From: an uncultured Prevotellaceae bacterium
GTDB lineage: Bacteria > Bacteroidota > Bacteroidia > Bacteroidales > Bacteroidaceae
Length of the DNA stretch: 64,000 bases
Assembly (NCBI GenBank): GCA_900316505.1
Contig: ONDH01000001.1
Span: 62,001 to 126,000, forward strand
Reading direction: 5' to 3'
The position numbers and the translations under genes were made by a program. Shown piece by piece: positions 1 to 64,000 of this stretch. Each line of letters opens with the position of its first letter. Positions within the stretch are counted from its first letter, which is position 1. The notes under the pieces are model-generated. The model worked only from the letters and a program-made list of their open reading frames with translations, did not search any database and was not told where the DNA came from.

Positions 1-1695
1 TTGCTGGTGAAGGATCTTCGTGTGGATGAAGCGTTAGAGGCATTCTTTGCAGATGAGGCGAAAGGGTATTCCATCGACACGCCACTTCCTTACCCCTTGA
101 CAGGACTGAGTGATGAGGCATACGCCTACCAGAATGTGATTTACCGTCTTGCAGGTGAGAAACTATATGACGAGGGACAATTTGAACGTGCTTTGGGCTA
201 TTTGGAAGCAGGTGAGAAGACACGCACCTCGCAGTATAAGCAAGGCATGTGCTATTACAATTTGGGCAGGTTCGAATCAGCCTACAACACGTTGGCAGAG
301 TCGGCAAGTATAGATCAGGATGAGATGGCGCAGAATGCTTGGTTGCATGCAGGTATAGCCGCCTTGCAGCTGAGTCAGAAGGACAAGGCACAGCAGTCCT
401 TCCTGAATGCATCAGGAATGTCATCCAATGCACAACTCCGCGAACAGGCACTTTATAACTATGCCTTGACCTTGCATGAGCAGAATGCACCTACTACGGT
501 GACAGTGATGGAGCAGTTCCTGAATGACTTCCCGACTTCGCAGTATGCCACTCCTGTGTCGCAATGCCTGACGGAGGTCTATATGAAGAAAGGCAATTAC
601 TCAAAAGCACTCAATGCCATCAACAGGGTGCAGGCACCTGATGCCACCACTCAGGCTGACAAGCAGAAGGTGCTGTACAACCTGGCATTCCGTGAATTGA
701 GCCAGAACAAGGTGCAGGACGCCCTCACTTATGCCACTCAAGCCATTGCATTGGGCAAGCAGGATGCGGAAGCATATGCTGAATCTTACTATGTGAAAGG
801 TGACTGCAATTATAGGTTGGGCAACTATGCACAGGCTGCCAGCGACTTGAACACAGCCATCAATTTAGGTCAGCAGACACCAAGCGGAAAACTGAAGAAC
901 AGTGGTTATGCCTTGTACAGTCTTGGTTATGCACACTTCAAACAACAGCAGTACAATGCCGCCATCACAGAGTTCAGGAAAATCACAGAACTGACCACAG
1001 CAACCAATCAAGTGAAAGCAGATGCGTTCAACCGCATAGGTGACTGTTACCTGAATATGCGCAACTATGACGAGGCAGACGCCAACTATGTACGCGCAAA
1101 GGCAACAGACCATACAATGGGTGACTATTCCATGTTGCAACAGGCATATATCGAGGGTTTGCGCGGCAACTATGACAAGAAGGTGGACATCATCAACCAG
1201 ATGAACGCAGAATATCCAGCCTCTTCACAGGCAGCCAAGGCTCTATATGAGCAAGGGCGTGCCTATGTACTTTCTGGCAAGGAAGATGAGGCTGCTGCCG
1301 TGTTCTCTTCCATTGCTGTCCGCTATCCGGGCAGTGAATACACGAAGAAGGCAAGAGAGGAATTGGCAAACATGGCTGCCAACATTGCCATTCAGGACTC
1401 TATTGCGGCAGCACAGGATTCCATTGCCACAGAAGCCGCCAAAGCACCTGTGGTTGCAGCACAGAAATTGTACAATACAGGACAGTATCAGCAAGCAGAA
1501 CAGCAATTGAACAAAGCGATAGATGAGGGTATTGGCAAACCTTACTGGCTGGCACGTGCCTTTGTGCTGTTGAGCGACATCTACAAGGCACAGGGTCGTG
1601 AGGTGGAAGCGAAGCAGACACTGGAGTCGCTGAAAGCGAACTACAAAGAAGAGGATGACATACAGACGATGATAAAGGAGAGAATGAAAGAATGA
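1..1695 (+). CDS. TPR-repeat protein, 5' end missing
   Basis: The reading frame is already open at base 1, so the N-terminus lies outside the window; 564 residues are visible. They are made of tetratricopeptide-type helical pairs (for example around residues 60-100, 265-300 and 300-345) with repeated Y-N-L-G/A-x-x-x-F spacing. TPR proteins are scaffolds for protein contacts. A secreted outer-membrane barrel gene starts 21 bp downstream, so the two are probably cotranscribed and this may be a periplasmic partner of the barrel; that is inference. The last codons and the stop lie in an ATGAAAGA-like tandem repeat. No enzyme motif is seen. Confidence 0.8.
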   Translation: MLVKDLRVDEALEAFFADEAKGYSIDTPLPYPLTGLSDEAYAYQNVIYRLAGEKLYDEGQFERALGYLEAGEKTRTSQYKQGMCYYNLGRFESAYNTLAESASIDQDEMAQNAWLHAGIAALQLSQKDKAQQSFLNASGMSSNAQLREQALYNYALTLHEQNAPTTVTVMEQFLNDFPTSQYATPVSQCLTEVYMKKGNYSKALNAINRVQAPDATTQADKQKVLYNLAFRELSQNKVQDALTYATQAIALGKQDAEAYAESYYVKGDCNYRLGNYAQAASDLNTAINLGQQTPSGKLKNSGYALYSLGYAHFKQQQYNAAITEFRKITELTTATNQVKADAFNRIGDCYLNMRNYDEADANYVRAKATDHTMGDYSMLQQAYIEGLRGNYDKKVDIINQMNAEYPASSQAAKALYEQGRAYVLSGKEDEAAAVFSSIAVRYPGSEYTKKAREELANMAANIAIQDSIAAAQDSIATEAAKAPVVAAQKLYNTGQYQQAEQQLNKAIDEGIGKPYWLARAFVLLSDIYKAQGREVEAKQTLESLKANYKEEDDIQTMIKERMKE

Positions 1696-1710
1696 AAAAA
1701 TGAAAGAATT
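1686..1710 (+). repeat. ATGAAAGA short tandem repeat at gene end
   Basis: Three to four 7-8 nt units of the form GAATGAAA. The stop codon of the upstream TPR gene lies inside the array. It belongs to the short tandem repeats described in the findings. Confidence 0.6.
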
Positions 1711-1715
1711 AAGCA

Positions 1716-3425
1716 ATGAAAGATATGAAACTTAGACTTTTCACATTTCAAGCACACTTGAAAAAAGCATTCCTTACTTCTTGTTCACTTCTCATTTGCC
1801 TTGCAGCAATGGCGCAGTTGGACAACACCGTGGAAGTGACTAACGAAGCAAAACCAGTGGTGACAGACGTAAAGAAGATGCCTGTCAAGACCAAGCCAGC
1901 CGAGACACAGGTGACACACTATACGATGCAGTATGCCGTGAATGGACAGCCTCTCAACAACTATGTGGCTGAGCCTTTAGGAGATTATGAGAGTGAAGCT
2001 GTGTGGAAGGGTAACAAGAAGGGCTATGTGCATCTGAGTGGAGGTGTGCCGAACAATCTGGACGGCATGGCGGCTTATCAGTTCGACCTGACCAAGAATG
2101 ATGCCTTGAGGGTGGACTTCTCCTTGAAAGGTTTTAATGGGAAGACGAAAGAGAATAAACATTTCGGTTTGAAAGATTGGAAAAGTCGTGATTACCGCAA
2201 CCGTGCAGGTTTGAAGTATAACCATCGCTTTGACAATGGGGTGGATCTCTTTGTGAAGGGCGATTACGAGAACCAGCTGTTTAACTATATGACTGCTAAT
2301 GCAACTGGAACGGACAAGCAGCACAATGTGTTGGGCAGTGTGGTGGTTGGTCTTACACCCTATCAGCTTGAGGACTTCACTTTCGATGCAACGGCAGGGG
2401 TGAAATTCTTCAGTCAAAACCATCGCACAAGTTTGCAGAAAAAGCTGGGAGAAACTTTGCTTCAATTGGATGGAACAGCATCTTATCGTATCTCTGACGA
2501 ACATGGTGTTGGGCTTGGTGTAGGGGCTTTCTATTCAGCATACGGTAATGTGGAACTGGATGGTATCACCCGTTTGCGCTTCACACCGTATTATAAGTAT
2601 AGCAATGAACAGATGGATTTGAAGTTGGGTGTGTTTGTCAGCACGAAGGGAAATGTGGCTCCAGATGCCTCACTCACCTACCACATCACACCCAAGAGTG
2701 ATTTCTATGCGAAGGCACGAGGATATGAGGAAAACAATGACTTCCGTCATCTTACAGATATTCATCCTTACTTTGTGTTGGATGGCTACATCAGCCCCAC
2801 AAATGATGGCATCATCAAGATGCAAGATGCTTTCCACTATATTGATGCTCAGGTGGGCTATCGTTTTAAGAGTGATTACGGATTCATCGGTGACCTCAAT
2901 GTAGGGTTTGACCAGTCAAAGAACCATTTGGACATCATGTGGAGAACCAACACAAGGTATGGCGCTGAAAATCCTTGGGCAGAATTCACGAAGAACAAGA
3001 GCTTCTACCTGAATGCTGATTTTGTATATAACTATCAGGACATCGTGAAGGTGGATGCCCGCCATCGCTTGAATATCGAGAGCAACAAGAGACCTGGTGA
3101 GGAATGGCTGGAAGGGTCGTACATCAACCCTGCATTTGAGATGAACTGGAAAGCCGATTTCAAACTGATGAAAAATCTGTATGCAGGAGTGGATTGGCGA
3201 TTGGCTTGTTTCAGCAACCCGAACATCAAGGTGGAAACAGGGTCTGCCTATGAGCGTCCCAACACGGTGAATCTGGGTGCCAGCATCCGTTATACATTGC
3301 CAATTGAAATGCCATTGACTGTGTTTGTGAAGGGTGACAACTTGCTCAATCAGAACTATGACCGATACTTTGGCTACCGTAACATCGGAACAAGTTTCTT
3401 GGGCGGTTTTGCCTTCAGTTTTTAG
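1716..3425 (+). CDS. TonB-receptor-like outer-membrane beta-barrel protein
   Basis: A 569-residue protein with an N-terminal signal peptide (hydrophobic stretch about residues 18-33, ending AMAQ). From about residue 95 to the end it shows alternating amphipathic strands rich in Y, F, D and N with turn residues, and it ends in GFAFSF, a C-terminal aromatic signature of outer-membrane barrels. The length fits a barrel without a full N-terminal plug, so it resembles the beta domain of TonB-dependent receptors rather than a complete transporter. It follows the TPR gene by 21 bp. A second possible start is Met4. Substrate unknown. Confidence 0.75.
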   Translation: MKDMKLRLFTFQAHLKKAFLTSCSLLICLAAMAQLDNTVEVTNEAKPVVTDVKKMPVKTKPAETQVTHYTMQYAVNGQPLNNYVAEPLGDYESEAVWKGNKKGYVHLSGGVPNNLDGMAAYQFDLTKNDALRVDFSLKGFNGKTKENKHFGLKDWKSRDYRNRAGLKYNHRFDNGVDLFVKGDYENQLFNYMTANATGTDKQHNVLGSVVVGLTPYQLEDFTFDATAGVKFFSQNHRTSLQKKLGETLLQLDGTASYRISDEHGVGLGVGAFYSAYGNVELDGITRLRFTPYYKYSNEQMDLKLGVFVSTKGNVAPDASLTYHITPKSDFYAKARGYEENNDFRHLTDIHPYFVLDGYISPTNDGIIKMQDAFHYIDAQVGYRFKSDYGFIGDLNVGFDQSKNHLDIMWRTNTRYGAENPWAEFTKNKSFYLNADFVYNYQDIVKVDARHRLNIESNKRPGEEWLEGSYINPAFEMNWKADFKLMKNLYAGVDWRLACFSNPNIKVETGSAYERPNTVNLGASIRYTLPIEMPLTVFVKGDNLLNQNYDRYFGYRNIGTSFLGGFAFSF

Positions 3426-3440
3426 ATTTCAGGCAAAAAA

Positions 3441-3472
3441 TTTGGTGGAATAAAGGAAAAGCCGTACCTTTG
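3441..3472 (+). promoter_or_regulatory. promoter of greA
   Basis: TTTG (3441-3444), 20-nt spacer, TACCTTTG (3465-3472): an exact fit to the Bacteroidota -33/-7 consensus. Transcription should start near 3478, so greA has a leader of about 105 nt. Confidence 0.85.
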
Positions 3473-3494
3473 CAGCGGAAAAAGATTGGAAGGG

Positions 3495-3530
3495 TTCCGA
3501 CATGCAGCGTGTCGGGATTCTTTTTCTTTT
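3495..3530 (+). promoter_or_regulatory. terminator-like hairpin in greA leader
   Basis: Stem TTCCGACA (3495-3502) with TGTCGGGA (3510-3517), 7-nt loop, followed directly by a T-rich run (TTCTTTTTCTTTT). It lies about 17 nt after the expected transcript start and about 55 nt before the greA start codon. It could attenuate greA or release a short leader RNA of about 50 nt. Confidence 0.6.
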
Positions 3531-3584
3531 CATTCCTTAAATAAAGAGATTCTAATAACGACTAAACCAAAACAGAATAGTACT

Positions 3585-4055
3585 ATGGCTTATATGTCAC
3601 AAGAGGGCTACGACAAACTTCGTGCCCAAATCAAGCAGCTGGAAGAGGTGGAACGCCCTGAGGTGATCCGCCAAATTGCAGAGGCTCGCGAAAAAGGAGA
3701 CCTTTCAGAAAATGCAGAGTATGATGCAGCCAAAGAGGCGCAGGGAAAGCTGGAGACAAAGATTGCTGAACTGAAGGCAGTGCTGGCTGATACGAAGATT
3801 CTTGACCCTTCAAAGTTGACGAAGAAGGATGAGGTGCAGATTCTTTCGAAGGTGGAGTTGAAGAATGTGGAGAACGGCATGAAACTGACTTACACCATTG
3901 TAAGTGAAGGTGAGGCAAATCTGCGTGAGAACAAGATTTCCATCAAGACTCCTATTGCACAGGGTTTGCTGGGCAAGAAGGTGGGCGATGTGGCTGAAGT
4001 CACTGTGCCACGTGGTGTGATGAAGTTCGAAATCATGAGCATCAGCTTCGGATAA
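3585..4055 (+). CDS. greA: transcription elongation factor GreA
   Basis: A 156-residue protein of normal GreA length. The N-terminal coiled coil contains the GDLSENAEYDAAKEAQ signature at the hairpin tip, whose acidic residues stimulate RNA polymerase cleavage of backtracked RNA; the C-terminal FKBP-like domain ends at EVTVPRG...FEIMSISFG. The start MAYMSQEGY at 3585 is chosen because an upstream in-frame start would place the leader hairpin inside the coding region. HIT and hotdog genes follow on the same strand with short gaps. The stop codon TAA falls within the first unit of an ATAATTC repeat. Confidence 0.97.
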   Translation: MAYMSQEGYDKLRAQIKQLEEVERPEVIRQIAEAREKGDLSENAEYDAAKEAQGKLETKIAELKAVLADTKILDPSKLTKKDEVQILSKVELKNVENGMKLTYTIVSEGEANLRENKISIKTPIAQGLLGKKVGDVAEVTVPRGVMKFEIMSISFG

Positions 4056-4089
4056 TGCATAATTCATAATTAATCATTCGTAATTCATC
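4053..4089 (+). repeat. ATAATTC heptamer repeat
   Basis: About five 7-nt units (ATAATGC, ATAATTC, ATAATTA, ATCATTC, GTAATTC) begin at the greA stop codon and fill the whole greA-HIT gap. Confidence 0.65.
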
Positions 4090-4092
4090 GTT

Positions 4093-4488
4093 ATGGGTAT
4101 TTTTGCTAAGATTGCAGCAGGGGAGATTCCTTCCTACAAGTGTGCTGAGAACGAGGAGTTCTATGCATTCCTCGACATCAATCCTTTAGTAAAAGGTCAC
4201 ACCTTGGTCATTCCACGTCGTGAAGTGGACTACATTTTCGACATGGAAGATGATGAACTGGCTCGTTTCGAGGTGTTTGCCAAGAAGGTGGCAGTTGCCA
4301 TCAAGAAGGCATTCCCTTGTGTGAAAGTGGGTCAGGCAGTGCTGGGTCTTGAAGTTCCTCATGCACACATTCATCTCATTCCCATGCAGAGTGAGAAGGA
4401 CATGAACTTTGCCAATCCCAAACTCAGTCTTTCTGCTGAAGAGATGCAGGAGATTGCCAGCAAGATTTATCAGGAGTTCTCCAAGTAA
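4093..4488 (+). CDS. HIT family protein (nucleotide hydrolase/transferase)
   Basis: 131 residues, the size of single-domain HIT (Hint-like) proteins. The catalytic histidine triad is present as HAHIH at residues 90-94 within VPHAHIHLIP, and the N-terminal IFAKIAAGEIPSYK is the usual HIT start. Such proteins hydrolyse adenosine phosphoramidates or similar dinucleotides in the cytoplasm. It lies 37 bp after greA and 15 bp before a hotdog thioesterase gene, probably one transcript. The specific substrate cannot be read from sequence. Confidence 0.93.
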   Translation: MGIFAKIAAGEIPSYKCAENEEFYAFLDINPLVKGHTLVIPRREVDYIFDMEDDELARFEVFAKKVAVAIKKAFPCVKVGQAVLGLEVPHAHIHLIPMQSEKDMNFANPKLSLSAEEMQEIASKIYQEFSK

Positions 4489-4503
4489 GAAGGGAATTGT
4501 CAG

Positions 4504-4932
4504 ATGTTGACGCAGCAAGAATGTGATTTTCTCCACTCACGCATGCAAGGCACCATCATTGAGGCCTTGGGCATTCGTTTTGTGCCCACAGATGATGATG
4601 TAGCTGTGGCAGAGATGCCTATCTCACCTTCTACACGTCAATACTTAGGCATTCTGCATGGAGGTGCTTCGCTGACACTTGCTGAGACCATTGCTGGGGT
4701 GGGGTCTCTCCATCTGACCAACTATGACGAATCTCTTGCCGTGTGTGGCACAGAGGTCAATGCCAGTCATGTGGCAATGTCTGCCACCGAGGGGAAAGTG
4801 TATGGAAAGGCACGTCTTGTCCATGCAGGCAAGAGCACTCATGTTTGGAATGTTGACATTGTGGGAGAGGATGGCACTGTCATCTCTGCAGAGCGGGTGA
4901 CCAACCGCATCATTCAGAGAAAGCAGGTGTAG
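4504..4932 (+). CDS. hotdog-fold thioesterase (PaaI/MenI-like)
   Basis: 142 residues with the hotdog signature LGILHGGASLTLAETIAG (about 48-65), in which His52-Gly-Gly and Glu61 form the acyl-CoA thioesterase active site, and the VxGxARLVHAGKxTHVWxV strand. In Bacteroidota this family often acts as 1,4-dihydroxy-2-naphthoyl-CoA hydrolase of menaquinone synthesis, but no other men gene is present here, so the substrate is left open. It follows the HIT gene by 15 bp and is closed by a strong hairpin terminator. Confidence 0.88.
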   Translation: MLTQQECDFLHSRMQGTIIEALGIRFVPTDDDVAVAEMPISPSTRQYLGILHGGASLTLAETIAGVGSLHLTNYDESLAVCGTEVNASHVAMSATEGKVYGKARLVHAGKSTHVWNVDIVGEDGTVISAERVTNRIIQRKQV

Positions 4933-4956
4933 AGAGAACACGATAAAGAAAAACAG

Positions 4957-4994
4957 AAAAAGACCTGGGAGAGCGTTTCTTCCAGGTCTTTTTT
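4957..4994. terminator. bidirectional intrinsic terminator
   Basis: AAAAGACCTGG pairs with CCAGGTCTTTT across a 13-nt loop, with a T run on the plus strand and on the opposite strand as well. It ends the greA-HIT-thioesterase unit and may also stop transcripts from the convergent sigma-factor pair. Confidence 0.85.
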
Positions 4995-5192
4995 CGTGCC
5001 AGTAGCACGAAGTTGGTTTTTTGTTAGAGAATTGGAACCTTTTCCAATCTTTTGCCTCCAGAGCCATTGCTCTTTCAGCGAAGGTGGTGGGCTTCACAGC
5101 TTCACCTTCAATAGGTTTGGTTTAGTTAAGCATTAATTGTTTATTATAAGTAAAAGCAAAAGTTCTTTTCAGGTACATCAGAGAGTTGACTC
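4995..5192. other. intergenic region with a possible gene remnant
   Basis: No intact gene. On the minus strand between about 5130 and 5040 one frame reads PIEGEAVKPTTFAERAMA and continues for a dozen protein-like residues, with a stop directly upstream and no clear start. It may be the decayed tail of a lost gene; this is weak. Confidence 0.3.
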
Positions 5193-5696
5193 TTACTGAA
5201 TCTCATTCTTTGTGGCGATGCTGATGATGGAGTCATTTGTTGCCTTTGTCTCAGCTTGGCTCACATCCTTCACGCGGATGGTTTGGCGAACATCGCTTGA
5301 TTTGATGTAGGGGTCAACAGCCACCACGTTGCTGTTCTCTTCAGCTTCCTGCTCTCCAATGGCATGCTCTGCTGCACGTCCAATGGTGAGTGCCATTGCC
5401 ACCACTGCTGCTGCCTTGAAGAAAGGTGCCATGTGGTGTGTGGTCAGCTTGACGATGTGTGCCTTGGTCACACTGGGCTTAGTCGCCTCAATACGTGCCA
5501 TCATGCGCTCATCGAAGTCCTCACTCAGCTTTTCTGCCTGTGCCCCTGTCTCATAGTTGAAGAGGTCAGCATACTGTGCCAGATGTCCAGGTACATCCTC
5601 TTGTGAGAAGAACGAACGAAGAATCTGCTCCTCCTGCAAGGTAGTGGTGCAGGCGAAGTAGCTTTCCAACAGTTGTTCTATGTACTTGTAGTCCAT
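5193..5696 (-). CDS. putative membrane anti-sigma partner of the ECF factor
   Basis: 167 residues: N-terminal helical cytoplasmic part (1-90), one membrane segment at about 90-112 (APFFKAAAVVAMALTIG), and a short C-terminal exported tail. No zinc-binding anti-sigma motif is seen. It starts 53 bp after an ECF sigma gene on the same strand. Small one-span proteins in this position are common in Bacteroidales and are presumed to hold the sigma factor. That role is inferred from context and topology, not from a recognised domain. Confidence 0.7.
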   Translation of the reverse strand: MDYKYIEQLLESYFACTTTLQEEQILRSFFSQEDVPGHLAQYADLFNYETGAQAEKLSEDFDERMMARIEATKPSVTKAHIVKLTTHHMAPFFKAAAVVAMALTIGRAAEHAIGEQEAEENSNVVAVDPYIKSSDVRQTIRVKDVSQAETKATNDSIISIATKNEIQ

Positions 5697-5749
5697 TTGA
5701 GTGATTTTTTTGTACTCTCTAATAACACGACGGATGAGAAACAGAAAAG

Positions 5750-6256
5750 TTACAAGAAAAGTGATTTTTTTTGCAAAATTTTTTCTTTCAACTCATTTCG
5801 TGCCCTGAAGAGTGTTACTTTTACGTCTGATTCTGAAATGCTTAACACGTTCGCAATCTCTTTATAACTTTTCCCTTCAATATCTCTCAATTGAATGATG
5901 GTGCGTTGTTTTTCAGGCAGTGCATTGATGATGTTGGCGATGAATCCAGATGTTTCCTGATGCATCAAATGGCTGTCCGTTCCTCCCAACCCTTCATCGG
6001 GTCGGTCATGCTCCTCATCATCGAAAGACACATGCTGATTGTCCATCTTCTCCTTCCTGTCAAGAGCAAGGTTGCGTGCCATGGTGAGGGCAAAAGCCTC
6101 CAGATTCTCCACCTTCTCCAGTTCATTGCGCCTTTCCCACAACTTGATGAGGGTGTCCTGCACGATATCCTCCGCCTCCTCCCTGTTCAGGACGATGCGT
6201 AATGCAGTTCTGAAGATGATGTTCTTCAGTGGTAGGATGTCGTGCTTGAAGTCCAT
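5750..6256 (-). CDS. ECF-type RNA polymerase sigma factor
   Basis: 168 residues with sigma region 2 (ILNREEAEDIVQDTLIKLWE, then LTMARNLALDRKEK) and region 4 (LPEKQRTIIQLRDIEGKSYK, then a helix-turn-helix ending VKVTLFRARNELKEKI). An acidic linker of about 30 residues separates them. ECF factors direct core polymerase to a dedicated regulon, usually after a signal frees them from a membrane partner; the next gene is the likely partner. No promoter could be read upstream, where heptamer repeats begin within 25 bp of the start. Confidence 0.95.
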   Translation of the reverse strand: MDFKHDILPLKNIIFRTALRIVLNREEAEDIVQDTLIKLWERRNELEKVENLEAFALTMARNLALDRKEKMDNQHVSFDDEEHDRPDEGLGGTDSHLMHQETSGFIANIINALPEKQRTIIQLRDIEGKSYKEIANVLSISESDVKVTLFRARNELKEKILQKKSLFL

Positions 6257-6276
6257 ATTTCTTAGTGTGGAGTGTG

Positions 6277-6374
6277 GAATTAGGAATTAGGAATGAGGAA
6301 TTGCCATGCGGCTTGTAAGAATGAGGGAACTAACTGGATAGTCAATTCCTAATTCCTAACTCCTAATTCCTAAC
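6277..6374. repeat. inverted pair of TTAGGAA heptamer arrays
   Basis: Left arm 6277-6303 (TTAGGAA units) and right arm 6343-6374 (TTCCTAA units) are inverted copies that can pair over about 27 bp. The right arm supplies the stop codon of argB (TAG of the unit). Confidence 0.8.
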
Positions 6375-7167
6375 TTATAATAGTTCCTTTCGTTCCGTCA
6401 ATGGCATCTGCTTTGGTGATGATGACTCTTTTCACACCAGCCTTGACAGCCGCCAATGCATTCTCAATCTTGGGAATCATGCCGCCACTGACAGTTCCGT
6501 CAGCTTTCAGTTGCTCAAAACTCTCTGCTGTGATGTGGGGAATGACCGAAGCCTCATCCTCGGGGTCAGTCAGCACACCGGCATGCTCAAAGCTGTACAT
6601 CAGTGTCACCTCGTAGAAAGGAGCCAGTGCCTTGGCTGTCTCACCTGCAATGGTGTCAGCATTCGTGTTCAGGAGGTTGCCTTGCTTGTCATGTGTCAGT
6701 GGGGCCATTACAGGCACCACGCCCTCACCAATCAGTGTGGCGAGCATCTTGCCGTCACATTGGTCCACATCGCCCACAAAACCGAAGTCCACCATCTGCT
6801 CTGTGCCATCATCCATCTTCACTTTTTTCAGAGGACGCTTGTGCGACAGCATCACATTCATGTCAGCACCTGTCAGTCCCAAAGCATTGATGCCGCAAGC
6901 TTGCAGACGTGCTACAATGTTCTTGTTCACCAAGCCACCATACACCATCGTCACCACTTTCAGCATCTCTGCATCCGTCACTCTTCGACCACCAATCATT
7001 GTGCTCTCAATGCCCAGATCTGCAGCAATTTTCGTAGCAGACCTGCCACCTCCATGCACCAGCACTTTGGCACCTTCGATGGCACTGAAATCCCGAAGCA
7101 ACTGCTGGAGGCTCTCCTCGTCCTCCACAATCTTGCCCCCCACTTTCACTACTGTCAATTTTTCCAT
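6370..7167 (-). CDS. argB: acetylglutamate kinase
   Basis: 265 residues, the family length. The amino-acid-kinase fold is shown by VVKVGGKIV (6-14), the HGGG nucleotide/acyl loop near residue 39, LTGADMNVM, and the C-terminal ATP-binding region SGGMIPKIENA...VIITKADAIDGT. It phosphorylates N-acetyl-L-glutamate, the second step of arginine synthesis, in the cytoplasm. No other arg gene is adjacent. Its last codons and stop lie in a TTAGGAA heptamer array, and the 5' gap holds a TTAACC hexamer array. Confidence 0.95.
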   Translation of the reverse strand: MEKLTVVKVGGKIVEDEESLQQLLRDFSAIEGAKVLVHGGGRSATKIAADLGIESTMIGGRRVTDAEMLKVVTMVYGGLVNKNIVARLQACGINALGLTGADMNVMLSHKRPLKKVKMDDGTEQMVDFGFVGDVDQCDGKMLATLIGEGVVPVMAPLTHDKQGNLLNTNADTIAGETAKALAPFYEVTLMYSFEHAGVLTDPEDEASVIPHITAESFEQLKADGTVSGGMIPKIENALAAVKAGVKRVIITKADAIDGTKGTIIS

Positions 7168-7168
7168 A

Positions 7169-7199
7169 TTTAACCTTAACTTTAACCTTAACCTTAACT
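7169..7199. repeat. TTAACC hexamer tandem repeat
   Basis: About five copies of TTAACC/TTAACT directly upstream of the argB start codon (minus strand). The period is 6 here rather than 7. Confidence 0.75.
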
Positions 7200-7232
7200 A
7201 TTCAGTATCTACCCCGAACTAAATCTTTATAC

Positions 7233-7538
7233 TTAAAATTCAAAGTCCAAGCAGCTTCTCTGTACTGTGTAAGGGCGTACCTTTCCGTTAGCCACAGCCA
7301 CATGTTCGGGGTGCTGTGCATATCCCTTCAAAGCTTCCTCCGACTCCAGTGTGCTGTCAAGCATCACATCAGCATTTGATGAAGCCAGACGCCCATCAAT
7401 AAGTACCTTCACGTCAAGGAGTCCGGGCACCTTGCCCACCAGTCCTTCAAGACCTTCCTTGATACCGCGCTTCACTTCTTGCTTCTTTTCCTCCGAAAGT
7501 TCTGGATTCAAAGTCCAGAGAATAATGTGTTTAACCAT
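7233..7538 (-). CDS. Dabb-family stress-response barrel protein
   Basis: 101 residues matching the dimeric alpha/beta barrel (Dabb) family: MVKHIILWTL at the start, then LEGLVGKVPGLLDVKVLIDG, and YAQHPEHVAV at the third helix (DxxHP-type motif). Members are small cytoplasmic proteins, often induced by stress, with no agreed reaction. It lies 65 bp upstream of argB on the same strand. Confidence 0.88.
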   Translation of the reverse strand: MVKHIILWTLNPELSEEKKQEVKRGIKEGLEGLVGKVPGLLDVKVLIDGRLASSNADVMLDSTLESEEALKGYAQHPEHVAVANGKVRPYTVQRSCLDFEF

Positions 7539-7660
7539 TGCTTTCTAATTTTAATCCGGTTTTATTTCGCCCACAAAGTTACGCATAAGTGAGCACAATA
7601 CAAAGGAAAAAACTGTTTTTTACTTTTATTGTCGAACGAAAGAAACTTTTACGCATGTGA

Positions 7661-7692
7661 TTTGGTTGATTCGTAAATTGTGTGTAACTTTG
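7661..7692 (+). promoter_or_regulatory. promoter of panE-gph
   Basis: TTTG (7661-7664), 20-nt spacer, TAACTTTG (7685-7692). It lies downstream of an in-frame upstream start codon at 7657, which fixes the real panE start at 7714. Confidence 0.85.
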
Positions 7693-7713
7693 TCGCCCAT
7701 ACTTATTGAAAAA

Positions 7714-8625
7714 ATGAGATACGGAGTTATAGGAACAGGTGCCATTGGTGGCTATTATGGGGCGAAGCTGGCAAAGACGGGGAAGGAAGTGCATTTCCTT
7801 TTCCATCGGGATTATGATTTTGTGAAGGAGCACGGATTGCTGGTGGATTCATGCGATGGGAGTTTCCATTTGGAGGATGTGAATGCCTATCGGAGCACAC
7901 AGGATATGCCTAAGTGTGATGTGGTGCTGGTGGGATTGAAGTCGGTGAACAATCACCTGCTCCCAGAATTGTTGCCACCTTTGTTGAAAGAGGATACATT
8001 GGTGGTGCTGATTCAGAACGGCATTGGCATTGAAGAAGATGTGCAAAAAATGTTTCCAGAGGTGCAGTTGGCTGCTGGATTGGCATTTATCTGTAGTGCG
8101 AAAACAGAACCCGGAAAGGTGAATCATCAGTGCTATGGTTATATTAACATCGGCAACTATTCGTGCCAGCAGCAGGAAAAGATTGATGAGGTGGTGGACG
8201 ACTTCCGCAAGGCAGGTGTGGATGCCAATGAGGTGGAGTATTTGGAAGCCCGATGGAAGAAGGCTGTGTGGAATATGCCGTTCAATGGGATGACGGTGGC
8301 ACTGAACACGCAGACGGACATCCTCTTGCAGAATCCCAGCACTCTGCAACTCATCAAAGACCAGATGATGGAAGTGATTGAGGCAGCTCAGGCATGTGGG
8401 GTGAAAAACATTGATGAGACTTTTGCTGAAAAGATGATCTACAACACTGTCCACATGACGCCCTACTCACCTAGCATGAAACTGGACTTCGAGTTCAAGC
8501 GCCCGATGGAAACCTATTACCTTTATACACGTCCCATCGAGGAGGCAAAGAAGGCTGGATATCAGATGAGGAGGTTGGAGATGCTGGAACAAGAATTGAG
8601 GTTCTTGGAAGAGACACGCAAATGA
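7714..8625 (+). CDS. panE: 2-dehydropantoate 2-reductase (ketopantoate reductase)
   Basis: 303 residues from the ATG at 7714. An N-terminal Rossmann fold with GTGAIGGYYGA (7-17) binds NADPH; QNGIGIEE (101-108) is the second family motif, and EARWKKAVWN carries the probable catalytic lysine (182 or 183) before the helical C-terminal domain. The enzyme reduces ketopantoate to pantoate for coenzyme A synthesis. It overlaps gph by 4 bp (ATGA), so the two are coupled. Confidence 0.92.
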   Translation: MRYGVIGTGAIGGYYGAKLAKTGKEVHFLFHRDYDFVKEHGLLVDSCDGSFHLEDVNAYRSTQDMPKCDVVLVGLKSVNNHLLPELLPPLLKEDTLVVLIQNGIGIEEDVQKMFPEVQLAAGLAFICSAKTEPGKVNHQCYGYINIGNYSCQQQEKIDEVVDDFRKAGVDANEVEYLEARWKKAVWNMPFNGMTVALNTQTDILLQNPSTLQLIKDQMMEVIEAAQACGVKNIDETFAEKMIYNTVHMTPYSPSMKLDFEFKRPMETYYLYTRPIEEAKKAGYQMRRLEMLEQELRFLEETRK

Positions 8626-9290
8626 AGAAGACGCTCATATTTGACTTGGATGGCACCCTGATGAACACGCTGGATGACTTGCATGCCAGTATCTCCTATG
8701 CCTTGCGTGAGGCAGGGTTGGAGCCTAACCAGAAGCAAGACACAAGGCGTTATTTGGGCAATGGCATCCGAAGATTAGTGGAACGTAGTGTGGAGCAGAG
8801 CAAGCCCGATGCTGATGAAGCCCTAAAGGAGCGTGTGTTCGAAACCTTCCGTGCCTACTATGTGGAACATTCTATGGACAGGACAGCACCCTATGAAGGT
8901 GTGCCAGAGATGCTAAAGGAATGTAAGCAGAGAGGCTTTTTCACAGCCATTGTGAGCAACAAGCTTGCCCCTGCGGTGAAAGACTTGCACAAGGCATTCT
9001 TTGCCGACACCATTGATGTGGCGATAGGAGAGACTCCCACAGTGAAGCGGAAACCTGCTCCCGACATGGTGGATGAGGCTATTCGCCAACTCTCCCACTT
9101 GCATGGGCAGTCCATTGAGAAGTCTGCATGTGTCTATGTGGGCGACAGTGAGGTGGATTTGCTGACAGCCAAGAACTCATCCCTTCCATGCATCGCAGTG
9201 AGTTGGGGATTCCGTGACCGCGACTTCCTTGTGGAGCAGGGAGCCAAGGTAATTATCGACCACCCAGAAGAACTATTTGAGCATTTGTAG
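8622..9290 (+). CDS. gph: HAD-family phosphoglycolate-phosphatase-like protein
   Basis: 222 residues with all HAD motifs: I DLDGTLMNT (8-16, nucleophile Asp8), II VSNK, III with Lys in VKRKPAPDM, and IV VGDSEVDLLTAKN. A helical cap of the Gph type lies between I and II. It hydrolyses small phosphate esters; phosphoglycolate is the family's usual substrate but other phosphoesters are possible. It overlaps the upstream panE gene by 4 bp. Confidence 0.85.
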   Translation: MKKTLIFDLDGTLMNTLDDLHASISYALREAGLEPNQKQDTRRYLGNGIRRLVERSVEQSKPDADEALKERVFETFRAYYVEHSMDRTAPYEGVPEMLKECKQRGFFTAIVSNKLAPAVKDLHKAFFADTIDVAIGETPTVKRKPAPDMVDEAIRQLSHLHGQSIEKSACVYVGDSEVDLLTAKNSSLPCIAVSWGFRDRDFLVEQGAKVIIDHPEELFEHL

Positions 9291-9341
9291 GATTTACCTA
9301 CCACTATATCTATTTATTATTCATCTAAAATCAACACAACA

Positions 9342-9884
9342 ATGAAAAGATTGACATCTATTCTCACCGTTGCATTCATGGCAATCAGCATGACGGTGTG
9401 TGCACAGACAGCCAAAGGCGGCAAAGTTCTCGTGGCTTATTTCTCAGCTTCGGGCAACACCAAGGTGGCTGCAGAGAAGATTCAGAAAGCAGCAGGTGCT
9501 GACATCTATGAGATTCAGCCCTCCAAACCCTACACCAAGGAAGACCTTGACTACCGCAATCGCCAGTCCCGTTCAGTGGTGGAGATGGGTAATCCAAGCT
9601 TCAGGGAAAAGTTGGGAGGCAAGCCTGTTGACATCAAGAAGTATGATGTTATCTATCTGGGCTTCCCCATCTGGGCAAACAAGGCACCCAGCATCATCTA
9701 TTCCTTCCTCGAGTCACAGGACTTCAAGGGCAAGACCATCATCCCATTTGCCACATCTGGCAGCAGTCCTATCGACAACTCTGTCAACCAGCTCAAGTCT
9801 ACTTATCCCAACTTCACTTTCAAGGCTGGCAAGCGCATGAACAATGCAACAGACGAGGAAATCAAGGCTTTTGTAGGCAAGTAA
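9342..9884 (+). CDS. exported flavodoxin-like protein
   Basis: 180 residues: a signal peptide (1-22, ending VCAQ) followed by a flavodoxin domain. The FMN phosphate loop is SASGNT (35-40) after KVLVAYF; YLGFPIWANKAPS and ATSGSSPID are the two flavin-side loops. Flavodoxins are normally cytoplasmic electron carriers, so the clear signal peptide suggests a periplasmic or lipid-anchored redox role. It lies 52 bp after gph, possibly on the same transcript, and is followed by a long inverted repeat. Confidence 0.88.
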   Translation: MKRLTSILTVAFMAISMTVCAQTAKGGKVLVAYFSASGNTKVAAEKIQKAAGADIYEIQPSKPYTKEDLDYRNRQSRSVVEMGNPSFREKLGGKPVDIKKYDVIYLGFPIWANKAPSIIYSFLESQDFKGKTIIPFATSGSSPIDNSVNQLKSTYPNFTFKAGKRMNNATDEEIKAFVGK

Positions 9885-9889
9885 AATAA

Positions 9890-9968
9890 GAATGAATAAA
9901 TGAGAGAATGAAAGTTTTTCCAACATCGCGTATGGACTTTTTCATTCTCTCATTTTTTTATTCTTTCA
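9890..9968. repeat. inverted AATGAGAG arrays, terminator-like
   Basis: Left arm AATGAATAAATGAGAGAATG (9890-9909, continuing to 9914) pairs with CTTTTTCATTCTCTCATTTT (9938-9957, continuing). The hairpin ends in a T run and probably terminates the panE-gph-flavodoxin transcript. Confidence 0.75.
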
Positions 9969-10054
9969 CTAAAGTTCGACGTAGTCAAAGTTGAGTTCTT
10001 TCATTCTTCATTTGAGCCTTTTTCCCTAAGAAAAGAGAAAAAGCAGAGAAATAA

Positions 10055-10087
10055 TTTGGAAAAGAGCGGGCATTTTACATATATTTG
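10055..10087 (+). promoter_or_regulatory. promoter of the 10.2-kb barrel gene
   Basis: TTTG (10055-10058), 21-nt spacer, TATATTTG (10080-10087), 83 bp before the start codon. Confidence 0.75.
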
Positions 10088-10170
10088 CAAATGAAAAGTT
10101 CAAATCCTCTTTTGAACGTGAACCAGAGAGAGAAACTAAACAAAAATAACAACCTTAAAACAAGCAACTT

Positions 10171-10905
10171 ATGAGAAGAATCTTCCAATTGTTGGGACTT
10201 GTTGCCGCCATGTTGCTGGCAACGAATGCTCATGCCCAAGACAAGAAACTGTTCAACCATCTGGCAATAGGTGCCGAAGTGGGAACGACAGGTTGGGGTT
10301 TTGAAGCAGCCATGCCTCTGACTCACTATGTCACCTTCCGTACAGGTTTCACCACACTGCCCCGTTTCAATGTCAACTTCGACATTGACTACACCACCAA
10401 GGGAGTGGAAAAGAATGTGGATGTGAAAGGAAGAGTTCACATGTCCGACTACAAGTTGTTGGCAGACATCTATCCCTTCAAGCACAGCTCTTTCCATGTG
10501 ACAGGTGGTTTCTATGCAGGTTTGCCCGACCTTGGCACCGTTCACAACACAGGTTTGCTGGAGGTGGATGAAGGCGAAGGTCTTGAAATCGGTGATGTGT
10601 TTGTTCGCCCAGATGAGACAGGCACCGTTCACCTGAAGCTCCAGACCAAGAGTTTCAAGCCCTATGTGGGATTGGGTTTTGGACGTCCCATCTCCTCCAA
10701 GCACAAGACGAGTGTGGCATTCGATCTTGGTGTCATGTTCTGGGGAAAACCTGCACTGAAGGTTTACTCACCCGATGAGAATGGCTGGATCAAGATGCGC
10801 AAGGATGACATTGACAACAAGGACTTCCACGATGCTGTGAAGATTATTGAGCGGGTGAAAGTGTATCCTGTGCTCAATCTCCGAATCTACCACAACATCT
10901 TCTAA
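10171..10905 (+). CDS. outer-membrane beta-barrel protein, unknown function
   Basis: 244 residues with a signal peptide (1-22, ending AHAQ). The mature part has alternating strands with glycine- and aromatic-rich turns (IGAEVGTTGWGFEAAMPL, VTFRTGFTTL, LLADIYPF, VTGGFYAG, YVGLGFGR, LGVMFW) and ends LRIYHNIF, as in small outer-membrane barrels. An inner extracellular loop around residues 115-150 is acidic. Transcribed alone from its own promoter. No transported substrate can be named. Confidence 0.75.
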   Translation: MRRIFQLLGLVAAMLLATNAHAQDKKLFNHLAIGAEVGTTGWGFEAAMPLTHYVTFRTGFTTLPRFNVNFDIDYTTKGVEKNVDVKGRVHMSDYKLLADIYPFKHSSFHVTGGFYAGLPDLGTVHNTGLLEVDEGEGLEIGDVFVRPDETGTVHLKLQTKSFKPYVGLGFGRPISSKHKTSVAFDLGVMFWGKPALKVYSPDENGWIKMRKDDIDNKDFHDAVKIIERVKVYPVLNLRIYHNIF

Positions 10906-10930
10906 TCAAGGGAGGTTCTCCCCAATACCC

Positions 10931-11021
10931 CCAAACTCTAAACCCTAAACTCTAAACTCTAACCCCTAATCTCTAAACTCTAAACCCTAAACTCTAAACT
11001 CTAAACCCTAAACTCTAAACC
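10931..11021. repeat. CTAAACY heptamer array (13 units)
   Basis: Thirteen contiguous 7-nt units alternating CTAAACT and CTAAACC, with a few single-base variants (CCAAACT, CTAACCC, CTAATCT). It fills the gap before the lipoprotein gene. It looks telomere-like but is one case of the local heptamer repeats. Confidence 0.95.
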
Positions 11022-11034
11022 CTCAATAACCTAT

Positions 11035-11985
11035 ATGAAAAAGAATTTTCTCTATCTGACCATGTTCGCTGTTGCCCTCGCATTCACAGCTTGTAGCACT
11101 GATGGCGAGGATGTCTCTGTGTCAAATCAGTCAGCCACATCCTCTGCGGCACCAGCATTGAGCGAAAACATTGCTGAGTCATCCACCTACATCATCAGTG
11201 ACAGTGATGCTCCTTTCAGTGAGATGTCCATCCTCGATGACCACAAAGTCATCCTGACCTTGAACACCCCAGCCCCTGCTGCCAAAAGACGTGCTTTGGG
11301 CAAGAATGCAAACTATATGGTGGGCACCTACACCTTCAACAGCACCACCAACACCTACACCATCAAGAACGAGCAAGGTGAGGACTATTGCCAAGTGGAG
11401 ATGACCAACTTAGCCATAGGCAGCAAGAAGACACTGATAATCCGTTTGCTGAATGGCTATGAAATAGAACAGTTTGAAAAAGAATTTGAAGCTGATGTGG
11501 TGACGAAAGTTGATGATAACGTCTTCACTACAAAGCTCTGTCGAGAATGGCAGGTGGTGAGCACACGCCTGCGCCACAAAGAAGGTGTGACTGCTGTGAA
11601 GCACTTTGACAATCCTGCCGAAGCAGCCAGCCTCAACGCCATCCTTGACTATGCCAAGACAGTGGCCACCATTACAGAAACACTTGATGAAGGCACTGTC
11701 ATCACCAGCATTCAGTTCACCTCAGACGGCAAGTTCTGCTTCTTCTTCCAGAATAACAAGCACTACATCGGAAAGTGGAGTGAGGACGACTTCAACAAGG
11801 GCTACATCAAATACAATTGGAACGATGAGACCATGGGCAACAAGTTCATGAATGACGGACATGCCATCTTCGACGTGAGAACCTACCAGAAAACAAACTA
11901 CTTTGTTCTCACCCTTGCTGCCCAGATTAATGAGGCGAACAAAACCTATATGGTGGAACTCTCCTTCTATCTCAAGGAGAAGTGA
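11035..11985 (+). CDS. lipoprotein, unknown function
   Basis: 316 residues with a lipoprotein signal (MKKNFLYLTMFAVALAFTAC, lipid-modified Cys20) followed by a low-complexity Ser/Ala linker to about residue 45. The rest is beta-rich, with a segment near residues 225-270 (ITSIQFTSDGKFCFFF... HYIGKWSED) resembling lipocalin-like lipoproteins of Bacteroidales. Probably anchored in the outer membrane. The next gene is convergent; the stop codon is the start of an AAAAGTG heptamer array. I do not recognise a function. Confidence 0.7.
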   Translation: MKKNFLYLTMFAVALAFTACSTDGEDVSVSNQSATSSAAPALSENIAESSTYIISDSDAPFSEMSILDDHKVILTLNTPAPAAKRRALGKNANYMVGTYTFNSTTNTYTIKNEQGEDYCQVEMTNLAIGSKKTLIIRLLNGYEIEQFEKEFEADVVTKVDDNVFTTKLCREWQVVSTRLRHKEGVTAVKHFDNPAEAASLNAILDYAKTVATITETLDEGTVITSIQFTSDGKFCFFFQNNKHYIGKWSEDDFNKGYIKYNWNDETMGNKFMNDGHAIFDVRTYQKTNYFVLTLAAQINEANKTYMVELSFYLKEK

Positions 11986-12019
11986 AAAGATAAAAGATAA
12001 AAGTGAAAAGTGAAGAGTG
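11981..12019. repeat. AAAAGTG/AAAAGAT heptamer array
   Basis: Six 7-nt units starting at the stop codon of the upstream lipoprotein gene and running into the hairpin at 12020. Confidence 0.75.
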
Positions 12020-12080
12020 AAAAATTTGCTACCGCACTTGCACGTCAACTGATGGCGAACTGATGCGGTAGCAAATTTTT
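12020..12080. terminator. TTTGCTACCGCA hairpin, bidirectional terminator
   Basis: A perfect 17-bp stem (12020-12036 with 12064-12080), 27-nt loop, A tract on one side and T tract on the other. It separates a plus-strand lipoprotein gene from the convergent ridA. A second hairpin with the same TTGCTACCGCA core is at 40711-40758. Confidence 0.85.
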
Positions 12081-12103
12081 CATTTTTTCATTCTCTCATT
12101 TTT

Positions 12104-12481
12104 TCATTTTTTCCAAGCCACTACCTCTATCTCCACCAGTGCATTTTTTGGCAAGGTCTTCACTGCCACTGCAGAACGGGCGGGATAAGGCTCTGTGAAG
12201 AATTCGGCATACACACTGTTCATCTCGGCAAAATCACCCATGTCTGCCAAGAACACCGTGGTCTTCACCACATTGGACATGGACACTCCTGCCTCTTCCA
12301 GAATGGCTTTCACGTTTGAGAGTGACTGACGTGTCTGCTCCTTGATGCCCCCTTCAGGGAATGCACCCGTGGCAGGGTTAAGACCTAACTGACCAGATGT
12401 GTAAACAAAATCTCCTGCCTGGATGGCTTGGCTATAGGGACCTATTGCCCCTGGTGCCTTTGTCGTGCTAATTGCTTTCAT
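12104..12481 (-). CDS. ridA: RidA-family enamine/imine deaminase
   Basis: 125 residues, the typical trimeric RidA length, with AIGPYSQAI, FVYTSGQLGLNP, TVFLADMGDFAEMN and the substrate-binding Arg102 in YPARSAVAV. RidA hydrolyses reactive 2-aminoacrylate and related enamines formed by PLP enzymes. The start at 12481 is preferred because a TACCTTTG -7 box (12506-12513, minus strand) overlaps a more upstream in-frame ATG. It is divergent from the hydrolase gene, and inverted repeats fill the gap. Confidence 0.94.
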   Translation of the reverse strand: MKAISTTKAPGAIGPYSQAIQAGDFVYTSGQLGLNPATGAFPEGGIKEQTRQSLSNVKAILEEAGVSMSNVVKTTVFLADMGDFAEMNSVYAEFFTEPYPARSAVAVKTLPKNALVEIEVVAWKK

Positions 12482-12505
12482 GTTAGTTTGAATTTGATGA
12501 TGGTG

Positions 12506-12513
12506 CAAAGGTA
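12506..12513 (-). promoter_or_regulatory. -7 box of ridA
   Basis: TACCTTTG on the minus strand, 25 bp before the ridA start; the -33 position falls in the repeat arm and is only T-rich. Confidence 0.6.
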
Positions 12514-12522
12514 GATAAAAAT

Positions 12523-12663
12523 GAAAAAATGAGAAAATGAAAGAATGAAAAAAGTGAAAAAGTTTGAGTTACCTGCCATGCGGGACATTAGTGTTCTGTC
12601 GACAAAGGATACTTTTCGTTTTTAGTTTTTCATTCCTTCATTCTTTCATTTTCTCATTTTTTC
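12523..12663. repeat. 27-bp inverted arms built of AAGAATGA units
   Basis: 12523-12549 and 12637-12663 are perfect inverted copies (GAAAAAATGAGAAAATGAAA... and its complement), each made of 7-8 nt units. The arms occupy the -33 zones of the divergent ridA and hydrolase promoters. Confidence 0.85.
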
Positions 12664-12665
12664 AC

Positions 12666-12673
12666 TATCTTTG
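12666..12673 (+). promoter_or_regulatory. -7 box of the hydrolase gene
   Basis: TATCTTTG 27 bp before the ATG at 12701. It overlaps an in-frame TTG at 12671, which is therefore not the start. Confidence 0.6.
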
Positions 12674-12700
12674 CAGAGAAAACTAAAACTACCAACCTAT

Positions 12701-13609
12701 ATGACACACAAATCATTGTCAATCCTCTTCTTTCTGCTCTGCAGTGTGAACATGGGGGCACAGCAGACCTACGACCTTCCCCTTGCCAAACCAGTCACCA
12801 CCGACACCGAGAAAGTGACAGGAGAGGGTGCTCGCAAAAACATCACGGGGGTGGTGAAGCCCACCATTCAGGTGTTCCTTCCTGCTGCTGACAAAGCCAA
12901 CGGGTGTGCTGTCATCCTTTGTCCAGGTGGTGGCATGAGAGCCCTCTCGTGGGGTTCGGATGTGGAGCAGATGGCAACCTTCCTCAATGAACGTGGCATT
13001 GCTGCCATTGGTTTGAAGTATCACCTCAATGCAGGAGGCTCTTTCCCACTTGGCATGCAGATGCCCCCGATGGTGGATGTCACCCACCTTGAACGCTTCC
13101 CCCAAGCGGATGCCAACCCCATGCATTATCCCGCAGGAGATTCCATCCTGCAACTCGCCTCTGATGATGCCAAGGCAGCCATCCGTCTGGTGCGTCAACA
13201 TGCCCAAGAATGGCATTTGGACACCCATAAGATAGGTTATCTGGGCTTCTCCGCAGGAGGTGGTGTGGCGATTGCTGCCACGATTCAAGCCTCAGACCCT
13301 GCAGAGCGTCCCGACTTCCTCTGCACCAACTTTGGTCCTTCCCTCATGCCTGTCAAGGTGCCCAATCCAGCACCTCCACTCCTCATCATGACCCGTGCCG
13401 ACCACCAGAATGTCGCCGCAGGTCTCGTCAACCTCTTCCTCGAATGGAAGAAGGCAGGAGGTAATGCCGAACTCCACCTCTATGGTGACGGCACAGGCCC
13501 CTACACTCTCATGCCCCAAACGGGTCGCACCACCACCGAAGCATGGAGCCAGCAGTTCCTGTTGTGGCTGCAAGCACACTCTTTCACTCAAAAAGTTGGG
13601 GATAAATAA
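12701..13609 (+). CDS. secreted alpha/beta-hydrolase, esterase-like, possibly inactive
   Basis: 302 residues with a signal peptide (1-20, ending MGAQ). The alpha/beta-hydrolase core shows the oxyanion loop CPGGG (74-78) and nucleophile elbow GFSAGG (Ser184), as in acetyl-xylan/carbohydrate esterases, plus the acid region LLIMTRADHQNV. The usual GGHGFG segment with the catalytic His reads YGDGTGPYTL here, so the His is not where expected. Either another His serves or the protein is not a classical esterase. Own promoter, single gene. Confidence 0.8.
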   Translation: MTHKSLSILFFLLCSVNMGAQQTYDLPLAKPVTTDTEKVTGEGARKNITGVVKPTIQVFLPAADKANGCAVILCPGGGMRALSWGSDVEQMATFLNERGIAAIGLKYHLNAGGSFPLGMQMPPMVDVTHLERFPQADANPMHYPAGDSILQLASDDAKAAIRLVRQHAQEWHLDTHKIGYLGFSAGGGVAIAATIQASDPAERPDFLCTNFGPSLMPVKVPNPAPPLLIMTRADHQNVAAGLVNLFLEWKKAGGNAELHLYGDGTGPYTLMPQTGRTTTEAWSQQFLLWLQAHSFTQKVGDK

Positions 13610-13618
13610 AAAATGTTG

Positions 13619-13626
13619 TACTTTTG
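13619..13626 (+). promoter_or_regulatory. -7 box of the BspA-like gene
   Basis: TACTTTTG 31 bp before the start codon; the -33 position has TTGG rather than TTTG. Confidence 0.5.
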
Positions 13627-13656
13627 CGTTTGTAAAATTTAAAAATAGCGATAAAA

Positions 13657-14550
13657 ATGAAAAAGATTACAATCATGAGCCTTGTAATGATGGCGATGCT
13701 CATAATAATATCCTGTAGTAAAGATGATGATGTCACGGATGGTAATCATGGAAATAATGATGGAGGAGGGGGTAGTCCCATTGTCACTGTAGTGATAAAT
13801 GAGGATGGCACTACTTCCAATAGAAGTACCTTCTCCGTCATCGATGAAAAGAATTTCTATCTTGACTATATTAAATACACCATTGAAGAGGGTCACCTTA
13901 TTGTATCAGGATATGACCAGTCTGGTTTTAAGGGAGTAGCCAACATTGTTGACCGAATCACGTATGGAGGTGATACCTATAAGGTGTTAAAAATTGGCAG
14001 GCGCGCTTTCTATGATTGTACATCTTTAACCTCCCTAAACATCTCAAACAGTATTAAAAGCATTGGAGAAATGGCTTTCCATTATTGTCCCGAGTTGACT
14101 TCAGTGACCTTTGGTAATAGCGTCACATCTATAGGAGAAAGTGCATTCTTTGGCTGCAGTGGTTTGACCTCTGTGACCATTCCCAATAGCGTCACATCTA
14201 TAGGAGAAAGTGCATTCCGTGGCTGCAGTGGTTTGACCTCTGTGACCATTCCCCCAAATATGAGCAGAATAGAAATCACCACGTTCGAAGGTTGCGATGG
14301 TTTGACCTCTGTGACCATTCCCAAAAACATCACATTCATAGGTGGGGGTGCTTTTGGGTTTTGCAGTCGCTTGACCTCCATAGTTATTGAAGCCACGATG
14401 CCTCCAACGACGCTCCCTTCCATGTGTATGTATTCTGATCTTGTAACTATCTACGTTCCCAAGAAAAGTTTGGAATTATATAAAAACACTTCGCCATGGA
14501 AGGATGAAAAATTTTTTACACTTAAACCAATAGAAGAAAAAGAGAGGTGA
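13657..14550 (+). CDS. BspA-type leucine-rich-repeat lipoprotein
   Basis: 297 residues: lipoprotein signal (MKKITIMSLVMMAMLIIISC, Cys20), a Gly/Asn/Asp linker, then about six BspA-type leucine-rich repeats with a 23-residue period (LTSVTIPNSVTSIGESAF and relatives) at about 105-265, and a closing VPKKSLELYK segment. BspA proteins sit on the cell surface and are known from Bacteroidota as adhesins binding host matrix or other bacteria. Units at 14116 and 14185 are near-identical over 69 bp, a sign of recent duplication. Closed by a strong terminator. Confidence 0.93.
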   Translation: MKKITIMSLVMMAMLIIISCSKDDDVTDGNHGNNDGGGGSPIVTVVINEDGTTSNRSTFSVIDEKNFYLDYIKYTIEEGHLIVSGYDQSGFKGVANIVDRITYGGDTYKVLKIGRRAFYDCTSLTSLNISNSIKSIGEMAFHYCPELTSVTFGNSVTSIGESAFFGCSGLTSVTIPNSVTSIGESAFRGCSGLTSVTIPPNMSRIEITTFEGCDGLTSVTIPKNITFIGGGAFGFCSRLTSIVIEATMPPTTLPSMCMYSDLVTIYVPKKSLELYKNTSPWKDEKFFTLKPIEEKER

Positions 14551-14578
14551 AGTAAGAAAAGACACCTCGAATTGTAAG

Positions 14579-14616
14579 AATCCTCGCAATTTCTTTGGAA
14601 GTTGCGAGGATTTTTT
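14579..14616 (+). terminator. intrinsic terminator of the BspA-like gene
   Basis: TCCTCGCAA (14581-14589) pairs with TTGCGAGGA (14602-14610), extended by AA/TT, followed by six T. Confidence 0.9.
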
Positions 14617-14719
14617 GTGCTTGGGGGCACTCTTTTCCTTTTATGCTTGTATGAAGATTCCACCTTGTTCTGTGTGACGTCTTTTGATTAATACGTGTGC
14701 CGTAAAGTCAGAATCACTT

Positions 14720-14899
14720 AGCTTGATTACAACTTTTCATTTAGCTTATATATTCCTTTTCATTTGGCTTGAATACACCTTTTTGTATTCAAGCCAAATT
14801 GAAAGTTGTATTCAAGCCAAATCGCATTTTGTATTCAAGCCAAACCGAAAGTTGTAATCAAGCCAAATTAAAAGTTGTATTCAAGCCAAATTGTTTAGT
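14720..14899. repeat. 23-bp repeat array with inverted halves
   Basis: Five direct units with core GTATTCAAGCCAAA start at 14785, 14808, 14831, 14854 and 14877 (exact 23-bp steps). Three complementary units (core GGCTTGAATAC) lie at 14720, 14743 and 14766, also 23 bp apart. The two halves meet at a centre near 14777-14784 and can form a long hairpin. Confidence 0.93.
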
Positions 14900-15315
14900 G
14901 ATTACGGGCAACGGGTGAGGGTGATAACGAAAGACGAGAGGGAGTGATTGCCCTTGAGATATTCACATATAGATGAATGTGAATGTGTTATGTTGAAATA
15001 ACACTCAAAAAAGGCAAGGATTTTCTTTTTCTTTGCCTTCTATTTTTAGTATAGACGATTACCTGTCAGATTCCAATGTTCCAATTTGACTTTTGAGGGT
15101 GGCGGCCACATATTCAGATTGGGTGCCGATGCGGAACTTGCCACTCCAGATGCAGAGACCAGAGGAGATGTAGTAGTGGGTGTGGTCACAGAGCTGGAAG
15201 TCGATGTGACAAGGGCAGGAAGGTGAAGAGTATCATCCACATTTTCATATAGTTTGCTAAATTCAACTTTTTTCTTGTCCTTTCGACATTTATTGTGGGT
15301 AAAAGTGGTAAAAAA

Positions 15316-15347
15316 TTTGGAGGGAATCAAAGAATTACCTAATTTTG
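15316..15347 (+). promoter_or_regulatory. promoter of the truncated kinase copy
   Basis: TTTG (15316-15319), 20 nt, TAATTTTG (15340-15347). Position and spacing match the promoter of the intact copy at 20215-20246. Confidence 0.8.
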
Positions 15348-15377
15348 TCGCCGTAAATCCTTTTAATTGATAAGAAT

Positions 15378-15557
15378 ATGAGAAAGAAGTTAGTTATTAT
15401 TTGTTTGAGTCTGCTGGTGGGTTGTGTGTGGGTCAGTGCACAGGAAACAAAGATGAGCAACCTGGAGATGCAGGCTGACAGGGAAAATGGGAAGGGCAAC
15501 AAGGTGAATGCCCGTGCATTTTATCTGCGTGCTTATGAGGACTATGTGAAGAAGGGA
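15378..15557 (+). repeat. direct repeat, left copy (with 20277-20456)
   Basis: 180 bp, about 97 percent identical to 20277-20456, with weaker similarity extending about 45 bp upstream through the promoter. The pair brackets the FRG/AlbA_2 island. Confidence 0.9.
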
Positions 15558-15668
15558 GAATTGGTAAAGGTTTTTGTTAACTTGGATACAGAACTTGCAG
15601 CCATAAAATCAGAACTACAAGACATGCCTCAATGTAAACAAGCAATTCTTGACAAGTATTTGAAATAG
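15378..15668 (+). pseudogene. chimeric truncated copy of the 20.3-kb kinase-like gene
   Basis: A 96-codon frame. Its first 60 codons, including the signal peptide, match the first 60 codons of the gene at 20277 with about 5 differences in 180 nt. After YVKKG it switches abruptly to an unrelated tail of 36 residues beginning ELVKVFVN. It retains an intact promoter, so a short secreted chimeric product could still be made. The FRG gene starts 35 bp downstream, so this fragment may mainly supply the promoter for the island. Neither the TPR nor the ATPase part remains. Confidence 0.8.
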
Positions 15669-15703
15669 AAGCGAGGCACAATAAGAACAATGTATTACGA
15701 ATC

Positions 15704-17509
15704 ATGATACCTTCAATAGCAGACAAGGTAGTTCGAGGATATGTCAAAGAGGCATGTGCCATTCTTGACTATGATTTAGAATATGTTCGTGTTCTTTATG
15801 TTTCTCACATAGAAGCAATAGCTGGGATTCCGCAACATGCAGTTATAACAGCCGATGGATGTCTGATTATCGATGAACCGTGGGCAAATCGGGAAATTGC
15901 AAATGAGACCCCAACAAGAGTGCGCTGTGAAGTATATTGTAAAGTACGGATGCTGTACCAACAGGCTAAGAGCACAGACGTTTTTAACCAGTATGATAAT
16001 GGAACAATTGATGATGCAATGGCTTTTTGTAATGCGTTGATGACGCTGAAAGGGCTATCGCTTCCAATGCCTCCATTCCCACAAATGGTGGAACCCCTGT
16101 TGAAACTGACTCAGAAATTGTTGAAAGAAGAATGGGGGATAAACTCGGAATATTATTTGCTGCCAAAAGGACTGGCGAAAACAGACAATGTATGGAAATA
16201 TAGACTCACATTGGATGACGAGAAGAAATATGCAGATAGGTTTTACACAAAGCCACAGAAGTCAACAATAAGGGTTATTGATTCTTTGGAGAAAGGTACT
16301 GAAACAAATCCGTTTGAAAATGTCAACGAGGCATTCGACTATATTAAGAAACTTGAAGATGATGCATATGCCAATGATACGCTCTTGAAAGATATTGCAG
16401 CACAGCACTATTTCTATGATTTAAATTTCCGTCAGTTCCGTGTTTCATGGGCAAGTCCGTATGTGGCACTTTATAATGATAAGAACATTCCTTCAAATGG
16501 TTTCATAGTTAATCAGAATCAAGTGCATCCTAATGGGAAATTTCATTTTACGTTGAAACCAAATCTACGGGGTAGGAAATTCCTCTATCGAGGGCAAAGC
16601 CAAGATTATCCAAAGCCTTGTACACCGAACTTGTTCCGTGATGAAAAAAAGTCTTATTTCTTGGACGATTTGATTTGGTCACAGGAAATGGAACTCCTTT
16701 TAAAGACGCATCCATTAGTGAAACTATTGGAAGAAGGAGTCGAAATCATGCACGACCGTTTCAGTATCCTAATGAATTTGACTGGACTGGCTCAGCACTA
16801 TTATCATAAGACCCGCTTCTTAGACCTGACTTCGGATGTGGACGCGGCAAAGTTTTTTGCAACCACAAATTATTGTGGTAAAACAGATGAATATGCACCT
16901 GTGCATGAAACAGACAAGGTGGGTATGATTTATTGCTATGAACTACAAATGCCCAGCGCGTTCATTCCGCAGAAGGGGTATCACCTATCTGTCATTGGCA
17001 AGCAAGTGTTTATGCGCAGTGGCGCACAACATGGCTTCTTGCTAGAGATGGATAAGGGGATGGACTTAAAAACAATGCCTCAGGTGAAAAAATTCTATTT
17101 TCGACACCATCCAGATGTGTCTGATGAAATATTCAAGCAGTCAAATAATGGAAAAAAGTATTTTACAATGGATATTTTGGAAGAGGCATGGACAACAGAA
17201 TATAAAAAGCGATTAGAGGATGGTATCGTTTCTGCCGATACCGTGCGACTGAATGTTTCCAGAAATCTCGGAGAAACATTTGATAGTATATCCCAGAAAC
17301 TTAAAGCAAGGAATATTACAATAGATGACACCTACCATCCGGCATTTGCTCCTGATTTGATTGACAAATATTATGACTCTATCAAAGAAGGATGGTGGGA
17401 AGAATTTTGTAACGACATTTACTTCTACGGTGGCGATGGGGCTCTTTACAAAGACTGCTTGATGCGAATTCCTAAACAGAAGAGGTACAAGTGGGCTTTT
17501 GAAAAATAA
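15704..17509 (+). CDS. FRG-domain protein with N-terminal degenerate zincin-like region
   Basis: 601 residues, no signal peptide. The FRG domain spans about 290-490: FLYRGQSQDY (293-302) and LAQHYYHKTRFLDLTSDVDA (362-381), the two signature blocks. FRG domains occur in accessory and mobile regions; their biochemical role is not settled. The first 200 residues include VRCEVYCKVRMLYQQ (73-87) followed by DDAMAFCNAL (103-112), which resembles an HExRH...EADAxAFAN metallopeptidase pattern with its zinc ligands replaced; that is my inference. The AlbA_2 gene follows after 14 bp. Codon use is A/T-richer than the neighbours, hinting at transfer. Confidence 0.8.
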   Translation: MIPSIADKVVRGYVKEACAILDYDLEYVRVLYVSHIEAIAGIPQHAVITADGCLIIDEPWANREIANETPTRVRCEVYCKVRMLYQQAKSTDVFNQYDNGTIDDAMAFCNALMTLKGLSLPMPPFPQMVEPLLKLTQKLLKEEWGINSEYYLLPKGLAKTDNVWKYRLTLDDEKKYADRFYTKPQKSTIRVIDSLEKGTETNPFENVNEAFDYIKKLEDDAYANDTLLKDIAAQHYFYDLNFRQFRVSWASPYVALYNDKNIPSNGFIVNQNQVHPNGKFHFTLKPNLRGRKFLYRGQSQDYPKPCTPNLFRDEKKSYFLDDLIWSQEMELLLKTHPLVKLLEEGVEIMHDRFSILMNLTGLAQHYYHKTRFLDLTSDVDAAKFFATTNYCGKTDEYAPVHETDKVGMIYCYELQMPSAFIPQKGYHLSVIGKQVFMRSGAQHGFLLEMDKGMDLKTMPQVKKFYFRHHPDVSDEIFKQSNNGKKYFTMDILEEAWTTEYKKRLEDGIVSADTVRLNVSRNLGETFDSISQKLKARNITIDDTYHPAFAPDLIDKYYDSIKEGWWEEFCNDIYFYGGDGALYKDCLMRIPKQKRYKWAFEK

Positions 17510-17523
17510 CTTTATTCCATAAA

Positions 17524-19236
17524 ATGGTCAAGAATTACAACAATAGCTATAACTTTACAAACGATATGATAGAACAAAAATTACAACAATATCTCATCAA
17601 GCAATACCCCAAAGAGGATGAAGGGTGCGAGTGGAAAGAATTCAAGAACCTGAAGAATGACTTCAGTGGTCATGAGAAGGATGATGTCATCTCCTACGTG
17701 TCGGCGTTGGCAAACATGGATGGTGGACATCTGATAGTTGGTGTTGAAGATAAGACTTTGAAGATTGTCGGGACGGATACCTACAACTATTCGACTCAAC
17801 AGGCGATACTTCGACTGACTAATCTATGTGCCAACCTTTCGAGCGAAGGACTGGATATTGAGGAGTTTATCACGGAGGATACCCACAAGAAAGTTTGGGT
17901 GATTCATGTTCCAAAACATCTGCCGAAGTTACCAGTCTATGCCCATAACAAAGCATGGCAGCGGATAGAGGATTCTTTGGTGGAACTGACTCCGGAACGA
18001 TTGAACGCCATTTTGGAGGAAACCAGTCCAACCTACGACTGGTCTGCTGAGACAATTGCTGAGGCTACACTTGATGATTTGGAGCCAATGGCATTGCAAA
18101 AGGCCCGTGAAGAATACAAGTCTGTTCATCTGAGAGTGGCAGATGAAGTTGACACATGGGACGATATGGAATTGCTTGGGAGGGCTGGTGTTGCCGTAAA
18201 AGGTAAACTGACAAAAGCCGCCATCTTGCTACTCGGAAAACCAACATCTGTTCATTTCCTGACCCCATCCGTCGCTACTATTACATGGGTACTGATTGAT
18301 GGGAAAGATGAGAAGAGAGACTATGAGCATTTCACCATTCCATTCCTGCTAACCGTGGATGAAGCCCTTGCCAAAATCCGGAATCTTAATCAACGGATAT
18401 TGCCGGGCGGAACGCTCTTCCCAGACATCGTAAAGCAATATGACGAGTATAGTATTCGCGAGATTTTGCATAATGCCATCGCTCATCAAGACTACACGAT
18501 GCAAGAAAGAGTGACGATGGTTGAAACTCCCGACTCTGTGACATTCTCCAATGGTGGCTACTTTTTGCCGGGGTCTGTGCGTAATGCCATTGAACAGACT
18601 GGACCGCAGAAATATTACCGTAACTACGCACTTTGCCAAGGCATGGTAAACTTCAACATGATTGATACTATCGGTCGTGGAATTCGGAAAGTGTTTACAG
18701 AACAACAAAAACGTTTCTTCCCTATGCCTGACTATCAGATAGACCAAGCAAAGAAAGAAGTGACGGTAAGGATATACGGTAAACTTATCAACGAACAATA
18801 CTATCGTTTGTTAAAGGCAAATCCTGATTTGTCTCTATATGATTGCATCGCTCTTGACATGGTACAGAAACAAGAAAAGATAGATAAAGACATTGCAACT
18901 CGTTTGCGCAGATTGCATCTTGTAGAAGGACGCTATCCAAAGTTGTTTCTGTCCGCATATACAGCAAAAACAGTCGATGACAAAGAACTGAAGATGGAGT
19001 ACATTCGCAACAAGAGTTTCAATGATCTCCACTTCAAGGACATGATAGTTCAGTATTTGCGCTCGTTCGGTGGAGCGACAAGGGCAGAACTGAATACACT
19101 ATTGCAATCCAAGTTATCTGATGTACTCACGGATGAGCAGAAGATTAGAAAGATTGGCAATATGCTGTCTGCATTGAAAAAGAATGGGATTATACGACTG
19201 AGCGAGAAAAAGAAGTGGGTTTTAGTCGAAGTTTAG
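17524..19236 (+). CDS. AlbA_2 (Schlafen-type) ATP-binding regulator
   Basis: 570 residues, cytoplasmic. An AlbA_2/Schlafen domain occupies about 30-140 (CEWKEFKNL, then YVSALANMDGGHLIVGVEDK). A HATPase_c_4-like domain lies at about 310-430 (YSIREILHNAIAHQDY, NGGYFLPG, IDTIGRGIRKVF), and the C-terminus is winged-helix-like (RAELNTLLQ...NMLSALKKNGIIRL). This order is that of predicted nucleic-acid-binding regulators in Bacteroidota. The start may be 17524 or the Met at 17569. It is the second gene of the island, 14 bp after the FRG gene. Repeats of TAGTCGAA begin at its last codons. Confidence 0.85.
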   Translation: MVKNYNNSYNFTNDMIEQKLQQYLIKQYPKEDEGCEWKEFKNLKNDFSGHEKDDVISYVSALANMDGGHLIVGVEDKTLKIVGTDTYNYSTQQAILRLTNLCANLSSEGLDIEEFITEDTHKKVWVIHVPKHLPKLPVYAHNKAWQRIEDSLVELTPERLNAILEETSPTYDWSAETIAEATLDDLEPMALQKAREEYKSVHLRVADEVDTWDDMELLGRAGVAVKGKLTKAAILLLGKPTSVHFLTPSVATITWVLIDGKDEKRDYEHFTIPFLLTVDEALAKIRNLNQRILPGGTLFPDIVKQYDEYSIREILHNAIAHQDYTMQERVTMVETPDSVTFSNGGYFLPGSVRNAIEQTGPQKYYRNYALCQGMVNFNMIDTIGRGIRKVFTEQQKRFFPMPDYQIDQAKKEVTVRIYGKLINEQYYRLLKANPDLSLYDCIALDMVQKQEKIDKDIATRLRRLHLVEGRYPKLFLSAYTAKTVDDKELKMEYIRNKSFNDLHFKDMIVQYLRSFGGATRAELNTLLQSKLSDVLTDEQKIRKIGNMLSALKKNGIIRLSEKKKWVLVEV

Positions 19237-19376
19237 TCAAACTTTTAGTCGAAGTTTAGTCGAAACATAGACTCCATTGACGCTGAATGCCGTTATAGTA
19301 AGGGCTTTTGAGAGATTGGTGCTCTTATTGGATCTAGTCGAATTCACAATACAATTTAGTCGAAGTATTAGTCGAA
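19223..19376. repeat. cluster of TAGTCGAA octamers
   Basis: Exact TAGTCGAA at 19223, 19246, 19257, 19335, 19357 and 19369, plus TAGTCAAA at 19234. The first four are spaced about 11 bp apart. They start within the AlbA_2 stop region and continue toward the first small-RNA-like unit. They could be binding sites or a decayed tandem repeat. Confidence 0.85.
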
Positions 19377-19420
19377 ATGAGAAAAGAAAAATGATAATGA
19401 TACAAAAGTACATAGAAATC

Positions 19421-19452
19421 TTTGACTGTACGAAGAATTTTTTGTACCTTTG
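19421..19452 (+). promoter_or_regulatory. promoter of small-RNA-like unit 1
   Basis: TTTG (19421-19424), 20 nt, TACCTTTG (19445-19452): a full consensus match not followed by any gene. Confidence 0.85.
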
Positions 19453-19458
19453 TCGCCA

Positions 19459-19528
19459 GAACAAGCACTGAAGGAAAGGCTACCTGGTGTATGAACCTAA
19501 CTGCCGCCTTCGGTGCTTATTCTTTTTG
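19459..19528 (+). ncRNA. candidate small RNA 1 (about 70 nt)
   Basis: The expected transcript starts near 19459 and consists almost entirely of one hairpin: AAGCACTGAAGG (19463-19474) pairs over 12 bp with CCTTCGGTGCTT (19507-19518), followed by ATTCTTTTT. No coding frame fits. It could be a free small RNA or the leader of a lost gene. A covariance search would be needed to place it, for example against the Bacteroidales-1 RNA motif, which I recall as a promoter-to-terminator RNA of this order. Confidence 0.6.
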
Positions 19529-19568
19529 GTAACCATAAAGAGCCTGTAACGTAAGAAAAACAACCTTA

Positions 19569-19612
19569 GAATGAAAAAGATCCGCTACTTTTGATTGAGT
19601 AACGGATTTTTT
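19569..19612 (+). terminator. hairpin overlapping the promoter of unit 2
   Basis: ATCCGCTACT and AGTAACGGAT pair with a TTTGATTG loop and are followed by seven T. The loop and 3' side double as the -33 region of the next promoter. Confidence 0.6.
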
Positions 19613-19622
19613 TGTACCTTTG
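19590..19622 (+). promoter_or_regulatory. promoter of small-RNA-like unit 2
   Basis: TTTG (19590-19593), 21 nt, TACCTTTG (19615-19622). Confidence 0.8.
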
Positions 19623-19627
19623 CAGCA

Positions 19628-19698
19628 CGGGGAGGCATTTCGGATGATCCTCGTTTCATTCGGCTGTGGCTTTCGGGTTGCAGCCGTCTTATTTTATA
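19628..19698 (+). ncRNA. candidate small RNA 2 (about 70 nt)
   Basis: After the promoter comes a first hairpin (GGAGGCAT with ATGATCCTC, 19631-19652) and a second, stronger one (CGGCTGTGGC 19661-19670 with GGGTTGCAGCCG ending 19686), then TCTTATTTTAT. Size, promoter spacing and terminator mirror unit 1, so they look like a tandem pair. The nearest downstream gene starts 580 bp away. Confidence 0.55.
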
Positions 19699-19847
19699 CA
19701 TCGTATATTTTTATCTCAATGCGATAGCAATCATCTATATATTCATACTTCAAAAAACAGGCAAACGTATTCCACTCACACATGTAAGTATCCCTCACAA
19801 ACCATTCCACCCTACTTGTAACTTTTATAAGCATGCATTCATGGGTG

Positions 19848-19878
19848 CAAAGATACGATTAAGTGAGGACAATACAAA
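19848..19878 (-). promoter_or_regulatory. leftward promoter, possible antisense transcript
   Basis: On the minus strand TTTG (19878-19875), 19 nt, TATCTTTG (19855-19848). It would drive transcription toward small-RNA unit 2; no protein gene follows. Confidence 0.5.
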
Positions 19879-19977
19879 AGAAAGGCGAGATTTTTTTATT
19901 ATACAGGGTCGACATGAGTAATTTCAAGGAAGTCAACGATACGAAGTTTTTCCGTAAATAAAGTGTGGGTGAAAAAA

Positions 19978-20017
19978 CGTACCCCTCGGGTACGATGTGC
20001 CGTAGTCGAGGGGTACG
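19978..20017. repeat. 11-bp perfect inverted repeat CGTACCCCTCG
   Basis: CGTACCCCTCG (19978-19988) and CGAGGGGTACG (20007-20017) with an 18-nt loop that itself contains GGTACG. No T run, so a terminator is unlikely. Confidence 0.8.
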
Positions 20018-20214
20018 GTAAATGGAAGAAGGGGGTTAGGGTTCGTTTCGTAAGGTCGCCCCCACATATTCGGATTGGGTGCCGATGCGGAACCTGCCAC
20101 CCCTGATGCCGAGGCTGGAGGAGATGCAGTATCATGAAATGATTGTGTTGGGTTACAAAGTTGGGGAATAAAATCTAAAGCGATGAACTTTTCTCATCAT
20201 TTTTCTCTCTATTA

Positions 20215-20246
20215 TTTGGCGAAAATGAAAGAAATACCTAATTTTG
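20215..20246 (+). promoter_or_regulatory. promoter of the kinase-like gene
   Basis: TTTG (20215-20218), 20 nt, TAATTTTG (20239-20246), 30 bp before the ATG. Confidence 0.85.
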
Positions 20247-20276
20247 CCGTCGTAAAACCTTTTAATTGAGAGGAAT

Positions 20277-20456
20277 ATGAGAAAGAAGTTAGTTATTATT
20301 TGTTTGAGTATGCTGGTGGGTTGCTTGTGCGTCAGTGCACAGGAAACAAAGATGAGCAACCTGGAAATGCAGGCTGACAGGGAAAATGGGAAGGGCAACA
20401 AGGTGAATGCCCGTGCATTTTATCTGCGTGCTTATGAGGACTATGTGAAGAAGGGG
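20277..20456 (+). repeat. direct repeat, right copy (with 15378-15557)
   Basis: First 60 codons of the intact gene; see the left copy. Confidence 0.9.
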
Positions 20457-21662
20457 CAGACGAAGAAGGGAGTGGAATGTGGCTTGAAGGCTGCTGACCT
20501 GTACTATATGGGCGACAACCTCTACAAGGAGGGGTTGGACTTGCTGAACCGCATTGACAAGAGCATTGACTCGAAAGCTGAACAGAATCAGAAGGCTGCA
20601 CTGCATTACCTGACAGCAAAGGAGCGCTTCCAAATCTACACGAAGCAGAAGAAGGGGGAGGGTGCGCTGGAGCAGCTGAACAAGATGGAGAAATATGCCA
20701 GTGAGGCGAATGATGCTGAACTGAAGAATGACCATCTTTTCAATAAATCCGTGTATTTTTATTCCACAGGACAGAACGACAAGGCGAATGCCATGTTGAA
20801 GGAGATGGTGGCGAAGATGAATGAGGCGAGTGAGCAGAAGGTGGCGAAGGAAATTGAGGGACTGAAGAAGCAAATCGCTGACAATGAGGCTGAGATTGAG
20901 GAGAAGGACAGTTCGCTGACTGCCCGCCAAATCACCATTGTGGGTTTGGCAATTCTGGCAGCAATTCTGGCAGTGGTGCTGGTGCTGGGTGCCCTGGCTC
21001 TGATGCGCTCCATCTATCTGACTCGCAAACAGAAGAAGACCATCCGAAGCCTAAGCGAGAACAATGCCCAGCAGGCTAAGTTCATCAGCAATATGTCTTC
21101 GCAGCTGGAGCCTACCTTGCAGAAACTGGACAAGGATGTTCCAGAGGTGCAGGCATTGCTGGACTTCTCTGACCATATCCAGCTGTTGTCTAAACTGGAA
21201 ACGAGCACAGATGCAGTGGAGAAGGAGGATGTGCAGGTGGGTGCGCTGTGTGAGGAACTGATGGAGAAGATTCGTGGCAAGGTGAGAAGTGGTGTCAACC
21301 TGAATGTGGATGCACCAAAGATGACCGCAAAAATCAACAAGGAGTATGTGTCACACATCTTGTCGCACCTGCTGAAGAATGCCGCGCTGTACACTCCAGA
21401 GGGTGGACATGTCACGTTGGAATATAAGAAAAGAGGTGCACACAAGCACCAGTTCATTGTGCTGAACACAGGAAAGACCATTCCTGAGGAGCAGCGTGAG
21501 GAGGTGTTCAAGCCATTCAGAGAGGTGCGTGACCTCACCCTTGGCGATGGTCTTGGCTTACCCATCTGCAAGCGCATGGCCATGAACATGAATGGTGACC
21601 TCGACATAGATCCTGCCTTTGTGAAGGGTGTGAGGTTTATTTTGCACTTGCAGGACGATTGA
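20277..21662 (+). CDS. histidine-kinase-like TPR membrane protein lacking the phospho-His
   Basis: 461 residues: signal peptide (1-22), TPR-like helices (about 30-180), coiled coil (180-215), one membrane segment (219-242), then a cytoplasmic kinase-like part. The dimerisation helix reads KFISNMSSQLEPTL (268-281), so Ser275 stands where histidine kinases have the phosphorylated His. The ATP domain keeps an N box (HLLKNAA, Asn368) and a G box (DGLGLPI, 424-430). It could bind ATP and signal by conformation but should not autophosphorylate in the usual way. No response regulator is adjacent. Confidence 0.85.
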   Translation: MRKKLVIICLSMLVGCLCVSAQETKMSNLEMQADRENGKGNKVNARAFYLRAYEDYVKKGQTKKGVECGLKAADLYYMGDNLYKEGLDLLNRIDKSIDSKAEQNQKAALHYLTAKERFQIYTKQKKGEGALEQLNKMEKYASEANDAELKNDHLFNKSVYFYSTGQNDKANAMLKEMVAKMNEASEQKVAKEIEGLKKQIADNEAEIEEKDSSLTARQITIVGLAILAAILAVVLVLGALALMRSIYLTRKQKKTIRSLSENNAQQAKFISNMSSQLEPTLQKLDKDVPEVQALLDFSDHIQLLSKLETSTDAVEKEDVQVGALCEELMEKIRGKVRSGVNLNVDAPKMTAKINKEYVSHILSHLLKNAALYTPEGGHVTLEYKKRGAHKHQFIVLNTGKTIPEEQREEVFKPFREVRDLTLGDGLGLPICKRMAMNMNGDLDIDPAFVKGVRFILHLQDD

Positions 21663-21664
21663 GA

Positions 21665-21760
21665 GAAAATGAAAGAATGAAAAAATGAGAGAATGAAAAA
21701 GACCAAACGGGGTGTTGGAAAAAAATTCATTCTCTCATTTTTTCATTCTTTCATTTTTTC
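21665..21760. terminator. 32-bp inverted repeat arms between convergent genes
   Basis: AAAATGAAAGAATGAAAAAA and following bases (arm 21665-21700) are perfectly complementary for 32 bp to the arm 21726-21760; both are built of 7-8 nt units. The stop codon of the minus-strand peptidase lies in the right arm. Probably a bidirectional terminator. Confidence 0.85.
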
Positions 21761-23937
21761 AAATGATCTTCAAAGTACCTTGTGATGACATTGTGCAGAT
21801 GCACACGGTCAGTACCCATCATGTTGTGACCATCACCAGGATAGGTGAAGAGGTCTGGATAGGTGTCGGCATCAATGCAGGCACGCATGAAGGACAGGGT
21901 GTGCTGGGGCACACAGACAGGGTCGTTGCCTCCATAGATGACAAGGAGACGCCCTTTCAGGTTTTGGGCTTTGTTGAGCAGGGAGGTCTCTTCGTAGCCC
22001 TCTGGATTGGTCTGTGGGGTGTCCATGTAGCGTTCACCATACATGACTTCATAGAAGCGCCAATCGATGACAGGTCCTCCTGCCACTCCCACCTTGAAGA
22101 CATCGGGATAGGTGGTCATGAGGCTGGTGGTCATGAAGCCTCCAAAGCTCCAACCATGCACACCCAGGCGGTTGGCATCAACATAGGGAAGACTCTTCAG
22201 ATAGTCCACACCACAAAGTTGGTCTTTCATCTCTTCCACACCCAAATGACGGAAGGTGGCTTGTTCAAAAGCAAGTCCGCGATGCTCACTGCCACGATTG
22301 TCAAGACAGAACATCACATAACCTTGCTGTGCCATCCAGATGTCCCAACCCCTTGCTCCCCAATTGCGGGAGGCATCGATGTTGTGGGCATGTGGACCTC
22401 CATAGACATACACCACTGCAGGATATTTCTTGTTGGGGTCAAAGTCGGTGGGAAGGATGAGACGATAGTAGAGGTCTGTCACTCCATCGGCTGCCTTGAG
22501 GGTGCCCGTCTTGATTTCAGGCACTTGGAAATTCTCCCAAGGGTCATCAGCTGTGAAAAAGTCGAGGGTGGAGAGTTTGGGGTTGACAGTGGAGACAATG
22601 TCAATCTTGCGGGCAATGTCGGGTGAGGAATAGTTGTCGAAGAAGAAATTGCCCGACTCTGAGAGGGTGGCATCATGCCAACCTGTGGCATTGCCGAGAA
22701 GGGAGCGCTTGCCTTTCATGTCCACCTTGTACACATTCTGCTGGAGCGGATGCTGCTCATTGGAGGTGTAGAGGATAGTCTTCTGCTCCTTGTTGAAGCC
22801 CAGCATTTCCATGACCTCAAAGGAACCCTGCGTGAGTTGCTTGACGAGTTGCCCCTTTATATTATATATGTATAGGTGGTTGTAACCATCCCTGCGTGTC
22901 TGATAGACAAATTTTGTGTCATCCCAAGGCAGGAACTGGATGGGATGAAGTGGCTCGAAGTATTTGTCATTGTCTTCGGTGAAGAGGGTGCGCAGTTTCT
23001 CACCTGTCAGGGCATCATATTCATCAAGGGAACCATGATTTTGGTCACGGTTCAGTTCGATGAGGTAGAGTTTCTTGCCATCAGGAGCCCATGCGATGTT
23101 GGTGAAGTAGCGGTCAGTGGGGTCACCCGTGTTCAGATAGATGGTCTTGTCTGTCTGTGGATTGAAGATGCCCACATACACCTTGTGGGATGTCTCTCCT
23201 GCCATCGGATAAGGGTCAGGAGAGGTGGTGGCAATGCGGGATTCCCCTTCTGGTGTTTGTGAAGGTAAGGTGATGTTTACCTGCGGGAACTTGGACACCA
23301 TGCTCTGATCCATCTTATAGAAAGCCAAGAGGGTGCCGTCAGGGTTCCAAAAGGTGCCCTTGCTGATGCCAAACTCATCGCGGTGGACGCTCTCACCATA
23401 CACTAAATCAATGCTGCCATCAGTGCTGACTTGGTGTGTCAGACCATCTTCAGTGATAACGAAAAGGTTGTGCTCAACGGTATAAGCCATCGCCTTGGAA
23501 TGTTCGTTCCAATCCATGTTAGATGCCTGTGGAGTGAGGTTCACTTTCCAAATGACTTGATGGTTCACCCAATCGATGAGTGTGCGTTCCCTTCCTCTGT
23601 CAATAAGAATGTATGGTTTCTCAGCATCAGGAAAAGTGGCATTATAGAGATGGTCAATGGTCTTTCTTCCGTTGTCAGCCAGCACGGAGTTGATGTTCTC
23701 CAATGTCAGAGAACTGACTTCCGGACGGGCACTTTCTGTTCCCACCTGCTGACAATGACTCATGTCCAGTTTGATGCATGCATCACCCCACCATGTAAGG
23801 TATTCGGTTTCCGGCATGGATGCCTGGTAGTAGGTGGAACCGCCAGGGATGAGGTCATTGATTGTGAAAAGTCTTTTCTGTGCCATAAGTGGAAGAGTGA
23901 GAAGGGTGAAAAGCACCCCAAGTGCTGCTTTTTTCAT
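21751..23937 (-). CDS. dipeptidyl peptidase IV-type serine peptidase (S9)
   Basis: 728 residues with a signal peptide (1-19). The N-terminal two thirds is a beta-propeller of the DPP IV type; the C-terminal alpha/beta-hydrolase carries the triad Ser in GWSFGGF, Asp in GGNDPVCV and His in PGDGHNM. YVYGGPHAH is the oxyanion region. Such periplasmic enzymes remove X-Pro or X-Ala dipeptides from peptide N-termini, important in peptide-fermenting Bacteroidota. Its start overlaps the end of folK by 4 bp, so the two are cotranscribed. Confidence 0.94.
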   Translation of the reverse strand: MKKAALGVLFTLLTLPLMAQKRLFTINDLIPGGSTYYQASMPETEYLTWWGDACIKLDMSHCQQVGTESARPEVSSLTLENINSVLADNGRKTIDHLYNATFPDAEKPYILIDRGRERTLIDWVNHQVIWKVNLTPQASNMDWNEHSKAMAYTVEHNLFVITEDGLTHQVSTDGSIDLVYGESVHRDEFGISKGTFWNPDGTLLAFYKMDQSMVSKFPQVNITLPSQTPEGESRIATTSPDPYPMAGETSHKVYVGIFNPQTDKTIYLNTGDPTDRYFTNIAWAPDGKKLYLIELNRDQNHGSLDEYDALTGEKLRTLFTEDNDKYFEPLHPIQFLPWDDTKFVYQTRRDGYNHLYIYNIKGQLVKQLTQGSFEVMEMLGFNKEQKTILYTSNEQHPLQQNVYKVDMKGKRSLLGNATGWHDATLSESGNFFFDNYSSPDIARKIDIVSTVNPKLSTLDFFTADDPWENFQVPEIKTGTLKAADGVTDLYYRLILPTDFDPNKKYPAVVYVYGGPHAHNIDASRNWGARGWDIWMAQQGYVMFCLDNRGSEHRGLAFEQATFRHLGVEEMKDQLCGVDYLKSLPYVDANRLGVHGWSFGGFMTTSLMTTYPDVFKVGVAGGPVIDWRFYEVMYGERYMDTPQTNPEGYEETSLLNKAQNLKGRLLVIYGGNDPVCVPQHTLSFMRACIDADTYPDLFTYPGDGHNMMGTDRVHLHNVITRYFEDHLKK

Positions 23938-24401
23938 TGGTCAGTATCGTTGGTGAGAAGTATCTCTTTGAGGGGGATGAGCACAAAATCGCGCTCATAC
24001 ATAAGAGGATGAGGTATGGTCAGTTTGGGAGTGTTGATGTGGAGGTCATCATAGAGAAGGATGTCAATGTCGATGATGCGGTCGTGGTAGGTGACAGTTG
24101 ACAGTTGACAGTTGGCAGTTGACAATTGACAGTTGACAGTTGACTTCTGGGTGCGCCCCATGTCACGCTCAATCTGTTGGGTGACTTTCAGCAGGGCATG
24201 GGGAGAGAGTTCTGTCTCAACCCTAATGGCAGCATTGAGGAAAGTGTTCTCACTCTCAAACCCCCATGGCTCAGTGGCAAGAAAAGCGGATTGTGCCCTG
24301 ACTGGACCAATCCGCCTTCCTATTTCTGTGATGGCGGACACAAGGTTGTGTTCTTTGTCGCCAAGATTTGTGCCGAGTGAAAGATATGTTGTATGTACCA
24401 T
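23934..24401 (-). CDS. folK: HPPK, folate pyrophosphokinase, with an inserted repeat
   Basis: 155 residues from the ATG at 24401. HPPK signatures are present: YLSLGTNLGD near the start, ATEPWGFESENTFLNAA, and DRIIDIDILLYDD with the metal-binding Asp pair. The enzyme transfers pyrophosphate from ATP to 6-hydroxymethyl-dihydropterin in folate synthesis. Between GRTQK and YHDR there are about 13 extra residues (STVNCQLSTANCQLSTVT) encoded by seven copies of a GACAGTT heptamer; the frame stays open. The loop position suggests it may be tolerated, but activity is untested. It lies 28 bp downstream of queA. Confidence 0.9.
   Translation of the reverse strand: MVHTTYLSLGTNLGDKEHNLVSAITEIGRRIGPVRAQSAFLATEPWGFESENTFLNAAIRVETELSPHALLKVTQQIERDMGRTQKSTVNCQLSTANCQLSTVTYHDRIIDIDILLYDDLHINTPKLTIPHPLMYERDFVLIPLKEILLTNDTDQ
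24093..24144. repeat. GACAGTT heptamer array inside folK
   Basis: Seven contiguous units: GACAGTT x3, GGCAGTT, GACAATT, GACAGTT x2, then GAC. The same heptamer occurs in an intergenic array at 39179-39206. Confidence 0.95.
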
Positions 24402-24429
24402 GTACAATTAACCATGCACAATTGGCTGG

Positions 24430-25512
24430 TTAGTCGATGATGAGCATGGCATCGCCATAAGTGCCAAACATGTAGTCACCCTTGAGGGCTTCCTTGTAGG
24501 CATCCATCACCACATCGTAGCCTCCAAAGGCTGTGACGAGCATGAGCATGGTGGTGAGTGGCTGCTGGAAGTTCACCACAAAGGCATCAGCAACAGAGAA
24601 GTCGTAAGGAGGGAAGATGAACTTGTTGGTCCATCCCTCAAACTCCTTGATGAAACCACCAGGTCCCACTGCTGTCTCGAGGGCTCGTAGGGTAGTGGTG
24701 CCCACAGCACACACTTTATGTCCATTCTCCTTTGCCTTGTTCACAATGTCGCAGGCTTCCTTGTTGACAAACATCTGTTCAGAGTCTGTCTTGTGCTTGG
24801 TGAGGTCTTCCACATCAATGTTGCGGAAGTTGCCCAATCCTACATGGAGGGTGATGAATGCCTGTTCGATGCCCATGATTTCCATGCGCTTCATCAGTTC
24901 ACGAGAGAAGTGAAGACCTGACACAGGTACAGTGACTGCTCCTTCATGGCGTGCATAGATGGTCTGAAAACGCTCATGGTCTTCCTCTTCTGCAGGACGG
25001 TGCATGCGGACGTCATCAGGGATGGGGGCTTCACCCAGATTGTAGAGTGTCTCCTTGAACACATCATGGGGACCATCGTAGAGGAAACGGAGGGTTCTTC
25101 CACGGGAGGTGGTGTTGTCTATCACCTCTGCCACCAGTGACTCGTCAGCTCCGAAGTAGAGCTTGTTGCCAATACGAATTTTGCGGGCTGGGTCAACCAG
25201 CACATCCCAAAGACGGAGCTCTTCATTGAGTTCGCGAAGCAGGAACACCTCAATGCGTGCACCTGTCTTCTCTTTATTGCCATAGAGGCGTGCAGGGAAC
25301 ACCTTTGTGTCGTTGAACACAAAGGCATCGCCCTCCTCAAAATAGTCGGTGATTTCCTTGAAAAGACGGTGCTCTATCTCACCAGTCTTCTTGTGTACAA
25401 CCATCAGTTTTGCTTCATCACGGTTGTAGTACTTTGTTTCGGGATTGTAAGTGCGAGGATAGAGTGCTATCTTCTCGTCTGGGAGTCTGAACTTGAATTG
25501 TGAAAGTTTCAT
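24430..25512 (-). CDS. queA: tRNA preQ1 ribosyltransferase-isomerase (queuosine synthesis)
   Basis: 360 residues of QueA type: [17 protein letters not shown] at the start, [16 protein letters not shown], the PYIHRP-like block replaced here by [40 protein letters not shown], and TTLRALE near the end. It moves the ribosyl part of S-adenosylmethionine onto preQ1 in tRNA to form epoxyqueuosine. It is in a leftward run with truB upstream (32 bp) and folK downstream. Confidence 0.96.
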
Positions 25513-25544
25513 CTATTATCTCTGATTAACTAATAATTTTTTAC

Positions 25545-26333
25545 CTAATTGTTTTCTTCCTTCTCCAATGTCTGCTGCTCAAGCCATTGGGGAAACTCGT
25601 TGATGTCCATGCAGTCTTGCAGGGTGTATTTCCCTATTCTTGTACGCACAAGGCCTGTGAGGTAGCCTCCTGAGCCAAGTGCCAACCCTATGTCGCGGGC
25701 AAGGGCTCGGATGTAGGTGCCTTTGCTGCACACTACTCGGATGGTGAGCGAGAGGTGTTTGCCTGTGAGGTTGCCGCTTTGGTATTTGATGCGCTCTTTC
25801 TCATCAGTGGGCAGTTCCTCTCCTTCTTCTTCCACTTCGCCAAAGTGAAGGATTTCCAGTTCATCTATGACCAGAATCTTCGGTTTTAACTCCACTTCCT
25901 CTCCCTTTCTGGCATATTTGAAGGCACGTTTGCCATCTACTTTCACTGCCGAGAATGTGGGGGGTGTCTGCTCTATGCGTCCAAGGAATGCCTTCAGCTT
26001 CTCTTCCACCAGTTCCCGAGTGATGTGTGTGGCGGGATAGGTGGCATCTTCGGGTGTTTCCATGTCAAAGGATGGTGTTGTGGCGCCCAACTTGATGGTG
26101 GCAACATATTCCTTTGTGTGAGCCTGCAACTCGTCGATGAGTTTGGTGCTTTTGCCTGTGCAGATGATGAGCACTCCTGTGGCCAAGGGGTCGAGGGTGC
26201 CTGCATGTCCCACTTTCAACTTCTTCACTCCCAACCGATGGGAGAGTTCGCCCCGCACTTTTGCCACCACATTGAAGGATGTCCAACGGTAGGGCTTGTT
26301 GAAGATGAGGATTTCACCTGCCTGTGGATTCAT
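25545..26333 (-). CDS. truB: tRNA pseudouridine-55 synthase
   Basis: 262 residues from MNPQAGEILIFNKP; an upstream frame extension reads through a repeat and is not used. The TruB catalytic motif HAGTLDPLATGVL contains the nucleophile Asp, and KxYVATIKLGATTPSFD, PPTFSAVKVDGKRAF and CSKGTYIRALARDIG follow in family order. It isomerises uridine 55 in the T-loop of tRNAs. uppP lies upstream and queA downstream on the same strand. Confidence 0.96.
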   Translation of the reverse strand: MNPQAGEILIFNKPYRWTSFNVVAKVRGELSHRLGVKKLKVGHAGTLDPLATGVLIICTGKSTKLIDELQAHTKEYVATIKLGATTPSFDMETPEDATYPATHITRELVEEKLKAFLGRIEQTPPTFSAVKVDGKRAFKYARKGEEVELKPKILVIDELEILHFGEVEEEGEELPTDEKERIKYQSGNLTGKHLSLTIRVVCSKGTYIRALARDIGLALGSGGYLTGLVRTRIGKYTLQDCMDINEFPQWLEQQTLEKEENN

Positions 26334-26358
26334 GATTGGTAGTTGAAGCCCCCTCCAC

Positions 26359-26374
26359 CTCCCCCAAGGGGGAG
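26359..26374. repeat. CTCCCCCAAGGGGGAG palindrome
   Basis: A perfect 16-bp palindrome preceded by CCCCTCCAC, in the uppP-truB gap. Similar C-rich palindromes are common between genes in Bacteroidota; role unknown. Confidence 0.7.
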
Positions 26375-26421
26375 AGCTTGCCATGTGGGGCGTGACGTAG
26401 TTGTGGACTGAAAGTTAGGGT

Positions 26422-26449
26422 TTCTTTATTCTTAATTCTTAATTATAGT
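26422..26449. repeat. TTCTTAA heptamer repeat
   Basis: TTCTTTA, TTCTTAA, TTCTTAA, TTATAGT, ending at the stop codon of uppP. Confidence 0.65.
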
Positions 26450-27288
26450 ATGGTGAGTTCGTGCCCCATGAGGAGCAAGACCAGAATGATGCCGCCAACC
26501 ACGATTCTGTACCATCCAAAGGCTTGGAAGCCATACTTCTGTACAAAGCGGATGAAGAACTTGATGGCGAGCAGGGCTACGATGAATGCCACCACGTTGC
26601 CAATGATGAGGGTGTCGAGATTGTTCATAATCAGTTCGGAACCTCCCTCCTTGAACAACTTATACATCTTATATACTGTGGCACCAAACATGGTGGGCAC
26701 TGCCAAAAAGAAGGAGAACTCAGCTGCATTCTTGCGTGTCATCTTCTGTGCCATACCACCCACGATGGTTGCCATCGAACGGGACACACCCGGTATCATG
26801 GAGATGCACTGGAAGAGGCCTATCATCAAGGCGCGCTTCTCTGTCAGTACGGTGTCTTCACTGCCTTTGTTGAAAATCTTGTCGCAGAACAACATGAACA
26901 CACCACCCACAACGAGCATGATGGCCACCACTTCCACGCGCTCCAGCATGGTATCGATGAAGTCGTTGCAGAGCAAACCCAACACAACGGCAGGGATGAA
27001 GGCAATCAGCAGCTTCCAGTAGAAGTCAAACTTATGGATGAGTTGCTTGAAGGCAGGTGTGCCCTCAGGCAGTGGTGTCTTGTTGAGCTGGAAGAAGCGA
27101 CGCCAGTAGAGGCACACCACCGAGAGAATGGCACCAAACTGGATGATGAAGGTGAAAGCCTTCACATACTCCGTGCTCTCCACTCCCAATATGTTCTGGG
27201 CGATGATCATGTGACCAGTCGATGAAACTGGCAAGAACTCCGTGAGACCTTCTACAATGGCGATGATGATGGTTTGAATCCAATCCAT
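26443..27288 (-). CDS. uppP: undecaprenyl-diphosphatase (BacA)
   Basis: 281 residues, multi-pass membrane protein. Family signatures: EGLTEFLPVSSTGHMI (about 13-28, catalytic Glu/Ser/His) and GVSRSMATIVGGM (PGxSRS box). It removes a phosphate from undecaprenyl pyrophosphate to recycle the lipid carrier for peptidoglycan and polysaccharides. The start is the ATG at 27288 rather than a TTG six bases upstream. It follows the DUF3098 gene, as is usual in Bacteroidota. Confidence 0.96.
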   Translation of the reverse strand: MDWIQTIIIAIVEGLTEFLPVSSTGHMIIAQNILGVESTEYVKAFTFIIQFGAILSVVCLYWRRFFQLNKTPLPEGTPAFKQLIHKFDFYWKLLIAFIPAVVLGLLCNDFIDTMLERVEVVAIMLVVGGVFMLFCDKIFNKGSEDTVLTEKRALMIGLFQCISMIPGVSRSMATIVGGMAQKMTRKNAAEFSFFLAVPTMFGATVYKMYKLFKEGGSELIMNNLDTLIIGNVVAFIVALLAIKFFIRFVQKYGFQAFGWYRIVVGGIILVLLLMGHELTIL

Positions 27289-27294
27289 AGTCAA

Positions 27295-27522
27295 TTAGGA
27301 GTTAGAAGTTTTTGAAGGCCACAGGATGGCAACAATCTCAAAGATGAAACCAAAGAGGCAGACCATCGGTGCCACCTTTGTGCGCATGTCGCTGAAGATG
27401 TCAGGATTGAAAGCTTCTTCTGTTGTGGCATCGCCCGACATCAGGATGAAGCCTATGACAATGATGGCGAATCCCACAAGAAGCAGGATGTAGTTGATTT
27501 TTGTGAATGCAAGATTTTTCAT
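27295..27522 (-). CDS. DUF3098 small membrane protein
   Basis: 75 residues with two membrane segments (about 9-29 and 51-69) and the family pattern KINYILLLVGFAIIVIGFIL...GDATTEEAFNPDIFS. It overlaps the end of ftsX by 4 bp and precedes uppP, the conserved position of this family in Bacteroidota. No function is known; constant linkage to ftsX and uppP suggests a role at the division site or in envelope growth. Confidence 0.9.
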   Translation of the reverse strand: MKNLAFTKINYILLLVGFAIIVIGFILMSGDATTEEAFNPDIFSDMRTKVAPMVCLFGFIFEIVAILWPSKTSNS

Positions 27523-28412
27523 ATATAATATAATTCGTTGCTACTCATTTTCAAATATTTGTTCAACGAGAAAAGTGTGCAGAGATAAGTGATGATGATA
27601 CCGAACAGGAACACTGCTGCTGACACGATGACTATCGCCTTCAGGTCTATGACTGAACTGATTTGCGGCTCAAAGTTGTACAGCCAGTAGAGTCCTCCGA
27701 TGAGCAAGCCATCGGCAAGAATGGCAGACACGATGCCCAAGGTGAAGCTTTGTGCAAGGAATGGACGACGAATGAAGTTCCAACTTGCTCCCACCAGTTT
27801 CATCGTGTTGATGATGAATCGCTTGGAGAAAATGGTGAGCCGCACCGTGTTGTTAATCAGTGCAAAGGAAATGTAGGTGAACAAAGCCGCGATGATGAGC
27901 AGGATGATGCTCACCTTGCGGATGTTGTCATTCACAGACTTGATGAGGTCTTTTGAGTAGATGACATCCACCACATCAGGGTTTCCCTTCAACTTCTTCA
28001 CAGCCGCGTTGATGCTATCAGGGTTGGCATGCTCAGCATTGATTTTGATTTCGAACGATGCAGTGTAGGGGTTCATCCCGATGAACTCAGTGGGGTCAAT
28101 GCCCTGTGCCTGAATCTCCTCCACCAATGCCTGCTCTTTGGAGATGAACTCCACGCTCTTGGCATAGCGAGCCTGTTTGAGCGAGTTCTCCATGCTCTTG
28201 ACTTGCACACTGTCCATTTCATCGCTGATGAGCACGCTGATGTTGATGTTCTCCCTTACGTATGTGGAGAGGTTTTGCGCTGTGATGACGAACAGCACGA
28301 TGGTGCCCAGCAACACCAACACCAATGTGGTGCTGATGGCAGCTGTGATGAACTGTGTGCTGAGGAATGATTTTCTATTCTTACCCATGTTTATCTCATT
28401 GTTTCTGGCCAT
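27519..28412 (-). CDS. ftsX: cell-division membrane protein FtsX
   Basis: 297 residues: one N-terminal membrane segment (about 24-44), a periplasmic domain (about 50-165), and three C-terminal membrane segments with the FtsX block NNTVRLTIFSKRFIINTMKL then VGASWNFIRRPF. FtsX works with the ATPase FtsE to control peptidoglycan hydrolases at the septum; ftsE is not in the window. The start at 28412 overlaps the miaB end by 17 bp; Met9 at 28388 is an alternative without overlap. Confidence 0.94.
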   Translation of the reverse strand: MARNNEINMGKNRKSFLSTQFITAAISTTLVLVLLGTIVLFVITAQNLSTYVRENINISVLISDEMDSVQVKSMENSLKQARYAKSVEFISKEQALVEEIQAQGIDPTEFIGMNPYTASFEIKINAEHANPDSINAAVKKLKGNPDVVDVIYSKDLIKSVNDNIRKVSIILLIIAALFTYISFALINNTVRLTIFSKRFIINTMKLVGASWNFIRRPFLAQSFTLGIVSAILADGLLIGGLYWLYNFEPQISSVIDLKAIVIVSAAVFLFGIIITYLCTLFSLNKYLKMSSNELYYI

Positions 28413-29727
28413 CGCTCGGCTCTTCTGCCTGCTCTATACCTTTCAGTGTGGCAGAACTCGAATCCACCACTTTCACCTTCACAAAATCGCCTATGTGATG
28501 ACTGCCACGGTCAAACACCACCACCTTATTCTGTGGTGTGCGACCGAAAAGCTGTTCTTTGCTGCGTTTTGACACTCCTTCCACCAGCACCTCGAAAACC
28601 TTGCCCACATCTTTCCTGTAGCTCTCTGCAGAAAGTTCGTTCTGCAAGGCAATCATCTCGTTCAGACGGCGAATCTTGGTCTCTTCAGGCACATCATCAG
28701 GCAAGTGCTTGGATGCATAAGTGCCTGGGCGCTCTGAATACTTGAACATGAATGCCGAGTCATACCCCACCTCCCTCATCAGTGAGAGAGACAGCTGGTG
28801 GTCTTCTTCTGTTTCAGAATGATACCCCACGAAGATGTCAGTGGTCAGTCCACAATTGGGAAGGATGCGACGGATGGCTGCCACACGGTCAAGATACCAT
28901 TCGCGGGTGTATTTCCTGTTCATCAGTTTCAAGATGCGGTTGCTTCCACTCTGCACAGGCAGATGGATGTGGCGGCAGAGGTTCTTGTGAGAAGCAATCA
29001 CCTCCAACGTCTCGTCACTCATATCCTTGGGATGGGAAGTGGTGAAACGGATGCGCATTTGAGGAAATGCCTCAGCCACTTTGGCAAGCAGTTGAGGGAA
29101 AGTGACACCATCCGTCAAATAACTGTTCACGTTTTGTCCCAGCAAGGTCACCTCCTTGAACCCCTTCTCTTGCAGGTCTTTCACCTCGTTCAGGATGCTG
29201 CCCACCTCACGGCTTCTCTCCCTTCCACGAGTGTAAGGAACAATGCAATAATGGCAAAAGTTGTTGCAACCGCGCATGATGCTGACAAAACCGCTCACAT
29301 GTCCACCACACACACGCTCAGGGATGACATCGCGGTAGGTCTCTGTGGTGCTCAGTTCCACATTGATAGCCTTTTCACCCACTTCGGCTGCTGCAAACAA
29401 CTCGGGCAGTGAGAGGTAAGAGTCGGGACCAGCCACAAGATCCACATGGTGATGCGCAATGAGGTCTTCCCTTACGCGTTCAGCCATGCACCCCACCACA
29501 CCCACAATCAGCGCACGTTTCTTCTTCAGTGCATGGAGCGCCTCCAGTCGGTTGTATATCTTATTTTCTGCATTTTCACGCACGGAACAGGTGTTCAGCA
29601 ACACAGCATCAGCCTCATCAATGGAATCGCAGGTTTCATACCCTGCCATTTTCATCACAGAGGCAATAACTTCACTGTCCGCCACGTTCATTTGGCAGCC
29701 ATAAGTCTCAATGAAAAGTTTCTTCAT
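28396..29727 (-). CDS. miaB: tRNA-2-methylthio-N6-dimethylallyladenosine synthase
   Basis: 443 residues from MKKLFIETYGCQMN; an upstream in-frame start is not used. The N-terminal UPF0004 domain has three cysteines for the auxiliary cluster (YGCQMN, NTCSVRE, VGCMAER), the radical-SAM motif CNNFCHYC is present, and a C-terminal TRAM domain follows. It adds the methylthio group to i6A37 of tRNA. It is upstream of ftsX and divergent from the membrane gene at 29.8 kb. A TATCTTTG box lies at 29752-29759 on the minus strand. Confidence 0.95.
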   Translation of the reverse strand: MKKLFIETYGCQMNVADSEVIASVMKMAGYETCDSIDEADAVLLNTCSVRENAENKIYNRLEALHALKKKRALIVGVVGCMAERVREDLIAHHHVDLVAGPDSYLSLPELFAAAEVGEKAINVELSTTETYRDVIPERVCGGHVSGFVSIMRGCNNFCHYCIVPYTRGRERSREVGSILNEVKDLQEKGFKEVTLLGQNVNSYLTDGVTFPQLLAKVAEAFPQMRIRFTTSHPKDMSDETLEVIASHKNLCRHIHLPVQSGSNRILKLMNRKYTREWYLDRVAAIRRILPNCGLTTDIFVGYHSETEEDHQLSLSLMREVGYDSAFMFKYSERPGTYASKHLPDDVPEETKIRRLNEMIALQNELSAESYRKDVGKVFEVLVEGVSKRSKEQLFGRTPQNKVVVFDRGSHHIGDFVKVKVVDSSSATLKGIEQAEEPSDGQKQ

Positions 29728-29792
29728 TAATGATATTTGCAAAAATCGCTGCAAAGATACAACATTTAATTGGCAAAGTCAATTATTTCGCC

Positions 29793-29800
29793 TATCTTTG
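29793..29800 (+). promoter_or_regulatory. -7 box for the 29.8-kb membrane gene
   Basis: TATCTTTG with TTGG 19 nt upstream (29770-29773). It shows that in-frame start codons before about 29806 are not used. Confidence 0.55.
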
Positions 29801-29832
29801 CACTCGAATTACAACTTTTTAATAAAAAAGAC

Positions 29833-30855
29833 GTGCGACTGAACTTCCAGAAAAGCATCACAAACAGCCAAGCCACATTGCCTGTCGTTTCAGCATTGAT
29901 GCTGCTGCTTTGGCTTCTGTTCCCCCCTGTTGGGCAGCCCGTGGACTTCACCACACCTGATTATGGAATTTGGAAGTTTGTGCCCATATTCCTTCAGCGT
30001 GGGTATGTGACATTGGGCATCGGTGCGCTTTGTGCAGCCCTTGCTGTGTTTGGAATGGCAGAGCTGAACAATGCCAATGTGCTGCTTCGAGTGAGTTCCC
30101 GCATGTTAAGCTCTGTGCTCGCCATCTTGCTCGGAATGGCAGTTATGTGCCATCCATTTCAGCCCGGCATGGTGCTGATGCTCTTTTCGCTGCTTTCTTT
30201 TTTCCCTTTGTTCGCGATGTATCAGACACCCTCCCCATTCCTTGCCTTTCTCACTTATCTTGCATTGTCTGTGGCATCGCTTTTCTTCCCAAAATTGTTG
30301 TGGATTGTACCGTTCTATTGGCTCATCCAGAGCTATTTCCGTGCCTTGACACTTCGCTGTCTTGTCGCATCCATCTTAGCGACGATACTTCCATACTGGG
30401 TCTATGCAGCCATCGCAGCGCTGATGCTTCATTGGGAGGACTTCTTGCTTCATTTTCAAGAGATGATTTCTTTCCAAATGTACGACTACACCCAAATACC
30501 TCTGCGCCATCTCTTCACCTTTGGCTTGGTTTTCCTGCTTTTTGCGATAGGAAGCATTGATTTCTATCTGCAGCAGTATAGAGACCGCACACGCACACGC
30601 ACTATCTACCGTGCGTTGATTATCTATGGCGTTGTCTTGCTTATGGGAATGGTTGCCCAACCTCAGTATTTCATCACTTTGCTCCCTCTCTTCCTGCTTT
30701 CCACAGCCATTCTCTTTGGTCATTTCTTTGCCCTCACCCATACCCGCTTCTCCCACATCTGCTGCATTGTGGTGATGCTTCTGTTTCTCATGGACTTCAT
30801 TGCCCAATATCTCCCCTCTCAATTACTTCCTTTATCTATCTCATCTTATTTCTAA
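29833..30855 (+). CDS. multi-pass membrane protein, unknown function
   Basis: About 340 residues from a GTG at 29833; the start is uncertain, but the promoter excludes the more upstream TTG. At least eight hydrophobic segments run through the protein with short loops, for example LPVVSALMLLLWLLFPPVG, VTLGIGALCAALAVFGMAEL and IYGVVLLMGMVAQPQYFI. No enzyme motif is seen. A YqaA-type gene follows after 14 bp. I do not recognise a named family; conserved inner-membrane proteins of this shape are common in Bacteroidales. Confidence 0.7.
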   Translation: MRLNFQKSITNSQATLPVVSALMLLLWLLFPPVGQPVDFTTPDYGIWKFVPIFLQRGYVTLGIGALCAALAVFGMAELNNANVLLRVSSRMLSSVLAILLGMAVMCHPFQPGMVLMLFSLLSFFPLFAMYQTPSPFLAFLTYLALSVASLFFPKLLWIVPFYWLIQSYFRALTLRCLVASILATILPYWVYAAIAALMLHWEDFLLHFQEMISFQMYDYTQIPLRHLFTFGLVFLLFAIGSIDFYLQQYRDRTRTRTIYRALIIYGVVLLMGMVAQPQYFITLLPLFLLSTAILFGHFFALTHTRFSHICCIVVMLLFLMDFIAQYLPSQLLPLSISSYF

Positions 30856-30869
30856 ATTCTTTATCATCC

Positions 30870-31328
30870 TTGGACTCTCTCAATCAGTTTTTCATCGAAT
30901 ACGGCTATTTGGGCATGGCAATGGCATCATTCCTTGCCGGCACTTTTGTCCCCTTTAGTTCTGAAGTGGTGATGGGTACTCTGCTTGCCACTACAGGTAT
31001 GGATCCCGTGCTCACTATCCTTGCGGGCACTATAGGCAATGTGTTGGGTTCCATGTTCAACTACTTTCTTGGGCGTTTTGGCAGTATCGAGCAGATTTCC
31101 AAATGGATGCGTATCAAGGAGCGCAGGTTGCGCAAAACCCGTGACTATGTGGAGAAACGTGGCTCTTGGATAGCCGCTTTCTCTTTCCTCCCCATCTTTG
31201 GCACTGCCATTTCCATCTCTCTTGGCATTCTCCGTGCCAACGTGTGGGGTGTTGCCCTTTGGTCTTTTATCGGTAAACTTCTCCGCTACATCATTTTCAT
31301 GCTTCCCATTGTGGCATTCAAGTCATAA
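30870..31328 (+). CDS. YqaA/DedA-family membrane protein
   Basis: 152 residues, probably from a TTG start (no ATG occurs in the first 15 codons). Typical VTT/YqaA features: YGYLGMAMASFLAGTFVPF, SSEVVMGTLLA, the glycine-rich re-entrant GTIGNVLGSMFNYFLGRFG, and FLPIFGTAISISLGILR with a helix pair. Family members are linked to envelope homeostasis and lipid-carrier translocation. It lies 14 bp downstream of the multi-pass gene. Confidence 0.88.
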   Translation: MDSLNQFFIEYGYLGMAMASFLAGTFVPFSSEVVMGTLLATTGMDPVLTILAGTIGNVLGSMFNYFLGRFGSIEQISKWMRIKERRLRKTRDYVEKRGSWIAAFSFLPIFGTAISISLGILRANVWGVALWSFIGKLLRYIIFMLPIVAFKS

Positions 31329-31660
31329 GGAACAGTTTCAGCTTTGCCATCTTCGGAACCAGCTTGGTTTCACAACCTTCATGTAAGGTCTCCTGTTTTC
31401 CCTGCTATATGTATGGCGCATTCATTTCTTTATGAGTGCCGTATTCATTATATCATGACTTCCACACTCAAAATATTTTCAAAGTTTCAAAAATTATTTT
31501 GCAACTTGCAAAAATTATTTTCAAACTTGCAAAAATATTTTTGAAACTTTGAAAATGTTTCGTTTGTTCCAGTCGCATATCATTGTTTTACCCACTCGTC
31601 TCTCAATGATTCTTCCAGTCATCATCCTTTCATTCTCTCAGAGGAAGGGTGGGAACACAA
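31329..31660. other. gene-free region between convergent yqaA and HU genes
   Basis: Apart from the 21-bp repeat array at 31477-31556, nothing recognised. Confidence 0.6.
31477..31556. repeat. 21-bp repeat array with inverted ends
   Basis: The core CAAAAATTATTTT recurs at 31488, 31509 and 31530 in 21-bp steps. The outer ends TTTTCAAAGTTTCAAAAAT and ATTTTTGAAACTTTGAAAA are perfect 19-bp inverted copies. Its design resembles the 23-bp array at 14.7 kb. Confidence 0.9.
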
Positions 31661-31690
31661 AAAAAAGGGATGCATAATCGCATCCCTTTT
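31661..31690 (-). terminator. terminator of the HU gene
   Basis: On the minus strand AAAAGGGATGC pairs with GCATCCCTTTT, followed by a T run; also usable from the plus strand. Confidence 0.9.
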
Positions 31691-31712
31691 ACCTTTATTA
31701 GGTTAGAATAGA

Positions 31713-31985
31713 TTAGTTGATAGCGCCATCGAGGTCTGAGCCAGCCTTGAACTTAGCTACCTTCTTAGCAGCAATAGAGAGAGGCTTCTTAGTGAGTGGG
31801 TTGATACCCTGGCGAGCTGGACGCTTTGTAACAGCGAATGTGCCGAAACCAACGAGTGAAACCTTGTCACCGCCCTTGAGAGCATCAACGATTGCCTCAA
31901 CACATGCGTCGAGAGCCTTCTTTGAATCAGCCTTGCTCAGACCTGACTTTGCAGAGATCGAGCTTACGAGTTCTGTCTTGTTCAT
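31713..31985 (-). CDS. HU-family DNA-binding protein
   Basis: 90 residues, classic HU size: MNKTELVSSISAKSGLSK, KGGDKVSLVGFGTFAVTKR, and the beta-arm RPARQGINPLTKKPLSI. It is a dimeric nucleoid protein that bends DNA without sequence preference. It has its own promoter with a leader of about 105 nt and a strong terminator. Confidence 0.97.
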   Translation of the reverse strand: MNKTELVSSISAKSGLSKADSKKALDACVEAIVDALKGGDKVSLVGFGTFAVTKRPARQGINPLTKKPLSIAAKKVAKFKAGSDLDGAIN

Positions 31986-32099
31986 AAATGTGAATAATTT
32001 AGGTTTTTAAAAATACTGTTTATTGGGTAAATAAAAAAACTTATGTCAAATCTATGCTTATCAGCCCCAATTAGAGCGTTTCTAACTGAAACTACGTTG

Positions 32100-32130
32100 C
32101 AAATATATGAGATAAATTTTCTCGAACAAA
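32100..32130 (-). promoter_or_regulatory. promoter of the HU gene
   Basis: On the minus strand TTTG (32130-32127), 19 nt, TATATTTG (32107-32100). Confidence 0.75.
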
Positions 32131-32271
32131 CATTTTTCGCGAAAAAATGTTGAAAAAAGCAAAAAAAAATTGTATTTTCTTGATTTTTGCCCTTAAATAG
32201 GAAGAAAAACTCTAATTTTGCACTCGAAATTCACAAAGTGAGACAGTTATAGGATTTAATGAGTGTAGCGT

Positions 32272-33180
32272 ATGAGAATGACTCCCGCCGTTAAGGTAAT
32301 TCTGATAATAAACATTGTTTTGTATGTGTTGGCTTATTGGTTCACTCCAATGGTTCCACTGGACGGGCATACTGACTGGTTTCTCAATTTTAATGCTTTG
32401 CATCCGATAGGCGGCAGTGGTTTCGCCATCTATCAATATTTAACCTACATGTTTATGCATGGAGGTTGGTGGCATCTGTTTTTCAACATGTGGTCGCTGA
32501 TGATTTTTGGCAATGCTGTGGAGCAGCAGGTGGGTACGAAGCGTTTTGTGTGGTACTACCTCTTGTGTGGCATTGGTGCAGCTTTGGTGAACCAATTCAT
32601 GACATGGGTGGGTATCATCAATCCCGCTCAGTTGGTGGGTGCTTCGGGTGCCATCTATGGTGTGATGGCTGCTGCTGCATTCTTCTTCCCCAATGCGAAA
32701 TTGTACATCATCCCTATTCCGTTCCCTATCAAGTTGAAATATCTGGTGGGCTTCTATACATTGGTGGAGATGTATTTGGGCATTACGTCAATTGACGGTG
32801 TGGCACATTTTGCCCATCTTGGAGGCATCTTGGCAGGTGCTATCATTCTTTTCATCTGGAAGATGCAGGAGAGGCAACATGGACAGAGTGGGGGTTACCG
32901 TAACTTCTCTTCCACACAAGGTTCCCACTACGACAAGGATGAGAGTTGGTGGTCGAAGATGAAGCGTGACATGGGAGGTAAGCGCACTCCGAAAATGCGT
33001 GTGACAAATGTGCGTGAGACGAATTATGCGGATCATCAGTATAACGAACAGAAACGTCAGGATAATGAGGAGATAGACCGCATCTTGGATAAAATCCGAA
33101 AGAATGGTTATCAGAATCTGTCGGAGAATGAGAAGATGACGCTCTTTAATGCGAGCAAAAAAATGAGAGGGGAAGAATGA
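32272..33180 (+). CDS. rhomboid-family intramembrane serine protease
   Basis: 302 residues. About six membrane helices in the first 200 residues with the rhomboid signatures: HGGWWHLFFNM after the first helix, catalytic Ser in VGASGAIYG, and catalytic His in VAHFAHLGG. The C-terminal 100 residues are charged, soluble and probably cytoplasmic. It overlaps the next gene by 4 bp. A TAATTTTG box lies at 32212-32219. Substrates cannot be predicted. Confidence 0.94.
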   Translation: MRMTPAVKVILIINIVLYVLAYWFTPMVPLDGHTDWFLNFNALHPIGGSGFAIYQYLTYMFMHGGWWHLFFNMWSLMIFGNAVEQQVGTKRFVWYYLLCGIGAALVNQFMTWVGIINPAQLVGASGAIYGVMAAAAFFFPNAKLYIIPIPFPIKLKYLVGFYTLVEMYLGITSIDGVAHFAHLGGILAGAIILFIWKMQERQHGQSGGYRNFSSTQGSHYDKDESWWSKMKRDMGGKRTPKMRVTNVRETNYADHQYNEQKRQDNEEIDRILDKIRKNGYQNLSENEKMTLFNASKKMRGEE

Positions 33181-34250
33181 AGCTGCTAAAGACAATTCCG
33201 TTGGTGCTATTCATTGCCGTTAACCTTTTGGTGATTGCGGCAATGATTTTTTGTGCCTACACGTCTTGTTTGCCTCCACAAAATCATCCTCAATGCTCAT
33301 ATTTTGGTCTCATGTTCCCCGTATTCTTGGTGCTGAACATTCTTTTCTTGCTCTTCTGGCTGATTGTGAAGTGGAAATGGGCTTTGCTCCCATTGGTGGG
33401 CATAGGTTTGTGTGCTGGTAGCGCAAGGGCGTACTTTCCTGTGAATGTGCAGATGGAACCTCCAGAAGGCAGCATCAAGGTGCTGTCGTACAATGTGATG
33501 GCTTTCGGAAAGGACAAGTCATTGCCATGGAATGAGAATCCCATCATACGGTATCTGCTGGAAAGTGGGGCAGACGTGATTTGTCTGCAGGAAGCGATGA
33601 AGGCAATGGTGGACAGTGCAATAGATAGTATCTCTACGATTTATCCATATCATTACTATGAGTTAGAGACGGATAATTACATCGCTTGCTTTTCAAAGTT
33701 CCCGATTAAGTCGGTGACGAAGATAGACTATCCCACCACGACAAACTACTCGTATGCGTATGAACTGCAGGTGGGGGAGGACTCTCTGCTCCTTATCAAC
33801 AACCATCTGGAGTCGTACAGGCTGAGCCTTAAAGAAAAGGATGACTATAAGTCTATCATTAAAAACTACAATCATCCCAAAAGCAACGAATCGGAAACAA
33901 AGTACTTAAATCTGACGGAAAAGATTAGCATGCATGACTCCATCAGAGGCATGCAGACGGATTCTGTGGCAGCATTTGTGGAACGGAATAGGGGAAGGCA
34001 TATGGTGGTGTGCGGCGATTTCAATGCCACTCCAATCTCGTATGTTCACTATCGGTTGACACAAGAATTGGATGATGCTTATACACGTAGCGGTAATGGT
34101 CCCGGCATCAGTTACCACCAAAACGGCATGTATTTCCGCATTGACCATATTTTGGTGAGTCCCAACATCAAGGCGTATGGTGCCAAAGTGGACAAATCCA
34201 TCAAGGATAGTGACCATTATCCCATCTATTGTTTTGTCAAATTAGAGTAA
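33177..34250 (+). CDS. membrane-anchored endonuclease/exonuclease/phosphatase-family protein
   Basis: 357 residues: three N-terminal membrane segments (within about 5-90), then an EEP domain from about 98 with KVLSYNVMAFG, VICLQEAM, CGDFNATP and the terminal DSDHYPI, which carry the metal and phosphate ligands. These enzymes cleave phosphodiesters in nucleic acids or lipid head groups. The membrane anchor and short length of this Bacteroidota type make a nucleotide or lipid substrate outside the cytoplasm plausible. It overlaps the rhomboid gene by 4 bp. Confidence 0.88.
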   Translation: MKLLKTIPLVLFIAVNLLVIAAMIFCAYTSCLPPQNHPQCSYFGLMFPVFLVLNILFLLFWLIVKWKWALLPLVGIGLCAGSARAYFPVNVQMEPPEGSIKVLSYNVMAFGKDKSLPWNENPIIRYLLESGADVICLQEAMKAMVDSAIDSISTIYPYHYYELETDNYIACFSKFPIKSVTKIDYPTTTNYSYAYELQVGEDSLLLINNHLESYRLSLKEKDDYKSIIKNYNHPKSNESETKYLNLTEKISMHDSIRGMQTDSVAAFVERNRGRHMVVCGDFNATPISYVHYRLTQELDDAYTRSGNGPGISYHQNGMYFRIDHILVSPNIKAYGAKVDKSIKDSDHYPIYCFVKLE

Positions 34251-34320
34251 AAGAAGAATTTAAAGGCCTTCCATATGAATATTTTTACTCCGTTTTTCTT
34301 TCTATATGTAAAAAAAAGTA

Positions 34321-34328
34321 TAACTTTG
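34321..34328 (+). promoter_or_regulatory. -7 box of secDF
   Basis: TAACTTTG about 130 bp before the secDF start; no clear -33. A small GCCTC/GAGGC hairpin followed by CTTTTG lies in the leader (34372-34391). Confidence 0.5.
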
Positions 34329-34457
34329 CACCTTGAATCATCGTGCGTTATATATTATATATGTGTGACGCGCCTCTTTTTGAGGCCTTTTGTGGGCTGA
34401 GAAAATGACAAAAAAAGAATAGAACATAACAATCAAAATATTAAATCATTCAACAAA

Positions 34458-37400
34458 ATGCAAAACAAAGGATTTGTAAAGTTTTTAGCAGTGGCGTTGA
34501 CACTCATCTGCTTGTTCTACCTTTCTTTTGGCTTTGTCACCAAGTATGTGGAGGACAAGGCTGCCAAGATGGGTGAGCAGGAGGCTGAGCTTTACTTGGA
34601 TTCGTTGAATTCGACTCCATTCTATCTGGGTAACTACACCCTGAAGGATTGTCGTGAAACTGGTATCGGCCTTGGTCTTGACCTGAAGGGCGGTATGAAC
34701 GTCATCCTCGAGGTGAGTGTGCCAGATGTAGTAAAGGCGTTGGCAGACCACAAAACTGATGAAGCCTTCCTGAAGTCTGTGAATGAAGCAGCGAAGGAAG
34801 CGCAGGAAAGTCAGAGCGATTTTATCACACTTTTTGTCAAGGCTTATAAAAAGAACGCTCCAGGTAAGCCACTCGCGACCATCTTTGCCACTCAGCAGCT
34901 GAAGGGCAAAGTGAACACCAACAGTAGTGATGCCGACGTGGAGAAGGTTCTTCGCGAAAGTGTTGACGAGGCAGTGAAAAATTCAAAACTCGTTCTCCAA
35001 ACCCGTATTGACCGTTTTGGTGTGGTTCAGCCCAACATACAAGAAGTTAAGGACGGAAAAGGACGCATCATGGTGGAACTGCCAGGTATCAAGGAACCAG
35101 AACGTGTTCGTAAACTCCTTCAGGGTAGTGCAAACCTCGAGTTCTGGGAGACTTACGATGCCCCTCAGGTGGCACCATATCTGTCACAGTTGAATGCGGC
35201 TCTCCGCAATGGAGGTGTTGCAGCAGCTGACACAGTACAGGCAGACACAACAGCTGTGGCTGAGGCAGAACCTGTAGCAGAAAAGGCTGATTCCAGCAAG
35301 AACACCACCAGTGTGCTGGCTCAGGTGAACAAGGGTGAAGAGGCTGCCGTTGCCAACAAGGCTACTGAAGAGGCCAAGAAAGAGAATCCTCTCTTCGCCA
35401 TGCTGCAGCCTTCTGGCGCACCGAGCGGATGTACTGTAGGTTATGCTCAGGCACTTGATACTGCAGAGATCAACAGCCTTCTCAACTCTGATGTAGCTAA
35501 GCAGATTTTCCCTGCAGACCTCTCTCTCAAATGGGGTGTGAAGTCTTATGATCCAGCAGGTAAAGTCTTTGTGCTCTATGCCATCCGCACCACAGGTCCT
35601 AACGGACGTGCTCCACTGGAAGGTGAAGTGGTGACTGAAGCTAAGGATGAGTTTGACCAGTATGGTAATCCTATCGTGACCATGAAGATGAACACGGAAG
35701 GTGCTCGTAAGTGGGCTGCCATCACTGAGGCAAACGTGAACCACTGTGTGGCTGTCGTGCTCGATAACCTCGTGTATAGTGCCCCCAACGTGATGAACAA
35801 GATTGATGGTGGTAGCACTCAGATTTCGGGTAGCTTCACCACCACCGAGACCAAGGACTTGGCGAATGTGCTCCAGTCTGGTAAGATGCCTGCTCCTGCA
35901 AGCATCATTCAGGAGGATATCGTAGGTCCAACCCTTGGTGCCCAGTCTATTCAGGCAGGTTTCATCTCTTGTATCGTCGCTTTCATCGTGCTGATGATTT
36001 ACATGGTGATGATGTATGGCGTGCGTGAAGGTATGGTGGCTAACTGCGCTCTGATTCTCAACTTCTTCTTCTCATTCGGTATTCTCACCTCACTGGGTGC
36101 AGCTTTAACGATGTCTGGTATCGCAGGTATGGTGCTGACCCTCGGTATGGCAGTGGATGCTAACGTGCTTATTTATGAGCGCACGAAGGAGGAAATGCGT
36201 GGTGGCAAAAACATCAGTGCGGCTGTGGCAGCAGGTTACAGCAATGCCTTCTCAGCTATCTTCGACTCAAACGTGACGACTATCCTCACGGGTATCATTC
36301 TTTATAATTTCGGTACTGGTCCTATCAAGGGTTTCGCAACCACTCTGATTATCGGTATCGTCTGCTCCTTCTTCACTGCTGTGTGGTTGACTCGTATTGC
36401 TTACGAGCACTTCCTCAACCGTGGTAAGTGGCAAGACCTGAAGTTCACGACGAAGTTCTCTCAGAACATGATGAAGGACACTGCTTTCAACTTCATGGGT
36501 AACTACAAGAAGTCTTTCATCGCATTCGGCATCTTCCTTGTGATTGTACTTGTAAGTTTCGGCCTCCGTGGCTTGAGCCAGTCTATTGACTTTACAGGTG
36601 GTCGCAACTATAAGGTTGAATTTGCGAAGCAGGTGGAGCCAGAAGCAGTGAAGGCATCCATCGTAAAGCAGTTTGAGGCGAACAACCCAGATGGTGAGGC
36701 CATCAACGTGACGGTGATTGCCATCGGTACAGAGGGTAACAACGTTCGTGTATCGACTAACTTCAATATTGAGGATAACAGTTCTGCTGCTGATGCACAG
36801 ATTGAGTCATTGCTCTATCAGGCATTTGTGGATGGTGGCATGGTTGACAAGTCTGTGTCTGAAGAGGCATTCCTCGACCGTGACAACCGTGCAGGTGGTT
36901 CCATCATTTCTTCTCAGAAAGTGGGTCCTGCTATTGCATCTGACATTTTGCGCGGTGCTGTTCTTTCAGTGCTCTTCGCAATTGTTGTCATCTTCCTGTA
37001 CATTCTCATCCGTTTCCGCAACGTGGCATACTCAGTGGGCTCTATCGTGGCTTTGACACTCGATACAGTGCTCGTGATTGGTATGTTCTCACTCTGCTAT
37101 GGTTGGATTGGCTTCTCGCTTGAAGTTGACCAAACGTTCATTGGTGCTATCTTGACGGTGATTGGTTACTCCATCAACGATAAGGTGGTCATCTTCGACC
37201 GTATCCGTGAAGTCTTCAAGAACTATCCGAAACGTGATCGTCAGCGCATCTTCAATGATGCATTGAACAGCACTCTCGCACGTACCATCAATACTTCCGT
37301 TTCTACGTTCATCGTGTTGTTGGTAATCTTCGTGCTTGGTGGTGATAGCATCCGTGCTTTCGCATTCGCCATGATGCTTGGTGTCATTATCGGTACAAGT

Positions 37401-37490
37401 TCTTCACTCTTCATCGCCGCTCCTACAGCATACCTTGTGATGGGTGCCCGCATCAAGGAGGCTGAAGAAGAAACAGAATCAGCACAATAA
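34458..37490 (+). CDS. secDF: fused SecD-SecF protein-export membrane protein
   Basis: 1010 residues. The SecD half has the first membrane helix, DLKGGMNVILEV, a long periplasmic part with an Ala/Glu-rich insert around 255-310, and the membrane block GTLGMAVDANVLIYERTKEE-like (LGMAVDANVLIYERTKEEM). The SecF half starts near residue 680 with FGLRGLSQSIDFTGGRNYKV and contains GYSINDKVVIFDRIRE. SecDF uses proton flow to pull proteins across the inner membrane after SecYEG. Fusion is usual in Bacteroidota. Closed by a strong terminator. Confidence 0.97.
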   Translation: MQNKGFVKFLAVALTLICLFYLSFGFVTKYVEDKAAKMGEQEAELYLDSLNSTPFYLGNYTLKDCRETGIGLGLDLKGGMNVILEVSVPDVVKALADHKTDEAFLKSVNEAAKEAQESQSDFITLFVKAYKKNAPGKPLATIFATQQLKGKVNTNSSDADVEKVLRESVDEAVKNSKLVLQTRIDRFGVVQPNIQEVKDGKGRIMVELPGIKEPERVRKLLQGSANLEFWETYDAPQVAPYLSQLNAALRNGGVAAADTVQADTTAVAEAEPVAEKADSSKNTTSVLAQVNKGEEAAVANKATEEAKKENPLFAMLQPSGAPSGCTVGYAQALDTAEINSLLNSDVAKQIFPADLSLKWGVKSYDPAGKVFVLYAIRTTGPNGRAPLEGEVVTEAKDEFDQYGNPIVTMKMNTEGARKWAAITEANVNHCVAVVLDNLVYSAPNVMNKIDGGSTQISGSFTTTETKDLANVLQSGKMPAPASIIQEDIVGPTLGAQSIQAGFISCIVAFIVLMIYMVMMYGVREGMVANCALILNFFFSFGILTSLGAALTMSGIAGMVLTLGMAVDANVLIYERTKEEMRGGKNISAAVAAGYSNAFSAIFDSNVTTILTGIILYNFGTGPIKGFATTLIIGIVCSFFTAVWLTRIAYEHFLNRGKWQDLKFTTKFSQNMMKDTAFNFMGNYKKSFIAFGIFLVIVLVSFGLRGLSQSIDFTGGRNYKVEFAKQVEPEAVKASIVKQFEANNPDGEAINVTVIAIGTEGNNVRVSTNFNIEDNSSAADAQIESLLYQAFVDGGMVDKSVSEEAFLDRDNRAGGSIISSQKVGPAIASDILRGAVLSVLFAIVVIFLYILIRFRNVAYSVGSIVALTLDTVLVIGMFSLCYGWIGFSLEVDQTFIGAILTVIGYSINDKVVIFDRIREVFKNYPKRDRQRIFNDALNSTLARTINTSVSTFIVLLVIFVLGGDSIRAFAFAMMLGVIIGTSSSLFIAAPTAYLVMGARIKEAEEETESAQ

Positions 37491-37497
37491 ACTCTAT

Positions 37498-37530
37498 AAA
37501 GGGCAGCAACATGTACGTTGCTGCCCTTTT
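37498..37530 (+). terminator. terminator of secDF
   Basis: GGGCAGCAAC (37501-37510) and GTTGCTGCCC (37517-37526) with 6-nt loop, then TTTT. Confidence 0.92.
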
Positions 37531-37552
37531 CACTTAAAAACAACACAAAACA

Positions 37553-38452
37553 ATGAAAAAGATTCGTGCAGCCATTGTTGGATATGGCAACATCGGTAAG
37601 TATGCACTTGAGGCCATCGAGGCTTCACAAGATGTGGAGTGCGTAGGTGTAGTTCGTCGTAATGGAGAGGCTGACAAGCCCGCTGAACTCGCTAATTATC
37701 CTGTCGTGAAGAATATCACAGAGCTGAAGGATGTGCAGGTGGCAATTCTTGCTACTCCTACTCGTAAGGTGGAAGAATATGCAAAGCAATGCCTTGCCAT
37801 CGGCATCAACACTGTGGATTCATTTGATATACATACACAAATTGTTGATCTTCGTCGTTCTCTTGACGCAGTGGCTAAGGCGAACAATGCTGTGTCTATC
37901 ATCTCAGCAGGTTGGGATCCGGGTTCTGATTCCATTGTTCGTTCTTTGATGGAGAGCCTTGCACCAAAGGGTGTAAGCTACACCAATTTCGGACCAGGAC
38001 GTTCAATGGGTCACTCTGTGGCTGTACGTGCCATTGAGGGTGTGAAGGATGCATTGTCCATGACTATTCCAGTGGGTACGGGTATTCATCGCCGTATGGT
38101 ATATGTGGAATTGGAGGAAGGTGCAGACTTCAAGACTGTTGAGGCTGCCATTAAGGCTGACCCTTACTTCGTGAATGACGAAACTCATGTGCAGCAGGTT
38201 CCATGCGTGGATGCTCTCAATGATGTGGGGCATGGTGTGAACCTTGTGCGTAAGGGCGTTTCTGGCAAGACTCACAACCAGATGTTTGAGTTTGACATGA
38301 AGATTAACAACCCTGCATTGACTGCTCAGGTGTTGGTTAACGTTGCTCGTGCATCGTTGAAGCAGCAACCAGGTGCTTACACGATGATTGAGATTCCTGT
38401 CATTGACATGCTTTGCGGAGACAAGGAAGAGCTGATTCGTCATCTGGTGTAA
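37553..38452 (+). CDS. ddh: meso-diaminopimelate D-dehydrogenase
   Basis: 299 residues with Rossmann motif VGYGNIGKYALEAIE (9-23), LATPTRKVEEYA, SAGWDPGSDSIVRSL and FGPGRSMGHSVAV, all characteristic of Ddh. It makes meso-diaminopimelate from tetrahydrodipicolinate by NADPH-dependent reductive amination, a one-step route to lysine and peptidoglycan precursor found in many Bacteroidota. It stands between two strong terminators as a single gene. Confidence 0.95.
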   Translation: MKKIRAAIVGYGNIGKYALEAIEASQDVECVGVVRRNGEADKPAELANYPVVKNITELKDVQVAILATPTRKVEEYAKQCLAIGINTVDSFDIHTQIVDLRRSLDAVAKANNAVSIISAGWDPGSDSIVRSLMESLAPKGVSYTNFGPGRSMGHSVAVRAIEGVKDALSMTIPVGTGIHRRMVYVELEEGADFKTVEAAIKADPYFVNDETHVQQVPCVDALNDVGHGVNLVRKGVSGKTHNQMFEFDMKINNPALTAQVLVNVARASLKQQPGAYTMIEIPVIDMLCGDKEELIRHLV

Positions 38453-38472
38453 GAGCTCATTCGTGTGAACAG

Positions 38473-38509
38473 AAAAAGCGTTGCGGAAGGTGAACTGTAA
38501 CGCTTTTTT
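38473..38509 (+). terminator. terminator of ddh
   Basis: AAAAAGCGTT pairs with AACGCTTTTT over a 16-nt loop. Confidence 0.85.
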
Positions 38510-38549
38510 CATTTTCATTCTGTCATTCTTTCATTTTTTCTTTTTTTTT
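38509..38549. repeat. TTTCATTC short tandem repeat
   Basis: CATTTTCATTCTGTCATTC and following units of 7-8 nt, between the ddh terminator and the next -7 box (TACCTTTG at 38552-38559). Confidence 0.6.
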
Positions 38550-38586
38550 CCTACCTTTGCCCGATAAAACTATAAATGAAATGAAC

Positions 38587-39177
38587 ATGAAGAAAATAAA
38601 TTTGATGCTGCTGGCTCTCGCTGCTTTGCTGCTTCTTTCTTGTGAAGAGAAGAAGAACCCTTCACAAACGCCTGAAGTGACGGTTGTGCCAGTGCATGAT
38701 TTACCAAGTATCTGCGAAGCGCATGGCACAATTGGCGAGGGCTCGTCCATGAATGTCATTGAGTTTATCAATGACGATGGTGACACCTTGTACATCAACA
38801 AAAGTGGACAGGATGTGATGGGTGGTCTCGTTGTGGGCGATGAACTGGAGGTGATTTACAATGTTACGAAAGATGACGTGTTTGCTTCTGTGGCTGTTAA
38901 TCTCACTTCTTTGCAGCATATTTGGTCTCAGCGAAACTTGGAGGGTAGGGAACAGAGCCTTGAGTTGGATTCAGAGGGGCGTGCTACCACTTATAACATG
39001 TCAGTGGATTATGATTCTTGGGAGGTGAAAGACGGCTTACTGCTTCTCCATTCACCTAAGAAACTTGGTGATGAGGGTCCTGCCGTTGTCGACACGTTTG
39101 AAATCATGCAACTGACCACTGACAGCCTTGTGCTTATGAATGGGGACTTTGTCACAGAATTTGCCCGATACAATTAA
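38587..39177 (+). CDS. lipocalin-like lipoprotein
   Basis: 196 residues from MKKINLML (the Met at 38581 is an alternative). The lipoprotein signal ends LLLLSC (Cys18). The mature part has a short beta domain (about 45-110) and a second half beginning LQHIWSQRNLEGREQSLELD with DSEGRATTYN, as in lipocalin-type Bacteroidales lipoproteins. Probably outer-membrane anchored. A -7 box TACCTTTG at 38552-38559 precedes it. Ligand unknown. Confidence 0.75.
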   Translation: MKKINLMLLALAALLLLSCEEKKNPSQTPEVTVVPVHDLPSICEAHGTIGEGSSMNVIEFINDDGDTLYINKSGQDVMGGLVVGDELEVIYNVTKDDVFASVAVNLTSLQHIWSQRNLEGREQSLELDSEGRATTYNMSVDYDSWEVKDGLLLLHSPKKLGDEGPAVVDTFEIMQLTTDSLVLMNGDFVTEFARYN

Positions 39178-39178
39178 A

Positions 39179-39312
39179 GTTGACAGTTGACAATTGACAG
39201 TTGATAGATTCATCGTCCATCGTACATCACACATCGTACATCTTACATCATACATCTTACATCGTCCATCGTCCATCGTCCATCCTACATCGTCCATCGT
39301 CCATCCTACATC
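39179..39312. repeat. two heptamer arrays: GTTGACA x4, then CATCGTC x14
   Basis: 39179-39206 holds four GTTGACA-type units directly after the lipoprotein stop; 39211-39312 holds fourteen contiguous units of CATCGTC, CATCGTA, CATCTTA, CATCCTA and variants plus CATC. Every unit is exactly 7 nt. Confidence 0.97.
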
Positions 39313-39331
39313 TTTAAAATACTTTATGCAT

Positions 39332-40675
39332 ATGAGAACCTATACAACCCTCTTTTTGCTCGGCTTGGCGTTGAGCGTGTTTGCTGCTCGGAAGGGTAAG
39401 CAGATGACAGACCGTGAGGTGTGGGTGGACATCATGTACCAGATGGCAGCACCCGTGATGAAGAATATGGCAGAAGGAAAGCTGCAGCAAGTGATGGACA
39501 CTACGGGCGGCAATAAGAATCTGGAACTGTCGCCTACATGGGATAACCGTGATAAGAAAGTCGCTTATATGGAGGCGTTTGGACGTTTGTTGGCAGGGGT
39601 GGCTCCTTGGCTGAATTTGCCTGATGATGATTCTCCTGAAAGCGCTAAGCGAAAGCAATTGCGTGAGTGGACACGAAAGGCAATCATCAATGCTGTAAAT
39701 CCAGATTCTCCTGACCGCCTTGGATGGGAGAACGGAGGACAGACATTGGTGGATGGTGCTTTTCTCGTGGAAGGGCTTTATCGAGGTTATGACTCATTGT
39801 GGGTGCCGCTTCCTAAAGAGACCAAAGACCTTTATATTAAGGAACTGCAGGGTTTGCGCCGCTACGACCCTCCCTATACGAATTGGCTGCTTTTTATTGC
39901 CATGGAAGAGAGTTTCCTGATGTATGTGGGAGCACCTTACGACCCCTATCGCATCAAGATGAGTTTGGCAAAGGTGGAAGAGTGGTATATTGGCGATGGT
40001 GTTTATAGCGATGGCCCCTCATTTGCATTCGACTACTATAATTCGTTTGTTATCCAGCCGATGTATGTGGAGTGTCTGGAGATGATTGCAGCCAAGCGTC
40101 CCAACGACAGTTATTTGATTTTCAGCAAGACCAATGACAAGACGCGTGGTGCCAAGAATCGTCTGCAGGAAGCAGTGAAGCGCATGCAGAAATGGTCAGT
40201 CATTCTCGAACGCCTCATTTCGCCAGAAGGCACATTCCCCGTAGTGGGGAGAAGCATCCCTTATCGCATGGCGACGATGCAGCCCTTGGCACAATTGGCA
40301 TGGAGAAAAAAGTTACCGCAGGAACTGCATAATGGACAGGTTCGTGCAGCCCTTACCGCAGTGGCTAACAGGATGTTCTACGGACAGCTGGAAAATCCTG
40401 ATAAGAGCGCCAAATCAATGAGCAGAAACTACAATGAGGGAGGGTTCCTGACAATAGGGTTTGTGGGGTCTCATCCCAACGTGGCAGATTGGTACACCAA
40501 CAATGGTTCTCTGTATGTGACCAGCCTCGCCTTCCTTCCTTTGGGACTTCCTGAAACAGACCCTTTCTGGACAGATCCTGCCGAGAAGTGGACGAGCAAA
40601 AAAGCTTGGGAAGGGGATGACTTCCCGAAAGACCACAAATGGGACATTAACAGTCAAAAGCTTTATTGGGAATAA
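39332..40675 (+). CDS. secreted DUF2264 protein
   Basis: 447 residues from MRTYTTLFLLG (Met at 39326 is an alternative); frame upstream of this is only the heptamer array. Signal peptide 1-18. The body fits DUF2264: ETFG/EAFGRLLAGVAPWLNLP, WENGGQTLVDGAFLVEGL, YTNWLLFIAMEESFL, GDGVYSDGPSFAFDYYNSFVIQP and PVVGRSIPYRMA. The family is predicted to form an alpha/alpha toroid like that of polysaccharide-degrading enzymes and may act on glycans; no activity is established from sequence. A strong hairpin follows. Confidence 0.9.
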   Translation: MRTYTTLFLLGLALSVFAARKGKQMTDREVWVDIMYQMAAPVMKNMAEGKLQQVMDTTGGNKNLELSPTWDNRDKKVAYMEAFGRLLAGVAPWLNLPDDDSPESAKRKQLREWTRKAIINAVNPDSPDRLGWENGGQTLVDGAFLVEGLYRGYDSLWVPLPKETKDLYIKELQGLRRYDPPYTNWLLFIAMEESFLMYVGAPYDPYRIKMSLAKVEEWYIGDGVYSDGPSFAFDYYNSFVIQPMYVECLEMIAAKRPNDSYLIFSKTNDKTRGAKNRLQEAVKRMQKWSVILERLISPEGTFPVVGRSIPYRMATMQPLAQLAWRKKLPQELHNGQVRAALTAVANRMFYGQLENPDKSAKSMSRNYNEGGFLTIGFVGSHPNVADWYTNNGSLYVTSLAFLPLGLPETDPFWTDPAEKWTSKKAWEGDDFPKDHKWDINSQKLYWE

Positions 40676-40710
40676 CAGAAAGGCTAAATGATCAATGAAA
40701 AGTAATAAAA

Positions 40711-40764
40711 TTGCTACCGCAATAGTCGCCCAACGTTGGCACACTATTGCGGTAGCAAATTTTT
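40711..40764. terminator. TTGCTACCGCAATAGT hairpin, bidirectional terminator
   Basis: Perfect 16-bp stem (40711-40726 with 40743-40758), then TTTTT. The loop contains the palindrome CCAACGTTGG. Shares the TTGCTACCGCA core with 12020-12080; both lie between convergent genes. Confidence 0.88.
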
Positions 40765-40781
40765 CACTTTTACTTTTTACC

Positions 40782-41201
40782 TTAGAAGGGAAGGTCGTCG
40801 CCCTCGTTAGGTGTAGCCTCGAATGTGTTCTGTGCAGGAGCTTGTTCTGCCGGTGGGAAAGGTGCGGCAGGCTGTGCAGCAGCAACGGGTTGTGCGGCAG
40901 GTTGAGCGGCAATAGGAGCAGCAGGTGTTGCAGGCACCACATTCCATGCACGGATGTCATTGTACCATCTGCTATTGTACTCGCGGGCATTGATGTCGAA
41001 AGATACAGTCACCTCTTGCCCTTCCTGGATATTGAAGCGATTGAGGTTGTCCTCTCCAAACACGTTAAAGACCATTCTCTTGGGGAATTGCCCCACAGTT
41101 TCCTCTATCACGAAGTCTTGCATCTTCCAGGGATTACCTGTCCTGCTTGACACGCCAGTGCGTTGTTCCAGCGCCTTGATAATTCTTCCAGTAAATTCCA
41201 T
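40782..41201 (-). CDS. DUF3127 protein with SSB-like C-terminal tip
   Basis: 139 residues. The N-terminal OB-like DUF3127 domain (1-88) has RIIKALEQRTGVSSRTGNPW, FVIEETVGQFPKRMVFNVFG and VSFDINAREYNSRWYNDIRA. A flexible Ala/Pro/Gln-rich linker follows and the protein ends EGDDLPF, very like the acidic tip through which single-stranded-DNA-binding proteins recruit partners. It may bind single-stranded DNA, but this is inferred. It is divergent from dnaN and the two promoters overlap. Confidence 0.85.
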   Translation of the reverse strand: MEFTGRIIKALEQRTGVSSRTGNPWKMQDFVIEETVGQFPKRMVFNVFGEDNLNRFNIQEGQEVTVSFDINAREYNSRWYNDIRAWNVVPATPAAPIAAQPAAQPVAAAQPAAPFPPAEQAPAQNTFEATPNEGDDLPF

Positions 41202-41243
41202 ATTTTTCTATCTATTTATGTTACATAATTATAAAATCAGCCA

Positions 41244-41274
41244 CAAAAGTACGCTTTTTTTTTGTATTGTCAAA
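41244..41274 (-). promoter_or_regulatory. promoter of the DUF3127 gene
   Basis: Minus strand: TTTG (41274-41271), 19 nt, TACTTTTG (41251-41244). Confidence 0.75.
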
Positions 41275-41291
41275 ACTTCTCCATAACTTTG
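41261..41291 (+). promoter_or_regulatory. promoter of dnaN
   Basis: TTTG (41261-41264), 19 nt, TAACTTTG (41284-41291). It overlaps the divergent DUF3127 promoter by 14 bp, so the two genes may compete or be coregulated. Confidence 0.8.
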
Positions 41292-41314
41292 TGTTCAAAT
41301 AAATATTTTTGACC

Positions 41315-42439
41315 ATGAGATTTAATGTTTCAAGTACCAGTCTCAGCAATCGCTTGCAGACGATAAGTAGGGTTCAGAGTTCAAAGAACGCCCTGCCAAT
41401 ACTCGATTGTATTCTTTTTGAGCTCGTTGATGGTGTGTTGAAGATGACGGCATCGGATAGCGAGACTACTATGGTGACAACAGTGGAGGTGACGGATGCA
41501 GATGGTGAAGGTAAATTCGCCATTGGTGCGAAGCAGCTCATCAGTTCGGTGAAGGAAATCTCTGAACAGCCCATCACCTTTCAGGTGGATCAAAACACGT
41601 TTGCTATTGAGATTACTTATCAAAACGGTAAGTATAATTTGATAGGGCAGAATGGTTATGAGTTCCCTGTTTCCAGCAGTGTGAACGACTCTTCCCGCAA
41701 CCTTTCCATTGATGCTCAGGTGATGTTTAATGGCATCAATCGTAGCCTCTTTGCTGCAGCAGACGATGAACTTCGTCCACAAATGAATGGAGTCTATTTT
41801 GACATGACCCAGGAAAGCATTACGTTTGTGGCAAGCGATGGCCATAAATTGGTGCGTAACCGTGTGTTCTCCGCTCATGTTGACGAACCATCAGCATTCA
41901 TTCTGCCAAAGAAGCCAGCGCTCTTGCTGAAGGCTGTTCTTCCTAAGGCTGAAGGTGATGCCGTGGTGCGTTTTGATGACCGCAATGCAGAGATTCAATT
42001 GACCGATTATACAATCAGCTGTCGTTTGATTGAAGGTCGTTATCCTAACTACAATTCTGTCATTCCGACAGACAACCCATTCCGTGTGACAGCAGACCGC
42101 ATGGCTTTCATCAGTGCATTGCGTCGTGTCAGCGTTTTCGCCAGCCAAAGTAGCGCACTTATCAAGGTGCATGTGGATCAAGGTACATTGACCGTTTCTG
42201 CACAAGATTTGGATTTCTCCACATCGGCAGAAGAACACATCATGTGCGATTACGATGGTACTCCAATGAGCATCGGCTTCAATGGTCCATTCTTGATTGA
42301 TGTGCTTAACAGCATCAACAGCAATGACATCATACTCGAGCTTGCCGATCCAAGCCGTGCAGGTGTCATCATGCCAGCAGAGCAAGAGGAGAGTGAAGAC
42401 CTCATCATGCTGCTGATGCCAATGATGCTGAAAGACTAA
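41315..42439 (+). CDS. dnaN: DNA polymerase III sliding clamp (beta subunit)
   Basis: 374 residues from MRFNVSSTSLSNRLQTI. Three clamp domains with recognisable KNALPILDCILFEL, LRPQMNGVYFDM, SDGHKLVRN, ILPKKPALLL, RLIEGRYPNYNSVIP and a C-terminal LLMPMMLKD. The dimeric ring tethers polymerase III to DNA. dnaA is not adjacent, so this locus is not the replication origin by synteny. Strong terminator downstream. Confidence 0.97.
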   Translation: MRFNVSSTSLSNRLQTISRVQSSKNALPILDCILFELVDGVLKMTASDSETTMVTTVEVTDADGEGKFAIGAKQLISSVKEISEQPITFQVDQNTFAIEITYQNGKYNLIGQNGYEFPVSSSVNDSSRNLSIDAQVMFNGINRSLFAAADDELRPQMNGVYFDMTQESITFVASDGHKLVRNRVFSAHVDEPSAFILPKKPALLLKAVLPKAEGDAVVRFDDRNAEIQLTDYTISCRLIEGRYPNYNSVIPTDNPFRVTADRMAFISALRRVSVFASQSSALIKVHVDQGTLTVSAQDLDFSTSAEEHIMCDYDGTPMSIGFNGPFLIDVLNSINSNDIILELADPSRAGVIMPAEQEESEDLIMLLMPMMLKD

Positions 42440-42458
42440 AAGGAATACTCACAAAGAC

Positions 42459-42496
42459 AGCCACCCTTCCTGTATGGTGGAAGGGTGGCTCTTTTT
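42459..42496 (+). terminator. terminator between dnaN and coaBC
   Basis: AGCCACCCTTCC (42459-42470) and GGAAGGGTGGCT (42479-42490), then CTTTTT. It ends 13 bp before the coaBC start, so coaBC depends on read-through or a promoter inside the hairpin region. Confidence 0.92.
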
Positions 42497-42508
42497 ATCA
42501 ATAGGTAT

Positions 42509-43723
42509 ATGCTACAAGGAAAGAAAATAGTGCTTGGCATCACGGGCAGTATTGCTGCCTACAAGTCATGTCTCATTATCCGCCAACTTATCAAGAAAGG
42601 GGCAGAGGTGCAGGTGGTCATCACGCCAGCAGGCAAGGAGTTCATCACACCCATCACTCTTTCTGCTCTGACGAGCAAGCCTGTCATCAGCGAGTTTTTT
42701 GCTCAGCGCGATGGCACGTGGCACTCTCATGTCGATTTGGGTTTGTGGGCTGATGCGATGCTGATAGCTCCTGCTACGGCATCCACCATTGGCAAGATGG
42801 CAAATGGGGTGGCAGACAATATGCTCATCACCACTTATCTGTCGATGAAAGCGCCTGTTTTCATTGCTCCTGCCATGGATTTGGACATGTATGCACATCC
42901 TTCCACACAGCAGAACCTGAAAACCTTGCAGTCATATGGCAACCATATCATAGAGCCAGGCACAGGTTTCTTGGCATCGAAATTGGAAGGCAAGGGACGA
43001 ATGGAAGAGCCTGAAAACATTGTGGCTCGTTTAGAGCAGTTCTTTGCTCAGCAAGAGAGCGCTTCCCTGTCAAGCAGTATGAATGGCAAGAAGGTACTCA
43101 TTACAGCTGGTCCCACCTACGAAAAGATAGATCCTGTCCGTTTCATCGGTAACTATTCATCGGGCAAGATGGGCTTTGCCTTGGCAAACGAATGTGCCGC
43201 TCGTGGTGCTCAAGTTGAATTGGTTTGTGGTCCTGTCTCATCTTCAATGCAAGTGACACATCCGAACATCCATCGCACCAATGTGGAGAGTGCCCGCGAG
43301 ATGTATGAGGCATGCAAAGCATTGTATCCATCGATGAATTCAGCCATTTTATGTGCTGCTGTTGCCGATTATGCTCCTGAGCATACAGCAGAACAGAAGA
43401 TTAAGAGAACGGCGGATGATATGGTCATTCGCTTAAAGCCCAATCCTGACATCGCCGCTTCATTAGGTCAAATGAAGCAACAAGGGCAGACACTTGTCGG
43501 TTTTGCGCTTGAAACCAATGATGAGGAATCGAATGCGCAAGCCAAGCTGAAGAAGAAAAACTTCGATTTCATCGTGCTAAATAGTCTCAAGGATGAAGGC
43601 GCAGGATTCCGTACCGACACTAATAAAGTCACCATCATCACTGCTGAGACAAAAAAAGACTACCCCCTCAAGAGTAAGGAGGAGGTAGCCAAGGATATTG
43701 TTGACGAGTTGGAACGTCTTTAA
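42509..43723 (+). CDS. coaBC: bifunctional phosphopantothenoylcysteine decarboxylase/synthetase
   Basis: 404 residues from MLQGKKIVLGITGSIAAYK. The CoaC flavoprotein half (1-180) has the catalytic His in TWHSHVDLG and PAMDLDMY in place of PxMNxxMW; the loop that carries a Cys in E. coli reads GFLASKLEGKGRMEEP here, without Cys. The CoaB half starts at MNGKKVLITAGPTYEKIDPV with FIGNYSSGKMG and AAVADYAP. The protein performs two steps of coenzyme A synthesis. It ends convergently with the LURP-one gene, with a 4-bp overlap. Confidence 0.95.
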   Translation: MLQGKKIVLGITGSIAAYKSCLIIRQLIKKGAEVQVVITPAGKEFITPITLSALTSKPVISEFFAQRDGTWHSHVDLGLWADAMLIAPATASTIGKMANGVADNMLITTYLSMKAPVFIAPAMDLDMYAHPSTQQNLKTLQSYGNHIIEPGTGFLASKLEGKGRMEEPENIVARLEQFFAQQESASLSSSMNGKKVLITAGPTYEKIDPVRFIGNYSSGKMGFALANECAARGAQVELVCGPVSSSMQVTHPNIHRTNVESAREMYEACKALYPSMNSAILCAAVADYAPEHTAEQKIKRTADDMVIRLKPNPDIAASLGQMKQQGQTLVGFALETNDEESNAQAKLKKKNFDFIVLNSLKDEGAGFRTDTNKVTIITAETKKDYPLKSKEEVAKDIVDELERL

Positions 43724-44307
43724 TTTCCCTCTTTCAGAATCATGTCGATAGCTGCTGCAACAGATGCAATGGCTATGCGTGTGTTTTCATCAGTCACACT
43801 TGGCTCGATGTTGACAGCATATTTATCTGCTGTGGTGAAGAGTTCCTTTGCCATTCCATTCCATTTCTTGTCCACTGTGCCAATCTGCTGACCTGCAGCA
43901 TCGGTGATTTCGAAATTCCATGCCTTCCAGTCACCCTTGATGGTGGCGATTTCCTGTCCCATATTGTTGAGGATGGTGAATTTGGGCTTCAGCAACGAGA
44001 ACTTCTGCTTGAAATAACCGATGGGCGCACCAGCCTCGTTGAAGATTTGCACCTTCGACATGAACAAGGTCAAACCACGCTTCAGTTGAGCGATGCATTT
44101 GCCGTCAGCGTTCAAGATGTTGAGTTCAAAAGGCACCATACCCTTGCTCAGCACAAAGTCGAGCAAGATGTAAGTAAGAGGTTTGTGCTCTTGAATGGCA
44201 CCAATTTCCTGCCCTTCTCCATTGTACACCTTATAGGCATTGGAGAGTTTGAAAGCAGCGATTTTCTCGTCAATGACGAACGTGTTGTTAGAAAAGAATT
44301 TGTCCAT
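43720..44307 (-). CDS. LURP-one/scramblase-like protein
   Basis: 195 residues, no signal peptide. A repeated pattern of short strands ending in G-x-x-I/V (EGQEIGAIQEHK, AGAPIGYFKQKF, MGQEIATIKGDW, AGQQIGTVDKKW) matches the LURP-one-related/phospholipid-scramblase-like tubby fold, with one C-terminal hydrophobic helix (IAIASVAAAIDMIL). Such proteins are membrane-associated in other organisms. It is the last gene of the compact caspase/thioredoxin operon, 24 bp after the nearest caspase gene. Confidence 0.85.
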   Translation of the reverse strand: MDKFFSNNTFVIDEKIAAFKLSNAYKVYNGEGQEIGAIQEHKPLTYILLDFVLSKGMVPFELNILNADGKCIAQLKRGLTLFMSKVQIFNEAGAPIGYFKQKFSLLKPKFTILNNMGQEIATIKGDWKAWNFEITDAAGQQIGTVDKKWNGMAKELFTTADKYAVNIEPSVTDENTRIAIASVAAAIDMILKEGN

Positions 44308-44331
44308 GTTGTTCCTGAATTGAAAGGTTTA

Positions 44332-45306
44332 TTATTTCTTGGAAATGCTCATATAGCGCATGCCATGTTGGGTGTTCTCACATGAAGTGGTCTTTCTTCG
44401 TGCTGATTCGATGGCATTGTCAACGAGTCGTTGCCAATTGGGAGATTCTGTTTGGGTGGCGCTTGCCTCTTTGCGCAGTTGCGCAATGAACGATTGGGTG
44501 AAGGCACTCCCAGTTCCGTCAAAAGACCAGGCATATTCACCTGGTTTTGCTGCAGTGGCAAGGATGACTCCCTTTGTACCCAGAAAGAGCTCTTGCATCC
44601 TTTTCTTGCTCACCCGTGTATTGGTGCGGCTGTAGAGCGTGTTCTCTTTCTGTCGGGGTCCATATTCGCCAAATTTGGAGTTACAGCAGTCGGTGATGAC
44701 CACGCTCAAACGTGCTCCCTTCGCTTTGATGGCGTTGTAGATGTCTGTGGTGGCCACATAATTTCCATACACATCATCCTCGGGCCCTATCATGCAAATG
44801 TTGGGGTACATGTCCTTTTGGTCATCCCAACGAAATCCATGTCCGTTGAAACAGAAGAAGACGATGTCGTTTTGGGCAGGTTTCAAATTGGAGATGGCAT
44901 TGGCAAGATTGCGCTTGTTGTAGGCTCTGTTGGCGGTGATGTTGGTGATGCTCACCTCGATGCCCAGACACTGTGTAATGGCTTTCAGTTCCTTATTGAG
45001 TGCCAAGTTGTCATAAGCGTCATCTTCACCGATGTTCTCATCATAGGTGTCAGCCACAAGAATTGCCCACATCTTGCAAGGTGCATTATTGTTGGTGTTG
45101 GTAGGTCGTGTGTTGACTTTCCCGTTGCTGCCACCTTGCACAATGGCTTTGCCCATTGTCTCCTCATCCTCCTCTGCCACGTAGAAAGACTGATATTCAG
45201 CCTCCTGCTCAGCATCGGAGAAGGAAGCCAGTGTGTCAGTGCCTTCTTGCGCATGTGCAAAAGAGGCTATACAAAGCGATAATATGAATAAGAATGGGAA
45301 TCTCAT
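44332..45306 (-). CDS. secreted caspase-like protease (C14), shorter paralogue
   Basis: 324 residues with a signal peptide (1-20, ending AHAQ), an acidic low-complexity linker to about residue 75, then a caspase/metacaspase domain. The dyad is His156 in NGHGFR and Cys208 in TDCCNS; strands VFFCFNGHG and LSVVITDCC are the core. TRVSKKRMQELFLGTKGVIL resembles the p10-like part. It should act outside the cytoplasm. It sits 19 bp after the thioredoxin gene and 24 bp before the LURP-one gene. A second caspase gene lies two genes upstream. Confidence 0.9.
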   Translation of the reverse strand: MRFPFLFILSLCIASFAHAQEGTDTLASFSDAEQEAEYQSFYVAEEDEETMGKAIVQGGSNGKVNTRPTNTNNNAPCKMWAILVADTYDENIGEDDAYDNLALNKELKAITQCLGIEVSITNITANRAYNKRNLANAISNLKPAQNDIVFFCFNGHGFRWDDQKDMYPNICMIGPEDDVYGNYVATTDIYNAIKAKGARLSVVITDCCNSKFGEYGPRQKENTLYSRTNTRVSKKRMQELFLGTKGVILATAAKPGEYAWSFDGTGSAFTQSFIAQLRKEASATQTESPNWQRLVDNAIESARRKTTSCENTQHGMRYMSISKK

Positions 45307-45325
45307 ATTTTTACCATTTGCTGAA

Positions 45326-45913
45326 TCACATTTCTAACATTTGCTGAATCATCTTGTCAAATTCCTCCTGCGATTGAGCACCGCTGTTCATCTGGATGTC
45401 TTCGCCGTTGCAGAAGAAGATGGTGGGAAGTCCGTCAATTCCATAGAGTTGCATCAACTCCTCGTTCTCGTCAGCGTTGACCTTATAGAACTGCACCAAT
45501 CCCTTATACTTCTTTGCCAGAGCCTTCATGTAGGGGTCGATTTGCTTGCAGTAACCACACCAGTCAGCCCAGAAGTCAACCACACAAGGACCTTTACCAA
45601 TATAGGTGTCATAGTTTTTCTTCGATGCCACCAACTGATAGAACTGCTTGGCATTGATGGGGCGGCAAGTGCCATCTCCCCAGTTAGCTGGCACTACAAT
45701 GGTGCTCTCTTCTCCTGGTGCCACGTTGTCGTTGCTTGCATTGTTGTCCATCTCCTCATCGTCCTCGTAATACTCATCCGAGCTTTCCTCCTCATACTCT
45801 TCCGTTTGCGATTCTTCATCGAAGTCCAGGCAACCACCCACACAAGTGACTATACCTACAAGGACAAAAAGGGCTAAGATGATGCCCAACGCAATTTTGA
45901 TGATAAGTTTCAT
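45326..45913 (-). CDS. membrane-anchored thioredoxin-like protein
   Basis: 195 residues: an N-terminal hydrophobic anchor (about 4-24) followed by VGGC28, a possible lipobox; a very acidic linker (29-58); then a thioredoxin fold with ADWCGYCKQ (Cys119, Cys122) and the cis-Pro in DGLPTIFF. It should face the periplasm and reduce or exchange disulfides. It lies between the two caspase genes (13 and 19 bp gaps), so it may keep their catalytic cysteines reduced; this is inference. Confidence 0.9.
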   Translation of the reverse strand: MKLIIKIALGIILALFVLVGIVTCVGGCLDFDEESQTEEYEEESSDEYYEDDEEMDNNASNDNVAPGEESTIVVPANWGDGTCRPINAKQFYQLVASKKNYDTYIGKGPCVVDFWADWCGYCKQIDPYMKALAKKYKGLVQFYKVNADENEELMQLYGIDGLPTIFFCNGEDIQMNSGAQSQEEFDKMIQQMLEM

Positions 45914-45926
45914 ATGCTAATCGTTT

Positions 45927-47318
45927 TTATTGTTTGATTCTAATCATTTTCATTCCATGCTGCGCCTTTGTGTTTGCATTATTCTGCGATTTGGCAGTTG
46001 CAGCAGTTAGTGCATCTGTCACCAAGGTCTCCCAATCGGGCAGTTGGGTTGAGAGTGCACTGATTTGAGCGCGCAGGCTTTCCAACAGGCTCAACGTGAA
46101 AAAGCCGCCATTCACGCCACACCAAGACATCTCTCCCGGACTTGCAGCAGTGGCAATTAAGCTACCGTTGGCATCTACAAATAGCCGTTCCAGTTTCTTG
46201 ACATCAAAGTTGTTGTTTGAACGTGAGAACAGCGTGCTGGTATTGATGATTGGCGTGGTTTCTCCTATCTGGTTGTTGCAGCAATCGCTGAACACAAGGC
46301 TCAGTCGCGCCCCTTTCCCCACCAGTTCCTTGTACACGTCGCTGACAGCCACATAATTCTTTGTGGGGTCGTCATAGCTGGTTGGGCAGAGATCCATGTT
46401 GGGGTAATAGTCCTGTTGGTCGTCAAAACGGAATCCATGTCCTGTATAGACGAAGATGACCACATCATCGCTATTCGGTTGGAAGTTACGTATCAGTTGT
46501 GCAAGATTGTCCTTGCTGTAGTTCTTTCCTCTGATGCCCTTGAAATCATACTTCATGCCCAGCACCCTCGCAATGCCTCCAAATTCGCTGTTGAGATTCA
46601 CCAAATCCTTTGCGCAAGCAGAACCAATGTCGCTCACGTTGGTGTTGGCAACAACAATCAAGTGCAAGGTTGGTGCAGCATCAGCACTTCCGGTTCCTAA
46701 TGTGTTCCCTCCCTCTCCAGGAGCAATGTTCTCCCCTTCGTTGACAGGTATGTCGGGATCATTCTCAATGTCAGTAAATATCGGGTCGTCCACCGTCACC
46801 TCAATGTCTTGGTGCGGCACGTTTTGATTCTTCACCAGTTGGATGCCGTTGAGCATCATCCTATATTCGGGTTCATCCTCTCCGTAGAATTGGGAGATGT
46901 ATGTTTCATCCATGCTTTCAAGACTGATTTCGTTGAAATATTCAGTCTCAATATAGCTGTTGGTCTTTTTGATGTTGTAGGTGACAAAGGGCTTCTCGCT
47001 GATGTCACTCGCATCGTCTTCTTCCCAAAACCACAGGAAGACAGGGAATTTCTTCTCCACAGGATAATAAGCCATGATGCCCACATCCTCCTCGTCGCTC
47101 TTCTCCTCAATCATGTTCAGGTACGGTGATTCGAAAACCGTGCCAGCCTCAAGCGATTCTGGTGTGATGAGACGCATCTTACAGTTGTCGTCACTGTAAT
47201 AAATCATCAATCCGAGATACTCCACTCCGTCGTACGTGTAGTTCACCTCGTAGAACGTTTGTGCCTGCAGCGAGAGTGTGAGGCACAGCAACAGGAAAAA
47301 GGTCTGTAATCTTCGCAT
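45927..47318 (-). CDS. secreted caspase-like protease (C14), longer paralogue
   Basis: 463 residues from MRRLQTFFLLLCL; signal peptide 1-20. A 190-residue N-terminal beta-rich domain rich in Tyr, Glu and Asp precedes a linker and the caspase domain, with His294 in YTGHGFR and Cys347 in FSDCCNN. The C-terminal part (FVDANGSLIATAASPGEMSW) aligns with the other paralogue (FLGTKGVILATAAKPGEYAW). It is the first of four tightly packed genes. A hairpin (47343-47376) lies just upstream. Substrate unknown. Confidence 0.9.
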   Translation of the reverse strand: MRRLQTFFLLLCLTLSLQAQTFYEVNYTYDGVEYLGLMIYYSDDNCKMRLITPESLEAGTVFESPYLNMIEEKSDEEDVGIMAYYPVEKKFPVFLWFWEEDDASDISEKPFVTYNIKKTNSYIETEYFNEISLESMDETYISQFYGEDEPEYRMMLNGIQLVKNQNVPHQDIEVTVDDPIFTDIENDPDIPVNEGENIAPGEGGNTLGTGSADAAPTLHLIVVANTNVSDIGSACAKDLVNLNSEFGGIARVLGMKYDFKGIRGKNYSKDNLAQLIRNFQPNSDDVVIFVYTGHGFRFDDQQDYYPNMDLCPTSYDDPTKNYVAVSDVYKELVGKGARLSLVFSDCCNNQIGETTPIINTSTLFSRSNNNFDVKKLERLFVDANGSLIATAASPGEMSWCGVNGGFFTLSLLESLRAQISALSTQLPDWETLVTDALTAATAKSQNNANTKAQHGMKMIRIKQ

Positions 47319-47342
47319 AGCGTGAAAAGTCTGAAAAATGAA

Positions 47343-47376
47343 GAAAGTTTGCTTGCTCTTCAGCAAACAAACTTTC
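47343..47376 (-). terminator. hairpin between small lipoprotein and caspase genes
   Basis: GAAAGTTTG pairs with CAAACTTTC and TTGCT with AGCAA, with one unpaired base per side. On the minus strand it is followed by TTCATTTTT. It may partly terminate the lipoprotein transcript before the caspase operon. Confidence 0.65.
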
Positions 47377-47430
47377 CCTTGTAAGCTAGATAGCTTTGTT
47401 CGTTATGTCTGAGATGACAATTCGCAGGAA

Positions 47431-47643
47431 TTATTCCTCAACGAAAGCTTCAACAGAGTCAACTGCTGCATCGAGTGTGTCGAGAGCTGCGTTAGCTTCG
47501 TCAAGCTCTGCATTTGCTGAATCAGCAATTGCTGCGAGAGAGTCTGCTGCCTTCTGGATTTCGTCGAGCTGGCTAGCACAACCGTTGCAAGAAGCGAATG
47601 AAATGGCAACGAGTGCCATAGCTGCGAAAAGAATCTTTTTCAT
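47431..47643 (-). CDS. small helical lipoprotein
   Basis: 70 residues: MKKILFAAMALVAISFASC (Cys19 lipid attachment), then about 50 residues of Ala/Asp/Glu-rich helix (DEIQKAADSLAAIADSANAE and onward) likely to form a coiled coil, as in Lpp-like lipoproteins. It lacks the C-terminal lysine of Lpp and ends in acidic residues. It lies 69 bp after the TM2 gene and 112 bp before the caspase operon. Function unknown. Confidence 0.8.
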   Translation of the reverse strand: MKKILFAAMALVAISFASCNGCASQLDEIQKAADSLAAIADSANAELDEANAALDTLDAAVDSVEAFVEE

Positions 47644-47711
47644 AATGTTTTTTGTTAAATGTTACTTTTGCTTTTACTTAATTATAAAAACACCATTTTG
47701 TTGGTGAGAAA

Positions 47712-47930
47712 TTACATGAAGAACTTCTTAGCTTCAACACGTGCCTGGAACTGCTCGTCAGTGTCCATCAAATAGATGATACCTTCAATCAGACCAAGGA
47801 TGCTTGGAATACCAGTCCAACAAAGCAGGATGTAAACTACGCCTGGCATTGCGTTGCCCATGTAGAACTTGTGGATACCGAAACCACCAACCAGGATACC
47901 GAGGAGACCTGCTACCATTTTATTTTTCAT
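47712..47930 (-). CDS. TM2-domain membrane protein
   Basis: 72 residues with the TM2 pattern: two membrane helices around a short turn, GLLGILVGGFGIHKFYMG (8-25) and VVYILLCWTGIPSILGLIEG. TM2 proteins are small inner-membrane proteins of unclear role. It is the first gene of the leftward group that includes the caspase operon. A TACTTTTG box on the minus strand (48046-48039) may be its promoter. Confidence 0.9.
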   Translation of the reverse strand: MKNKMVAGLLGILVGGFGIHKFYMGNAMPGVVYILLCWTGIPSILGLIEGIIYLMDTDEQFQARVEAKKFFM

Positions 47931-48200
47931 AACTCAATAGTTTTTCTCGCGGTTGAGAAATCGTTTTAAGTTTTTATTTTAGTGCACAGATGAACCGCCA
48001 TCTGGCACCTTTTTATTAATTCTGATTAGTTTCCGTTGCAAAAGTACAAACTTTTTTATTTAAATAAAAAGAAAAATGAAGAAAATCTTCTATGAAATGA
48101 TGAAAAAAAGTGGAAAGGAAACATGAAACGGCTATTTGCGAAACATGGAAGCCCATCTGAATTCCTCGCTTTGCTAAAAAATCAAAAAGCGAGGCAATTA
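47931..48200. other. gene-free divergent region
   Basis: Holds the leftward -7 box (48039-48046) and a hairpin CCTCGCTTT (48164-48172)/AAAGCGAGG (48186-48194) immediately before the rightward promoter; otherwise nothing recognised. Confidence 0.55.
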
Positions 48201-48232
48201 TTTGGGTAAGTCGTGAGAAAGTAGTACTTTTG
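48201..48232 (+). promoter_or_regulatory. promoter of the DUF4835-recN unit
   Basis: TTTG (48201-48204), 20 nt, TACTTTTG (48225-48232). Confidence 0.85.
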
Positions 48233-48258
48233 CCGAAAAATAGGGAAAAAGTATTTGT

Positions 48259-49179
48259 ATGTGCCGTCTTTTGAACAGATTAACCATCCTTTTGGCTGCG
48301 ATTCTGTGGTGCTCCTCAGCCACTTGTGTTGAAGGGCAGGAACTGAATTGCACCGTCAAGGTCATCCATTCCCAGATACAAGGCACCAGCACCAGCGTGT
48401 TCGAATCGTTGGAGAGTGCCGTCAGTGAGTTCATGAACAACCGCTCATGGACAGACTTGCAGTTTCAGAAGTCGGAGCGTATTGACTGCAACTTGAGCAT
48501 CACCGTCAAGAAATATAATGCCTCAAACGATGCATTCACTTGTGAGCTGCTCTTTCAGGTCACACGTCCTGTCTTCAATTCGGGCTACAACACTGTGGTC
48601 TTCTCCATGCGCGACACAGAGTTCACTTTCACCTATCAGGAACAGGATGCGCTCGAATTCAACGTCAATAACATGGACAACAACCTGACGGCGATGCTGG
48701 CATACTACGCCTATCTGTTCATCGGGTTAGATTTAGACACATTCTCCCCCATGGGCGGAACGGAAGTGCTGCATGTGGTGGAAAACATTGTGAACAGTGC
48801 ACAAGCCATGTCTGAACCAGGTTGGAAAGCCTTTGACAAGACCAACAATCGCCACGCCATCATCGACGACTACATGGATTCCTCCATGGAGCCATTCCGT
48901 CAGATGCAGTATAAGTTTTACCGTCAAGGGCTCGATGAAATGGCACAAAATCCCGATCGTGGCCGCACCGCCATCACTGAGGCACTTGAGTTGTTGAAAG
49001 AGGCGAAAAGCAACAAGCCCCTCTCGCAGCTTCCTCAGATATTTACCGACTTCAAGCGCGATGAACTCGTCAATATCTATTCCGGACACGGCACTGAGAA
49101 GGAGAGACAGGCGGTGTATGAAATCCTCGCTGACATCAATGCCAGCCAAAACACCTATTGGAACAAGATTAAGAAGTGA
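48259..49179 (+). CDS. secreted DUF4835 protein
   Basis: 306 residues with a signal peptide (1-27). DUF4835 features: LNCTVKVIHSQIQGTSTSVF, FMNNRSWTDLQFQKSERIDC, YYAYLFIGLDLDTFSPMGG and FDKTNNRHAIIDDYM. The family is restricted to Bacteroidota and, as I recall, usually lies directly between coaBC and recN. Here the caspase cassette separates it from coaBC. No function is established. recN follows after 53 bp. Confidence 0.92.
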   Translation: MCRLLNRLTILLAAILWCSSATCVEGQELNCTVKVIHSQIQGTSTSVFESLESAVSEFMNNRSWTDLQFQKSERIDCNLSITVKKYNASNDAFTCELLFQVTRPVFNSGYNTVVFSMRDTEFTFTYQEQDALEFNVNNMDNNLTAMLAYYAYLFIGLDLDTFSPMGGTEVLHVVENIVNSAQAMSEPGWKAFDKTNNRHAIIDDYMDSSMEPFRQMQYKFYRQGLDEMAQNPDRGRTAITEALELLKEAKSNKPLSQLPQIFTDFKRDELVNIYSGHGTEKERQAVYEILADINASQNTYWNKIKK

Positions 49180-49229
49180 CAGCATGAATGAATGACAAGC
49201 GAAAAAGTGACAAGTGAAAAAGTGAAGCA
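49180..49229. repeat. irregular GTGACAA/AGTGAAAA repeat
   Basis: Units of 7-12 nt (ATGAATG, AATGACA, GTGACAAGTGAAAAA) begin at the DUF4835 stop codon and run to the recN start. Confidence 0.5.
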
Positions 49230-49232
49230 TCA

Positions 49233-50903
49233 ATGATACGTCATCTGCATATAGAAAACTACGCGCTGATTGAACATCTCGACATGGATTTCCACACGGG
49301 TTTCTCCGTTATCACGGGTGAGACGGGTGCCGGAAAGTCCATCATTCTTGGCGCCATCGGTTTGTTGTTGGGACAACGGGCAGACTCCCGTTCCATCAAG
49401 GGCGATGCCAAACGATGTGTGGTCGAAGCGGTTTTCGACATATCCCATGCCCCTTTGGATGAGTTCTTTCAGGAGAATGACCTCGATTCTGATGGAAAGG
49501 AGTGCATCATTCGCCGTGAACTCACATCGGCAGGCAAGTCGCGTGCCTTTATCAACGACACCCCCGCCTCGCTTGCGCAACTGAAGGAATTGGGCGAACA
49601 GTTGCTCGACATCCATTCCCAGCACAAGAATCTTCTCTTAGGCAAAGAGGACTTCCAAATGAGTGTGCTCGACATTCTTGCAGGGCATCAGGAACAACTT
49701 GCCACCTACAAAGACGAATACAAAGAATTCCGTCGCCTCGAAAAGCAGTTGGAGGAAGCCCTGGAAGAGGCGAAGAGTGGCAAGGAAGACGAGGATTATC
49801 TGCGTTTCCAAGTGAATCAACTCGCAGATGCCAACTTCCAGGAAGACGAGCAGGAAGCACTTGAGGAAGAGGCTGAGACACTCGAACATGCCGAAGACAT
49901 CAAGTCCTCCCTCTACTCGTCAGCATCCCTCCTTCAATCTCCCGACGATGGCACCGACGTGCTCGGTTTGCTCAAGCAGAGCCTTTCGTCCCTCCAATCG
50001 GTTTCGTCCGTTTATTCCGCATCGGAGGAACTGGTGGAGCGTCTCGATTCTTGTTACATTGAACTGAAAGATGTGGCGAATGAGTTGGAGAACCGTGCTG
50101 AAGATGTCGAGTACAATCCCCAACGTCTTGAGCAGGTGAACGAGCGTCTGAACACCATCTACACCTTGCAGAAAAAGCATGGAGTGGAGAGCATTGCCGA
50201 GTTGCTGGAGATACAACGGAAGATGGAAGAAAAGTTGTCGCGCATCACCCATTCGGATGAGTATATCGAGGAGCTTGGCAAATGTGTGGATGCTCAAAAA
50301 ACTAAATTGCTGACATTGGCTGAAAACCTTTCACAATCGCGCATTCAAGCTGCGAAGGGGGTGGAAAAAGAGATGGAAAAACGACTGCTCCCATTAGGCA
50401 TGCCAAACGTGCAGTTCAAGTGTTCTGTCATTGCCAATCCAGAAGAGCTTACACCCTCAGGATATGACCAAGTGCAGTTCCTTTTCAATGCTAACAAGAG
50501 CGGGAGTCCCAAGCCTGTCAGCCAAATCGCATCGGGTGGCGAAATTGCCCGTGTGATGTTATCGCTCAAGGCACTCATTGCCGGTGCGGTCAAGTTGCCC
50601 ACTATCATCTTCGACGAGATTGATACGGGTGTGAGCGGTTCTATAGCAGAGAAGATGGCACGTATCATGAAGGAGATGGGTGAAAAGGATCGTCAGGTTA
50701 TCTCCATCACCCACCTGCCACAAATTGCCGCTCTTGGCACCCACCATTATAAAGTCTATAAGGAAGAGTCGGCAAATGACACGCTGAGCCATATCATCCC
50801 ATTGAACGACGAGCAGCGCATCGAGGAGATTGCCTGCATGCTCAGTGGAGAACACCTTACGCAAGCTGCGCTCGACAACGCCAAAACTTTGTTAGGAAAA
50901 TGA
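49233..50903 (+). CDS. recN: DNA repair ATPase RecN
   Basis: 556 residues, SMC-like. N-terminal Walker A GETGAGKSIILGAIG (about 30-44), long central coiled coil (about 155-370), and C-terminal signature SGGEIARVMLSLKAL with Walker B PTIIFDEIDTGVSG and ITHLPQIAALG. RecN acts in recombination repair of double-strand breaks. It overlaps the next gene by 4 bp. Confidence 0.97.
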   Translation: MIRHLHIENYALIEHLDMDFHTGFSVITGETGAGKSIILGAIGLLLGQRADSRSIKGDAKRCVVEAVFDISHAPLDEFFQENDLDSDGKECIIRRELTSAGKSRAFINDTPASLAQLKELGEQLLDIHSQHKNLLLGKEDFQMSVLDILAGHQEQLATYKDEYKEFRRLEKQLEEALEEAKSGKEDEDYLRFQVNQLADANFQEDEQEALEEEAETLEHAEDIKSSLYSSASLLQSPDDGTDVLGLLKQSLSSLQSVSSVYSASEELVERLDSCYIELKDVANELENRAEDVEYNPQRLEQVNERLNTIYTLQKKHGVESIAELLEIQRKMEEKLSRITHSDEYIEELGKCVDAQKTKLLTLAENLSQSRIQAAKGVEKEMEKRLLPLGMPNVQFKCSVIANPEELTPSGYDQVQFLFNANKSGSPKPVSQIASGGEIARVMLSLKALIAGAVKLPTIIFDEIDTGVSGSIAEKMARIMKEMGEKDRQVISITHLPQIAALGTHHYKVYKEESANDTLSHIIPLNDEQRIEEIACMLSGEHLTQAALDNAKTLLGK

Positions 50904-52612
50904 AAAGAAACACGTTATACACCCTTCTCTTGTGCCTGGTGGCACTCACTGGCTATGCTCAACCCAAATTTGCCTCTAAAGTGAGCAAGGGCATCATCTC
51001 GCTAAACACCTATGACCGTCAGGGTAATCTCTTGCGTCAGGGCACCGCTTTCTATGTTGGAGCCAATGGCGAGGCAATAGCCGACTATCGCCTTTTCAAA
51101 AATGCCTATCAGGCATCTGTCATTGATGCCGACGGCAAGCAATTGAAGGTGGATTACATCTTAGGAGCCGATGACACCTATTCGATTGTGCGGTTTCATG
51201 TCAATACCAAGGGTAATGTGGCGATTCCTGCCGTTACTGCCATTCAGCCGATGAAATCGACGTTTTTTGTGTTGGGACGAGCTGAAGGCGGCAAGTTTGA
51301 AAGTGAAGAGGCTGTGGTGGCTGATACGGCGATGATTAACGGAAAATATGTTTATTATGGTTTGGACAAGCCTCTGAACGATGCCTTGATAGGAGCGCCC
51401 GTGTTCAATCAGAGTGGCAATTTGGTGGGTGTGCTTCATCCACAGATGGGTGGGAAAAACTATGTGCTCGACATCCGTTTCCGCAACGAATTGCAGATGG
51501 CTGCCTTTCCCACCAATTCCGCTGCAGTGGCATTGGGCAACATCTTTATCTCCAAGGCATTGCCACCCACTCAAGAGGAGGCGCTTGTGTATCTCTACAC
51601 CAAGTCGCGTTCCACCTCTAACGAGGAATATCTCGATTTGGTCAACCGCTTCATTGAAACTTATCCTAAGAATGCAGAAGGCTATCTGCGTCGTGCTACC
51701 CCTCTGATAGACATGACACATTTTGACGAGGCTGACCGCGACATGCAGCAATACCTCTCACTGGTGGACGATAAGGCAGTCGGCAATTACAATGTCGCAT
51801 CGCTCATTTTCGATAAACTCCGTTTGCAACCTGAACCAGCCTATGAGAAGTGGAACGAGGACGTGGCTCTTCAGTATGTGGACAAAGCCCTGTCGCTCAA
51901 TGCTTCCAAGTCCGATGCAGAAGAGCAGAAACTGGAGAAGACGAGATACCGCATCCTGAAAGGGCAGCTGCTCCTGAACAAGCCCGATTATGACGGTGCG
52001 TTGGCGCTTTATGAGGAACTGAACAACGAGAGCGGTGGCGCTCCCACTTATCTCTATGCCATCAGTCTTGCGAGAGAGGGAAGGGGCGATTCCATCGGGG
52101 CAGTGTTAGAACCCATCGACAGTGCTATCGCCAAGTTTGGCAATCCTCTTCCTGCCGAAGCAGCCAACTTCGTCATCCGCCATGGACAGCTCAATGCCAA
52201 TGCTGGTAAATACCGAGAGGCAGTACAGGACTATAACCAATATGCCTATCTGATGCACAATCAGGTCAGCCCTGTCTTCTACTATGAGCGCTCGCAGATA
52301 GAGGTGAATGCGCGTATGTACCAGCCTGCTCTTGACGACATCAACAAAGCCATTGAGTTGGCACCCCGTGAATCTCTCTACTATATGGCAAAGGCAGCCC
52401 TTGCTGTGCGTGTGAGCATGTTCGACGAGTGCATAGAGGCTTGTCAGACAGCTCTTCGCCTCAACTCAACCATCATCGATGCCTACCGCATCCTTGGTTA
52501 TGCACAGTTCCAGAAAGGTGACAAGACATCTGCTCGAACAAACCTTGATAAAGCTGCTGAAATGGGCGATGAAACCGCTAAAAAACTCATTTCTACCCTC
52601 TTCACCCCTTGA
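50900..52612 (+). CDS. secreted degenerate trypsin-like + TPR protein
   Basis: 570 residues: signal peptide (1-20), an S1-type trypsin-like domain (about 25-215), then TPR repeats (about 235-565). The protease fold is suggested by GTAFYVGANGEAIADYRLF, which occupies the place of GSGFxVxxxGxIxTNxHV, and ALIGAPVFNQSGNLVGVLHP, the place of GNSGGPVFN. The His and Ser positions are not conserved, so proteolysis is unlikely and the domain probably binds peptides. It overlaps recN by 4 bp, but a related role is not implied. Confidence 0.8.
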   Translation: MKRNTLYTLLLCLVALTGYAQPKFASKVSKGIISLNTYDRQGNLLRQGTAFYVGANGEAIADYRLFKNAYQASVIDADGKQLKVDYILGADDTYSIVRFHVNTKGNVAIPAVTAIQPMKSTFFVLGRAEGGKFESEEAVVADTAMINGKYVYYGLDKPLNDALIGAPVFNQSGNLVGVLHPQMGGKNYVLDIRFRNELQMAAFPTNSAAVALGNIFISKALPPTQEEALVYLYTKSRSTSNEEYLDLVNRFIETYPKNAEGYLRRATPLIDMTHFDEADRDMQQYLSLVDDKAVGNYNVASLIFDKLRLQPEPAYEKWNEDVALQYVDKALSLNASKSDAEEQKLEKTRYRILKGQLLLNKPDYDGALALYEELNNESGGAPTYLYAISLAREGRGDSIGAVLEPIDSAIAKFGNPLPAEAANFVIRHGQLNANAGKYREAVQDYNQYAYLMHNQVSPVFYYERSQIEVNARMYQPALDDINKAIELAPRESLYYMAKAALAVRVSMFDECIEACQTALRLNSTIIDAYRILGYAQFQKGDKTSARTNLDKAAEMGDETAKKLISTLFTP

Positions 52613-53206
52613 GTTTTTGGTAGCTATCTACAAAGGTTCACACCTCAAAAAGTGACCATGTGAGATCAAAAAACGAGGGGCAAATGCGCTGCGCTAAATG
52701 ACAAATGATAATTTTGAGTCAAAAAATGGTCATGTGATGTCAAAAAATGGGGTGTAAATCATCAAAACTGAGGCATTTTTGGAATTGCTTTGTGACAACC
52801 ACTTTTAGGGCTCAAATCTCACAAGGCGCTATGATTCCACATAATATGCAAACACTCAAAGTGCGTAAAACGTCATTTCGTCATTTCGTCATTTCGTCAC
52901 TTCTCAACTGGTTTGGGGGATGATTAATAGGGGGAGTACTGTAATAAATATATTATATATATATTTATTATATTTATTATTATATATTTATTATAGCACG
53001 CGAAGCGAGAGAGACAAAAAATGACGAAATGACAAAATGACAAAATGACCTTTTGGGGATGCAGGTCTTTTTATAGTGAGACTTCCACAAGGACACTTGT
53101 GAGACTTCCGTAAAGAAATGCGTAACTCTCTCGTAAAGACACCAATGCATACGAAAGACACCTGGCAGAATGGGCGAAAAACGCGACCAGTCGCAAGAAA
53201 CACAGG
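52613..53206. other. gene-free, repeat-rich region
   Basis: Contains a 42-bp imperfect direct repeat (52645-52686 and 52718-52759, 73 bp apart, sharing TCAAAAA and GTCATGTGA-like blocks), inverted octamer arrays around an AT-rich core, and two small palindromes near the next promoter. No gene is supported. Confidence 0.7.
52872..53049. repeat. inverted GTCATTTC octamer arrays around an AT-rich core
   Basis: Left arm: four GTCATTTC units (52872-52903). Right arm: four complementary GAAATGAC/AAAATGAC units (53018-53049). The space between includes about 55 bp of almost pure A/T (52940-52994). The arms can pair over about 30 bp. Confidence 0.9.
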
Positions 53207-53220
53207 TTTGTCGCGACAAA
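53183..53220. promoter_or_regulatory. two palindromes at the TPR-HTH promoter
   Basis: GCGACCAGTCGC (53183-53194) and TTTGTCGCGACAAA (53207-53220) share GCGAC half sites; the second abuts the -33 box at 53221. Possible operator of a dimeric regulator, perhaps the downstream HTH protein itself. Confidence 0.5.
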
Positions 53221-53252
53221 TTTGATACCACACTTTTTATGTCGTAACTTTG
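53221..53252 (+). promoter_or_regulatory. promoter of the TPR-HTH gene
   Basis: TTTG (53221-53224), 20 nt, TAACTTTG (53245-53252). Confidence 0.85.
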
Positions 53253-53333
53253 CATCAGATTCAGTTGAAACAAAGAAAAATTCCCCAAAAATTTGTTTAT
53301 TAATTAGATTATCAATACATTTGCGAATTCAAA

Positions 53334-54929
53334 ATGGTTATGCCTCGGAAAATCATCTACATACTGACATTTGCTTGGCTGGTTGCCATGCTTGGCGGTT
53401 GCACGAGTGGTGTGACTGAACAGCTGGAGCGTGCCGAGGCTTACTTGCCTGCAGAACCCGACAGCGCAGAGATGTGCCTGAACAGCATCGAACAAGAGAA
53501 ACTCGATGATTCTCAGCGTGCATGGTACGGATTGTTGAGCACGATTGTGTCTAATCATCAGAGCGAGGGCATCACTACCGATTCCATCATCCGTCCATGC
53601 TATGAATACTACCGCGATGAGTCGCATGAAGGGCAGACTTCCAACACGGAACTTCTTCGTCACTATGCTCAGGCTTGCTACTACATGAGTGTGTTTTACA
53701 CCAACAACGACAGCACCGATCAGTGCCATGAGTTGCTCCAGCAGTCCATTCGCTGTAGCGAAAAAAGTGAAGATTGGCACACTTGTTATCTGGCACACAC
53801 CCTGCTCAGCCTCACCACCAGTTGGGAAAATCCGCAGGATGCCACCCAACAGGCGCAGAAAGCCCTCGACATCTACCACAAAATCAACGACGACATCAGT
53901 AACGAGGTGCTCATCATGGGACATGTGGCTGCCTGTTTCCTCGATGTGGAAGAACCCGATAGCGCCCTGGCATACTATCTGCAGGCATACGAACTGGCTG
54001 AGAAGAACCAACTGAAAGAGGCACAGAACAGCATCTGCATGGGACTGTCTGACACCTATTGCTACATGGGTGCCTTCTGGCACGCCCTACACTATGCCAA
54101 GATTGGAGTGGAGACTGCCGACAGCACCACCCTTGTGCCTTCCTTGATTTCGCTGGCTCAATGCTACTATGCCAGCGACTCCCTCGACAAGGCGAAAGCG
54201 GTGCTCGACACCATTCCATGTGACTCCGACGACTACATCAACCGCTACCTCACCCTGCGCACCCTCTCTGAGATTGCTGTGCAGAAACGCGATGTCGATT
54301 CACTCTACGCCTACGTCGATTCTGCCTATGAGTTTCTGGAAGACCGTTTCTCACGCGAACAACAGGTGAAGGATGCCGTGGTCATTCAGGAGAAGAAGCA
54401 GGAGGAGGTGCGTCATGAAACTGAACTTCACGGATGGATCATTGCCTTCACACTCGTATTCCTTCTGCTGGTTGCTGGCATCGTCTTCTACTTCTACTAT
54501 GTGCGCAAGCGCATGGCTCTTCAACCAGCAACTCCTGAGGCAAAGAAACAACATCTTCGCCAACCCCTCACCCCCGAAGTGTTGCAGAAACGCCTGTTGC
54601 AACGTCTGGAATCTGTCCACAAACAACCCTCCACTCCCAAGCTGGAGAAGCGTGAGGAAAGGGCATGGGGAGAACTGGAAAAACTCATCAACGAAACCGA
54701 CAACGACTTTGTTAAGAAACTGCGCCAGCAATATCCCGATTTCAAGGACAAGGACATCCAATTGTGCATGCTGGTGCGTCTGAAACTGACCAATGCTGCC
54801 ATTGCCAATGTCTTCAACATCGGAGAGTCCGCAGTGAAGAAACGCAAATCAACACTCAAAAAGCAGGGCTTTCACATCACCGACATTGACATCATTTTTG
54901 AGCAGATAATAGAAGGGCTTAATTTGTGA
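53334..54929 (+). CDS. membrane-bound TPR regulator with C-terminal HTH
   Basis: 531 residues. An N-terminal signal ends LGGC (about residue 23, possible lipid attachment), TPR repeats fill about 30-340, a coiled coil and one membrane helix (about 363-385, WIIAFTLVFLLLVAGIVF) follow. The cytoplasmic tail has the LuxR-like helix-turn-helix LCMLVRLKLTNAAIANVFNI then GESAVKKRKSTLKK. This is a one-protein sensor-regulator layout frequent in Bacteroidales. The periplasmic TPRs probably sense a peptide or protein partner. Operator-like palindromes lie at its own promoter. Confidence 0.88.
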   Translation: MVMPRKIIYILTFAWLVAMLGGCTSGVTEQLERAEAYLPAEPDSAEMCLNSIEQEKLDDSQRAWYGLLSTIVSNHQSEGITTDSIIRPCYEYYRDESHEGQTSNTELLRHYAQACYYMSVFYTNNDSTDQCHELLQQSIRCSEKSEDWHTCYLAHTLLSLTTSWENPQDATQQAQKALDIYHKINDDISNEVLIMGHVAACFLDVEEPDSALAYYLQAYELAEKNQLKEAQNSICMGLSDTYCYMGAFWHALHYAKIGVETADSTTLVPSLISLAQCYYASDSLDKAKAVLDTIPCDSDDYINRYLTLRTLSEIAVQKRDVDSLYAYVDSAYEFLEDRFSREQQVKDAVVIQEKKQEEVRHETELHGWIIAFTLVFLLLVAGIVFYFYYVRKRMALQPATPEAKKQHLRQPLTPEVLQKRLLQRLESVHKQPSTPKLEKREERAWGELEKLINETDNDFVKKLRQQYPDFKDKDIQLCMLVRLKLTNAAIANVFNIGESAVKKRKSTLKKQGFHITDIDIIFEQIIEGLNL

Positions 54930-55080
54930 TACTTTTATTCATTTTCAAATAGATACGATTTCTTCTTTCCACCCCGTTTTCTACATCCATGTAAATTATT
55001 TGTAAATTATTCTGGAGGCGCACTTGAAAATGTAAAATTTTTGTAAATTCATTTTCTTGGTGTTTTGAGAACGAAAGGCG

Positions 55081-55088
55081 TAACTTTG
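55081..55088 (+). promoter_or_regulatory. -7 box of the DUF4419 gene
   Basis: TAACTTTG, with TTGG 20 nt upstream (55057-55060); 39 bp before the start codon. Confidence 0.55.
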
Positions 55089-55126
55089 TAGCAGAAAAAT
55101 GTTTCACCAACTAAACACTATGCATT

Positions 55127-56935
55127 ATGAAAGCTAATCGTATCACCTTTCTGGCAATCTTTTGCCTCGCTTTCTCCTCCATCAGTTATGGGTTGAGTCA
55201 GCCAACCGTGCCTGGTCAATCTCAGGTGCGTGCCTACACACTTCCATTGCCTCTTGACAAATCCACCCCAATGGAGCGTTTCGACATTGACAACATTGTG
55301 GATGAAGCTTGGAACCAGTCGATGCAAGCAAAGGCTCCATCGGCCAAGAAGTCCAAGAAGCAGAAGACAAAAGACAAGATTCTCAAACGCTCGAAAAAGA
55401 GCATCACGTTCGTCGTGGACGAAGATTTGCCAGCCCCCAAGCAGACCTTCACGATGTTGCCATCCAATGAAATTTCCAGTCAGATTATTAGTAAGAAGGG
55501 GATTCCATACGTCGATCACAATGTGAGGAAGACCAGTTTCGATGGGGAAAAACTGTGCTATCTGGGCGAGGACAACTTCTATAAATGTATCGTACAGGCG
55601 TTTGCCGACCACCGTTCCCTGGTGCTGTCGCCCGACATGATGTGGCTCCTCATTGGTCAGGGCTTCTCACGCTATGTGAATGCCCATTCCGAAGAGTTGC
55701 GCGACAAGTTGGTGTATCATCAGGGCAAGATGGTCTTGAAGGTTGAGAAAGACAATGACGTTCTTAACCCCGCCAAAGGGGATTGGGCGCAGTTGCTGAA
55801 CGACTTCTCTTCCATGATAGCTGACAACACAAAGGGAGACGTGGCGGATATGATGACAGCCGACTTCTCCACCACAGGCATGGATGAACGTATCGCCTCG
55901 CAGATTACGCTGATGGAGACCGTCAAGACCTATTTCGACTTCTGGAACGTCGCCATTGCCTGTGGTATTCCCACCATCACGCTCGAAGGCACACCCGAAG
56001 ACTGGCAGAAGGTGCGTGAGAAGGCTCGTGGCTTATCGAAGTATGGTCTTGAGAGATGGGCGAACGAATTGGACCCCATCCTTGCCGAATTCGTCAAGGC
56101 ATCGGAAGGAAAACCCAATCAGGCGTTCTGGGAGAATATGGTGATGAAAGACCGCGTGGAGAAGTTCAAGTCCAAGAAAGTATGCGGTTTGTATGATATC
56201 AATGAAACCACCCATCTGGATGGCTGGTTCCTGAAGTTCTTCCCCAATGAACATGGATATACACAAGACGACATACTCTATACGGAAAGTATGCCAACGG
56301 AGATGGCACGCGGCAACTTCAAACAGGAATACATTGATCCCGTCACAGGCGCATCGATAGCGGTAATTCCTGTACAGCTTTGGGCTGGATTTGTGGGTGT
56401 GCAGGTGGATGAAAAGACGGGGACCCTCACCCCCAAGATTGGCTGGTTTGCCCGCATCGGCGATGATGAACAAGAAACACTCTCACTCCTGTATCAGCTG
56501 GAAAGACACGGGGAACTCTCCTATTCTTATCTTCATGAAACAGACACCTTGCCAGGCATCCTCGCCAAGATGTCGAGCATCAGCAAATTGACGCTCCGTT
56601 TCAACAGCTTCCCAGTCATTATCCCTGCATGGGTGGACAATATGAAGATAGGCAAATTGGAGATTAATGGCAGACTCTCTGAGGCGGAAGAAGCCCAACT
56701 GCGCCAGCGATTCCCCGAAGCCGAAATCAACAACGCCAAGAAACGGGAATTGATTGGAGAGGATGCCATCAAAGAGGAGGAAGCCACAAAAGTTCATAAG
56801 GTGACGGATAGTAAAGGCAATGAGCTACCTGTGCCCACCTCGGAGAAATCCGGTTCCGTCAAAGCAATAGACATGGCCGAATTTGAAGGCATCGCTGTTT
56901 ATGATCCATACGACATCCGGCAGGTGCTGGAATGA
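55127..56935 (+). CDS. secreted DUF4419 protein
   Basis: 602 residues with a signal peptide (1-23) and a basic Lys-rich segment (about 70-95). The DUF4419 domain (about 105-480) has HRSLVLSPDMMWLLIGQGFS, HSEELRDKLV, GTPEDWQKVREKARGLSKYG and FDF/YFDFWNVAIACGIPTITLEG. The family occurs in fungi and bacteria, with no known activity. The C-terminus carries a charged tail. It stands alone with its own promoter; the next gene is convergent. Confidence 0.9.
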   Translation: MKANRITFLAIFCLAFSSISYGLSQPTVPGQSQVRAYTLPLPLDKSTPMERFDIDNIVDEAWNQSMQAKAPSAKKSKKQKTKDKILKRSKKSITFVVDEDLPAPKQTFTMLPSNEISSQIISKKGIPYVDHNVRKTSFDGEKLCYLGEDNFYKCIVQAFADHRSLVLSPDMMWLLIGQGFSRYVNAHSEELRDKLVYHQGKMVLKVEKDNDVLNPAKGDWAQLLNDFSSMIADNTKGDVADMMTADFSTTGMDERIASQITLMETVKTYFDFWNVAIACGIPTITLEGTPEDWQKVREKARGLSKYGLERWANELDPILAEFVKASEGKPNQAFWENMVMKDRVEKFKSKKVCGLYDINETTHLDGWFLKFFPNEHGYTQDDILYTESMPTEMARGNFKQEYIDPVTGASIAVIPVQLWAGFVGVQVDEKTGTLTPKIGWFARIGDDEQETLSLLYQLERHGELSYSYLHETDTLPGILAKMSSISKLTLRFNSFPVIIPAWVDNMKIGKLEINGRLSEAEEAQLRQRFPEAEINNAKKRELIGEDAIKEEEATKVHKVTDSKGNELPVPTSEKSGSVKAIDMAEFEGIAVYDPYDIRQVLE

Positions 56936-56949
56936 AAAGGGAACGTTAA

Positions 56950-57738
56950 TTAAAACTCAACTTCCACCTCTACAGGACAGTGGTCGCTGCCCATGATGTC
57001 GGTGTGTATCTTGGCACTGATGAGTTGGGATTGGAGACGATTGGAACAGAGCCAATAGTCAATGCGCCATCCTGTGTTCTTCTCACGGGCATGGAAACGG
57101 TAGCTCCACCATGAGTAGATATTGGGAGTGTCGGGAAAGAAATGACGGAACGTGTCGGTGAAACCTGCCTGAAGGAGGTCGGTGAACTTGGCACGTTCTT
57201 CATCGGTGAAACCTGCGTTGAAATGGTTGGTTTTGGGATTCTTGATGTCAATTTCCTCATGTGCCACATTCATGTCACCACAAACAAGCACGGGTTTCTG
57301 TGCGTCAAGTTTTTGCAGATAGAGACGGAAAGCGTCATCCCATGTCATGCGCTGGTTAAGGCGCTTGAGCCCGTCTTGGGAGTTGGGGGTATATACGGTG
57401 ATGACGAAGAATTTTTCATATTCGAGGGTGATGACACGCCCCTCTGTGTTCATGTCGAGCCACCCGTTGTCAGACATGGAAGAGACGATTTCATCGGGCA
57501 ATCCGAGGGTGACGGCGAGGGGGGTATGCTTGGTGTAGATGGCTGTGCCGGAATAGCCTTTCTTTTCGGCATAGTTCCAATAGGACTGATAACCTGGAAA
57601 GGCGAGGTCAAGCTGTCCCTCCTGCATCTTGGTCTCTTGCAGACAAAAGAAATCCGCGTCGAGCGTGGTGAAGACTTCGGAAAAGCCCTTACCACACACG
57701 GCGCGGAGTCCGTTTACATTCCAAGAAATAAACTTCAT
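56950..57738 (-). CDS. xth: exodeoxyribonuclease III (AP endonuclease)
   Basis: 262 residues, Xth/ExoA type: MKFISWNVNGLRAV, FCLQETKM, YWNYAEKKGYSGTAIYTK, CGDMNVAHEEIDI, RIDYWL and the terminal MGSDHCPVEV, with all metal and catalytic residues. It cuts DNA at abasic sites and degrades 3' ends. It lies 6 bp downstream of the CoA-transferase gene. Confidence 0.96.
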   Translation of the reverse strand: MKFISWNVNGLRAVCGKGFSEVFTTLDADFFCLQETKMQEGQLDLAFPGYQSYWNYAEKKGYSGTAIYTKHTPLAVTLGLPDEIVSSMSDNGWLDMNTEGRVITLEYEKFFVITVYTPNSQDGLKRLNQRMTWDDAFRLYLQKLDAQKPVLVCGDMNVAHEEIDIKNPKTNHFNAGFTDEERAKFTDLLQAGFTDTFRHFFPDTPNIYSWWSYRFHAREKNTGWRIDYWLCSNRLQSQLISAKIHTDIMGSDHCPVEVEVEF

Positions 57739-57744
57739 GGTGTG

Positions 57745-59241
57745 TTATGCGAATTTGCTGAAATCCACCTTGTGCATGTCGCCCTCCTTGATGAAGGTGT
57801 CGTGGAATGCATGGGTGGCAGCGAGGTTGTGCCATGACTGGCCTTTCTGGGAAATCTTGAGGTAATCCCAGAGGAGCTGCTTATAGTCAGGATGTGCACA
57901 GTTCTCGATGATGGCATGTGCGCGCTCGATAGGGCTCTTGCCACGAAGGTCTGCAACACCCTGCTCTGTAACGATGACATTGACATCGTGCTCGGTGTGG
58001 TCAACGTGACTGCAGAATGGCACGATGGCTGAGATGGCGCCACCTTTGGCTACAGAGGCACATGTGAAGATGCTGAGGAAGGCGTTGCGCTCGAAGTCAC
58101 CTGAACCACCAATACCGTTCATCATCTTGGTGCCGCAAATCTGAGTGGAGTTGGCGTGTCCATAGAGGTCAACCTCAATGGCTGTGTTGATGGCAATCAG
58201 ACCTAAACGACGAATCACCTCTGCGTTGTTGGAGATTTCTGACTGACGGAGCACGAGCTTGTCCTTGAAGAAGTCAATATTGTCGTAGATGCTCAGGAGC
58301 TTGTCGTTGGTGACAGTGAGTGAGCAAGTGGAAGCGCACTTCACTTTCTCTTGGAACATCAGGTCAACGATGGCATTCTGAAGCACCTCTGTGTACACTT
58401 CCATTTGTGGCATCTCCGGGTTGCTTCCCAATGCGAAGAGGATAGCGTTGGCTGTTGTGCCTACACCGCTCTGGAAGGGAAGGAAGCTGGGAGGAATGAT
58501 GCCGCGCTTCTTCTCGCCCATGAGGAAGTTTGCCACGTTCTCACCAATCTTGTCGGTGATAGGATCAGCATCCTTGAAGGAACGTGCTTCGTCGGGAATG
58601 TTACATTCAACCACACCCACCACCTTCTTGGGGTCAAGCTGGAGATATGGTGTACCGATGCGGTCGGTCACTTTCTCAATTGGAATAGGCTTGCGGCAAG
58701 GAGGGTCAAGGGGTTCGTACACGTCGTGCAGACCTTTAGACTTGGGTGAGTGGAAGGCATTCAACTCAAGAATGATGCCCTTCTGTGCCAAACGTGCCAC
58801 AGTGGGGGAAATACCACCTGCTGCTGTGAGGTACACTTTGCCGTCTTCTTCAATGGCGCACACTTCAAGGATTGCCCAATCCACTTGACCAAGAAATCCG
58901 TAGCGAAGGTCTTGAGCCATCATGCCGAGGTGGATGTCGTTGTAGGCAATCTCACCTGCATTGACATGCTTGCGGAAGGTGGAGTTGGTGGTGTAAGGTG
59001 CACGGTAACGGATGGCTTGTTCATCGGACAACACACCGTCACAAGACTGACCTGTGGAGGCACCTGTGAAGATGCCAATTTGATAGGGGCGACCTGCCTC
59101 GTGCTCAGCATGAGCAATCTTGGCAATCTCAGCCGTCACTGCTTTTGGTGTGCCTGCTGGAGTGAAACCAGACAGGCCAATATTGTCTCCGTTCTTGATG
59201 AGTGCTGCAGCCTCTGCAGCGGTGATTCTTGTAAATGCCAT
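57745..59241 (-). CDS. acetyl-CoA hydrolase/succinyl-CoA:acetate CoA-transferase
   Basis: 498 residues of the class I CoA-transferase type (Cat1/AarC): GFTPAGTPKAV, IFTGASTGQSCDGVL, GQVDWAILEV, ECNIPDEA, PFQSGVGTTANAI, and GGSGDFERNAFLSIF with VTEQGVADLRGKSP. It exchanges CoA between succinyl-CoA or acetyl-CoA and acetate/succinate, fitting succinate- and acetate-forming fermentation. It is upstream of xth by 6 bp and has its own promoter. Confidence 0.93.
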   Translation of the reverse strand: MAFTRITAAEAAALIKNGDNIGLSGFTPAGTPKAVTAEIAKIAHAEHEAGRPYQIGIFTGASTGQSCDGVLSDEQAIRYRAPYTTNSTFRKHVNAGEIAYNDIHLGMMAQDLRYGFLGQVDWAILEVCAIEEDGKVYLTAAGGISPTVARLAQKGIILELNAFHSPKSKGLHDVYEPLDPPCRKPIPIEKVTDRIGTPYLQLDPKKVVGVVECNIPDEARSFKDADPITDKIGENVANFLMGEKKRGIIPPSFLPFQSGVGTTANAILFALGSNPEMPQMEVYTEVLQNAIVDLMFQEKVKCASTCSLTVTNDKLLSIYDNIDFFKDKLVLRQSEISNNAEVIRRLGLIAINTAIEVDLYGHANSTQICGTKMMNGIGGSGDFERNAFLSIFTCASVAKGGAISAIVPFCSHVDHTEHDVNVIVTEQGVADLRGKSPIERAHAIIENCAHPDYKQLLWDYLKISQKGQSWHNLAATHAFHDTFIKEGDMHKVDFSKFA

Positions 59242-59278
59242 AAAGTTTTAAGTATTACACAATTTTTCAAAATTTGTG

Positions 59279-59309
59279 CAAAGGTAGGTGTTTTGTTTGG
59301 ATTGACAAA
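59279..59309 (-). promoter_or_regulatory. promoter of the CoA-transferase-xth unit
   Basis: Minus strand: TTTG (59309-59306), 19 nt, TACCTTTG (59286-59279). Confidence 0.85.
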
Positions 59310-59436
59310 AAAAGAAGCACAAAAACTGATGTTTTGTGCCACTTTTAGAGAGGAACGTCTCCTTTATTATTTATAAATGTGTAATGGAGATGATAATTGT
59401 ATGGAGATAATCCATTTCACGAGTGTGGTGAATCGT

Positions 59437-60465
59437 CTATTTCACAGGGTCAAAATCGTCAATGAGCTCTTTCTTGTTGGATGGCTCATAAATGACCTTG
59501 TTGGCACCGCTGGTGATTTGGACATATTCGGGGTGCTCTTTGGCAAAGTTGTCAATGTAACGAATGCGCTTTTGGTCGTACAGTTCACTGACAGCAATGA
59601 GAATGCCTGTCTCTTCCACATCGCCAAAACCATAGTTGATGGCAGTGCCAAACATCTTCATGGTGGGAGAAAGACTCATGTAGGCATTGACCAGTGGGGG
59701 AATGTTGTAGCCAAGGGCGCGCACTTCGTGGTTCAGTATCTTGTAGTCTTCCTTGAAAGTGTCCTCGCAGAACAGTTCCTCAAATTCCTTAGGATCATTC
59801 TCCAATTCGAGTGGTTTGGTGGGGATGACCAAACCATCCTTGTCACCGAAGTGCTTGCGCAGGAAGTAGAGAATCATATCGCGTCCCTTCCGGTTGTAAC
59901 TGGGATACATGGTCATCTTGCCGAAGAAGTACTTGCATCCAGGCATGATGACAGCCAAGGCGCCAAGTCCGTCCCACAGATTGTCGAGGGCAAAGATGGA
60001 TTTTCCATCTGAACGGGTGGATTGGTATTCAAGGGTGACGAATGAACGTCCTAACTCAATGGTGTAGGGCAGATAGTCCTTGATGAACTCGTCGGAGAAA
60101 TGGAACATGTGGCTGGTGGCAAGAATGGGCTGACCTTTCTCGTCAAACTTGATGTCGGGACCCAGAATGTAGCGATAACCGCCAATGATTTCTTCAGATT
60201 CGGGATTCCACACGATGAGCTGCTTGTAGGGATTCTCCATCGTGTCGAAAACGTCGAGGTCACAATTCAACCCCGTACCACCACCTGCTGCACGGAAGGC
60301 TATCTCACGGAGACGACCAATTTCACGCACCACATTGGGGGCATTTTGCCATGTGACAACATAGACCTCGTTGTTGCTCTTGCTGGTCATGCGCAAACGC
60401 CTCTCATCGGTGAGTTCCGCTTTGAGCACCTCTTTGGGAATAGGTGCAATAATTTCTGCTTCCAT
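59437..60465 (-). CDS. glsB: GlsB-like N-acyltransferase (glycine lipid synthesis)
   Basis: 342 residues of the OlsB/GlsB acyltransferase family: FRAAGGGTGLNCDLDVFD, GGYRYILGPD, ELGRSFV and the GNAT-like KYFFGKMTMYPSYN. In Bacteroides, GlsB joins a 3-hydroxy fatty acyl group to glycine, giving the N-acylglycine commendamide, and GlsA adds a second acyl chain. It lies 44 bp after glsA, the partner gene, which supports the assignment. Confidence 0.88.
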   Translation of the reverse strand: MEAEIIAPIPKEVLKAELTDERRLRMTSKSNNEVYVVTWQNAPNVVREIGRLREIAFRAAGGGTGLNCDLDVFDTMENPYKQLIVWNPESEEIIGGYRYILGPDIKFDEKGQPILATSHMFHFSDEFIKDYLPYTIELGRSFVTLEYQSTRSDGKSIFALDNLWDGLGALAVIMPGCKYFFGKMTMYPSYNRKGRDMILYFLRKHFGDKDGLVIPTKPLELENDPKEFEELFCEDTFKEDYKILNHEVRALGYNIPPLVNAYMSLSPTMKMFGTAINYGFGDVEETGILIAVSELYDQKRIRYIDNFAKEHPEYVQITSGANKVIYEPSNKKELIDDFDPVK

Positions 60466-60509
60466 ATTTTGTATTTCCTTGTTCTTTGTCCTTACCGGCT
60501 TGCTTTTCG

Positions 60510-61394
60510 TTATGCGGAAGCATTGCCGGTGTCAAGTTGATAGACTCTCTCTTTCACCCATTGCGCCCACTCTGAAGGAGTTTTCGACTTGTCGAATGTC
60601 TGCCATGGAATAGGCTTCCCGAATGTGACCGTGAAGGTTTTCCCCTGATTCTTGTACATCTCGTCTGCCAAGTAGAGCATGGCAATGTTGAACTTGATGT
60701 GCAAACGCTTGCACCAACGGGCTATGTTGTAGAAGCGGTCGGAGTTATGTCCTGAAAAATGGACAGGTATCACATCCCGCTGGTATTGCACCGATTTGGC
60801 GATGAAGGTTTTTTTCCACTCTATGTCCTTGATGACACCATCTTCACCCTTGCGGGAACAAAGACCGGCGGGAAACATCACCACATTCTTGGGGGATTGG
60901 AATGCTGCCTCCACCATCTTGGGAAAGTTGCGACTATTGTGTCCAGTCTTGTTGATGGGTACGCAAAGTGGTGCCAATCCCTTGAAACTCATTAGGATGT
61001 CATTGACAAGATAGACCATCTGGCTGTCGTACTTGTGGCAGATGATGGAACCCAATGCGATGCCGTCTTGCCCCCCTAAGGGATGGTTGCTTACGATGGT
61101 GAAATAACGCCCACCTTCATTGCCGGGCAATGCATCTAACCCCTCTTGAATGACTCCGTCAATGTTTGTCCTGACGTTCAATGTGCAGTTCAGATAGTTG
61201 AGGCATCCGTCCAGCCATTCCACGCCCACTTGGCCTTTCCCTTCTCCACACAGGTGAACATTCATCCAGTCCTGATGGATAATCCTCTTCAGCCACGATA
61301 CCAAAAATTTAGGAACAAACTTGGACTTCTTGCCGAGCTTGTCCTTCAACACTTGGTCAACGTCAACCCTAAATTCTTCTCCTTCAATAGCCAT
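60510..61394 (-). CDS. glsA: GlsA-like O-acyltransferase (glycine lipid synthesis)
   Basis: 294 residues from MAIEGEEFRVD at 61394; the frame extends upstream but through A/T-rich non-coding DNA. PlsC-type acyltransferase motifs: NHPLGGQD (HX4D), FPAGLCSRK (FPEG-like), and PVHFSGHNS. In Bacteroides, GlsA esterifies the hydroxyl of N-acylglycine to form the mature glycine lipid. It is the first gene of the glsA-glsB pair. A TAATTTTG box lies at 61419-61412 on the minus strand. Confidence 0.87.
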   Translation of the reverse strand: MAIEGEEFRVDVDQVLKDKLGKKSKFVPKFLVSWLKRIIHQDWMNVHLCGEGKGQVGVEWLDGCLNYLNCTLNVRTNIDGVIQEGLDALPGNEGGRYFTIVSNHPLGGQDGIALGSIICHKYDSQMVYLVNDILMSFKGLAPLCVPINKTGHNSRNFPKMVEAAFQSPKNVVMFPAGLCSRKGEDGVIKDIEWKKTFIAKSVQYQRDVIPVHFSGHNSDRFYNIARWCKRLHIKFNIAMLYLADEMYKNQGKTFTVTFGKPIPWQTFDKSKTPSEWAQWVKERVYQLDTGNASA

Positions 61395-61484
61395 AACATT
61401 GAAATGTCGTGCAAAATTATTAAATCTTTTTCGTTTTTTTGTAAAAAAGGTAAAGTTTTTGTAAAATGAGCGGAAAAAAAGTAG

Positions 61485-61492
61485 TAACTTTG
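61485..61492 (+). promoter_or_regulatory. -7 box of the SLBB gene
   Basis: TAACTTTG about 97 bp before the start, with TTTG at 61458-61461 (23-nt spacer, longer than ideal). The leader contains a GGGC/GCCC hairpin at 61503-61516. Confidence 0.6.
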
Positions 61493-61588
61493 CATCGAAT
61501 ATGGGCTTATGTGCCCTATTGAAGTTGAAAAGGTGTGGCATTCGCCTCTTCGAGTCAATTGCAAATAAAGAATAGATAGAAAGAAAAT

Positions 61589-64000
61589 ATGAAAAGAGCT
61601 TTATTGGCAGCAATATTGTGTTTTGCGACAATATTTGGTGCTTTTGCGCAGATGTCAGACTCTCAGGTGCTGACATTTATTTCAAGCGAAGTTGAAGCAG
61701 GTTCAAGTCAATCGCAGATTGTCACAAAATTGATGCAGCGTGGCGTGCAAATCGAACAGATTCGAAGAATCCGCAACCAGTACGATTCGCAAATTAAGAA
61801 TCGAGGTTTATCTGCAGCGGCAGATGGCGCAATATCGGTGGCAACAGACCGTATGCAAGGTAATGGTGACGGAACTGTTTCCCAGGAAGTGACAACGGCA
61901 CGTCGTGGCACTACGGGTGAAATTCATGCAGACGCAGCAGAAGAGCATGCTGGTACTGAACGGGAAGTCCAATCCACTCAAGAAGTGCAAGGCCAAACTG
62001 CAGGAAAGCGAGTTTTTGGACATGACCAGTTCAGCTCGATTGCGGTGAATCCCAATGTTCCCACACCTCAAAACTATGTGGTGGGTGCTGGCGATCAGTT
62101 GGTGATTGACATATATGGTGAATCTCAGAAGACATTGGTTCATACTGTTTCTCCAGAAGGTACCATTACGGTGCCGGGTGTTGGTCCCATTTATGTGAGC
62201 GGTCTCACAGTGGCAGGGGCTCAGAGTAAGATAAAGGCTACAGTGGGCAAACACTATCAAGGTTCAAGTGTTCGCTTGACTTTGGGACAAACTCGCTCCA
62301 TCATGGTGAATATCATGGGTGAGGTAAATAATCCTGGCACTTACAACATGTCTTCGTTTGCCACAGTTTTCCATGCCATCTCAATGGCTGGAGGCATTAA
62401 GCCTTTGGGTACGTTGCGTAACATCAAGGTGTATAGAGGTGGAAGACTGGTGACGGTTGTCGATTTCTATGAATATCTTTTGAATGGAAGATTGGCGGGT
62501 AACATCAATCTGGAAGATGATGATGTTATTCATGTTGAACCTTATGATTGTTTGGTTGGTATCACGGGTAATGTGAAGCGCCCCATGTTCTATGAAATGC
62601 GCAAAACGGAAACTGTGGGCACTTTGCTGAAGTATGCAGGTGGCTATACGGGTGATGCCTACAAGAAGTCAGTTCGTTTGGTTCGCCAGACAGGTGAACG
62701 ATACACTGTGCATAATATCGATGAATTTGAGATGAATGCATTTACCATTGATGATGGAGATGCTGTATCTGTAGATGCCATCCTCAATCGTTATGATAAT
62801 ATGGTGGAAATCAAGGGTGCTGTGTTCCGTCCTGGACAGTTCAATATTGGTGGCGATGTCTGCTCAGTGCGCACGCTGATACAGGCTGCTGATGGTTTGA
62901 CAGAAGATGCATTCTTGGATCACGCCATCATTCACCGTTTGAAGGAAGACCGCACATTGGAGGTGATTCCTATTGATGTGAAAGGTATTATGGAGGGCAC
63001 AATGGCTGATGTTCCATTGAAGAACGAGGATGTCGTGTTTATTCCAACTCAGGAGGAACTCCGTAAGGAACGTATATTTACCATTACGGGTGAAGTGATG
63101 ACTCCTGGCGATTACGAATATGCAGATAATACAACCATTGAGGATCTCATTGTTCAGGCAGGTGGTCTTCGTGATGGGGCTTCTTTGGCACGTGTAGATG
63201 TGAGCCGCAGAATCGATAACCCTTATTCGACGGAGAAGACTCGTGAGATTTCTGAGACCTATCAATTTGACATCAAGGATGGTCTCGTTATCAAGAAAGG
63301 TGGTGAGGCTTTCTATCTGAAGCCTTATGATGTGGTGCATGTTCGTAAAAGTCCTGGTTATGTGATGCCGAAGAACATTACAGTGACGGGTGAAGTGAAT
63401 TATGAAGGTGCCTTTACTTTGGAGAAAAAGAACCTTCGTTTGACAGATGCCGTCAAGATGGCTGGCGGTGTCACACAGGATGCTTATATCAAAGGTGCAC
63501 GCTTGATACGTCAGATGAACGATGAAGAGCGTCAACGCAAGCAGGCAGTGTTGGAGTCTTTGCGTAACAATTTGGATGCGAAGGATTCTATCGCTTGGAG
63601 TAAGATGGAAATGGATGAAACCTATCCTATCGGCATCGATCTGGAGAAGGCATTGAAAGAGCCAGGTGGCAGATACGATATTGTATTGCGCCAGGATGAC
63701 CATATTGATGTTCCCGAGTACAATGGAACGGTTAGAATCTCTGGCGATGTGCAGTTCCCGAATACCGTCACATACGTGGATGGCAAGGGTGCCAAATGGT
63801 ATATTGACAATGCGGGAGGATATAGCGAGTCTGCAAAAAAGAAGAAGACCTTCGTGATTTATCCTAATGGTATGATGGATCGTGTTACAAGAAGTACAAC
63901 GATTGAACCGGGTAGTGAGATAGTTGTGCCAAGTAAGAAGAAGAAGCATGTTGATGTTGCGTCCATCGCTACAATTGGAAGTATTTTGAGTCCATTGGCT
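61589..64000 (+). CDS. SLBB-domain polysaccharide export protein, 3' end missing
   Basis: 804 codons are visible and the frame is open at the window end. A signal peptide (1-21, ending AFAQ) is followed by a Gln/Glu-rich segment, then a Wza-type polysaccharide export domain (YVVGAGDQLVIDIYGES at about 167-183, VSPEGTITVPGVGPI) and several SLBB beta-grasp repeats (IMGEVNNPGTY, ITGNVKRPMFYE, IKGAVFRPGQFN, ITGEVMTPGDYE, VTGEVNYEGAF, ISGDVQFP). It is probably the outer-membrane export channel of a capsule or exopolysaccharide locus that continues beyond the window. Confidence 0.93.
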   Translation, partial: MKRALLAAILCFATIFGAFAQMSDSQVLTFISSEVEAGSSQSQIVTKLMQRGVQIEQIRRIRNQYDSQIKNRGLSAAADGAISVATDRMQGNGDGTVSQEVTTARRGTTGEIHADAAEEHAGTEREVQSTQEVQGQTAGKRVFGHDQFSSIAVNPNVPTPQNYVVGAGDQLVIDIYGESQKTLVHTVSPEGTITVPGVGPIYVSGLTVAGAQSKIKATVGKHYQGSSVRLTLGQTRSIMVNIMGEVNNPGTYNMSSFATVFHAISMAGGIKPLGTLRNIKVYRGGRLVTVVDFYEYLLNGRLAGNINLEDDDVIHVEPYDCLVGITGNVKRPMFYEMRKTETVGTLLKYAGGYTGDAYKKSVRLVRQTGERYTVHNIDEFEMNAFTIDDGDAVSVDAILNRYDNMVEIKGAVFRPGQFNIGGDVCSVRTLIQAADGLTEDAFLDHAIIHRLKEDRTLEVIPIDVKGIMEGTMADVPLKNEDVVFIPTQEELRKERIFTITGEVMTPGDYEYADNTTIEDLIVQAGGLRDGASLARVDVSRRIDNPYSTEKTREISETYQFDIKDGLVIKKGGEAFYLKPYDVVHVRKSPGYVMPKNITVTGEVNYEGAFTLEKKNLRLTDAVKMAGGVTQDAYIKGARLIRQMNDEERQRKQAVLESLRNNLDAKDSIAWSKMEMDETYPIGIDLEKALKEPGGRYDIVLRQDDHIDVPEYNGTVRISGDVQFPNTVTYVDGKGAKWYIDNAGGYSESAKKKKTFVIYPNGMMDRVTRSTTIEPGSEIVVPSKKKKHVDVASIATIGSILSPLA

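Follow-up and report, generated by a model that had tools for sequence, protein, structure and literature searches.

Proteins that combine a Schlafen RNase domain, a minimal histidine kinase and a winged helix have been described in association with BREX systems and are proposed to act as back-up RNase effectors (NAR 2026 gkag035, PMC12839542). The family examined here shares this three-domain architecture and the link to defence operons, but differs in that its range of cargos is wider than BREX and that a repeat array and a joint swap of winged helix and array are added. A term search of PMC12839542 found no mention of a repeat array or binding site, nor of such a swap, and we found no report of the array or of a specificity swap in a wider search of open-access published papers. 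Thus, the architecture and the BREX association are already known, and the array and the swap are the features for which we found no report. The vertebrate tRNA/rRNA endoribonucleases SLFN11, SLFN13 and SLFN14 are also comparable, with a C-lobe fold and an ExxxxExK motif that align with the bacterial protein, although only the C-lobe-like domain is held in common and the domains that follow differ. In SLFN14, this motif is needed for RNase activity. The protein DIP2311 from Corynebacterium diphtheriae (PDB 3LMM) has the AlbA_2/ATPase fold in common but is only 16-17% identical, and we know of no function for it.

The 64-kb stretch of DNA analysed here, referred to below as the window, carries a gene for an AlbA_2 protein of this kind behind a gene for an FRG-domain protein (Table 1). 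The original prediction held that these two genes lie 14 bp apart in a mobile-looking island and form a candidate defence or stress module in which an effector is paired with a nucleic-acid sensor. The direct repeats, the restriction-gene tail and the repeat array described below were not part of it. Two open reading frames are indeed present there on the same strand. However, the gap between them is about 56 bp, because every relative starts to match at the DNA level at 17563-17566 and the AlbA_2 start is therefore most likely the ATG at 17566, not 17524. An imperfect 20-bp copy of the 5′ word of the AlbA_2 gene is found just ahead of this start (17529-17594), perhaps as the scar of a start-codon exchange.

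Table 1. Coordinates of the features of the island within the window.
Feature	Position	Strand	Details
Direct-repeat copy 1	15315..15556	+	Duplicated start of a TPR/histidine-kinase-like gene (60 codons) with its promoter and upstream region
Bacteroidales-type promoter, TTTG-N20-TAATTTTG	15316..15347	+	In duplicated copy 1
Chimeric ORF	15378..15668	+	60 kinase codons joined to 36 codons (15558-15665) from the end of a type IIG/HsdS-like gene
FRG-domain gene	15704..17509	+	601 aa; FRG domain ~16577-16873
AlbA_2/GHKL-ATPase/winged-helix gene	17566..19236	+	556 aa; likely start 17566
C-terminal winged helix (predicted)	19024..19224	+	Residues 487-553
Array cluster 1	19221..19264	+	Four TTTAGTCGAA repeats, at 19221, 19232, 19244 and 19255; overlaps the stop codon
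Array cluster 2	19333..19376	+	Three TTTAGTCGAA-like repeats, at 19333, 19355 and 19367
Direct-repeat copy 2	20214..20455	+	Lies where the intact TPR/histidine-kinase-like gene (20277-21662) begins

The island is bounded by 242-bp direct repeats that are 94% identical to each other and correspond to a single copy in the sibling genome G027, which lacks the island and is ~93% identical to the window around the site. The GC content of the island is low (~0.40, versus 0.46-0.50 in the flanks). Each direct repeat carries one full promoter of identical pattern, the second at 20215-20246, and matches to this pattern are strongly enriched in the window (17 versus 0.8 expected). The copy in the first repeat presumably drives the island. 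No tRNA genes were found in the 64-kb window. A BspA-type leucine-rich-repeat gene (13657-14550) adjoins the island and has no counterpart in the aligned region of G027. At 14700-14907, an LRR gene is followed by a set of four 23-bp direct repeats along with large inverted repeats (TTGTATTCAAGCCAAA).

In front of the FRG gene, the first repeat runs in frame into a short restriction-type tail, forming a chimeric ORF. With a length of only 36 aa, this tail clearly matches a single protein, a type IIG restriction-methylase of 1317 aa at locus L134, at the C-terminus (60% over 35 aa, E 1e-7), and its extreme end is identical to that gene at 29 of 31 nucleotides. The gene order in L134 is type IIG, Mrr-type, AlbA_2. 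A search of 45 genomes of the genus found the tail in no other genome. Because the kinase frame and the restriction tail are fused in frame on a duplicated promoter, and because the tail matches L134, the FRG and AlbA_2 genes are the surviving 3′ end of a truncated operon of the restriction-modification (R-M) type. The sequence shows that recombination joined the duplicated promoter and kinase codons to the end of the type IIG/HsdS-like gene and left FRG and AlbA_2 intact; the mechanism may have been, for example, a single-crossover integration. The window thus illustrates that what looks like a system of two genes may be all that is left of a bigger one.

The protein encoded by the first gene matches the Pfam FRG family as predicted (PF08867; E 3e-11, 44.5 bits versus a cut-off of 25) and the PADLOC model PDC-S15. 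FRG domains have been put forward as ART-superfamily effector candidates (PMC9503650), and the protein is predicted to be an effector of this type. It is like those proteins in its FRG domain and in the effector role proposed in the literature, but differs by an additional N-terminal region of ~290 aa and by gene neighbours that vary. It contains a YRG motif that includes R296. A relative in G199 is 79% identical over its full length and is encoded ahead of a second FRG-like gene. No FRG relatives were found in viral contigs. The FRG protein may act in abortive infection by consuming NAD+, as one of many cargos that can stand in for each other.

The second protein scores above the Pfam cut-offs for SLFN_AlbA_2 (46.6 versus 25.3 bits) and HATPase_c_4 (34.5 versus 26 bits), and its AlphaFold model (mean pLDDT 81) contains a C-terminal winged helix, in keeping with the layout first proposed. 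The winged helix is formed by helices at residues 487-501, 506-514 and 523-539 together with wing strands. In this model, the third helix (19132-19182) is presumed to be the recognition helix. Profile and fold searches of the PDB gave matches to 3LMM, the top Foldseek match of the model (E 5e-21), and to SLFN5, SLFN8, SLFN11, SLFN13 and SLFN14. The ExxxxExK motif occupies residues 17-24, with E17, E22 and K24 present in 69, 70 and 70 of 70 aligned sequences, respectively; these residues align with E206, E211 and K213 of SLFN14, and D62 falls on SLFN14 D249. An RNase role is plausible because this motif is kept and because fold and profile searches match Schlafens. The most variable part of the protein in the same 70-sequence alignment is its C-terminal end. 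The window protein therefore has the AlbA_2 domain, GHKL ATPase, winged helix and ExxxxExK motif of the Schlafen RNase-kinase-winged helix family; linkage to BREX or R-M genes is seen in its relatives, and the window retains the restriction-gene tail only.

A genome scan yielded 177 AlbA_2 relatives, of which 80 were kept; most are from Bacteroidales, with outliers such as Treponema. The 60 proteins encoded immediately upstream fall into 42 clusters, including type I and II R-M, Kiwa KwaB, GmrSD, AbiH, YhcG and RhuM families, and BREX BrxC/D, Lon, TIR, ART/ARG and ABC-3C are found farther upstream. Downstream genes in relatives encode Xre, TOTE primase-helicase and nSTAND3-Mrr proteins. There are also 22 plasmid records. 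In the alphaproteobacterial relatives (plasmids of Phaeobacter and Sulfitobacter), type III Mod and Res genes flank the gene, and a 61-bp gap there contains short words that resemble repeats. AlbA_2 is thus a common last gene behind many unrelated defence operons, and the proposed link to defence is upheld by relatives behind type I, II and III R-M, BREX, Kiwa, GmrSD, AbiH and TIR genes as well as by the published candidacy of FRG domains as effectors. Among 2.9 million viral contigs, the AlbA_2 subfamily was found at one locus, and we therefore assign the gene to host defence and not to phages.

Directly behind the AlbA_2 gene lies an array of short direct repeats. The window contains 10 matches to TTTAGTCGAA versus 3.1 expected, a number that none of 100 shuffles reached. 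This array is kept in 14 relatives of the window type, and its second cluster (+95 and ~+119) is also kept in relatives. Other relatives carry different words, including ATCCGACC, CGTCGAAA and AATGACTA. Phased chains of at least three repeats occur in 65 of 79 loci, compared to 58 of 693 control gene ends (8%) and 3.6% of shuffles; chains of at least four occur in 51 of 79 loci, compared to 12 of 693 control gene ends and 0.13% of shuffles. Loci whose C-termini are less than 70% identical to one another give a similar picture (at least three repeats in 23 of 27), and ~18% of loci are without a clear phased chain. Autocorrelation of the repeats peaks at 10-12, 19-23, 29-34 and 40 bp, a helical-turn spacing as would be expected for protein binding on one face of the DNA. 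In nearly all of 46 loci checked within ~10 kb, the array is found only at or after the AlbA_2 stop codon and on the same strand. Most loci, like the window operon, have no copy upstream; the exception is the ATTAACAA subtype, with extra sites before the gene at -98, -77 and -21. Distant COG2865-like proteins from the same genomes (~24% identity) have either no arrays or only coding repeats, and the array therefore belongs to this AlbA_2 subfamily.

Several loci (L078, L080, L090, L123, L124, L137 and L139) have GATTAACAAA sites also at -110 to -21 of AlbA_2; they represent one subtype plus recombinants, and the upstream sites suggest autoregulation or looping. Very regular arrays that would make good substrates for binding tests are present in L154 (11667-11727, 7 × 10 bp, Treponema), L147 (4672-4749, 8 × 11 bp) and L142 (5429-5509, 9 × 10 bp). 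A role for the array as a sensor of phage DNA was considered and rejected: paired TTTAGTCGAA repeats occur in only two viral contigs, and a looser scan for CCGACC gave 106 stretches, approximately the level estimated for chance.

The repeat word appears to track the C-terminal winged helix rather than the protein core. For example, the L098 and L105 proteins are 97% identical over residues 1-150 and 100% over residues 151-400, but only 40% over the last 56 residues, and their arrays are unrelated. The pairs L113/L119 and L101/L096 follow the same pattern (cores 97-100%, C-termini 40-68%, arrays unrelated). Conversely, L096/L126, L121/L098 and L102/L119 each bridge two core clades (~71% over residues 151-400), with C-termini 67-81% identical and array words alike. 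Over all pairs, the partial rank correlation with the array is modest, at 0.26 for the C-terminus versus 0.12 for the N-terminus; set against the middle of the protein, the C-terminus is not favoured (0.14 versus 0.21). The winged helix adjoins the array, so that linkage alone could account for part of their covariation; against this speaks the recurrence of matching array classes across two core clades that have diverged.

Comparison of close relatives also points to recombination within the gene. Of 117 pairs that are at least 85% identical, 91 begin to match within -10 to +20 of the ATG, and the match stops near the array in 49. For L086 and L087, identity rises from ~0.85-0.93 to 1.00 at about nucleotide 590 of the gene, indicating a crossover, and L075 and L134 have the cargo and the first 150 nucleotides in common before they diverge, which places another crossover inside the gene. 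In L104, an older TTTAGTCGAA array persists behind a newer AACGACTA array. Because of these intragenic crossovers and the old arrays behind new ones, the gene seems to serve as a hinge between cargos, with the winged helix and array as the exchangeable unit. Internally deleted copies, in which the N-terminal 60-70 codons are joined to the C-terminal part, are found in L060 (9125-9595), L061 (12035-12700) and L062 (11300-11697), and two of these three keep an open frame.

The reading that we favour, and consider somewhat better than an even proposition as a whole, is that the island is the remnant of a truncated R-M operon in which AlbA_2 acts as a locus-controlled back-up RNase with an array in cis. 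The Schlafen N-terminal domain would supply the RNase activity, and the GHKL domain would dimerise or sense. The winged helix, judging from its covariation with the repeats, may bind the phased array behind its own gene, which would serve as a cis-acting anchor or operator that confines a dangerous protein to control by its own locus. Infection, or damage to the locus or to a partner system, might then release or activate the protein. Exchange of the winged helix together with the array would keep copies independent of each other, and recombination inside the gene would shuffle the defence cargos upstream. Against this reading, a location 3′ of the gene is unusual for an operator, and sites upstream as well are confined to the ATTAACAA subtype. 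The shortness of the restriction tail with its single clear match, and the loci without a clear phased chain, also count against it. A broader proposal is that, across many defence operons, bacterial RNases of the Schlafen type are kept in check in cis by phased 3′ arrays on which their winged helices sit, that winged helix and array are exchanged as an orthogonal cassette around a constant catalytic core, and that the gene is a recombination hinge for cargos. This we offer tentatively, as a possibility that we would sooner doubt than accept.

Other accounts of the island concern the gene pair itself. A dedicated FRG and AlbA_2 system, as originally predicted, would fit two intact, adjacent genes on the same strand, and the L084 island also holds both families. 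However, a survey of the relatives of both genes shows that the adjacency is not conserved. FRG relatives were found in 13 other genomes among 399 of the family, none with this AlbA_2 gene nearby, and the sole exception of any kind is L065, where an FRG relative accompanies a distant AlbA_2 protein. Likewise, an FRG gene is near AlbA_2 in only 1 of 79 relatives (L084), and there it lies downstream rather than upstream. This rarity elsewhere is the outcome that the original prediction itself named as refuting, and the restriction-gene remnant upstream also speaks against a two-gene unit. This system is thus largely refuted and we consider it very improbable. Alternatively, the island might be a decaying, functionless remnant in this genome, with the restriction gene gone and the rest being lost. 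The truncated upstream gene, and the frameshifted or internally deleted AlbA_2 copies of the related loci L057, L060 and L062, are consistent with such decay, but in the window neither ORF is broken and neither the array nor the promoter lacks any part, and we regard this outcome as unlikely.

Two further alternatives assign the array a different purpose. AlbA_2 might be mainly a transcription regulator of the defence operon, with the array as its operator, the ATPase sensing infection, and no RNase role. The job would resemble that of BrxR (WYL) and RptR, which bind DNA, as AlbA_2 is presumed to do, and which likewise turn up in defence loci of unrelated kinds; RptR is a repressor that binds direct repeats (PMC12255303). 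The pairing of a winged helix with a cognate array fits this idea, as do the upstream sites of the ATTAACAA subtype and the finding that 11 of 78 loci (the window among them), versus 19 of 684 controls, have a full promoter in the 450 bp that follow the gene. However, BrxR and RptR have other folds, no Pfam match to a WYL domain was found in the AlbA_2 protein, and those regulators have their own sites in promoters, whereas in most loci the array here is behind the last gene and not ahead of the operon. The essentially invariant RNase motif is also difficult to reconcile with pure regulation. Most loci lack a canonical promoter after the array, and a general function as operator of a downstream promoter was rejected on this count. 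We consider regulation as the main role to be a possibility of some weight, if on the whole a rather unlikely one. The gene and array could instead be a mobile cassette of integron-like geometry, with the array serving for recombination or attachment and the start codon as the point of cargo exchange. The clustering of homology boundaries at the ATG and near the array, and the persistence of older arrays behind newer ones as in L104, would be expected from such a cassette. Yet the repeats are direct rather than attC-like palindromes, no integrase was seen beside the loci inspected, and ordinary homologous recombination explains the crossovers inside the gene. We consider such a cassette improbable.

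Schlafen-like proteins are joined to a great many defence operons, and we know of no published account of their control or trigger. A self-linked, clade-specific array offers a cheaply testable handle on binding, on RNase restraint and on re-addressing through winged-helix/array swaps. The array would also explain how 42 unrelated kinds of cargo can precede one and the same gene, and uncharacterised defence cargo could be uncovered by searching the DNA ahead of it.

At 19421-19540, behind the window array, an RNA of ~75 nucleotides with strong structure (fold z -4.4) comes after a canonical promoter; an Rfam search gave no credible match for it. It was rejected as a part of the system since copies occur alone elsewhere, specifically in G037 and G009 (85% and 80% identical). 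This RNA is possibly an undescribed small RNA of Bacteroidales.
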